The position numbers and the translations under genes were made by a program. Positions 1 to 33,132 of a stretch of DNA of 33,132 nt are shown here, one piece after another; positions within the stretch are counted from its first letter, which is position 1, and each line of letters starts with the position of its first letter. The DNA is taken from positions 147,131-180,262 of the forward strand of contig CANJLD010000007.1 of assembly GCA_947475165.1 (NCBI GenBank), written 5' to 3'. The notes beneath the pieces are model-generated. The model was not told where the DNA came from and did not search any database. It saw only the letters and a program-made list of their open reading frames with translations. Source of the DNA: Bacteroidota bacterium (GTDB lineage: Bacteria; Bacteroidota; Bacteroidia; Chitinophagales; LD1).

Positions 1-372
1 GCGCGTGTGCCGCTTGCCTGTGGAAGCGAAACTTTTGAATATGTTATTTGTCAGATTGGTGGATGCGATACCGGTTTAGTGACAATAAACATTACCTGTC
101 CCGATAATATTTTTCTGCCGCAGGGTTTTTCACCTGATGGAGATGGAATGAATGACAAACTTGTGTTTACCGGTCTCGAATATTTTGCTCCTGCCTCTTT
201 AAAAATTTACAACCGTTACGGAACTTTGGTGTATGAGAATGCCGAATATCAAAACGATTGGGGAGGAACAAACATGGACAGCGATAAAGGATTACCGGAT
301 GGCACTTATTTCTACGTGCTTCAACTTTCGGATAAGCGTAAGTATAACAGCTACCTAATCATCAATAGGTAA
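1..372 (+). CDS. 3' end of a T9SS type B (gliding-associated, CHU_C) secreted protein
   Basis: The reading frame is open from base 1, so the gene starts outside the window and only about 123 C-terminal residues are seen. The last ~88 residues match the gliding-motility-associated / T9SS type B sorting domain: 'IFLPQGFSPDGDGMND' opens the domain, then 'LKIYNRYGTLVYE' and 'LPDGTYFYVLQL', ending at a short basic tail (INR). In this family the domain directs export across the outer membrane by the type IX secretion system and attachment to the cell surface. A Cys-containing stretch before it is probably the last Ig-like or PKD-like repeat. The function of the passenger part cannot be read here. 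The 1360-aa protein at 25150 carries the same tail. No terminator hairpin is obvious in the 29 bases before rnhA, which converges on it. Confidence 0.9.
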   Translation, partial: ARVPLACGSETFEYVICQIGGCDTGLVTINITCPDNIFLPQGFSPDGDGMNDKLVFTGLEYFAPASLKIYNRYGTLVYENAEYQNDWGGTNMDSDKGLPDGTYFYVLQLSDKRKYNSYLIINR

Positions 373-401
373 GTGGTGAGTGGCGAGTAGTAAGTTGTAA
401 A

Positions 402-878
402 CTACGATTTAAACATATCTTCTTTAGAACTCTCGTAGCCTTCGTCAATCAGCAAATGTTTGCCGTCAGCCGCTTCGGTAGCCAGTACATCGCAACGTTC
501 GTTATAAGGATGGTCGTTGTGACCTTTAATCCATTTCATTTTCACTTTGTGCTTCGGAAATATTTTCAGAAACCTTTTCCATAAGTCAGGATTCTTCTTG
601 TCTTTAAATCCCTTCTTAGCCCAGCCAAAAACCCATTTCTTGTCAATGGAATCGACTACATATTTCGAATCGGAATATATAACCACTTCCATTCCTTCGC
701 GCGTGAGCGTTTCTAAACCCACAATCACCGCCATCAACTCCATGCGGTTATTGGTGGTCATGCGAAAGCCCTGCGAAATCTCTTTTTCTTTCGTCCCGTA
801 TTTTAGAATAGTTCCATAGCCTCCACGTCCTGGATTACTTCGCGCAGAGCCATCGGTATATATTTCTACATGTGCCAT
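402..878 (-). CDS. rnhA: Ribonuclease HI
   Basis: 158-aa protein of normal RNase HI length that cleaves the RNA strand of RNA-DNA hybrids in the cytoplasm (R-loops, replication primers). The four carboxylates of the two-metal active site are visible: D9 in 'YTDGS', E47 in 'NRMELMAV', D70 in 'IYSDS' and D130 in 'NERCDVLA'. The helper His is H120 in 'KGHN', and the basic handle region 'WAKKGFKDKKNPDLW' is at about 86-100. The ATG at 878 is followed directly by the conserved first strand (HVEIYTDG), so the start is secure. It is divergent from tsaE and the 5' ends nearly abut, so the two genes probably share a compact promoter region. Confidence 0.97.
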   Translation of the reverse strand: MAHVEIYTDGSARSNPGRGGYGTILKYGTKEKEISQGFRMTTNNRMELMAVIVGLETLTREGMEVVIYSDSKYVVDSIDKKWVFGWAKKGFKDKKNPDLWKRFLKIFPKHKVKMKWIKGHNDHPYNERCDVLATEAADGKHLLIDEGYESSKEDMFKS

Positions 879-947
879 CGGGGTAAAAGTAAAAGTTTGC
901 AGAAGAAGACAAACAGCACTCCCGCAAATTTTGCTGATTATTGCACC

Positions 948-1397
948 GTGAAAAATTTAGAAATTTCTATTTCAGGTGTCGAAGAACTACCGGTAGTTGC
1001 GAAAGACATTCTGCGTTTTGCCGGTGACAAAAAAGTGTTTGCATTCTATGCAGAAATGGGTACAGGTAAAACAACGCTGATAAAAGAAATTTGCAAGCAA
1101 CTCGGCTCGCACGATAATTTTTCAAGTCCTACATACAGCATCGTGAATGAATATTCGGTTGAGGCTTCTAATTCTGCATTCCGCATTCCGCCTTCTAAGT
1201 TATTCCACATTGATTGCTACCGGTTAAAGAATTTTGAAGAAGCACTCTCCATTGGAATGGAAGAATATCTGAGCGGAGATAACTATTCTTTTATTGAATG
1301 GCCTGAGTTGGTTGAACAACTCTTGCCCGATGACGTGGTGAAAATCTCTATCCGCTCCGATGGCAATGTGCGGAATCTGTCTATATTTACGAAGTAG
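948..1397 (+). CDS. tsaE: tRNA A37 threonylcarbamoyladenosine biosynthesis ATPase TsaE
   Basis: About 149 aa if started at the GTG at 948. TsaE is the small P-loop ATPase that works with TsaB/TsaD to make t6A37 on ANN-decoding tRNAs. Visible motifs: Walker A 'AEMGTGKTT' (35-43), 'SSPTY' (59-63), 'HIDCYRL' (87-93) and the family signature 'FIEWPE' (115-120). An in-frame ATG at 870 would add 26 residues unlike the family and would overlap the rnhA start codon, so I prefer GTG 948, which puts 'KNLEISISG' at the N-terminus as usual. Odd point: residues ~71-83 (bases 1158-1196) form an insertion between 'NEY' and 'HIDCYRL', encoded by low-complexity DNA containing GCATTCC twice in a row. It looks like an intergenic-type repeat absorbed in frame. 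Confidence 0.9.
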   Translation: MKNLEISISGVEELPVVAKDILRFAGDKKVFAFYAEMGTGKTTLIKEICKQLGSHDNFSSPTYSIVNEYSVEASNSAFRIPPSKLFHIDCYRLKNFEEALSIGMEEYLSGDNYSFIEWPELVEQLLPDDVVKISIRSDGNVRNLSIFTK

Positions 1398-1415
1398 ACA
1401 TATTTACCCAACCAC

Positions 1416-2639
1416 ATGGCAGAAAAGAAAAAGGATTTTGAAGGAATTGCAAGTAAACTTGGCTTGCAGCCAATGGAGCAGCCAACAATGGTTGCCAACA
1501 AAAAAGCAAAATTATTTATCGGTATTCCAAAAGAAAGGAGTTTTCAGGAACACCGCATTGGCTTAACACCCGAGTCGGTAAAAACTTTAGTGGCGAATGG
1601 TCACCGCATTATTATTGAACGAGGAGCGGGCAATGATTCTAATTTTTCTGACAACGATTATTCAGAGGCGGGTGCTGAAATTTCTGATAATATCGAAGAA
1701 GTTTTTAAAGCCGATATAGTTATCAAGATTGCTCCTGCAAAACTGGAAGAACTTGAATTGATGCAAACTGGGCAAACGCTTATTTCTCCAATGCATCTTC
1801 CTACACTCAAGAAAGAATACATACAACTTTTAATGAAGAAAAAGGTAACAGCACTTGCCTTTGAATATACAAATGACGACACCGGTCGTTTTCCTTTTGT
1901 GCGCGCTATGAGTGAAATTGCAGGAAACACTGTTATTCTTTTAGCTGCAGAATTTTTAAGCAATGCCAATGAAGGAAAAGGAATTTTGCTGGGTGGTATC
2001 TCCGGAGTTCCTCCTGCTAAGGTTGTTATTCTTGGTGCAGGAATGGTGGGAGTGTTTGCAGCGCGTGCAGCAATTGGTTTAGGTGCAGTTGTTTCGGTTT
2101 TTGATAACAACGTTTACAAACTGCAACGATTGCAGGATAAAATTAACTCGCGCGTTTTTACTTCTACGTACTCACCGGTTATTCTCGAGCAGGAATTGCA
2201 AACAGCAGATGTAGCGATTGGTGCAATCCACTCTAAACACGGACGCACACCAATACTTGTTACCGAAGAAATGGTTTCGAAAATGAAAGCGGGCAGCGTG
2301 ATAATTGATGTGAGTATAGATCAGGGTGGATGTTTCGAAACTTCAGAAACAACTTCGCACGCTGAACCCACTTTCAAAAAATATGATGTAACACATTATT
2401 GTGTGCCGAATATTCCATCACGTGTTTCGCGCACAGCTTCTCATGCTTTCTCTAATATCCTTATGCCTATTCTTCTTCGTTGTGGCGAAGTCAGCGGTAT
2501 GAAAAATCTTATTTATGAGAACAGTGGAATACGAAATGGTATTTATCTCTACAAAGGAAATCTGACGAATGAACATTTAGCCAGCCTCTTTGGCATAAAG
2601 AGCAGTAATCTTGATTTGTTGTTTGCTACTAATCTGTAG
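1416..2639 (+). CDS. ald: Alanine dehydrogenase (AlaDH/PNT family)
   Basis: 407 aa. The family carries out NAD-dependent reversible deamination of L-alanine to pyruvate and ammonium. The N-terminal AlaDh_PNT domain begins at 'LFIGIPKERSFQEHRIGLTP' (33-52) and the Rossmann domain at 'VVILGAGMVG' (203-212). Residues at catalytic or pyruvate-binding positions are present: R47 (EHRIGL), K104 (VIKIAP), H127 (PMHLP) and D302 (SIDQGG). The first ~32 residues are an extension relative to the classic enzyme; from memory such extensions occur in Bacteroidota homologues, so I keep the ATG at 1416. It lies 18 nt after tsaE on the same strand and may be cotranscribed. A transhydrogenase alpha subunit is the main alternative, but the chain ends after the Rossmann part without the membrane segment. 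Confidence 0.88.
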   Translation: MAEKKKDFEGIASKLGLQPMEQPTMVANKKAKLFIGIPKERSFQEHRIGLTPESVKTLVANGHRIIIERGAGNDSNFSDNDYSEAGAEISDNIEEVFKADIVIKIAPAKLEELELMQTGQTLISPMHLPTLKKEYIQLLMKKKVTALAFEYTNDDTGRFPFVRAMSEIAGNTVILLAAEFLSNANEGKGILLGGISGVPPAKVVILGAGMVGVFAARAAIGLGAVVSVFDNNVYKLQRLQDKINSRVFTSTYSPVILEQELQTADVAIGAIHSKHGRTPILVTEEMVSKMKAGSVIIDVSIDQGGCFETSETTSHAEPTFKKYDVTHYCVPNIPSRVSRTASHAFSNILMPILLRCGEVSGMKNLIYENSGIRNGIYLYKGNLTNEHLASLFGIKSSNLDLLFATNL

Positions 2640-2788
2640 AAATTACTTCAGCTTGCTGCTTAGTTATCTCTTCTCACTATCATTTATTTTTACCTCTAAA
2701 ATTCCGTTGTTCGCCTTGTAAACTTAATGATGGTAACAATAGTTACTACTTTCAAAAAAATATTTCGTTATTCAAACATTAAATTGAT

Positions 2789-5680
2789 ATGAAGAAATCA
2801 TTACTTCTCTTTTTCGCTGTCATCTTATTTTCAATTACCCGTTCTCAAAATCTAATACAGCAGTGGGCTACGGGTTTTGCAGGAACAGGTGAGAACTCCG
2901 ATAAATTCAACGCACTTATCCGCGATGTTTCGGGAAGCATTTATGCCTGTGGTTACACCTGGCGTTCGGGTAGCGGAAAAGATTTTTTGCTGGTAAAATT
3001 TAATTCCACGGGAGATACGCTTTGGACAAGAACCTATGATGGTACCGGCAACGGTAACGATGAATTGAACGACCTTGCTTTTGATAACACAGGAAATATT
3101 ATTGTAACCGGAAACAGCAAAACCACCACCGGTAAAGATATAACCACGGCAAAATATAACATAGCAGGAGATTTACTTTGGTTGATGAACTACAACGGCT
3201 ATTTGTATTTAGATGATTACGGAATTAAAGTAGTTGCTGATAATGCCGGTAATGTTTATGCAGGTGGCTACGGGTACAACTCAAATTTGAATAACGATTA
3301 CATGGTTGTAAAATATTCTTCAGCCGGTGCTCAATCTGGAATTGTAACATTCAATGGAGTAGATGGTCTGGATGATGTGATGGCAGATATGGCAATTGAT
3401 GGTTCAAATAATATTGTTGTAACGGGCAAGTCGAAGACGGCTTCTAACAAAGATGATTATGCTACTATAAAATATAATTCATCCCTTGTTCAGCAATGGA
3501 CAAAAACTGTTGACCAGGCAGGAAAGAGTGATCGCGCTACGGGAGTGTGGATAGATGCTTCAAACGATGTTTATGTAACTGGTCGTTCAAGTAACGGAAG
3601 CGATTATGATTACCTGACTATAAAATATCTGGGAGCCAATGGAAACATCGGATGGGCCCAACCCAAAATTTTTGATTCGAATGGCGATGATATTGCAACT
3701 GATATTACCGGTAATGCCAACGAAGTAGTAGTTACCGGCACAAAATTTAATGGCTTTCAAACCGATATTCAAACCATTGCTTACGCTCCGTCAAATGGTG
3801 CGCAATTGTGGTCAACCGCTTATGCCAATGCAAATGGCAAGGATGAATCAGCTAACCATGTTGCGATAGGAGGTGGCGATGTGGTAGTTGTTACCGGCAC
3901 AACGAACGTTTCTTCAAACGCAACTTCAAACAATGATTTACTTATTTTAAAATACAACGGCACCGGTGTTGAGCAGTTTGCGAAAATTATTGGGGGTAAT
4001 TCAAATACAGACGACAATGGTTCAGCGAGTGTGATAGATGGCACGGGAAATATTTATACGGTGGGTGCGCTTGTAAATACTTCGTCCATGAAAGATGGTG
4101 CGCTTATTGAACATAATTCTGGCGGCCCGCTTCAATTCAATAACGCATACAATGGCGAAGGGGAGTTTACAGACAAAGCAATTGCTATGTGCGTGAGCGG
4201 AGGTTCTTTATACAGCACCGGTTATACTTATGCATATAATCAAGACAGAAATTTCTGTACAATTAAATATGATGCTGCGGGTAACAAAGTTTGGGTAAAA
4301 ACTTTGAACGGTCCGAACAGCGATACAGACGAACCTACTTCAATCGCTGCTGACGGTTCGGGAAATATTTATGTGGTGGGTAGAAGCAAAAATGCGAATA
4401 ACGATTACGATATGTTCGTGATTAAATACAACGCGAACGGTGATACAATCTGGACTAGAAATTATGACGGAGGTGTAAACGGAGATGATGTGGCGAATGA
4501 TATTGCTGTTGATGGAAACGGTAATGTATATGTAACCGGTGTAACAGATGAAGATGCATCGCTATTAGTGAATAACGATTATATCACCGTGAAATTTTCA
4601 TCTGCCGGAACATTGTTATGGGCAACACCTTATAATGGAAATGGCGGAGCTGATGACAAAGCTTATTCTATTGCCTTAGATAATTCAGGCAATGCATATG
4701 TGACGGGTAAAACATGGAACAGTGCGGATTACGACATTCAAACTAATAAATACGCCTCTGCCACCGGAACAGGAACTGCTTTTGCCACTTACGCATCGAA
4801 TCTTGGCGATGATGTTCCGGCAAAAATTGGACTCGATAACAATGGAAATGTAATTGTGGGTGCCACTACCGACAGGGACGCTTCTGTTTCTACTAACCGC
4901 GATTATCTCGTTATTCAATATAATAGCAGCGGCACACAACAATGGGCGCAACTCTACAACGGAGTTGGTACCGGTGATGATGATTTAAATGACTTAGCAG
5001 TTGATGCCACCGGTAATGTGTATGTAGCCGGCAGCAGCGATCTTGATTCTACTGCAACTGATAATTTGGATTATGTAACTATTAAATACAACAGCGCGGG
5101 CGCAAAACAATGGGCTGTAAATTATAACGGTGTTGCTAATGGCGATGATGCTGCTCACGCTCTTGCTATTGATGCCACCGGTAAAGTATATGTAACCGGT
5201 CAGGCAAACGAGGGTTCTATTTCTTTAAAGAATAACAATGCTGTTACCATCGAATATGATGCAAACGGAAATGCTGTTGACAGTGTTTCGTTTAATGGAG
5301 CAAGCGATTTTACTGATGCGGGGGATGCGGTTTTGCTTGATAACGGTAGTGTTTATGTGAGTGGTTACGGAACTTATTCTGCTACTAACCAAAAAGATTT
5401 CTTGACAATTAAGTACGATTTGGGTTTAGCGGTAAACGAAGTCGGTAAAGATGCTTCACTTGTTATCTATCCAAATCCATGTAGTTCAAATTCTATAATT
5501 CATATTTCAAATACAGGAGAAGCTACACTGACTATTTATAATTCGATGGGTGAGATGATGAACAGTAATAATATTTCTTCGAGCTCAACTATTTCTACTC
5601 TTAACTGGTCAGCCGGAATGTATTTTATTCATCTGCAATACGGCAATAGTTCAGCGGTTGCTAAACTTGTTATTCAATAA
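2789..5680 (+). CDS. Large secreted SBBP-repeat beta-propeller protein with T9SS type A sorting domain
   Basis: 963 aa. Signal peptide at 1-19 (KKSLLLFFAVILFSITRSQ). The body consists of roughly a dozen or more repeats of ~50-55 aa with the pattern 'D.(S/T)GN(V/I)YVTG.S……DY.TIKYNS.G…W…YNG…GDD.A.D.AVD', the SBBP (beta-propeller) repeat. The last ~75 residues begin 'LVIYPNPCSSNS' and contain 'LTIYNSMGEMM' and 'LNWSAGMYFIHLQ', a T9SS type A C-terminal domain, so the protein is expected on the surface or released. It heads a tight run of same-strand genes (12 nt to the next) ending in VTC and DUF4956 genes. Its ligand or role is unknown. The repeats are Asn/Asp/Gly-rich, typical of secreted propellers. 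The 149-nt upstream spacer is AT-rich with no promoter I can call. Confidence 0.9.
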   Translation: MKKSLLLFFAVILFSITRSQNLIQQWATGFAGTGENSDKFNALIRDVSGSIYACGYTWRSGSGKDFLLVKFNSTGDTLWTRTYDGTGNGNDELNDLAFDNTGNIIVTGNSKTTTGKDITTAKYNIAGDLLWLMNYNGYLYLDDYGIKVVADNAGNVYAGGYGYNSNLNNDYMVVKYSSAGAQSGIVTFNGVDGLDDVMADMAIDGSNNIVVTGKSKTASNKDDYATIKYNSSLVQQWTKTVDQAGKSDRATGVWIDASNDVYVTGRSSNGSDYDYLTIKYLGANGNIGWAQPKIFDSNGDDIATDITGNANEVVVTGTKFNGFQTDIQTIAYAPSNGAQLWSTAYANANGKDESANHVAIGGGDVVVVTGTTNVSSNATSNNDLLILKYNGTGVEQFAKIIGGNSNTDDNGSASVIDGTGNIYTVGALVNTSSMKDGALIEHNSGGPLQFNNAYNGEGEFTDKAIAMCVSGGSLYSTGYTYAYNQDRNFCTIKYDAAGNKVWVKTLNGPNSDTDEPTSIAADGSGNIYVVGRSKNANNDYDMFVIKYNANGDTIWTRNYDGGVNGDDVANDIAVDGNGNVYVTGVTDEDASLLVNNDYITVKFSSAGTLLWATPYNGNGGADDKAYSIALDNSGNAYVTGKTWNSADYDIQTNKYASATGTGTAFATYASNLGDDVPAKIGLDNNGNVIVGATTDRDASVSTNRDYLVIQYNSSGTQQWAQLYNGVGTGDDDLNDLAVDATGNVYVAGSSDLDSTATDNLDYVTIKYNSAGAKQWAVNYNGVANGDDAAHALAIDATGKVYVTGQANEGSISLKNNNAVTIEYDANGNAVDSVSFNGASDFTDAGDAVLLDNGSVYVSGYGTYSATNQKDFLTIKYDLGLAVNEVGKDASLVIYPNPCSSNSIIHISNTGEATLTIYNSMGEMMNSNNISSSSTISTLNWSAGMYFIHLQYGNSSAVAKLVIQ

Positions 5681-5691
5681 ATTTAAAGTCA

Positions 5692-6090
5692 ATGAAGAAC
5701 CGTATCAAAATTACCTTACTGCTCTTGTTCGCGATAATTGTCGGAATAACTTCCTGCAACAAAGAACCCGGTGATGGCGGCCTGGCAACTATTCACGGGA
5801 AAGTTTTTGGCTACAACACAAACAACTTTGGGATAGTTACCGATTCAGGATATTTGGCAGAAGCCAAAGTATATCTCGCTTACAGCAATCATACATGGGT
5901 TGACCAGGATACTAAAACTTCTTACACCGGTGAGTATGCTTTTCCGTTTTTGCATACCGGTGATTATAAAGTTTGGGTGATTAATAAATGCGATACCTGT
6001 CCTTCGCAACAAACAGCGCATATTATTAACGTAACTATTAATAATCAGCGTGGAACCGTGGAAGTAGCAGACCTGATAAATATTTATTAA
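5692..6090 (+). CDS. Small lipoprotein with carboxypeptidase-regulatory/Ig-like fold
   Basis: 132 aa. Residues 1-22 form a lipoprotein signal peptide (basic MKNRIK, hydrophobic LLLLFAIIVGI, lipobox ending 'TSC', with Cys 22 followed by NKEP). The mature part 'ATIHGKVFGYNT…AEAKVYLAYSNHTWVDQDTKTSYTGEYAFPFLHTGDYKVWVI' follows the CarboxypepD_reg/CNA-B pattern of a small beta-sandwich: 'G.V' strand, variable insert, 'T…GEYAF…L..GDYKVWV'. A 'CDTC' pair sits near residue 102. It lies 12 nt after the SBBP gene and its stop is 1 nt from the VTC gene, so it is almost certainly cotranscribed. Probable periplasmic or outer-membrane-anchored accessory protein; the specific function is not recognisable. 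Confidence 0.8.
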   Translation: MKNRIKITLLLLFAIIVGITSCNKEPGDGGLATIHGKVFGYNTNNFGIVTDSGYLAEAKVYLAYSNHTWVDQDTKTSYTGEYAFPFLHTGDYKVWVINKCDTCPSQQTAHIINVTINNQRGTVEVADLINIY

Positions 6091-6091
6091 A

Positions 6092-6880
6092 ATGGCTTTC
6101 AGATACGAACAGGAAGAGAAGAAAATAAAAGAAGTGCTGAACACATTTGAACCGATTACACTAGACGGTTTGGATGAAGTGAAAATGCTGAACCGCATTG
6201 ATACAAAGTATGTTTTTCATATCAATCAGTTTGCGGAAATATTGGAAGAAGTAAGAGAGAATTATTACGCATTGGAGATTGATAACAGCCGGATGTTCGC
6301 TTATGAATCTCTCTACTTTGATACAGATGACTATCAACTTTATAGATTTCATCATAATGGAAAGATAAACCGATTGAAAGTTCGCTATCGCAGATATTCT
6401 GATACGGGTTTGGTGTTCTTTGAGGTGAAATACAAAGTGAAAGGAAACCGGACAGACAAGAAGCGATTGAAGCAAGTAGATTTAAAACATGTTCTTACAG
6501 ATGAAGAATTGAATTTAGTTCAGCATGAACAGTTAGATGGAAAACAGTTGAGTGAAAAAATGTGGATTTACTTTAATCGTATTACGCTCGCTAGTAAAAA
6601 AATGAATGAGCGTCTAACACTTGACCTGCATGTGGCGTTCGATAATTTTAAAAACAAAAAAGCATTTCCCGAGTTGATTATAGCCGAAGTAAAAACAGAT
6701 AAAAGTGCCACCGGCAGCCAGATTATTAAATCGTTCAACAAAAGAAATTTTGAAGAAGTGGGCTTCAGCAAATACTCAACAGCAGTAGCCATGATGGAAG
6801 AAATTAAAAGCAACGCATTCAAACCAAATTTTATCAAAATTGAAAAAATAATCAAGAATGGAAACTACGGAAACAGTTAG
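6092..6880 (+). CDS. Polyphosphate polymerase (VTC) domain-containing protein
   Basis: 262 aa, matching the bacterial VTC domain, the triphosphate-tunnel fold of yeast Vtc4 that makes polyphosphate from ATP. Charged tunnel residues of the family can be seen: K39 in 'RIDTKY', the alternating basic strand 'RLKVRYRRY' (94-102), 'FFEVKYK' (109-115; E111, K113), 'NRITLAS' (R163), 'ERLTLD' (R174), 'IIAEVKTDK' (E199, K201) and the C-terminal 'SKYSTAV' (K227). The chain is cytoplasmic with no signal peptide. It overlaps the next gene (DUF4956) by 23 nt, a pairing common in bacteria, where the integral membrane partner is thought to anchor or translocate the product. Polymerase activity is inferred from the family; the protein could instead act on another nucleotide or phosphate substrate. 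Confidence 0.87.
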   Translation: MAFRYEQEEKKIKEVLNTFEPITLDGLDEVKMLNRIDTKYVFHINQFAEILEEVRENYYALEIDNSRMFAYESLYFDTDDYQLYRFHHNGKINRLKVRYRRYSDTGLVFFEVKYKVKGNRTDKKRLKQVDLKHVLTDEELNLVQHEQLDGKQLSEKMWIYFNRITLASKKMNERLTLDLHVAFDNFKNKKAFPELIIAEVKTDKSATGSQIIKSFNKRNFEEVGFSKYSTAVAMMEEIKSNAFKPNFIKIEKIIKNGNYGNS

Positions 6881-7592
6881 TGAAATAATCAACGCGGGTA
6901 TTTTTACCAGCGGAACTCTATGGGATTTTGTATTGCGTTACGGTCTTAATCTTTTAATCATAATCACTCTGGTACGGTTTATTTATTATCCGCGTCACAA
7001 GAACAAAGACTTTCTGTTCACTTTTATTCTTTTCAATACGGTTAATTTTTTAATCTGCTTTTTATTGAGCAGTTTGAAATTGAAAATTGGTTTTGCATTC
7101 GGACTCTTCGCCATTTTCTCTATTCTGCGTTACCGCACAGTAACGGTTCCTATTCGCGAAATGGGTTATTTCTTTCTTTGTGTAACCATTGGTATTATAA
7201 ATGCCTTGGCTGACATCAACACCAGCTTAAATCAGTTTGTGGAGATATACAGCAAGAAAGGTTTAGGAACTGCGATTGTAGATATGGATCACAGCATTTT
7301 CATTCTCCTGATTGCCGATTTCCTGATTCTCCTGATAGTTTACTTGCTGGACCGTCAACTTTCGCTTGAGCATGAAAACTGGAAAGACATTGTTTACGAG
7401 CGCATTGATTTAATAAAGCCGGATGTGCGTCAACAAATGATAGAAGACTTGCGCAGCAGAACAGGTTTGCCGGTTCATCGTGTAGAAATAATCAAGATTG
7501 ATTTTCTGCGTGACATTGCCCGCCTTCGCGCTTTCTATTATTCTATGGAGAACGAAACAAGTTCACTTGGTACTGGCGATAATGACGATTAA
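6858..7592 (+). CDS. DUF4956 integral membrane protein, partner of the VTC protein
   Basis: 244 aa. The N-terminal two-thirds carries about four hydrophobic segments ('LNLLIIITLVRFIYY', 'FTFILFNTVNFLICFLL', 'LKIGFAFGLFAIFSILRY', 'MGYFFLCVTIGIINALAD', 'FILLIADFLILLIVYLL'). The family hallmark 'AIFSILRYRTVTVPIREMGYFFL' region lies at about 85-107. The C-terminal third is soluble (about 170-244) and contains 'RTGLPVHRVEIIKIDFLRDIARLRAFYY', a ferredoxin-like conserved tail. The ATG at 6858 lies inside the VTC gene, so the two are translationally coupled. DUF4956 genes are recurrent neighbours of VTC-domain genes; the combination suggests membrane-coupled polyphosphate synthesis in place of, or beside, Ppk. 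Confidence 0.88.
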   Translation: METTETVSEIINAGIFTSGTLWDFVLRYGLNLLIIITLVRFIYYPRHKNKDFLFTFILFNTVNFLICFLLSSLKLKIGFAFGLFAIFSILRYRTVTVPIREMGYFFLCVTIGIINALADINTSLNQFVEIYSKKGLGTAIVDMDHSIFILLIADFLILLIVYLLDRQLSLEHENWKDIVYERIDLIKPDVRQQMIEDLRSRTGLPVHRVEIIKIDFLRDIARLRAFYYSMENETSSLGTGDNDD

Positions 7593-7613
7593 ACAAGCGA
7601 ACCGGTAACATTT

Positions 7614-8336
7614 ATGCTCAAATATTCTCTTGGTATTTTTCTGATTTTGCATTTCGCTTTTTGTAACAGTGTAAATTCACAGGATAATGTTGCAGATATA
7701 GGATATGGCAGTTACAATAATGCTTTTCAGTTCTGGACAAGTGTTAAAGTCAGTCACGATTTTAAGTATGGTATAAGCGCAAGTGCGCAATACCTTTTGC
7801 GAACAGATGTTACCAACAAAAATATTGGCGGACACTATTTTTATGTTGGTGCAAAATACAAAGCACTCAAGTATCTTCAGATTGATTTCAAATTTCGCGG
7901 TGTAAATACAATGGAAAAAAATCTTTACCGTTTTGAATTTGGTATTAAGCCTCGCTATAAGTATAAAAATTGGACTTTCGCTTTCCGCACTGCGTATTTC
8001 AACGAGCGCGAATATTTTTCGCGCGTTTATGAAAAAGGAAGATATCCCAGTAATTATTGGCGTAACAGAGTTGAAGTGCGTTGGGATTTTAAAAAAGACT
8101 TGGGAACATATCTGTCTGTTGAGGCATATACCTTATTTGATTATCGGGGCGCAAGTTTGCGAAGAGTTGCTTTTGTGGCTGGTGTAGATTATACATTCCT
8201 TAAAATGCATAATATAGATGTTTACTACATGGCGCAGCCAGATTTTAATAAGAAGAGTCCGAATTTGGTGCAGGCAGTAGCGGTAGTTTATACCTGGGAC
8301 ATTCCAAAGAAGTTTAAGAAAAAGAAAAAAGATTAG
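7614..8336 (+). CDS. DUF2490-like outer-membrane beta-barrel protein
   Basis: 240 aa with an N-terminal signal peptide (MLKYSLGIFLILHFAFCNSVNSQ, cleavage near residue 23). The mature chain alternates polar and aromatic residues in paired strands ('FQFWTSVKVSHDFKYGISASAQYLLRTD', 'HYFYVGAKYKALKYLQIDFKFRGV', 'FEFGIKPRYKYKNWTFAFRTAYFNERE', 'YWRNRVEVRWDFKKD'), the pattern of the DUF2490 family of small outer-membrane barrels. The C-terminus ends in a Lys-rich tail (KKFKKKKKD), not the terminal aromatic seen in classical barrels, which is slightly unusual. It follows DUF4956 by 21 nt and is the last gene of the five-gene run. Likely an outer-membrane component of the polyphosphate-associated module; exact function unknown. 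Confidence 0.7.
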   Translation: MLKYSLGIFLILHFAFCNSVNSQDNVADIGYGSYNNAFQFWTSVKVSHDFKYGISASAQYLLRTDVTNKNIGGHYFYVGAKYKALKYLQIDFKFRGVNTMEKNLYRFEFGIKPRYKYKNWTFAFRTAYFNEREYFSRVYEKGRYPSNYWRNRVEVRWDFKKDLGTYLSVEAYTLFDYRGASLRRVAFVAGVDYTFLKMHNIDVYYMAQPDFNKKSPNLVQAVAVVYTWDIPKKFKKKKKD

Positions 8337-8340
8337 TCGC

Positions 8341-8357
8341 ACTACCGTTAGGCTAGT
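8341..8357 (+). repeat. Degenerate copy of a short dispersed repeat
   Basis: The sequence ACTACCGTTAGGCTAGT matches ACTACCGTCAGGCAAGT at 11408-11424 at 15 of 17 positions. It lies 4 nt after the DUF2490 stop codon, where a small dispersed repeat might be expected. This copy has lost the CCTGAC/GTCAGG pairing that makes the other one a hairpin. Confidence 0.4.
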
Positions 8358-8464
8358 ATTTATTTTGTTGCTGCTTAAATCATACCATTTTGAAAAAATC
8401 TTTTCATTTCGGCACGCTATCACTCGCTTTATAAAGTAACACATATTTCAATCTAATAGCTCTG

Positions 8465-8488
8465 AAACCCTTTGCAGGTGAGGGTTTT
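8465..8488 (+). terminator. Weak hairpin between the DUF2490 and XRE genes
   Basis: AAACCCT (8465-8471) can pair with AGGGTTT (8481-8487) across a 9-nt loop, but only four T follow in total. It could end transcription of the upstream five-gene run; the short T tract makes this doubtful. Confidence 0.25.
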
Positions 8489-8568
8489 AGCTGTGTTGTA
8501 ATTTCAAATGTCCAGCATGGCATTAAATTAGAAACAGTGTTGTTACTTAGAATTTAAAAGAGAGCATT

Positions 8569-8919
8569 ATGACACTATCTGAACGAATTCGGAAAATCCG
8601 AGAAATCCGTGGCTTAAAACAGTCGAATGTGGCTAGAGAGTTGAACATTACGCAACAATCGTATGGCAACCTTGAAAACCGGAACAACAATCCAAAATTA
8701 GAAACGCTCAACAAGTTCTGCGAAGTGGTAAAAATTCCACTTAGCTTTTTGTTAGATCCTACTATTCCGGTTAACGATGAAAATGTTGCACTGTTCTCCG
8801 AAAAAAGCATGGGAGAAATTTACACCAACTACAAAAATATTTTAGACCGCTTGGAATATTACGAGGAATTAAGAGCGAAGAAGGGAGTTAACTTTCTGCC
8901 GAATAACTCTGTGGCTTAA
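8569..8919 (+). CDS. XRE-family helix-turn-helix transcriptional regulator
   Basis: 116 aa. An HTH_3 (Cro/CI) domain fills residues ~4-62: 'LSERIRKIREIRGLKQSNVARELNITQQSYGNLENRNNNPKLETLNKFCEVVKIPLSFLL', with helix 2 'KQSNVAREL' and recognition helix 'TQQSYGNLENR'. The C-terminal ~50 residues contain a short amphipathic helix ('IYTNYKNILDRLEYYEELRAKK') that could serve dimerisation. It is monocistronic: 232 nt of gene-free DNA lies upstream, and the convergent yggS-like gene ends 4 nt downstream. The target is unknown; no phage or toxin gene is adjacent, so it is probably a chromosomal single-domain regulator. Confidence 0.88.
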   Translation: MTLSERIRKIREIRGLKQSNVARELNITQQSYGNLENRNNNPKLETLNKFCEVVKIPLSFLLDPTIPVNDENVALFSEKSMGEIYTNYKNILDRLEYYEELRAKKGVNFLPNNSVA

Positions 8920-8923
8920 TACA

Positions 8924-9586
8924 TTATCGCTCTCCAAAAATTATACTTCCCACTCTGATTAATGTTGCTCCGTGCTGCAAAGCAATTTTGTAATCGGAAC
9001 TCATGCCAATAGACAACTCTTTAAAAGAGGATTCAGATGAAAAGTATTTCTGCTTCACTACATCAAACAATTTTTTGAGTTGCGAAAACTCATTGCTGAT
9101 TTTCTTTTCATCATCTATATTTGTTGCCATTCCCATCAATCCGCAAATGCGAATATTTTTCAGTAATGAAAATTCTTTGGAGGAAAGCAGTTGAAGTAAT
9201 TCTTCTTTACTTAATCCAAACTTGGTTTCTTCATCGGCAATAAAAATTTGAAGCAGGCAATCTATTATCCGGTTATTCTTTTTCGCATGCGTATTTATTT
9301 CCTGTAATAATTTGAGACTGTCAACTGAATGAACCATGGAAACGAAAGGCGCAATGAATTTTACTTTGTTGGTTTGCAGGTGACCGATTAAATGCCACTC
9401 AATATCTTTAGGCAATGCTTCGTATTTCGAAACCATTTCCTGCACTTTGTTCTCTCCAAAAATCTTTTGCCCGATATTGTAGAACTGCAAAATATCTTCT
9501 GCAGGTTTCGTTTTAGATACGGCAATCAGCTTTGCGATGAAAGGTTTTATTTCGGCAATAAGCTGTTTGTATTTTTCGGTATTCAT
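8924..9586 (-). CDS. YggS/PLPBP-family pyridoxal-phosphate-binding protein
   Basis: 220 aa, the normal length for this single-domain TIM-barrel family that holds PLP and keeps vitamin B6 and amino-acid pools balanced, without known catalysis. The PLP lysine is K25 in 'LIAVSKTKP'. Other family motifs are 'FGENKVQEM', 'EWHLIGHLQTNKVK', 'LQIFIADEETKFGLS', 'ICGLMGMAT' and the phosphate loop 'LSIGMSSDYKIALQHGATLIRVGSIIFG' at the C-terminus. The start ATG at 9586 is right for the family. It is divergent from the DUF4296 lipoprotein gene with a 34-nt spacer to that gene's preferred start. Confidence 0.95.
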   Translation of the reverse strand: MNTEKYKQLIAEIKPFIAKLIAVSKTKPAEDILQFYNIGQKIFGENKVQEMVSKYEALPKDIEWHLIGHLQTNKVKFIAPFVSMVHSVDSLKLLQEINTHAKKNNRIIDCLLQIFIADEETKFGLSKEELLQLLSSKEFSLLKNIRICGLMGMATNIDDEKKISNEFSQLKKLFDVVKQKYFSSESSFKELSIGMSSDYKIALQHGATLIRVGSIIFGER

Positions 9587-9620
9587 TTATTCAGTAATTC
9601 TATTTTTGATGCTAATCTAT

Positions 9621-9962
9621 ATGAAGAGAACTATTCTGTGTTTGTTTATTTTTCTTTCCGCCTGTAAATCAGAGTTGCCTGATGTGCCGAAGGATATAAT
9701 TCCGATGGACAAAATGGAAGTAATTTTGGCAGATATGCATATTACAGATGCGGTGGCTGAAACAAAAGCTCAGTTAGGCATGAATGAAAAATTACTGACA
9801 GAAGAGTATCACGTGCAGGTTTTCAAAAATCATGGAGTTACACGAGAAGAGTTTTTGAAGAGCTATAAATTTTACGAAGCCAATCCGAAATTGCTGAACA
9901 GAATGTATGATAATATTTTGCAGGCGATGAGTAAGCGCGAAGAAGCGGTTGGCAAAAAATAA
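9621..9962 (+). CDS. DUF4296 lipoprotein
   Basis: 113 aa from the ATG at 9621. The N-terminus '[18 protein letters not shown]' is a lipoprotein signal with lipobox LSAC (Cys 15). The open frame reaches back to 9537 and has another ATG at 9609, but those starts would put extra sequence before the signal peptide. Residues ~25-105 match the Bacteroidota-specific DUF4296 pattern: '[24 protein letters not shown]' followed by '[33 protein letters not shown]', a small helical domain. Function unknown. A TAnnTTTG-like stretch (TATTTTTG, 9601-9608) lies just upstream and could be the -7 element, giving a very short leader. Same strand and 14 nt from the CoA-transferase A gene, probably cotranscribed. 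Confidence 0.82.
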
Positions 9963-9976
9963 TTCAAACAAAGAAT

Positions 9977-10669
9977 ATGAATAAAGTAGTAGCAAATGCT
10001 GATGAAGCGGTAAAAGACATACCCGATAATGCGGTGCTTATGCTCGGTGGGTTTGGTTTGTGCGGTATTCCTGAAAATTCAATTGCAGCGCTTATCCGCA
10101 AAGGAGTAAAAGGACTTACCTGTATTTCGAACAATGCAGGAGTTGACGATTTCGGAATTGGCTTGATGCTAAAAACCCGTCAGGTAAAAAAAATGATTTC
10201 GAGTTATGTGGGTGAGAACGCAGAGTTTGAGCGTCAGCTTCTTTCCGGTGAACTGGAAGTGGAATTAATTCCACAGGGAACGTTGGCAACTCGCTGCATG
10301 ATGTCCGGTTATGGTATTCCTGCATTTTTTACACCTGCTGGTGTGGGAACTGAAATTGCTGAAGGAAAAGAAACGCGTGAATTTGATGGCAAGGAGTATT
10401 TAATGGAACATGCTTTCAAATCTGATTATGCGATTGTAAAAGCATGGAAAGGAGATACTGCTGGTAATTTAATTTACAGAGGCACTGCACGTAACTTCAA
10501 TCCGCTGATGGCGATGGCAGGAAAAATTACTATTGCGGAAGTTGAAGAGTTGGTTGCTGAAGGAGAACTTGACCCGAATGAAATTCACACCGCAGGAATT
10601 TTTGTGAACCGGATATTTAAGGGAGAGAAATACGAGAAGAGAATTGAACAACGAACAATCAGAAAATAA
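9977..10669 (+). CDS. scoA: 3-oxoacid CoA-transferase, subunit A
   Basis: 230 aa, full length for the alpha subunit of succinyl-CoA:3-ketoacid (or acetoacetate) CoA-transferase, which moves CoA between succinyl-CoA and acetoacetate in ketone-body and butanoate use. Family motifs: '[20 protein letters not shown]' (20-39), '[17 protein letters not shown]', '[12 protein letters not shown]', '[13 protein letters not shown]' and '[19 protein letters not shown]'. Subunit B follows after 2 nt, so the pair forms a translationally coupled operon. The substrate cannot be fixed from sequence alone; SCOT-type is most likely from the whole-chain resemblance. Confidence 0.93.
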
Positions 10670-10671
10670 AC

Positions 10672-11328
10672 ATGGCACTTACTAAAGAGCAAATTGCACA
10701 ACGCATAGCAAGAGAATTACAGGATGGTTATTATGTGAATCTTGGCATTGGCATTCCAACCCTGGTGGCCAATTATATTCCGAAGGGAATAGATGTTGTG
10801 TTGCAATCGGAAAATGGTTTGCTGGGCATGGGGCCTTTTCCTACAGAAGATAAAGTAGATGCAGATTTGATAAACGCAGGCAAGCAAACTATTACTACGC
10901 TTCCCGGTACAGCGTTTTTCGATTCCGCTTATAGTTTCGGTATGATTCGTTCGCAGCGTATTGATTTAACTGTGTTGGGTGCAATGGAAGTATCAGAGAA
11001 CGGAGATATTGCCAACTGGAAAATTCCGGGCAAGCTGATAAAGGGAATGGGTGGCGCAATGGATTTAGTTGCCTCTGCACGAAACATTATTGTAACCATG
11101 ATGCAAACTAATCCGAAGGGAGAATCAAAGTTGCTTCCAACGTGTTCTCTTCCGCTTACCGGTAAAAAATGTATTCAGCGTGTGTTGACTGATATAGGTT
11201 TTTACAATATTCAGGATGGTGCTTTTCATCTGGTAGAAATTGCACCAGGCGTTACAGTTGATGAAATAAAAGCAAAGACTCTAGGTAAACTTGTAATAAG
11301 CGATAAGCTGAAAACTATAGAGGTGTAA
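10672..11328 (+). CDS. scoB: 3-oxoacid CoA-transferase, subunit B
   Basis: 218 aa beta subunit. The catalytic glutamate that forms the acyl-CoA thioester is E47 in 'LQSENGLLGMGP'. Also visible are 'YYVNLGIGIPTLVANYIP' (20-37), 'TTLPGTAFFDSAYSFGMIRSQRIDLTVLGAMEV' and 'NWKIPGKLIKGMGGAMDLV', all standard for the family. It starts 2 nt after subunit A. The two subunits assemble as a heterotetramer; other organisms fuse them in one chain. Confidence 0.94.
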   Translation: MALTKEQIAQRIARELQDGYYVNLGIGIPTLVANYIPKGIDVVLQSENGLLGMGPFPTEDKVDADLINAGKQTITTLPGTAFFDSAYSFGMIRSQRIDLTVLGAMEVSENGDIANWKIPGKLIKGMGGAMDLVASARNIIVTMMQTNPKGESKLLPTCSLPLTGKKCIQRVLTDIGFYNIQDGAFHLVEIAPGVTVDEIKAKTLGKLVISDKLKTIEV

Positions 11329-11424
11329 TTCGGAAATTCGTGAATTCGAAAATTTGGAAATTAAAATACCATGAAGTCCATCTCTCATTTCCGAATTCTC
11401 AAACCTGACTACCGTCAGGCAAGT
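11327..11424 (+). repeat. Repeat-like element with inverted arms and a CCTGAC hairpin, overlapping a start codon
   Basis: AATTCGGAAA (11327-11336) and TTTCCGAATT (11388-11397) are 10-bp inverted arms. They enclose low-complexity AATTCG/AAATT steps and the presumed ATG at 11371. Directly after comes CCTGAC-TACC-GTCAGG (11404-11419), a perfect 6-bp hairpin, then 'TTCTCAAATTCTCAAATTC'. The hairpin core is shared with 8341-8357. The composition is that of intergenic repeats, not of coding DNA. Confidence 0.5.
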
Positions 11425-12954
11425 TTCTCAAATTCTCAAATTCTTTTTGCCATTTTCTGTTGGGCTTTATTGCTTCTGCGTTTTGGCTATTGCTTTGGTA
11501 GCGATGACCAAATTGAGTTGTTGCCTTACACACTTTTTCTGCACAACCCAAGTCTTTATCCTCACGATTTATTTATACATGGATTACATGCAGCCGTTCC
11601 GAATGAAAGAACTTTTGCCGCATGCCTGTTAAGCCCGTTTATCAATCATCTTGAAATAGTTTGTTTGGTCTTGCATTTTATCAGCACGGTTATTCTGGTA
11701 ATGGGTTTAGAAAATTTGGCAAACAGGTTTATAAAAAGCAAAATGTTAGTCAGGTTAAGCATTCTTGTTTCGCTTATTCCTTTTGCCAATGTTACTTTAG
11801 GAAGTGTAGTTACTTACTCCGAAATGTTTCAGGCAAGTTTTCTTGGTGCAGCAATAGCACTGTGGGGTATAATTGCTTTTATTGACCGAAGATTTATTCT
11901 CTGCTCTGCTATTTTATCAGTTGCCACTTTTGTGCATTTGCTGGAAGGCTTAGATGTGATGATTGTTCTTTCTATAATTTTTTGCTTACAGGTATTTTAT
12001 TTTAAAACAGAAAAAGCGAAAACGTTTATTCTGTTCACTTGCATTTATCTGTTTACAGCCGGAGTGTATCTGTGGTTTAATTTACAGAGTAAGCAAATTT
12101 TATCGGCTGCAATTTCCGAAAAGGAGTACTACAATATTCTGTTTCGTTTTCGTTTAGCGCATCATTATATGATAAGCAGTTTTCCTATCGCAAAAACAAT
12201 TCTGTTTTTTATTCTTTCAATAATTGCTGTCGCATTTTTTTATGCAAAATCGAAATCATTGTTTTGGATTTCGGTGGTAAGTGTGATAGGAATGCTGGTG
12301 TATGCTTTTGTTGCCGAAAAATTTGATACGGTTTTTTTAGCCAGCTTTCAATTTTTTAAAATGGCTCAATGGATAAAATTTTTCGGACTGGTTGCTGGGT
12401 TCGCCATTCTTGAATCTTATCTTCCGTATAAAATATTTTCGGACGATGGCTCTATTACGTGGAAGAACCTTATTACTCCTCTAATTGTTATGCTTTTTAT
12501 TTCATTGCCGGTTGTATCTGCGCAAACGGGCAACAAAAATGTTTATCAGATTGGCGATAAAAAGGATGAATATCCTGAAGTTCAAATTTGTAAGGCTATT
12601 CAAAAGAAGATAAGTAATGCAGCTGTATTTGTTCAGCCGCTTATGTTTACTGAGTTGAAGTATTATTCTCAACGCTCTTCGTTTGTAGATTATAAAGCTG
12701 CTCCAAGAAACGGAACCGGAATGAAGGAATGGTATAGAAGATTAAACATGGTGTATGGTTTAAATGCCAACGGAAATAAAAAAGGATTTGAAGTAATTGC
12801 GGAGGCAGATTCGTTTTATTCTCATCTGCCGGTAGAGAAAATACTTGAGCTAAAACAAAACGGAGTAACTCACGTTCTCACTAAAAAAGAATTCCCGCTT
12901 TTAAGCGGCAAACTAATTTTACAGAACAACACCTATGCGGTATATCAATTATAA
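11371..12954 (+). CDS. Polytopic membrane protein of unknown function (GT-C-like)
   Basis: Up to 527 aa. About ten hydrophobic segments run from 'ILFAIFCWALLLLRFGYCF' to 'LITPLIVMLFISLPVVSA', followed by a soluble C-terminal region of ~130 residues. The loop after the first membrane segment reads 'GSDDQIELLPYTLFLHNPSLYPHDLFI'; an acidic pair there recalls GT-C glycosyltransferases and related Bacteroidota membrane proteins, but I cannot name a family. The first ~22 residues (SISHFRILKPDYRQASFSNSQ) are encoded by the repeat-like element at 11327-11424, so either the repeat has become the N-terminus or translation starts at a non-ATG codon closer to the first membrane segment. It overlaps the next gene by 20 nt, so the two are coupled. 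Confidence 0.75.
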   Translation: MKSISHFRILKPDYRQASFSNSQILFAIFCWALLLLRFGYCFGSDDQIELLPYTLFLHNPSLYPHDLFIHGLHAAVPNERTFAACLLSPFINHLEIVCLVLHFISTVILVMGLENLANRFIKSKMLVRLSILVSLIPFANVTLGSVVTYSEMFQASFLGAAIALWGIIAFIDRRFILCSAILSVATFVHLLEGLDVMIVLSIIFCLQVFYFKTEKAKTFILFTCIYLFTAGVYLWFNLQSKQILSAAISEKEYYNILFRFRLAHHYMISSFPIAKTILFFILSIIAVAFFYAKSKSLFWISVVSVIGMLVYAFVAEKFDTVFLASFQFFKMAQWIKFFGLVAGFAILESYLPYKIFSDDGSITWKNLITPLIVMLFISLPVVSAQTGNKNVYQIGDKKDEYPEVQICKAIQKKISNAAVFVQPLMFTELKYYSQRSSFVDYKAAPRNGTGMKEWYRRLNMVYGLNANGNKKGFEVIAEADSFYSHLPVEKILELKQNGVTHVLTKKEFPLLSGKLILQNNTYAVYQL

Positions 12955-13768
12955 CGGAACTATTCACGCTGAGCATGAGCAACTGCTGCCGGTTACCAAC
13001 CGCGGCTTTAGGTATGGCGATAGTTTTTTTGAAACGATGGTGATGTTTGATAAGAAAATTCCTTTGCTCGATTATCACTGGAGCAGAATTGAATATACGG
13101 CAGAGGTTCTTGCGGCTCAACTTCCAAAACGATTTACGGTTGAATCTTTTCAGCACATGTTGCTCGATTTAGCTTTGGTGAACGACTCTGTTACCAATGC
13201 GCGTGTGCGTTTGCATTTTTTTAGAAAAGGTGGCGGCTTGTATTTGCCCGATGATGCCGAACTGGGTTACACCTTTAGCATAGATAAAATAGAGAACAAT
13301 AAATTTGAAACCGGTGATGGTTTAAAAATTGGTGTGCGTGACGATTGCTGGAAACCGGTGTCCATGACCAGCGATTTGAAAAGTTCGAATGCGTTGATGT
13401 ATGTTTTGGCCGCGCAATTAGCGAAGGCTTCGGGTTGGGATGAATGTATTTTGCTGAACGATTCGGAAAGTATAAGCGAGGCCATTCAATCGAATGTGTT
13501 TTTGGTGAAAGGAGATAAGATTGTTACTCCGCATTTAGACAGCGGTTGTGTAAACGGTGTAATGCGCAGCTATTTAGTTTCGATGCTGGACGATGAAATT
13601 TTTGAAGAGCGGGAAGTAGGAGTGAAGGAGTTGCTGGAAGCTGACGAAATTTTATTGACTAATGCGGTGCGTGGCATACAATGGGTGCGCGAATACGAAG
13701 GGAAAGTTTACGGCAATAATAAAGCGGTGGAACTCACCGCTCTTTTAAATAGCGAACTGAAATTGTAA
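12935..13768 (+). CDS. Class IV PLP aminotransferase (4-amino-4-deoxychorismate lyase / BCAT-like)
   Basis: 277 aa, fold-type IV PLP enzyme. 'RGFRYGDSFFETMVMFDKKIPLLDYHWSRI' (23-52) is the family N-terminal signature. The Schiff-base lysine is K149 in 'SDLKSSNAL', the conserved Glu is E182 in 'SISEAIQSNVFLVKG', and 'TPHLDSGCVNGVMRSYLV' and 'LTNAVRGIQWV' are the C-terminal phosphate-binding elements. The chain is short, like aminodeoxychorismate lyases (PabC, which gives p-aminobenzoate for folate), but branched-chain or D-amino-acid transaminase activity cannot be excluded. The start lies inside the membrane-protein gene (20-nt overlap). No folate genes are adjacent to support PabC. Confidence 0.85.
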   Translation: MRYINYNGTIHAEHEQLLPVTNRGFRYGDSFFETMVMFDKKIPLLDYHWSRIEYTAEVLAAQLPKRFTVESFQHMLLDLALVNDSVTNARVRLHFFRKGGGLYLPDDAELGYTFSIDKIENNKFETGDGLKIGVRDDCWKPVSMTSDLKSSNALMYVLAAQLAKASGWDECILLNDSESISEAIQSNVFLVKGDKIVTPHLDSGCVNGVMRSYLVSMLDDEIFEEREVGVKELLEADEILLTNAVRGIQWVREYEGKVYGNNKAVELTALLNSELKL

Positions 13769-13957
13769 ATCGGTTTGGTTATTCCGTTTTGTATTACGGT
13801 TAAATAAAGTAGTTGAGTTACGCTTGGTATTGCCAAAGTTTAATTTTAGCGGCATAGCCTGTTTCTAATGAGTGCGGGCAGCTGAAAAGGCTCTATATGT
13901 ATAGGCTTGTAAAGACTAACATGGTATTAGTAAAGCAAACGGCAGGGCAAAAACGAG

Positions 13958-14074
13958 ATTTTAGAGTAAAAAAATATTTTTAGCCGTAAAGCGCTGAAAC
14001 GCTTGTAGGGTGGGCATTTGGTGCCTTTTTTGAAGGCAAAAAAATGGCTCAAAGCGCCAATTTTAGAGTAAAAA
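13958..14074 (+). repeat. 15-bp direct repeat flanking a hairpin-bearing 87-bp segment
   Basis: ATTTTAGAGTAAAAA is present twice without a mismatch, 102 bp apart start to start. The 87 bp between the copies holds two short stem-loops. Direct repeats around a hairpin segment could mark a small non-autonomous element, or simply a duplicated regulatory word. Confidence 0.5.
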
Positions 14075-14124
14075 CAGTCAAAATCTGTCCTTGACAATTT
14101 TTGCGCATTTGTCTACGCTTGCGC

Positions 14125-14155
14125 TTATTAGTTTCTGTACCACAGAAACTAATAA
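14125..14155. promoter_or_regulatory. Perfect 14-bp inverted repeat (3-nt loop)
   Basis: TTATTAGTTTCTGT (14125-14138), loop ACC, then its exact complement ACAGAAACTAATAA (14142-14155). No T tract follows on either strand, so it does not look like an intrinsic terminator. It sits 153 nt before the preferred start of the response regulator and could be an operator or an RNA structure in its leader. Confidence 0.5.
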
Positions 14156-14308
14156 AGTGAAGCACACATGACACCCGGGCAGAATTCCTTCTTCTGCCCA
14201 AAACGAGAGAATGAGTTGTTTTTTAAGGTAGTTGGCCATATCTATTTAACCGGTAGCGGTCAGCGGTTTGTTTGTATTAATTATTTATCTACTAATAATA
14301 ATTACAAG

Positions 14309-15019
14309 ATGAAAACTGCATTAAAAATTCTGGCTGTTGACAGCCAGCCGCTGTATGCACAGGGTATTTTAAACTGTTTGCAAAATTTACCTATAGTAGA
14401 GCAGGTAGATACTTGCAGTACTTTTGACGATACGCTGAACAAACTTTGCAACAACCAACCACATCTGGTTTTTCTGGAACTGAATTTAAACACCAGCCGC
14501 TACGATGGCTTTGCTATTTGCCGCGAAATATTCCACCGGCATAAGAATGTATTTGTGGCAGTGCTTAGCAGGTATAACGCTGCGCACTTAATTAAAGAAG
14601 CGCGCGACTGCGGTGCCGGTGCTTTTATTGACAAGAGTGCCTGTGCCGTTACCTTGCAAACTTTTCTGCACGATTTTTACCAACAAAAAATTACAGACTA
14701 TTATATAAAGGTAGCGGAACATGATTTACCAAAACAAAACACCCTCCTTAAACCCGATGGCTTTGAGCTGAAATATTTGCTGACCAGGCGCGAGCGCGAA
14801 GTAATGCAGCTGATAGTAGAAGGCTTAAACCACAATGAAATTGAAAAGGCGCTGTTTATTTCGTACGAAACTTACAAAAGCCACCGCACTAACATTTTCC
14901 GCAAACTGGGCTTGAAGAACGAAGTAGAATTAACCCGCTTTGTGTTGCAAAACAGCCTGCTTACCGAAGACACTACTACCGACTATTTGCGCTTACTAAA
15001 GCCGCCTGTTCTGCACTAA
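14309..15019 (+). CDS. NarL/LuxR-type response regulator with a degenerate receiver domain
   Basis: 236 aa from the ATG at 14309, where 'MKTALKILAVDSQPLYAQGILNCL' begins a normal receiver; the frame is open to 14168, but those codons cross a hairpin. Receiver (~5-125): acidic pocket D11 (usually D-D), the phospho-acceptor position is E57 ('LVFLELNLN' where Asp is expected), and the conserved Lys is K109 ('FIDKSA'). Linker ~125-160. LuxR-type HTH (~163-225): 'LTRREREVMQLIVEGLNHNEIEKALFISYETYKSHRTNIFRKLGL'. Asp-to-Glu at the acceptor suggests phosphorylation-independent, possibly locked-on, activity. No histidine kinase is encoded nearby. It lies upstream of the hairpin-repeat array and the 311-aa gene, which are plausible but unproven targets. 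Confidence 0.85.
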   Translation: MKTALKILAVDSQPLYAQGILNCLQNLPIVEQVDTCSTFDDTLNKLCNNQPHLVFLELNLNTSRYDGFAICREIFHRHKNVFVAVLSRYNAAHLIKEARDCGAGAFIDKSACAVTLQTFLHDFYQQKITDYYIKVAEHDLPKQNTLLKPDGFELKYLLTRREREVMQLIVEGLNHNEIEKALFISYETYKSHRTNIFRKLGLKNEVELTRFVLQNSLLTEDTTTDYLRLLKPPVLH

Positions 15020-15141
15020 ATATTTAACAAAAAATCACCGAAACGGTGAGAATCGGGTTGGCGCGTTTTGGTAACCTTTGTATAAGCAAACAAAAAGAAG
15101 TGTTACTGATTATAGTGGTTAGGTAAAAACTAAAACAACAA

Positions 15142-15393
15142 CGTTCTTTAAATATAAAGGCAAGCAGAAAACTAAAAATACTATGCCCTTGATATATAAA
15201 GGCAGGCAGAAAACTAAAAATACCCTGCCCTTGATATATAAAGGCAGGCAGAAAACTAGAAATGCCCTGCCCTTGATATATAAAGGCAACCAAAAAACTA
15301 AAAATATCCTGCCCTTGATATATAAGGGCAAGTGAAAAATTAAAAATAGAAAGCCCTTTAACATTCAAAAAGCATAGAACCAACAACAAAAGC
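15142..15393. repeat. Array of 42-bp tandem repeats, each a potential hairpin
   Basis: Units start at 15142, 15184, 15226, 15268 and 15310 with exactly 42-bp spacing; a sixth, decayed unit follows from about 15352. Each central unit reads CCTGCCCTTGATATATAAAG then GCAGG, AAAACTAAAAAT. CCTGCC pairs with GGCAGG around GATATAT. In the fifth unit an A-to-G change makes the inner arms TGCCCTT (15310-15316) and AAGGGCA (15324-15330) perfectly complementary. Because 42 is a multiple of three, the minus strand stays open across the array with a 14-residue repeat, but the hydrophobic product looks like a by-product. The rest of 15020-15480 holds only a small TCACCG/CGGTGA hairpin (15035-15049) and AT-rich leader. 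Confidence 0.85.
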
Positions 15394-15480
15394 ACTGTTT
15401 TTTAACCAAAGTATAGAAAAGGCATCCTTAAGCCACCGAAAACTTAAACTGAAATTCATAACCTCAAAAATTTAAAGAGT

Positions 15481-16416
15481 ATGTCAACTATTACACGCTT
15501 TATTCCAAACACACACGTTAAACGCCTTCAGGTGCTTAACGATGCCTTTAACCAAATAGCATCCACACCGGTCGATAACATTTTTAGCACCGCCACCACC
15601 ACCCGCATAAATGCCACCAAGCCCGATTTTGAAGGCAAGATGGATACCGTAAGAGTGGCAGAAGAAGCCTTAGGCACCTTAAGCTCTCAAAAAGAAGAAA
15701 CCTTTGGCCAGCTGCAAATGGTTTGCTCGCACTTTATACAGGTATTCAATTTTGCCGTTGACCGCGGTGTGTTTACTAAAGACGACCGCCTTTACTACGG
15801 GCTGGATAAAGAAACCGGTAAACTGCCACCCATGATAACCGAAGATGACCTGAAAGAGGTGGCGCATAATCTGATAACTGGCGAAGCCGAACGCATACTT
15901 GACGGAGGTGCCCCCATGACCAACCCGGCAATAGCCGATGTAAGCCTGCTTGCCACCTCGTTTAACACACTTGTTACCAACCACCAAACAGCGGCACTGG
16001 TGCTTATTGATGCACAAAGCAGAGTAAACTCATTAGCTGTAGAAGCCGATAAAGTGATAAAGAAAATATATGACGAAGCCGAAACTATTTACAACGAACT
16101 GGATGCACCCGCCCAGCGCGAAGCCTGCCGCCAGTGGGGTGTTATATACACCACAGTAGGCGACAATACCCTGGTAACCGTACAGGTAAACCACCCGGGT
16201 GGCGCACCGCACGCAGGCGTAGAAGTAAAAATGGTAGAAGCAGCCGGCAAAAAACTAATAACCAATGCCGAAGGTCAGGTAGTATTTGATACCAAAGTAG
16301 TAAACGAAGCCACCTTAGAACTGCGCCTGATACCCAGCTCAGAAACCACCGCCAACGTAACCCGCATAATTGAAATTGAAGAAACAGTGCCTATGACTGT
16401 AGTTATAGAATTGTAA
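15481..16416 (+). CDS. Uncharacterised protein: helical N-terminal domain plus C-terminal Ig-like (carboxypeptidase-regulatory-like) domain
   Basis: 311 aa, no signal peptide or membrane segment. Residues ~1-225 are predicted mainly helical: 'FGQLQMVCSHFIQVFNFAVDRGVFTKDDRLYYGLDKETGKLPPM', an 'ITGEAERILDGGAPMTNPAIADV' segment, and a long charged helix 'RVNSLAVEADKVIKKIYDEAETIYNELDAPAQREACRQWGVIY'. Residues ~228-311 form a beta-rich module with 'VTVQVNHPGGAPHAGVEVKMVEAAGKKLITNAEGQVVFDTKV', the 'G..V.V……T…G.V.F' pattern of CarboxypepD_reg domains. Codon choice leans to GCC, ACC and CGC with ATA and GTA, unlike the housekeeping neighbours, which hints at a different origin. It sits directly after the 42-bp hairpin array and before a DUF4177-like gene. 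I do not recognise a named family. Confidence 0.75.
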   Translation: MSTITRFIPNTHVKRLQVLNDAFNQIASTPVDNIFSTATTTRINATKPDFEGKMDTVRVAEEALGTLSSQKEETFGQLQMVCSHFIQVFNFAVDRGVFTKDDRLYYGLDKETGKLPPMITEDDLKEVAHNLITGEAERILDGGAPMTNPAIADVSLLATSFNTLVTNHQTAALVLIDAQSRVNSLAVEADKVIKKIYDEAETIYNELDAPAQREACRQWGVIYTTVGDNTLVTVQVNHPGGAPHAGVEVKMVEAAGKKLITNAEGQVVFDTKVVNEATLELRLIPSSETTANVTRIIEIEETVPMTVVIEL

Positions 16417-16452
16417 AACAACACAAAAAACATAAACCAAAAACCATAAAAA

Positions 16453-16620
16453 ATGAAACAATACAAAACAGCGGTATATAAAATCAGGGGCTTAATAACC
16501 GAACAAACAGTGCTAACCGACCTTCAAGGCTATTTAAACTCCGAAGCTGCAAACGGCTGGTGCGTAACCAGCACTCAGCTAATAGGAGCCGCAGAATTTT
16601 TAATAGTATTTGAAAAGTAA
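16453..16620 (+). CDS. DUF4177-like small protein
   Basis: A 55-aa protein starting MKQYKTAVYKIRGL and ending AAEFLIVFEK. The layout (short beta strand with aromatics, helix 'TVLTDLQGYLNSEAANGW', then 'CVTSTQLIGAAEFLIVFEK' as a closing strand) matches DUF4177 proteins, which share the 'L…LN..a..GW…v……..fl.VF.k' pattern. It lies 36 nt after the 311-aa gene on the same strand and shares its codon style, so the two are probably cotranscribed. Function unknown. Confidence 0.68.
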   Translation: MKQYKTAVYKIRGLITEQTVLTDLQGYLNSEAANGWCVTSTQLIGAAEFLIVFEK

Positions 16621-16711
16621 ACCATAAACAGCGAATGCCGAAAAGCTGAAAGAGAGTAGGTAACCGGAAAGCCGAAAACGGATTAGAGTAGGCAGAAAAA
16701 ATAAAAACAAA

Positions 16712-17551
16712 ATGGAAAGGAAAATTTATTTGCAACTGTTGGTTGTATTTTTTGCAATAACAGTTTTTAGCTCTTGCCAGGAAAAGTTAAAACTAGAGGA
16801 ACCAACCGATGAAGAATTTACAGAACTTTCTACGGCTGTTGATGAGATTGACACCACCCAACAAATATTCGAAACCCCCGGTGCCTCAAACATCAGAGCA
16901 TCATTCATGGCAGCATTCAGAAGTTGCCAAAAGGCCGGAGATTGGAAGCGTATCATATATCTGGGCTCATCAAACAAAAAATACGTGGGCGATATAATGT
17001 CGAGCGATAAAACTCTATTACGCACTGTATTAAGAGATAAACTTAACAGCGCTGAATTTCAAAAACTTATACTAGCCGGAAATGTAAGCAAGTGCGATTT
17101 AGCTAAAATAGAGGGAATAGATTTCTCTGTCTTTTTAGATGATACAAGATTTTCTCCGGAAGACACGTTAATCTCTGCTTTTCTAACCCATTACGATTCA
17201 TTATCAATATCAGAAGGTAATTGGCAAATGGATGAATTAAAAACAGACGATTTGCTAGCACTGTTAGAAAACACCAACGATCCTGTTCTAAAGAGCTACA
17301 AAAAATCATTAATAAACAAGGGAAATTTTATTATCACTAAGGTAATTAAAGTATCAGGGTTTCAAGGCACCGTGTACTCTAAAAACGATTTTGGTATTGC
17401 GGGCAATGCCGAAATACCAACGCAATTACAAGCAATAGATTCGTTTAGCGTAGGCTTAACTTTAAATGTGGTAAACAGAAAACAGGTAAACGTGTCTTCT
17501 ACTGGCGAGTTTTATGTAATAGCATCTGTATTAAAGGGAACAAAACTTTAA
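16712..17551 (+). CDS. Uncharacterised lipoprotein upstream of a papain-like protease
   Basis: 279 aa. Lipoprotein signal at 1-22: basic start (MERK), hydrophobic 'LQLLVVFFAITVF', lipobox ending SSC (Cys 22). The mature region begins acidic ('QEKLKLEEPTDEEFTELSTAVDEID') and is otherwise a mixed alpha/beta chain with no motif I recognise: 'FMAAFRSCQKAGDWKRIIYLGSSNKKYVGDI', 'ISAFLTHYDSLSISEGNWQMDELKTDDLLALLE', and a beta-rich C-terminus 'SFSVGLTLNVVNRKQVNVSSTGEFYVIASVL'. It is followed after 4 nt by the secreted protease-like gene, so the two are very likely made together; an anchoring, inhibitory or receptor role for the protease is possible but only inferred. Confidence 0.78.
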   Translation: MERKIYLQLLVVFFAITVFSSCQEKLKLEEPTDEEFTELSTAVDEIDTTQQIFETPGASNIRASFMAAFRSCQKAGDWKRIIYLGSSNKKYVGDIMSSDKTLLRTVLRDKLNSAEFQKLILAGNVSKCDLAKIEGIDFSVFLDDTRFSPEDTLISAFLTHYDSLSISEGNWQMDELKTDDLLALLENTNDPVLKSYKKSLINKGNFIITKVIKVSGFQGTVYSKNDFGIAGNAEIPTQLQAIDSFSVGLTLNVVNRKQVNVSSTGEFYVIASVLKGTKL

Positions 17552-17555
17552 TTAC

Positions 17556-18863
17556 GTGCAAAATTGTTTCTTGCTTTTCTGCCTTCTTATAATTGTAAAA
17601 TTCACACAAGGGCAAGCATTACCGCTTGCCCTTGTGGTGGATTCTAATCAAATTAATAAAGACAATATACCAGCACAGGAATTACAGGATATTTTAAACT
17701 ACACGGGTCTTACCGAAGAAAACGTAGAATACCTGAATTTTAAAGAAATTGCGGGAGCCTCAGGTTTGAATTCAGAAAAAATAAAACCCTCAGTTAGCTT
17801 AGACGAGTATTTGCCAATAATAGGAAAACAAGGAAACAGAAACACCTGCACATCGTTTTCCGTAGCAGCATCACTGTCTATTCAGGAGAACTTAAAAAAA
17901 GGACTTAAATTTCAAACAAAAGGCAACCAAAACGCAGCCTACTTTTATAGCCCGGCTGTCATCTTTAATCTTGCAAAAAAAGTATTTAACGAAAAAAATT
18001 GCAACGAAGGAATATCCTATTCTGATGCAGTTTATGTTTTAGAAAATTACAAAATACTTAGCCTTAACGAGGTGCCATACTCTGCAGGAAACAACTGCGA
18101 TATTGAACAAGCCAACGTGATTGAACAAAGACGTATTTTTAGGTTAAAAATAGTTTCTGCAGAAAGTATAAACAGCGGCAACTTAATAAGCTTGCTAAAT
18201 GCAAAACCGGCTAAGCCAATATGTATAAAAGTAAATATAGATGACAATTATGCGGCTGCACTATACGGAAATAATTACACATGGGCTACCAGAGGAAAAG
18301 TTGCCAGCAACCCGGCTCATGCTATGTTAATGGTTGGGTATGATAACAGCAAAAAGGCATTCAAAATATTAGATTCAAGAGGACCGGAGAAAGGAGACCA
18401 CGGTTTTATCTGGATTCCATATTCTTTTGTAGACCAAAACGATGTTACTCTAAGACCTATCAATTCAGCTTATGTTATTTCAAATGAACAGCCAACCCTC
18501 GCCCACGAACAATTAGCCGAAATTCCAGGCATGGGTAATTCCCAGGTATTCATGATTCCCGAAGATGGGGGAGACAAGAAAGCTGTAGAACAAAACGATT
18601 TGGGAGAAAACTATTACATCCAAATTGATACAAACCTGAAAATTGTATTGATAAAAGCCAATGAAGACAGCAACACCTGCGAAATTCAATTGCAGGATAT
18701 GCAAAGTAATTTATTGGATTTTACTATTGAAGTTCCTATAAAATCTCAACAATACATAGCTGTTGAAGGGAAAAGCTATCTATTTAAGCCTACGGGCATT
18801 TATCGGTTCGGGTTCGCAAAAAGAAGCAAGTACATCACCTTTGAGCTAAAGACTTTGAATTAG
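17556..18863 (+). CDS. Secreted papain-like (C1-type) cysteine protease homologue with altered catalytic Asn
   Basis: 435 aa from a GTG start 4 nt after the lipoprotein stop; no in-frame ATG precedes the signal peptide (~1-21, FLLFCLLIIVKFTQGQA). The C1 fold is seen at ~80-300: oxyanion Gln Q92 and nucleophile C98 in 'IGKQGNRNTCTSFSVAASL' (same Q-x5-C spacing as papain), and general-base H255 in 'PAHAMLMVGYD'. 'ILDSRGPEKGDHGFIWIPYSF' stands where 'NSWG…WG..GY' is usual, so the catalytic Asn is D273 and the shielding Trp is lost. Paired cysteines C149 and C181 could be a disulfide. Residues ~305-435 form a beta-rich domain of unknown type. It may be a weakened or pseudo-protease, or a variant enzyme. 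A strong terminator follows. Confidence 0.85.
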   Translation: MQNCFLLFCLLIIVKFTQGQALPLALVVDSNQINKDNIPAQELQDILNYTGLTEENVEYLNFKEIAGASGLNSEKIKPSVSLDEYLPIIGKQGNRNTCTSFSVAASLSIQENLKKGLKFQTKGNQNAAYFYSPAVIFNLAKKVFNEKNCNEGISYSDAVYVLENYKILSLNEVPYSAGNNCDIEQANVIEQRRIFRLKIVSAESINSGNLISLLNAKPAKPICIKVNIDDNYAAALYGNNYTWATRGKVASNPAHAMLMVGYDNSKKAFKILDSRGPEKGDHGFIWIPYSFVDQNDVTLRPINSAYVISNEQPTLAHEQLAEIPGMGNSQVFMIPEDGGDKKAVEQNDLGENYYIQIDTNLKIVLIKANEDSNTCEIQLQDMQSNLLDFTIEVPIKSQQYIAVEGKSYLFKPTGIYRFGFAKRSKYITFELKTLN

Positions 18864-18879
18864 TGTTATTAATTGACAG

Positions 18880-18915
18880 CCACCGCCAACGTTAAAACAA
18901 TGGCGGTGGTTTTTT
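18880..18915 (+). terminator. Intrinsic terminator after the protease gene
   Basis: CCACCGCCA (18880-18888) pairs fully with TGGCGGTGG (18901-18909) across a 12-nt loop and is followed by six T. It ends the lipoprotein/protease transcription unit 16 nt after the stop codon. Confidence 0.92.
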
Positions 18916-18949
18916 ATTGAATTATCGCATCGTTGTTTTATTACAACAC

Positions 18950-19774
18950 CTACACCGCCACACTATTCTCCCGCAAAGCATCATTCAGCGAAGTCTTCTT
19001 ATCCGTTGATTCTTTGCGTTGCCCGATAATAAGTGCGCAAGGCACTTGATAACTACCGGCAGGAAATTCTTTGGTGTAACTCCCCGGTATAACTACCGAG
19101 CGGGCTGGAACAACACCTTTATATTCTTTCGGCTCTTTACCGGTTACGTCAATAATTTTTGTGCTCATAGTAAGCACCACGTTTGCACCAAGCACCGCTT
19201 CTTTTTCTACGCGCACACCTTCTACTACAATACAACGCGAGCCTATAAAACAATTATCTTCAATTATAACCGGTGCGGCCTGCACCGGTTCAAGCACTCC
19301 GCCAATTCCTACACCGCCACTTAGGTGAACGTTCTTTCCTATCTGCGCACACGAACCAACCGTAGCCCAGGTATCTACCATTGTTCCCTCATCTACATAC
19401 GCGCCAATGTTTACATAACTCGGCATCATAATTACGCCACGCGCTACAAAACTGCCATAACGCGCAATAGCATGAGGCACTACGCGCACACCAAGTTCTT
19501 TATAGTTTTTCTTCAAAGCCATTTTATCGTGAAACTCAAATGGTCCTACTTCAATAGTTTCCATTTGGCGAATAGGGAAATAAAGTATTACCGCTTTCTT
19601 CAACCACTCATTAATCTTCCAGCCGTTTTCTGAAGGTTCTGCAATACGCAATGTGCCTTTGTCGAGCAGTTCAATTACACTGTTTATTGTTTGCTGAGTG
19701 GTTGGCTCTTTCAGCAATTCTCTGTTTTGCCAAGCCTGTTCAATTTGTTCCTGTAGCGCGGTTGTATTTTGCAT
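18950..19774 (-). CDS. dapD: 2,3,4,5-tetrahydropyridine-2,6-dicarboxylate N-succinyltransferase
   Basis: 274 aa, the usual length for DapD, which succinylates tetrahydrodipicolinate in the succinylase branch of lysine and meso-diaminopimelate synthesis (cytoplasm). The N-terminal helical domain (1-~100) is followed by a left-handed beta-helix with hexapeptide repeats: 'YGSFVARGVIMMPSYVNIGAYVDEGTMVDTWATVGSCAQIGKNVHLSGGVGIGGVLEPVQAAPVIIEDNCFIGSRCIVVEGV'. The motif MVDTWATVGSCAQIG is diagnostic. The C-terminal cap ends 'YQVPCALIIGQRKESTDKKTSLNDALREN'. It is divergent from the peptidoglycan-binding protein gene at 19886; both are envelope-related. Confidence 0.97.
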   Translation of the reverse strand: MQNTTALQEQIEQAWQNRELLKEPTTQQTINSVIELLDKGTLRIAEPSENGWKINEWLKKAVILYFPIRQMETIEVGPFEFHDKMALKKNYKELGVRVVPHAIARYGSFVARGVIMMPSYVNIGAYVDEGTMVDTWATVGSCAQIGKNVHLSGGVGIGGVLEPVQAAPVIIEDNCFIGSRCIVVEGVRVEKEAVLGANVVLTMSTKIIDVTGKEPKEYKGVVPARSVVIPGSYTKEFPAGSYQVPCALIIGQRKESTDKKTSLNDALRENSVAV

Positions 19775-19885
19775 TTGAATATTTTTTGAAACACGGCAAT
19801 TATAAACTGTTTGTAACTGCTGCGATAATTTTTACTGTAACTTTTGTTTTTATATACTTTTTATTCAAGATAAAATCTGTTTGGT

Positions 19886-20947
19886 ATGAATACAATTAAA
19901 CCCTTACTTTTTGTTGCTGCACTTTGTTGCAGTATTGCTGTTAATGCGCAAATATTCATCAATACCGGTAATCCGAATTTAGATAAGTATAAAAATGAAA
20001 ACCCGAATGCGGTTATTTGGGAAAAAGGAAAAAGCGTTCCCATTCCACCTAATACCCCAGAAGAGCCGAAAAAAGAGCCGGAGAAAAAACAGGTTGAAGT
20101 AAAAAAAGAAAAAGTAAAAGCGGAAGTAGAAGCTCCGGTTAAAAAAACAGAACAGGTTAAAGTGATGGAAACTCCGGCAGTTCCTGCAATGCCGAATGTA
20201 GCTGTAACCGGAGATTATCCGCCTAATGCAATACCCGGCAAATGTTATGCGCGCTGTGTAGTTCCCGACCAATACGAAATAAAAGAAGAGCAGGTAGTTG
20301 ACCAACCGGCAACCGTTAAAGTGGATAAGGTTCCCGCTAAATATGAAACCGTTTACGATACGGTAGTAGTAAAAGCTGCTTCTAAAAAAACGGTAACCAC
20401 ACCGGCACAGTTTGAAACTGTAACAGAGGATAAATTAGTAACACCGGCTACTCAAAAATGGGTAAAGGGTGTGGCTGATAAGAATTGTCTTTCAGCTAAT
20501 CCGAAAGATTGTGAAGTATGGTGTTTGAAAGAAGTGCCTGCCGTTTATCAGAAAGTATCTAAGAAAATTGAAAAGGTAGCAGCATCAGCAAGTGAAGTGG
20601 AAATACCTGCAGTAACTAAAGTAGTTCCCCGCAAAAAAATGATTTATTCTGCTTACGAAATTAAAACTGACGTTCCGCCAACTTACAAAACGGTAATGAA
20701 AAAAGTATTGTCTAAGAAAGGTGGCTTTCAGGAATGGAAAGAAGTTTTATGCGAGCCTCAAATAACCGATAGCAAAGTAGCCGCTATTCAAACTGCATTA
20801 AAGCGCGAAGGCTTCGATGTGGGAGCAATCGACAATCAAATGGGCGGTAAAACCAAACAGGCGCTTATCAAGTTTCAGCAAGATAAAGGTTTGCCGGTAG
20901 GCAATTTGAATTTAGAAACCTTGAAGGCACTTGGCATAAGCGAATAA
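19886..20947 (+). CDS. Secreted peptidoglycan-binding-domain protein with VPAxYxxV repeats
   Basis: 353 aa. Signal peptide ~1-19 (TIKPLLFVAALCCSIAVNAQ), then a Lys/Glu/Pro-rich linker (50-95), then 'GDYPPNAIPGKCYARCVVPDQYEIKEEQVV'. Residues ~130-290 repeat a motif like 'VPAKYETVYDTVVVKAA', 'TPAQFETVTEDKLVTPA', 'VPAVYQKVSKKIEKVAA', 'VPPTYKTVMKKVLSKKG'. Residues 293-353 are a PG_binding_1 domain ('KVAAIQTALKREGFDVGAIDNQMGGKTKQALIKFQQDKGL') expected to hold the protein on the cell wall. Several cysteines (in 'GKCYARC', 'NCLSANPKDCEVWC') may form disulfides. Its likely place is the periplasm. A strong terminator follows. The repeats plus wall-binding domain suggest a structural or scaffolding role; I know of no assigned function. 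Confidence 0.85.
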   Translation: MNTIKPLLFVAALCCSIAVNAQIFINTGNPNLDKYKNENPNAVIWEKGKSVPIPPNTPEEPKKEPEKKQVEVKKEKVKAEVEAPVKKTEQVKVMETPAVPAMPNVAVTGDYPPNAIPGKCYARCVVPDQYEIKEEQVVDQPATVKVDKVPAKYETVYDTVVVKAASKKTVTTPAQFETVTEDKLVTPATQKWVKGVADKNCLSANPKDCEVWCLKEVPAVYQKVSKKIEKVAASASEVEIPAVTKVVPRKKMIYSAYEIKTDVPPTYKTVMKKVLSKKGGFQEWKEVLCEPQITDSKVAAIQTALKREGFDVGAIDNQMGGKTKQALIKFQQDKGLPVGNLNLETLKALGISE

Positions 20948-20964
20948 TCAAGTCTTATTGCAAT

Positions 20965-21000
20965 CAAAAGAAGCCCCTGAACTTTCAGGGGCTTCTTTTG
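20965..21000 (+). terminator. Strong intrinsic terminator after the peptidoglycan-binding protein gene
   Basis: CAAAAGAAGCCCCTGAA (20965-20981) and TTCAGGGGCTTCTTTTG (20984-21000) are exact reverse complements, making a long stem with a minimal loop; T-rich sequence is part of the 3' arm. Because it is symmetric it could act on both strands. Confidence 0.92.
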
Positions 21001-21030
21001 TTTATGTGCAGTAACATTAAAGGCTTTAAT

Positions 21031-21038
21031 TATATTTG
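21031..21038 (+). promoter_or_regulatory. Bacteroidota -7 promoter element for ahcY
   Basis: TATATTTG fits the TAnnTTTG consensus of the primary sigma factor in this phylum exactly and lies 28 nt before the ahcY ATG. A clear -33 TTG is not obvious. An AT-rich leader without a Shine-Dalgarno follows, as is usual in the phylum. Confidence 0.55.
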
Positions 21039-21066
21039 CGACCGCTAAAAACAAAAACAATTATTT

Positions 21067-22386
21067 ATGAGCAATACATCAACCGAAACAAAAGTGAAAT
21101 ACAAAGTAAAAGACATGTCTCTGGCAGAATGGGGACGCAAAGAAATTAAACTTGCCGAAGCTGAAATGCCGGGCTTAATGGCTCTTCGCGCTCAACATGG
21201 TGCAAGTAAACCTTTAAAGGGTGCACGTATTGCCGGCTGTTTACACATGACCATTCAAACAGCAGTGCTGATTGAAACATTGGCTGAACTTGGTGCAGAA
21301 GTTACCTGGAGTTCTTGCAACATCTTCTCTACACAAGACCAGGCCGCAGCAGCTATTGCCGCAGCAGGTTTCCCGGTTTATGCCTGGAAGGGAATGAACG
21401 AAGAAGAATTTAACTGGTGTATTGAGCAAACTCTTTTTGCTTTTGAAGGCGGAAAGGCGTTGAATATGATTTTGGATGACGGAGGCGATTTGACCAATAT
21501 GGTATTTGATAAATATCCTGAATTGGTTCAGGGCATCCGTGGGATTTCGGAAGAAACTACTACCGGTGTTCACCGTTTATATGAAAGAGAAAAGAATGGT
21601 TCGTTATTGCTTCCGGCAATCAACATCAACGATTCTGTTACCAAATCTAAATTCGATAACAAATACGGTTGCCGCGAAAGCTTGGTAGATGCTATCCGCA
21701 GAGCTACTGACTTAATGATGGCCGGTAAAGTTGCCGTAGTTGCAGGTTTTGGCGATGTAGGTAAAGGTTCTGCCGATTCGTTGAGCAATGCAGGTGTTCG
21801 TGTAATTGTTACTGAAATTGACCCTATCTGCGCTTTACAGGCGGCAATGGAAGGGTACGAAGTAAAGAAGATGAGCACTGCTATTAAAGAAGCTGATATT
21901 GTAGTAACCGCAACCGGTAACTGCGATATTATTCGCGAAGAGCATTTTAAGGCTATGAAGCATAACGCTGTTGTTTGCAACATCGGTCACTTTGATAACG
22001 AAATTGATATGGCTTGGTTGAATGGCAACTATGGTAAAACCAAAGATGTTATTAAACCACAGGTAGACAAGTATACTGTTGATGGTAAAGACATCATTGT
22101 TTTAGCTGAAGGACGTTTAGTGAACCTTGGCTGCGCAACCGGTCACCCATCGTTTGTAATGAGTAACTCGTTTACTAACCAAACTTTAGCCCAGTTAGAA
22201 CTTTGGCAACATGCTGAACGTTATGAGAACCGTGTTTACACACTTCCTAAACATCTGGATGAAATGGTAGCTAAACTGCACTTAGAAAAAATTGGTGTGG
22301 AGTTAGAAGAACTGAACGATAAGCAAGCCAACTATATTGGTGTTAAGAAAACCGGACCCTACAAACCGGAAGCTTACAGATACTAA
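21067..22386 (+). CDS. ahcY: Adenosylhomocysteinase (S-adenosylhomocysteine hydrolase)
   Basis: 439 aa; NAD-dependent hydrolysis of S-adenosylhomocysteine to adenosine and homocysteine, clearing the product inhibitor of methyltransferases. Signatures: '[17 protein letters not shown]', '[17 protein letters not shown]', '[11 protein letters not shown]', '[30 protein letters not shown]' (substrate and NAD lysine loop), the Rossmann motif '[16 protein letters not shown]' near residues 224-239, '[12 protein letters not shown]', '[21 protein letters not shown]' and the C-terminal '[13 protein letters not shown]' that reaches into the neighbouring subunit. Full length and intact. The cystathionine-synthase-like gene that would use homocysteine lies nearby on the opposite strand. 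Confidence 0.98.
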
Positions 22387-22420
22387 AACAAGTAGGCAAT
22401 TTGCAGTAGTCAAAAAATAC

Positions 22421-22451
22421 AAAGCCTTCCGATTTATCGGGAGGCTTTTTT
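22421..22451 (+). terminator. Terminator between ahcY and the convergent LysM gene
   Basis: AAAGCCTTCCGAT (22421-22433) pairs with ATCGGGAGGCTTT (22436-22448) with one T·G wobble, followed by a T run to 22451. The reverse strand also has a T-rich stretch after the hairpin, so it may serve both converging transcripts. Confidence 0.9.
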
Positions 22452-23037
22452 ATTTCCTCACTTTCAGTTTCTGTCCAATCTCAATTGTATAACTGCTGAG
22501 GTTATTCAATTCCATCAGGTAATCAAGATTGATTTCATAGATTAAAGCAATACGGTAACAGGTTTGGTTTTTCTCTACAATGTGATAACCGTTTTGCGAG
22601 ATAATGTAGCGGGTGCGGTTTGGTCCGTAAACAATGTTTTGCTTAGCTACTTTTGGTTCTGTCTTAACCGGTTCCGGTGCTAGGTTAACAACAGGTTTGC
22701 CGGGTTTTAATCCTGAAACTTGAATTTCTTCCTTGGGTTTTGAGGTATCTGCTTCGTCAGTGGTTGTTCCGCTCAACTGTTTGTCTAGTTCATCTTCCTT
22801 TATCTCGCGTATTAAAACAATGGTGCCGGTGGGTAGTTTTACATCTTCCGGAAAATCGTTGAGCAGAATAAAATCGGTAAAATCAATATTGTACTTGGCG
22901 GCAATGGTTTTGGCGGTTTCGCCTTTTTCTACACTATGCTGCTGAAAATGGGTTACTTGAATTTGCGCTTGGGAGAAGAAACCGAGGAGCAAAAGAAAAG
23001 TGCAAATAACTATACTGCGGAAGATGAATGAAATCAT
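22450..23037 (-). CDS. Secreted LysM-domain protein (two LysM modules)
   Basis: 195 aa. Signal peptide ~1-24 (FIFRSIVICTFLLLLGFFSQAQ). LysM 1 at ~32-76: 'QHSVEKGETAKTIAAKYNIDFTDFILLNDFPEDVKLPTGTIVLI'. A Pro/Glu/Lys-rich linker spans 77-140. LysM 2 at ~150-193: 'GYHIVEKNQTCYRIALIYEINLDYLMELNNLSSYTIEIGQKLKV'. LysM modules bind N-acetylglucosamine in peptidoglycan; no catalytic domain is present, so this is a wall-binding accessory protein. Last gene of a minus-strand run with the cbs-like gene (35 nt upstream) and the Cys-cluster gene. Confidence 0.9.
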   Translation of the reverse strand: MISFIFRSIVICTFLLLLGFFSQAQIQVTHFQQHSVEKGETAKTIAAKYNIDFTDFILLNDFPEDVKLPTGTIVLIREIKEDELDKQLSGTTTDEADTSKPKEEIQVSGLKPGKPVVNLAPEPVKTEPKVAKQNIVYGPNRTRYIISQNGYHIVEKNQTCYRIALIYEINLDYLMELNNLSSYTIEIGQKLKVRK

Positions 23038-23072
23038 ACAAGAATGATTAGTTTATGTAAGGATAAAACATT

Positions 23073-24434
23073 TTACGCCATAGCTTCAATCAAGTCGAAC
23101 TCGGTAATAATATTGAGCGCACCGGATTTTGCTTTTACCAGAACCGCTGTGTTATCTTTCGAAATGTGTTTCGAAATATCAGCAGCAGAATCGGTAAGTT
23201 GAACAAACGGAAAAGCTTTGCTCATTACTTTGCCTACCAGTTCATCGCGGTGGTAAGGATTATCCATCAGTAATTGCAAAATACTGTGTTCAGTAATACT
23301 TCCTAAATTATCTTCTGCTTCCATTACCGGTAACTGAGTAAGGTTCATTTCTTTCATTTTCTTAAACGCGCTGGCTACTGTTTCTTTAGGGTCGGCAAAA
23401 ACAAGCTGAGTTATTCTCTTGCGCTCAATAATTGTTTTGGCGGTAATTATTTCATCTCCCAGAAATCCGCGTTCGCGCATCCAGTCGTCATTATAAATTT
23501 TGGCAACGTAGCGGCTGCCGTGGTCGTGAAGAATAATTACCACTACATCATCTTTCTTGAAACGGTCTTTCAATTGAACCAAACCCTGCAATACAGTTCC
23601 GGCACTGTAACCGCAGAAGATTCCTTCTTCGCGCGCTAACCTGCGCGCCATTATTGCACCGTCTTTATCGGTTACTTGCTCAATGTGGTCAATGTATTTC
23701 ATGTCGTAATTCTGCGGCACAAAATCTTCACCTATGCCTTCGGTTACATATGGGTAAACTTCTTTGTTATCTAATTCACCGGTATCGTGAAATTTCTTTA
23801 ACAGCGAACCATAAATATCTATACCTAGTACCTGTATGTTCGGATTTTTTTCTTTCAGATACATTGCCACACCCATTACCGTTCCACCGGTACCTATCGT
23901 AGTTACATAGTGTGTCACTTTTCCTTCCGTCTGCTCCCAAATTTCAGGACCGGTTGTTTCATAATGAGCCGCACGGTTGCTTAAGTTATCGTACTGGTTC
24001 ATGTGGTATGAATTCGAAATTTCTTTAGCTAAGCGTCTGGCAATAGAATAATACGAGCGCGGGTCTTCGGGTTCAACATTCGTAGGGCAAACAATTACTT
24101 CGGCACCAAGCGAGCGAAGAATATCGAGTTTAGATTTTGATTGTTTATCGGTGGTAGTAAAGATGCATTTGTAACCGCGAATGATGGCTGCCATAGCCAA
24201 ACCCATACCGGTGTTGCCGGAGGTACATTCAATAATAGTTCCACCGGGTTTAAGTTTGCCATCGCGCTCGGCATCCAGTATCATTTTAATGCCAATACGG
24301 TCTTTAATAGAGTTGCCCGGATTAAAATATTCCACCTTAGCCAAAAACAAGCCCGGAATATCTTTGGTTATTTTATTCAGTTTTACCAGGGGCGTGTTGC
24401 CAATGGTATCTACTATGTTGTTGAAGTATTTCAT
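23073..24434 (-). CDS. Cystathionine beta-synthase-like PLP enzyme with tandem CBS domains
   Basis: 453 aa. The fold-type II PLP domain spans ~1-325: PLP lysine K44 in 'NPGNSIKDRIG', 'TSGNTG' (71-76) gripping the substrate carboxylate, and phosphate loop 'GTGGT' (181-185). Two CBS domains occupy ~335-453 ('ITQLVFADPKETVASAFKKMKEMNLTQLPVMEAEDNLGSITE' and 'VMSKAFPFVQLTDSAADISKHISKDNTAVLVKAKSGALNIITEFDL'). There is no N-terminal haem-binding segment, as in yeast CBS. The reaction is most likely serine plus homocysteine to cystathionine; O-acetylserine sulfhydrylase activity is the alternative. Proximity to ahcY, which releases homocysteine, supports the first reading. It begins 9 nt after the Cys-cluster gene, so it is cotranscribed. 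Confidence 0.9.
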   Translation of the reverse strand: MKYFNNIVDTIGNTPLVKLNKITKDIPGLFLAKVEYFNPGNSIKDRIGIKMILDAERDGKLKPGGTIIECTSGNTGMGLAMAAIIRGYKCIFTTTDKQSKSKLDILRSLGAEVIVCPTNVEPEDPRSYYSIARRLAKEISNSYHMNQYDNLSNRAAHYETTGPEIWEQTEGKVTHYVTTIGTGGTVMGVAMYLKEKNPNIQVLGIDIYGSLLKKFHDTGELDNKEVYPYVTEGIGEDFVPQNYDMKYIDHIEQVTDKDGAIMARRLAREEGIFCGYSAGTVLQGLVQLKDRFKKDDVVVIILHDHGSRYVAKIYNDDWMRERGFLGDEIITAKTIIERKRITQLVFADPKETVASAFKKMKEMNLTQLPVMEAEDNLGSITEHSILQLLMDNPYHRDELVGKVMSKAFPFVQLTDSAADISKHISKDNTAVLVKAKSGALNIITEFDLIEAMA

Positions 24435-24443
24435 GGTATGAAA

Positions 24444-24953
24444 TTATAAGTCGTCTTCTATGCGCGCTTGTAGTTTTTCTATAAAAACTAAAGATGCCGG
24501 ACAGTAAGATATATTATTAACGATGGTTTTTTCCTGTGCCTGATAACGAAAATCTTTTCGGGTAAAATGTGGAAAGCCTGCACAATCTGACGGGCGAATA
24601 GAATAGATAGTGCATTTATTATCCTTACCTAAAAACTGACAAGGCGTTTTTTTATTGATGATGTCTTTGTTGGTATCTGTCTTCAGCCACTTGTGGTAAA
24701 ACTCTTTGTAAGTCATTTTGAAATGCGCGGCAATACGGTTCACATCTTTGCGCGTGTAGGTAGGCGTCATCTTTTTGCAGCAGTTAGCGCAGTCTAAACA
24801 GGCTACTTCTTTCCAAACTTCTTTATCAACCTCGGCAACGGTTTTTAAAATTCCTCTTTTGGTTGACTTGCCCACCTTGCGCATAAACTTTACAAGGTCT
24901 TTCTTTTTGCGAGCAGCTCTGCGTTGATACTTCTTTACGTTTAATTCAGCCAT
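24444..24953 (-). CDS. YkgJ-family cysteine-cluster (putative metal/Fe-S binding) protein
   Basis: 169 aa. A basic N-terminus (KKYQRRAARKKKDLVKFMRK) precedes the UPF0153/CxxCxxCC domain: 'CLDCANCC' (C52, C55, C58, C59), 'CQFLGKDNKCTIYSIRPSDCAGFP' (C104, C113, C123) and C150 in 'ISYCPAS'. Eight conserved Cys are expected to hold zinc or an Fe-S cluster. The molecular role of the family is not established. First gene of the minus-strand run Cys-cluster / cbs-like / LysM. About 200 nt of AT-rich DNA upstream separates it from the divergent 1360-aa gene. Confidence 0.9.
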   Translation of the reverse strand: MAELNVKKYQRRAARKKKDLVKFMRKVGKSTKRGILKTVAEVDKEVWKEVACLDCANCCKKMTPTYTRKDVNRIAAHFKMTYKEFYHKWLKTDTNKDIINKKTPCQFLGKDNKCTIYSIRPSDCAGFPHFTRKDFRYQAQEKTIVNNISYCPASLVFIEKLQARIEDDL

Positions 24954-25149
24954 AGTTTAAAATGAAGTGCCGAAAATAAGTTTTTGAGGTAAGGCAGAAA
25001 GTTTTTGTTTAATGGATGATTAGCTATATGTGGAATTCTTTTACTTGGGTATTTACAACCAATCAAGGTTTCTTTCTATCATAGTGTATAATTACCTTTA
25101 AACTTTTCCCTGATTTTTTACTTTTATTGCCGTTTATAAACCTTTTACG

Positions 25150-28100
25150 ATGATGAAATTTTACAAAGCACTTTCAAGTGTTGTTTTGCTTCTTGCAATT
25201 TCTATTTCAACAATAGCACAGCAATGCGGGGTAATTTATGTTACCCCTACCGGTGCAAGCACTCCAGGAGCAGGCACAAGGACTAACCCAGCCAGCCTTA
25301 CTTACGGACTTACCTTAGTGGGTGGAACTAATACACGCCTATGGTTAGCGCAAGGAGTATATACTACCAATGCAGAAATTGTGTTGGTGAACAACGTGAC
25401 TATAGAAGGAGGTTTTGATGCCGTTACATGGATAAAAAGTAATGCACCACCCACCGTCATTCATCGTAACAATGTAATCTTACTTGGATCTTTCCCCCCA
25501 CCTGGTCTCGGCACAGCTGTCATTGCCGGGGTGAACGTTTCAGGTTTCCGTTTACAAGACGTAACGCTTGAAGCAGATGTACCAAACGGTGTAGCAGCTA
25601 CCTCTTATGGTATTTATTTAAGCACATGCAGTAATTATAACATAGTTCGTTGCAATGTAACTTCGGCAAATGGTACTGCCGGTGTAAACGGAGCACCTGG
25701 TGTTGCTGGCGCTCCTGGCGCAAACGGTGCAAATGGTTTGCCTGGTTGTAATGAAAGCTGTGTTCCCGCAGGAGGTGGTGGAGGTATTTTAGGAGGTGGA
25801 AACGGAGGTGCCGGTGGAAGATGGGCAGGCTCTGCTGCATCAAACGGTTCTGCAGGAAGTTGTGGAGCGGGCGGAGGAAGTGGTGGTTCAGGTCCGAATT
25901 GTGGTTGCGGAATATTTGGCAACAGTCAGAATAACGGATGCGGAGGCGGTGCACCAACTGCTGGTCAAGCAGGTGCAATCGGAACAAGTGGAGCAAATGG
26001 AGCAAATGGACCGGCAGGAACAATTCCTGTTTTTGGTTATTTTTTTCCGGGAACAGCAGGTGGAGCAGGTAATGCAGGCAATAATGGTTGTGGAGGAGGA
26101 GGAGGAGGTGGTGGTGGTGGAAGACAGCAAAATGGTAACGATGATGTTGGGGGAAGTGGAGGAGGAGGAGGTGGTGGTGGTGCAGCAGGTTCTGGAGGAA
26201 CTGGTGGTACCGGTGGGGGCGGTTCATTTGCTGTGTTTCTTTATGCTAATGGTGCCGGTGGCAATATTGTTGATTGTAATCTTGTTGCAGGAAATGGAGG
26301 ACCGGGAGGTACCGGTGGCTCCGGTGGATTGGGCGGCTCCGGAGGCTTAGGTGGTTCCGGGGGAGCTGGCGGTCCGTTTATCAGTTGTGGTTTTGCCACA
26401 GGTGCCAGCGGAGGTGCAGGAGGTGCAGCAGGAAATGGCGGTGCGGGAGGCAACGGAGCTACCGGGCTTAGCCAGGCTTTATTTGAAACAGCAGGCGCAC
26501 TGGTAACACAAAATAATATAACATCAGTTCCCGGTAACCCACCGGTTATAAATGTAGATAATCACGGTTGCACCAATGCAGAAGTTGTATTTACAACTCC
26601 CGTTGCAGGTCCGTGGAATTTTGGTGCAGGAGCAAACCCAGCTACTGCCAATGGCACCGGTCCGGTTTCAGTATTTTATAATACTACCGGTAGAAAAACA
26701 ATCACTTTTGGCGGAACAACCTTTACAGACTTTGTAGATATTTTTTCTGTGCAGGGTACGAGCAATACTATTACGCATACCAACGTTCCCGCAGTTGTAG
26801 GTTGTCCTGATACTTTCAGCACAACGCTTACCGGTTCGCTTTACGAATGGAATTTTGGTCCGGCAGCATTGCCACCTATGGCAATAAGCCCTACCGCGCA
26901 ATCTGTGCCAATGATATTTACAGCACCGGGAACATACATGGTTCACGTTTGGGTAACTACTGCCTGCTGCGGAAGAGTGCAGGACTCTTTATCAATTACA
27001 GTGTTGCCTAACAGCAACAACGTAAGTATTACTTCATCTACAGATACGGTATGTTTCGGAACTCCTATAACTTATACCGCATCCGGCACATATATCATGT
27101 ATAATTTCTTTGTGAATAATGTGATGATGCAGTCTACTACCGGAAATGTTTTTGTTGCTAACGGGCTTAACCCCGGAGACAATGTGATGGTAGTTGCTTT
27201 GGCAGGTGCTTGTTTTACTAATCCGAGTGCGGTTCAGCATCCTTTTATTAAACCAATACCTGCACCGGTTACTATTACCAGTTCAGATGCTAACGATACT
27301 ATTTGCGGTGGCGATTTGGTAACGTTTACCGCCTTGCCGACCGGTTACGATACTTATGCTTTTTACAATGGTGGTTCGCAACAACAGGCAACAGGTTCTA
27401 ATACCTGGGCAACTACACAACTTGGTCAGGGCAATTCAGTTTATTGCATTGTTACCGATAATGGCTGCACCAGTAATTGGAGCAACATTATTGTAACCTT
27501 TGTAAAACCTACACCTATTGTTTCTATTTCGGTGCCAAGCCAAACTATTTGTCAAGGCGATGCAGTAACGGTTACCGCTTCGCCAACCGGTTTAACCAGT
27601 TACGATTTTACAGTGAATGCCGCTTCTGTTCAAAACAACAACAGCAATACTTATACTTCTTCGGCTTTTAATAATGGCGATGCCATTGTAGTAACCGGCA
27701 CACTAAATGGCTGTGTAAGTCTGTCAAGTTCTCCTATAGTAATGACGGTGAATCCTATTCCGGCAGTAACACTTTCAAGCAGCGACCCTAACGATTCTAT
27801 TTGTCAGGGAGTTTCTGTTACGTTTACTGCTGCACCTTCCGGTTATACTACATATAATTTTTATAACGGAGCAACACAGGTTCAATCCGGTGCTTCTGCT
27901 ACTTATACTACTAATTTATTAACAGCTGGCAATAGTATAACCGTTGAGGCAATTAACTTAGGATGTCCAAGCCCCATGAGTAACACTATTGTAACAGAAG
28001 TTAGTCCCGCACCGGCAGTAAGTGCCGGAATCGACCAAGCAGCATGTGTTGATGCAGCGGCTGTTGTACTCACAGGATTTACACCTGCTGCAGGTGGCGT

Positions 28101-29232
28101 GTGGACCGGTACCGGTATTGCAAATCCTTCAGGAAATTTTGACCCTGCTACTGCTGGTGCAGGAAATCATTCATTAGTTTATTCTTACACCGACCCTAAC
28201 AGCGGTTGCAGTGGATATGACAGTATCGTTTATACTGTAAATGCACTTCCGGTAATTGTAGTTCCTACATCAACCGATATTTGTTTAGGACAAAGCGCAC
28301 AATTGAGTGCAACCGGTGGAACTGCTTACGTGTGGAGCCCTACCGGTGATTTGAACAACGCAAATATTGCTAATCCGGTGGCCACGCCTGCAGGAACTAC
28401 TCCTTATTCAGTAACTGTTACAGATAATAATACTTGCAGCAATACGGCTACTACTACGGTAAATGTGAACCCTAACCCAGTGGCAGATTTTACGGTTACC
28501 GATGTTTGTGCGGGATATGCGAATGTGTTCAGCAATAATTCTACTCCGCTGGGTAATACTTACGCGTGGAGTTTTGGTGACGGTAATGTTTCAACACTTG
28601 ATAATCCTACGCATCAGTATTCGACTGATGGTTCTTATAACGTTACGCTAATTGCCCAACTTGGAAATTGCTTTGATACAGCAACCGGTGTGGCAGTGGC
28701 GCATCCTGCTGCTGTGGCAAACTTTAGTGCTTTGCCGCTTACTGCTTACAATAACGATGCACCAGTTGCCTTTACAAATATTTCGGCAAACAGCGATGCA
28801 TGGATTTGGGATTTTGGTGATCAAACGGCTTCTACACTTCAATCACCGGCTCATGTTTATACACAGCCGGGAGTTTATACAGTTACGCTTATTTCAAGCA
28901 ATCAATTTGGTTGCAGCGATTCGCTTACTAAACCGGATTACATTACTATTTATCAACAACCGGTGGTCTTTATTCCTAACGTATTTACGCCAAATAGAGA
29001 TTTTGCAAATGATGAGTTAAAGTTGTTTGCCAATGGAGTAAAGTATCTGGACTGGAAAATATTTAACCGTTGGGGCGAAAAGGTTTTCGATACCAACAAC
29101 GCTACACAAGGATGGGACGGAACATATCAGGGCAAGGAATGTCAGCCGGGTATTTATACATACTCGCTCGTGATTGTATTTGACGATAACAGCAATCGCA
29201 GAATGAAAGGCTCGGTTACACTAATGAAATAA
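25150..29232 (+). CDS. Giant secreted adhesin-like protein: Gly-rich region, Ig-like repeats, PKD domains, T9SS type B tail
   Basis: 1360 aa. Signal peptide ~1-23 (MMKFYKALSSVVLLLAISISTIAQ). Residues ~28-170 resemble the start of a DUF1565/parallel beta-helix ('YVTPTGASTPGAGTRTNPASLTYGLTLV'). Residues ~172-442 are an extreme Gly/Ala/Ser-rich stretch ('GGGGGGG', 'GGSGGLGGSGG', 'GANGANGPAG') with scattered Cys, similar in style to collagen-like or PE_PGRS sequences. About 620-955: four related ~80-aa Ig-like repeats ('SSD.NDTIC.GD.VTFTA.PTGY.TY.FYNG'). About 1110-1270: two PKD domains ('AWSFGDGNVSTLDNPTHQY', 'IWDFGDQTASTLQSPAHVY'). The last ~88 residues are CHU_C ('VVFIPNVFTPNRDFANDELK…WKIFNRWGEKVF'). 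Surface-exposed and probably adhesive. The start could also be the second Met. Confidence 0.92.
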   Translation: MMKFYKALSSVVLLLAISISTIAQQCGVIYVTPTGASTPGAGTRTNPASLTYGLTLVGGTNTRLWLAQGVYTTNAEIVLVNNVTIEGGFDAVTWIKSNAPPTVIHRNNVILLGSFPPPGLGTAVIAGVNVSGFRLQDVTLEADVPNGVAATSYGIYLSTCSNYNIVRCNVTSANGTAGVNGAPGVAGAPGANGANGLPGCNESCVPAGGGGGILGGGNGGAGGRWAGSAASNGSAGSCGAGGGSGGSGPNCGCGIFGNSQNNGCGGGAPTAGQAGAIGTSGANGANGPAGTIPVFGYFFPGTAGGAGNAGNNGCGGGGGGGGGGRQQNGNDDVGGSGGGGGGGGAAGSGGTGGTGGGGSFAVFLYANGAGGNIVDCNLVAGNGGPGGTGGSGGLGGSGGLGGSGGAGGPFISCGFATGASGGAGGAAGNGGAGGNGATGLSQALFETAGALVTQNNITSVPGNPPVINVDNHGCTNAEVVFTTPVAGPWNFGAGANPATANGTGPVSVFYNTTGRKTITFGGTTFTDFVDIFSVQGTSNTITHTNVPAVVGCPDTFSTTLTGSLYEWNFGPAALPPMAISPTAQSVPMIFTAPGTYMVHVWVTTACCGRVQDSLSITVLPNSNNVSITSSTDTVCFGTPITYTASGTYIMYNFFVNNVMMQSTTGNVFVANGLNPGDNVMVVALAGACFTNPSAVQHPFIKPIPAPVTITSSDANDTICGGDLVTFTALPTGYDTYAFYNGGSQQQATGSNTWATTQLGQGNSVYCIVTDNGCTSNWSNIIVTFVKPTPIVSISVPSQTICQGDAVTVTASPTGLTSYDFTVNAASVQNNNSNTYTSSAFNNGDAIVVTGTLNGCVSLSSSPIVMTVNPIPAVTLSSSDPNDSICQGVSVTFTAAPSGYTTYNFYNGATQVQSGASATYTTNLLTAGNSITVEAINLGCPSPMSNTIVTEVSPAPAVSAGIDQAACVDAAAVVLTGFTPAAGGVWTGTGIANPSGNFDPATAGAGNHSLVYSYTDPNSGCSGYDSIVYTVNALPVIVVPTSTDICLGQSAQLSATGGTAYVWSPTGDLNNANIANPVATPAGTTPYSVTVTDNNTCSNTATTTVNVNPNPVADFTVTDVCAGYANVFSNNSTPLGNTYAWSFGDGNVSTLDNPTHQYSTDGSYNVTLIAQLGNCFDTATGVAVAHPAAVANFSALPLTAYNNDAPVAFTNISANSDAWIWDFGDQTASTLQSPAHVYTQPGVYTVTLISSNQFGCSDSLTKPDYITIYQQPVVFIPNVFTPNRDFANDELKLFANGVKYLDWKIFNRWGEKVFDTNNATQGWDGTYQGKECQPGIYTYSLVIVFDDNSNRRMKGSVTLMK

Positions 29233-29251
29233 TTTATAGAGTGTATTCAAT

Positions 29252-29290
29252 GAAGAACTTCTAAGAGGCAAAACTTTTTAGAAGTTCTTC
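29252..29290 (+). terminator. Hairpin after the giant adhesin gene
   Basis: GAAGAACTTCTAA (29252-29264) and TTAGAAGTTCTTC (29278-29290) form a perfect 13-bp stem with a 13-nt loop, followed by a modest T-rich stretch (TGTTTTA). It separates the adhesin gene from the MerR regulator. Confidence 0.7.
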
Positions 29291-29329
29291 TGTTTTAGGT
29301 GTATTACAATAATTTTGACAACAAAACCC

Positions 29330-30205
29330 ATGGGACAATATTCAATAAAAGAAGTAGAAACGCTTTCGGGGGTTAAAGCCCATACCTTACGTATTTGGGA
29401 GCAGCGATATGATTTCCTTAAGCCTAAGCGAACTGATACCAACATACGTTATTACACGGATGAACAATTGCGGCTGCTCTTAAACATAGGCACGCTGAAC
29501 CGCAACGGAATGAAGATTTCGAAGATTGCGGAACTTGGTAAGGAGGAGTTGAGCAAGCAGGTAATGGAAGTATATGCAGATGCTGTAGAGCCAGACAGTT
29601 TACTTGATTCGCTTATTCATTCCATGATTGATTTTGATGAGCGCAGATTTGAGAAAACACTTTCCTCTGCTATTGTAAAATTAGGTTTTGAAAAATGTTT
29701 CACGGAATTAGTATTCCCGTTTTTGCAACGTACAGGTTCGCTTTGGACAACCGGTGCTGTAAACGTGGCTCAAGAGCATTTTATCAGCAATTTAATTCGT
29801 AGAAAAATATTTGTAGCTATTGATAATCTGTTTGTGGAAGAAAAGGAGGATTCTAAAAGGTTCGTCCTCTTTTTGCCGGAAGGTGAGACACACGATGTGT
29901 TATTGTTGTTTACAGAGTATCTTCTGCGCAAGCGTAATCATGAGGTTATTTATTTAGGAGCCTCTATGCCCATTGTAGATATTCACTACATTATTAAAAG
30001 ATATAAGCCGAATTATTTAGTAACGTTTGCCACGGTGCCTTTGGGAGAAACCTCCCTATCTTCGTATCTCAAAAAGTTATTGCCTGATGGCGCAAAATGT
30101 AAAATAATGGTAGGCGGAGCTCAACTGGAACACGAAAAGCCTATCCATTCATCTTCGTTTATTTATATAAGCAGTGCTGAAGATTTACTGGCAGCAATAG
30201 TTTAG
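29330..30205 (+). CDS. MerR-family regulator with cobalamin-binding domain (CarH/LitR-like)
   Basis: 291 aa from the ATG at 29330; a TTG five codons earlier is possible. MerR HTH at ~3-70: 'YSIKEVETLSGVKAHTLRIWEQRYDFLKPKRTDTNIRYYTDEQL'. Helical B12-cap region ~90-165: 'GSLWTTGAVNVAQEHFISNLIRRK' contains the W-x9-EH signature (W139, E149, H150) that packs on adenosylcobalamin in CarH. B12-binding Rossmann domain ~177-291: axial His H188 in 'PEGETHDVLLLF', 'EVIYLGASMP', 'YLVTFATVPLG' and 'IMVGGAQL' (G262-G263). In the usual E/DxHxxG motif the Gly is Leu here. Relatives are light- or B12-responsive repressors, often of carotenoid genes. TTGTTTAA-N16-TTAAACAA sites occur before the next two genes, plausible operators for this protein. 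Confidence 0.9.
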   Translation: MGQYSIKEVETLSGVKAHTLRIWEQRYDFLKPKRTDTNIRYYTDEQLRLLLNIGTLNRNGMKISKIAELGKEELSKQVMEVYADAVEPDSLLDSLIHSMIDFDERRFEKTLSSAIVKLGFEKCFTELVFPFLQRTGSLWTTGAVNVAQEHFISNLIRRKIFVAIDNLFVEEKEDSKRFVLFLPEGETHDVLLLFTEYLLRKRNHEVIYLGASMPIVDIHYIIKRYKPNYLVTFATVPLGETSLSSYLKKLLPDGAKCKIMVGGAQLEHEKPIHSSSFIYISSAEDLLAAIV

Positions 30206-30331
30206 GCTTATTTCCCTTCTTAACTTTTATTAAGACTTCTTTTTGCAACAAATTTAGAGTTGCAGTGAACAATCTGGGAATTGTATTGTTTAAGTATATA
30301 ATTAAATAATTAAACAAAAAAATCAAGCACA
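30206..30331. other. Spacer with the promoter/operator region of the DUF4397 gene
   Basis: This 126-bp AT-rich spacer contains the dyad at 30286-30317 and no other gene. No exact TAnnTTTG element was found in it, which fits transcription by an alternative sigma factor or activation by a regulator. Confidence 0.4.
30286..30317. promoter_or_regulatory. Dyad TTGTTTAA-N16-TTAAACAA upstream of the DUF4397 gene (site 1)
   Basis: TTGTTTAA at 30286-30293 and its exact complement TTAAACAA at 30310-30317, separated by 16 AT-rich bases, ending 14 nt before the ATG. Half-sites and spacing are identical to the two sites before the sigma-factor gene. A second TTAAATAA sits immediately next to the right half-site, hinting at stacked half-sites of the sort used by CarH-type tetramers. 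Confidence 0.75.
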
Positions 30332-32755
30332 ATGAAAAAGAATTTCACAAAACTCAAAACACTGGTTGTCGCCCTGATGGCAACTACTTACACATTTGCG
30401 GGGGGGCCTTCGGCTTACGTGCAAGTATTTCACAACTGTGCAGATCCTGCTGCTGATACAGTAGCTGTATTTGCCGATTTTGGTGGTGGTCAAACCCCAC
30501 TGTTAGCATCGTTTCCATTTCGCACCGCCACCGGTTTTGTTAACGTGCCAGCAGGAAGTTCATTTACTGTACACATCAAAGCTAAGGGCAGCAATGCCGC
30601 CAGTCCTTCGCTGTATTCAGAAGTCTTAGGTCCATTAGCAGCAGATTCAAGTTACATTGTTGTTGCATCCGGAGTAGTTGGAAGCGGATTTGCGGCTAAC
30701 CCAAACAGTGTTAGTACAGCTTTCGACCTTAAAGTTATTGCACCTGCAAGACGAACAGCAGCTAATGCAGGTAAAGTTGACTTTGCGGTGTTTCATGGTG
30801 CAACCGATGCGCCAGCAGTAGATGTAAACCTTACCGGTGGACCTACCTTAGTTCCAAATGCACAGTATGGCAATGCAAGCACATATTTAGAAGTCGATCC
30901 CACTTGGTACCCTATTGATATTGCGGCTGCTGGTACTTCAACAGTTGTTGCAAGTTATATTGCCGATTTATCCGGTTTAGACGGTGGTGCTGCGGTAGTT
31001 TTTGCTTCAGGGTTTCTAACTCCTTCAACCAACAATAACGGAGCGGCCTTTGGTTTATTCGCAGTATTGGCAGATGGAACGGTGATAGAATTACCGGCTC
31101 AACAAAATGCCAACGTACAAGTAGTGCATAATTGCGCTGACCCGGCTGCCGATTCGGTGGATGTATACCTGGACGGAACTTTGTTGCTTGATAATTTCAA
31201 ATTCAGAACAGCCACTCCTTTTGTTCCTGTTTTAGCAGGAGTTAATCACAGCATTGCGGTAGCACCCGCAAGTTCTACTTCGGTAGCACAAGCTATTGCC
31301 ACTTTCCCGGCTATTAATTTGACTGCTAACGAGAATTATACAGTGTTTGCCTCAGGTGTGGTGGGTAGTGGTTTTTTGCCTAATCCCGATGGTAGGAGTA
31401 TAGCTTTTGATTTAAAGATTGTTACCAATGCGCAAATACAAGCCGTTAATAATACAAAGGTGGACTTCGCTATTTTTCATGGAACTACAGATGCCCCAGG
31501 TGTAGATGTAAAAATTTGGAATACGAATACTGCTTTAGCTTCTAACGCAAGATATGGAGATAACACACCTTATATAGCAGTTGATCCAACCTGGTATCCT
31601 ATTAGTGTATTTCCTGCTGGTGGAAGTACTGCTTTACAAAGCTATATAGCTGACCTTAGTTCTTTAACCGGTGGTGCCGCAATTGTATTTGCTTCAGGCT
31701 TTTTAACTTCGGCAGTAAATAATAACGGACCGGCAATTGGTATTTATGCGGTACTGGCAAGCGGTACGGTTATTCAACTACCTGTTTTACAAACAGCACA
31801 AGTACAAGTATTACATAACTGCGCTGACCCTATTGCAGATTCGGTAGATGTATACATTAATGGTGGACTATCCATCGATAATTTCGCTTTCAGAACCGGA
31901 ACTCCTTTTATTCCGTTAGTAGCCGGTTATGCTAATAATGTGGCTATTGCTCCTAAAACTTCTACTTCTGTAGCGAATGCCATATGGGATAATGATTACA
32001 CCTTAACTGCAAACGAGAAATATATTTTGACAGCTTCAGGTGTAGTAGGTACTGGCTTTGCCGCTAACCCGGATGGTAAATCAATTGCTTTTGATGTATT
32101 GGTTAAAACACCGGCACAAACACAAGCATTGGTAAGTACTAATTTCGACTTTTTCGCAATACATGGTGCTACGGATGCACTTACTGTTGACGTAGTAGCT
32201 AACGGAGCTTTAACGGTAGTTAATAATGCATCTTACAGCGACCAAACAGCTTATATACCTGTGCCGGCATCTAATTACACATTAAGTGTTACAAATGCAG
32301 CAGGTACTACTACCATAGTGAGTTACATAGCCGATGTTACAGCTTTAGCAGGAAGCAGCGCAGTGATATTGGCTTCAGGTTTCTTAAACCCAGCTAATAA
32401 TAACAACGGTGCAGCATTTGGTCTTTATGTGGCTTTGCCTACTGGTGGTCCATTTATTCCATTGGCAGTTTCTACTTCTGTAAATGATTTAACCAAAGAA
32501 ATTGGCTTAAATATGTTCCCTAACCCTACCAACGGTTTACTTCAAATCAATTTCGATTTGGAAGAAACTGAAAAGATTACAATTCAAATTACAGACTTAA
32601 ATGGACGCTTGGTTAAAGATGTAATGAATGCCACTAACCTAAGCGGTAAACAAAACATAGCTGCAGACCTAAGCGATTTAAGCAACGGAATGTATATAGC
32701 AAGAATTATTACTGCCGATAAAACCATTAACAGCAAGTTTAGCTTAATGAAATAA
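30332..32755 (+). CDS. Secreted DUF4397 protein, three tandem double domains, T9SS type A sorting domain
   Basis: 807 aa. Signal peptide ~1-24 (FTKLKTLVVALMATTYTFAGG). The body is three tandem copies of a ~230-aa unit starting near bases 30416, 31112 and 31799. Each has an A half ('VQV.HNCADP.ADSVDVY..G…L.NF.FRT.TPF', ending 'GVVGSGF..NPDG.S.AFDL') and a B half ('VDFA.FHG.TDAP.VDV….Y…..Y..VDPTWYPI', ending 'ASGFL.P..NNNG.AFGLYAVL'). Both halves follow the DUF4397 pattern. The last ~75 residues, 'LNMFPNPTNGLLQINF…ITIQITDLNGRLVKDV…LSNGMYIARI', are a T9SS type A tail. Expected at the cell surface; role unknown. A dyad 14 nt upstream and a strong terminator downstream make it a self-contained unit. 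Confidence 0.92.
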   Translation: MKKNFTKLKTLVVALMATTYTFAGGPSAYVQVFHNCADPAADTVAVFADFGGGQTPLLASFPFRTATGFVNVPAGSSFTVHIKAKGSNAASPSLYSEVLGPLAADSSYIVVASGVVGSGFAANPNSVSTAFDLKVIAPARRTAANAGKVDFAVFHGATDAPAVDVNLTGGPTLVPNAQYGNASTYLEVDPTWYPIDIAAAGTSTVVASYIADLSGLDGGAAVVFASGFLTPSTNNNGAAFGLFAVLADGTVIELPAQQNANVQVVHNCADPAADSVDVYLDGTLLLDNFKFRTATPFVPVLAGVNHSIAVAPASSTSVAQAIATFPAINLTANENYTVFASGVVGSGFLPNPDGRSIAFDLKIVTNAQIQAVNNTKVDFAIFHGTTDAPGVDVKIWNTNTALASNARYGDNTPYIAVDPTWYPISVFPAGGSTALQSYIADLSSLTGGAAIVFASGFLTSAVNNNGPAIGIYAVLASGTVIQLPVLQTAQVQVLHNCADPIADSVDVYINGGLSIDNFAFRTGTPFIPLVAGYANNVAIAPKTSTSVANAIWDNDYTLTANEKYILTASGVVGTGFAANPDGKSIAFDVLVKTPAQTQALVSTNFDFFAIHGATDALTVDVVANGALTVVNNASYSDQTAYIPVPASNYTLSVTNAAGTTTIVSYIADVTALAGSSAVILASGFLNPANNNNGAAFGLYVALPTGGPFIPLAVSTSVNDLTKEIGLNMFPNPTNGLLQINFDLEETEKITIQITDLNGRLVKDVMNATNLSGKQNIAADLSDLSNGMYIARIITADKTINSKFSLMK

Positions 32756-32780
32756 TAATTTTTCATGTGTGGTTTAATGA

Positions 32781-32810
32781 GCCGTTCTCTTAGGAGAACG
32801 GCTTTTTTTT
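32781..32810 (+). terminator. Strong intrinsic terminator after the DUF4397 gene
   Basis: GCCGTTCTC (32781-32789), loop TTAG, GAGAACGGC (32794-32802), then eight T. Confidence 0.95.
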
Positions 32811-32855
32811 GTTTCGTTTAATCTGTATCACATAGCCGTTGTGTAAAGAGTGCGG

Positions 32856-32899
32856 AAATTATTGTTTAACTATTTTATAAAATAGTTAAACAATAATTT
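32856..32899. promoter_or_regulatory. Perfect 44-bp palindrome containing TTGTTTAA-N16-TTAAACAA (site 2)
   Basis: The 22 bases 32856-32877 are the exact reverse complement of 32878-32899, with no spacer at the centre (TTTTATAAAA). TTGTTTAA is at 32862-32869 and TTAAACAA at 32886-32893, the same 16-base separation as in the sites at 30286 and 32925. It lies between the DUF4397 terminator and the sigma-factor gene, 69 nt before that gene's ATG, an expected operator position. Confidence 0.85.
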
Positions 32900-32924
32900 G
32901 CATATTGAAAAATAAGTATTTTAT

Positions 32925-32956
32925 TTGTTTAATAATTATTCAAATAACTTAAACAA
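32925..32956. promoter_or_regulatory. Dyad TTGTTTAA-N16-TTAAACAA just before the sigma-factor start (site 3)
   Basis: TTGTTTAA at 32925-32932 and TTAAACAA at 32949-32956, ending 12 nt before the ATG. The right side (CAAATAACTTAAACAAAAAA) resembles that of site 1 (TAAATAATTAAACAAAAAAA), so the match extends beyond the half-sites, and the distance to the start codon is nearly the same. Confidence 0.75.
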
Positions 32957-32968
32957 AAAATAATCATC

Positions 32969-33132
32969 ATGGCAACTACAATCGACTTTGGTTCAGACAT
33001 TATGCAATACGAAAACATATTGCGCCCTTTTGCTTTTAACCTGACAAAAAGCAGAGAAGAAACAGAAGATTTAATTCAGGATACTTTCTATCGTGCACTT
33101 ACCAACGTAGAGAAATTTAGTGAAGGCACAAA
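32969..33132 (+). CDS. ECF-type RNA polymerase sigma factor (5' part only)
   Basis: The ATG at 32969 opens a frame that runs off the window after 54 codons. 'YENILRPFAFNLTKSREETEDLIQDTFYRALTNVEKFSEGT' is sigma-70 region 2: helix 'LRPFAFNLTKSREE', the polymerase-contact motif 'EDLIQDTFYRAL', and 'KFSEGT' leading to the -10-binding helix. The short N-terminus and the absence of region 1 point to an ECF sigma factor. Two copies of the 32-bp dyad lie directly upstream, so it is probably under the same control as the DUF4397 gene. In several Bacteroidota a B12-MerR gene and a sigma factor precede carotenoid genes; that is recalled context, not visible here. Confidence 0.9.
   Translation, partial: MATTIDFGSDIMQYENILRPFAFNLTKSREETEDLIQDTFYRALTNVEKFSEGT

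Follow-up and report, generated by a model that had tools for sequence, protein, structure and literature searches.

Three identical dyads, TTGTTTAA-N16-TTAAACAA, in a 33,132-nt stretch (the window) of the genome of a Bacteroidota bacterium of the Chitinophagales (assembly GCA_947475165.1, here G000) are, with a probability of roughly 0.8, operators of the CarH/LitR-type regulator encoded next to them. Most likely, they are the sites through which a B12 light sensor would silence a sigma factor gene and a gene for a secreted surface protein in the dark. The dyads, their conservation, their tracking of CarH, their target genes and their partial overlap with promoters were all computed from genome sequences. 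The features of the locus are:

29330..30205, + strand: CarH/LitR-type regulator, 291 aa, with MerR HTH and B12-binding domains (Pfam, structure relatives)
30267..30270, + strand: GAAC, candidate ECF-type -35 element of the DUF4397 gene, beginning exactly 19 nt before dyad 1
30286..30317, no strand: dyad 1, candidate operator (exact motif scan, distance to ATG)
30332..32755, + strand: DUF4397 repeat protein, 807 aa, with a T9SS C-terminal sorting domain (Pfam DUF4397 1.1e-48, Por_Secre_tail 6.2e-15)
32779..32804, + strand: terminator-like hairpin 3' of the DUF4397 gene (11 stem pairs, 6 of them GC, then a T tail; called by consensus match only)
32862..32893, no strand: dyad 2, candidate operator 5' of the ECF promoter (exact motif; perfect 32-bp palindrome)
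32897..32900, + strand: TTTG, candidate ECF-gene -33 element, separated by 19 nt from the -7 element
32920..32927, + strand: TTTATTTG, candidate -7 element differing from TAnnTTTG at one base; dyad 3 includes its TTG
32925..32956, no strand: dyad 3, candidate operator over the ECF -7 element and the predicted transcription start (exact motif)
32969..33132, + strand: 5' part of the ECF sigma factor gene, 54 codons (remainder on contig C35, 129-bp overlap)

The motif was found exactly at 30286-30317, 32862-32893 and 32925-32956, and its chance expectation is 0 (no match in any of 100 shuffles). Neither the window nor the rest of the 3,877,850-base genome holds a fourth exact N16 copy according to the motif scan. 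Dyad 1 ends 14 nt before the ATG of the DUF4397 gene (30317 to 30332), dyad 3 ends 12 nt before that of the ECF sigma gene (32956 to 32969), and the distance from dyad 3 to dyad 2 is 63 bp. An earlier reading of this DNA from its letters alone (the sequence-only reading) had reported the three exact copies, the N16 spacing, the 14 and 12 nt to the start codons and the lack of a further copy in the window, all of which were confirmed. It had also proposed a light- or B12-controlled pair made of the DUF4397 and ECF genes. Both genes stand as members, and the proposed control gains support from the co-occurrence with the MerR gene and the kept B12-binding residues described below, but a pair is too small. 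In G000, an additional N17 dyad (C22:38424-38456) lies 5' of a lipocalin gene and a 2-mismatch dyad (C8:121850-121881) lies 5' of a second DUF4397 gene; a two-gene regulon was rejected on these grounds, and relatives add further targets. The mismatch scan of G000 gave no 1-mismatch dyads, and its 2-mismatch class is close to background (16 matches versus 10 with the reversed-pattern control), so that the C8 site rests on its position 5' of a DUF4397 gene. Both host DUF4397 genes from the family search are thus preceded by dyads (C7 exact, C8 with two mismatches), the further host dyad genes being those for the ECF sigma factor (two dyads) and the lipocalin (N17).

The right end of the window is the contig end, which cuts the sigma gene after 54 codons. 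Its place in a crt operon here was rejected, because the next gene on C35 is Mrp/ApbC-like by manual sequence reading. The terminator-like hairpin stands between the DUF4397 gene and dyad 2, and the sigma gene is therefore probably transcribed from a promoter of its own. The host genome is 99.7% complete and has no match to phytoene synthase PF00494, for which the same search was positive in 14 of 20 genomes and 7 of 14 controls; CrtI was not found in it at E 1e-30 in a search run without a positive control. At E 1e-20, a single FolE was matched in the host genome, with 44% identity to a relative's FolE that has a dyad. A relative (G010), likewise without a PF00494 match, carries a one-mismatch dyad 5' of a DUF4397 gene and an N17 dyad 5' of folE. 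A single DUF4397 repeat was modelled with a mean pLDDT of 71.6 as a predicted beta-sandwich module, and this model resembles the extracellular domains of PepT1/PepT2 (E 3e-06, TM 0.60 by query), a resemblance that yields no function.

Judging by its sequence, the regulator is a member of the CarH/LitR family. Pfam assigned MerR_1 (4.7e-18) and B12-binding_2 (3.4e-09), both above the cut-off, while PF02310 (E 0.00093) remained under its family cut-off. The best PDB relatives are chains of Thermus thermophilus CarH (5c8d, E 1.8e-21), and the nearest named CarH homologues are records from uncultured Bacteroidetes, Chitinophagales and Sphingobacteriales. The protein has W139-x9-E149-H150 and H188 (within GETH), and the Trp, Glu and His together with the His of GExH are invariant in all 57 distinct full-length homologues, window protein included; we take Trp-x9-Glu-His and the axial His to be the B12-site residues of CarH. 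The CarH proteins of T. thermophilus and Bacillus megaterium, which are AdoCbl photoreceptor repressors, have the same MerR HTH and B12 domains, Trp-x9-Glu-His and axial His. A difference lies next to the conserved Trp, which is followed by His in T. thermophilus CarH, whereas Gln, Thr or Ser takes this position in 40 of the 57 homologues.

Throughout the class, the motif co-occurs with the B12-MerR gene of CarH/LitR type. Among 396 class genomes (own genome included, at least 90% complete, CarH called at E ≤1e-20), 166 carry the motif and 275 carry CarH, with 162 having both, 4 the motif only, 113 CarH only and 117 neither (Fisher 8.8e-30). CarH is therefore present in 162 of the 166 motif genomes versus 113 of the 230 motif-free genomes. 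Collapsing to genera gave 97, 1, 47 and 54 in the same order (p 2.8e-19), and the reversed-pattern control matched 8 of the 396 genomes (hand count). In a smaller set of 40 genomes (the host and 39 relatives) with full-length CarH counted, 19 had both, 2 the motif only, 8 CarH only and 11 neither (p 0.0014); the two motif-only genomes are incomplete assemblies (82% and 75%). Of the eight CarH-only genomes, five (G010, G023, G024, G037 and G038) possess a dyad that is either exact at N17 or has one mismatch, and for G007, G019 and G026 none was seen in the CarH regions fetched. The comparison within genera covers three of them, with counts read by hand: in g53, 9 of the 13 CarH genomes carry the motif and none of the 4 others does (p 0.03); the corresponding counts are 10 of 11 and 1 of 2 in g72, and 2 of 2 and 1 of 3 in g45. 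Among the observations that the sequence-only reading had named as refuting its proposal are a motif scattered genome-wide away from promoters and a motif conserved in genomes without the MerR gene. Both checks favoured the proposal: none of 90 dyads lies inside an ORF of at least 120 aa, and motif genomes without the MerR gene are rare (4 of 166 in the class, 2 of 21 in the 40-genome set).

The exact motif was found in 21 of the 40 genomes and the pattern read backwards in none. When the spacer was left free from 8 to 28, 37 of 54 sites had N16, 8 had N17 and 9 had spacers of at least 20 (hand count of the scan listing). The reversed control gave 14 matches in 13 of the 40 genomes, which is about the level of the nine long-spacer sites and far below the N17 count once spread over all spacers; spacer 16 is the main class and spacer 17 a second one. 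Among 44 loci found via the CarH protein, N16, N17 and all other spacers account for 16, 1 and 1 exact dyads and for 17, 13 and 11 one-mismatch dyads, respectively. Cultured relatives such as Segetibacter aerophilus and Ginsengibacter hankyongi carry paired one-mismatch N17 dyads. Thirteen of these 44 loci repeat earlier ones; the remaining 31 have 13 dyads with at most one mismatch at N16, 13 at N17 and 5 at other spacers (8 to 28), and 16 of the 31 carry such a dyad at N16 or N17. The outer flank of the half-site shows an AA extension (69% each), and the dyad interior is AT-rich, with its two halves pairing at the level given by base composition.

A gene start lies within 200 nt of 83 of the 90 dyads, giving 100 dyad-gene pairs, whose families were assigned by Pfam on representatives and blast clustering for the rest. 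The targets include ECF sigma factors (33), DUF4397 proteins (15), GTP cyclohydrolase I (FolE, 9), CarH itself (6, each dyad within 100 nt of the carH start) and CrtI (5 sites with the dyad 5' of crtI). Manual reading added 6-pyruvoyl-tetrahydropterin-synthase-like (4) and SRPBCC-like (3) proteins; SDR, fasciclin and lipocalin genes follow with 2 each, and CrtB, a CrtZ-like protein and a bacteriorhodopsin-family protein with one each. The other 16 pairs comprise one T9SS-tail protein and unrelated or divergent neighbours. The DUF4397 sites number 15 rather than 16 because L052 of that blast cluster encodes a T9SS-tail protein only, and the window's two sigma-gene dyads stand outside the counts because the sigma ORF is truncated at the contig end. 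The dyad lies 0 to 128 nt from the ATG of the ECF genes. At one relative's locus (L031), the dyad is followed by an ECF gene (Sigma70_r2 4.2e-15 by Pfam) and then by CrtI-like, phytoene synthase and lycopene cyclase genes.

In Flavobacterium psychrophilum, the housekeeping -7 box reads TAnnTTTG and spans -12 to -5 (accessible text of PMC9723704). Where the dyad is at most 20 nt from the ATG, TAnnTTTG ends on the first TTG of the dyad in 11 of 39 sites, compared to a mean of 2.0 and a maximum of 8 with shuffled flanks (2000 shuffles), and TTG occurs 19-21 nt upstream of the box in 8 of these 11 exact-overlap sites. At sites farther from the ATG, the overlap occurs in 3 of 44. A box beginning 0-20 nt past the dyad is present at 11 of these 44 sites, compared to 0.6 on average and at most 5 in shuffles, and only 4 of these boxes are preceded by a TTG at 19-22 nt. 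The CarH-found loci show the overlap at 5 of 23 ECF promoters, with 4 of the 5 from genomes used before. A significant minority of sites thus has the dyad on a housekeeping promoter element, as expected for a repressor. Given the -12 to -5 position of the box, a protein on the dyad would mask the -7 element and the start, or the region upstream of -7. The candidate ECF promoter in the window, TTTG-N19-TTTATTTG, sits between dyads 2 and 3, and several ECF promoters have two dyads flanking a housekeeping-type promoter.

GAAC is a common -35 element of ECF promoters. The phase seen at dyad 1, with GAAC at -19, recurs at four other DUF4397 and two FolE promoters of genus relatives. By family, GAAC is at -19 in 5 of 10 long DUF4397 genes (window included; one with a 1-mismatch dyad) and in 2 of 9 FolE sites, with AAACTTT in two more, and at one lipocalin site, where it reads GAACCCC; neither GAAC nor AAAC is at -19 in any of 34 ECF-gene sites. 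Of 13 GAAC in the 40-nt flanks, 8 are at -19 (one of them, L128, at a 1-mismatch dyad), a statistic whose p-value is too small because it derives from few gene families in close relatives. At this spacing, the -10 element would fall on the left half of the dyad. A scan for E. coli-type promoters gave 6 matches versus 10.2 in shuffles, fewer than chance, and was set aside.

Mapped CarH operators are built of 11-bp direct repeats, nnnnTnnACAn, three or four in tandem, with the core TnnACA, and they overlie promoter elements (accessible text of PMC9304148). Both half-sites of the dyad contain TAAACA, which fits this core. The dyads therefore share with characterised CarH operators the core and, in part of the sites, the promoter overlap, but their two half-sites are inverted, with 24 or 25 bp from one to the other and no direct repeat, a layout that counts against the CarH reading. 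TnnACA occurs 11 bp inside the half-site in only 2 of 214 site strands, and a conserved 11-bp repeat is absent from 180 flank strands. A hidden direct-repeat design, in which a further subsite would lie centrally at 11 bp from either half, was also rejected, since T15 and A18 coincide in 44 of 214 strands, close to what the column frequencies predict. The inverted reading calls for caution, because Myxococcus CarA was once thought to read inverted repeats and probably reads direct repeats (accessible text of PMC9304148).

Most of the dyad targets are genes for light protection, which supports the CarH reading. Chryseobacterium is a genus of the Bacteroidota. In Chryseobacterium lacus, crtI, crtB, lycopene cyclase, crtZ and lipocalin genes are upregulated in light (accessible text of PMC7064467). 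The lipocalin is common to this cluster and the host, being light-induced in the former and dyad-preceded in the latter, whereas CrtI and phytoene synthase were not detected in the host. The authors of that study found no car/lit genes and, in its accessible text, describe no operator (PMC7064467), which counts against the CarH reading. The LitR-family regulators of Pseudomonas control light-induced FolE, short-chain dehydrogenase and cryptochrome/photolyase genes (accessible text of PMC9758184), the first two of which are also dyad targets, and TnnACA likewise accommodates the T(G/A)TACA consensus of PplR1. These systems differ in that class II LitR acts with a LOV protein, and in that neither DUF4397 nor ECF sigma factors are named for the regulon in the accessible text (PMC9758184).

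A different regulator of the same light or oxidative-stress genes, encoded elsewhere and co-inherited with CarH, could bind the dyad instead. Such a protein would fit the lack of CarH in the fetched stretch at 37 of the 90 sites and the 113 of 275 CarH genomes that miss the exact N16 dyad, a number that we count against the operator reading. We nevertheless consider it unlikely, because CarH lies inside the fetched stretch at the other 53 sites (median distance 185 bp), six dyads are within 100 nt of the carH start, CarH is present in 162 of 166 motif genomes, and the half-site fits the known CarH core. That the dyad is a promoter or an autoregulatory site of the ECF sigma factor, rather than a repressor operator, is very improbable in our assessment. 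The absence of GAAC or AAAC at -19 from all 34 ECF-gene sites speaks against it, a sigma site does not need two-fold symmetry, and several ECF promoters have their two dyads around a housekeeping-type promoter. Its main attractions are that ECF genes are the commonest behind the dyad (33 of 90 sites) and that GAAC is fixed 19 nt from it at several DUF4397 and FolE promoters.

The sequence-only reading had also allowed an RNA-level role, in which a dyad hairpin near the start codon controls translation. The short distance to the ATG in the window and the fold of dyad 2 (-11.9 kcal/mol) agree with this idea, but dyad 3 reaches only -3.0, and the mean energy of 107 dyads is -4.3 versus -3.9 with shuffled interior, the inner 16 bases pairing no more than base composition gives. 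Further, where TAnnTTTG overlaps the dyad, the transcript would start inside the dyad and omit its left arm (start position from the accessible text of PMC9723704), and the distance to the ATG is variable (0 to 128 nt for ECF genes). No Rfam family reached its gathering score in the dyad part of the window, the only such match in the window being at 16628-16662. An RNA element is thus disfavoured to the point of being barely credible.

Returning to CarH as the probable factor at the dyads, we infer its binding, the response to light and B12, and the reading of GAAC promoters by the sigma factor. In the dark, AdoCbl-bound CarH oligomers would occupy the inverted TTAAACAA half-sites and obstruct RNA polymerase both at the gene for the ECF sigma factor, where two dyads surround the housekeeping-like TTTG-N19-TTTATTTG, and at the DUF4397 gene, where the left half of one dyad lies at the expected -10 of a GAAC-type ECF promoter. 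Light would break the Co-C bond and release CarH, so that the sigma factor would be made. The sigma factor together with the freed operators would then switch on the DUF4397 proteins and the lipocalin. The arrangement of GAAC and dyad suggests a feed-forward loop.

Two aspects appear to be new, namely the inverted TnnACA half-sites and the presence of dyads at DUF4397, ECF and lipocalin genes in a genome without detected phytoene synthase or CrtI. A literature search, in which subscription journals are mostly uncovered, returned no publication on this operator among the matches listed, and none on DUF4397 and light concerned a light regulon, judging from title and abstract. It is possible, at slightly less than even odds for the whole, that Bacteroidota CarH reads a new grammar (TnnACA half-sites inverted and spaced 24 or 25 bp, instead of 11-bp direct repeats) and that the switch of this lineage has lost its carotenoid targets and runs a feed-forward loop, with CarH over the ECF gene, and CarH plus the ECF sigma factor over the targets. 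The usual pigment gene target of such sensors was not found in the host genome; if the reading is true, the organism would instead place beta-sandwich DUF4397 proteins and a lipocalin on its cell surface in light. For DUF4397, this would be a first physiological setting, the light response. For B12 light sensing in Bacteroidota, the dyad provides a candidate operator that is exact and can be scanned for, with which the light regulons of the phylum would become predictable, and, being compact and AT-rich, it is a candidate for light-controlled expression in these bacteria.

Tandem dyads, candidate CarH operators made of two inverted half-sites, precede ECF sigma genes at several separations. 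They lie 63-66 bp apart in the window (32862-32956) and close to its genus, 55-56 bp apart in Segetibacter, Ginsengibacter and locus L211, and 35-44 bp apart at other loci; comparison of these spacings across the window and its relatives showed no single constant helical phase.

In the T. thermophilus CarH chain, a His directly follows a conserved Trp, and the ligand switch after photolysis is ascribed to this His. The same column, residue 140 of the window CarH, is occupied by Gln, Thr or Ser in at least 40 of 57 CarH homologues, and with the His so replaced, their post-photolysis switch may differ from that of T. thermophilus CarH.

Further elements were located as follows.
G000:C8:121850-121881 (locus L231; window genome, outside the window), dyad with 2 mismatches, preceding a DUF4397 gene
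G000:C22:38424-38456 (locus L119; window genome, outside the window), dyad of the N17 spacer class, preceding a lipocalin gene
L051:8694-8725 (same-order relative), dyad 58 nt upstream of a bacteriorhodopsin-family gene
Window 16628-16662, + strand, Rfam RF02914 (DUF805b cis-regulatory RNA) match, 45.5 bits, upstream of the ORF at 16712

The L231 DUF4397 protein (225 aa) looks like a lipoprotein. The placement of the L051 dyad hints that rhodopsin control is within the reach of CarH.

At four loci (L142, L143, L144 and L162), a gene beginning 20-24 nt after the dyad encodes a 138-aa protein that, by our reading, looks like a 6-pyruvoyl-tetrahydropterin synthase. Together with the FolE (GTP cyclohydrolase I) genes behind other dyads, these genes suggest that pterin supply is induced by light, perhaps for use by a photolyase or cryptochrome.
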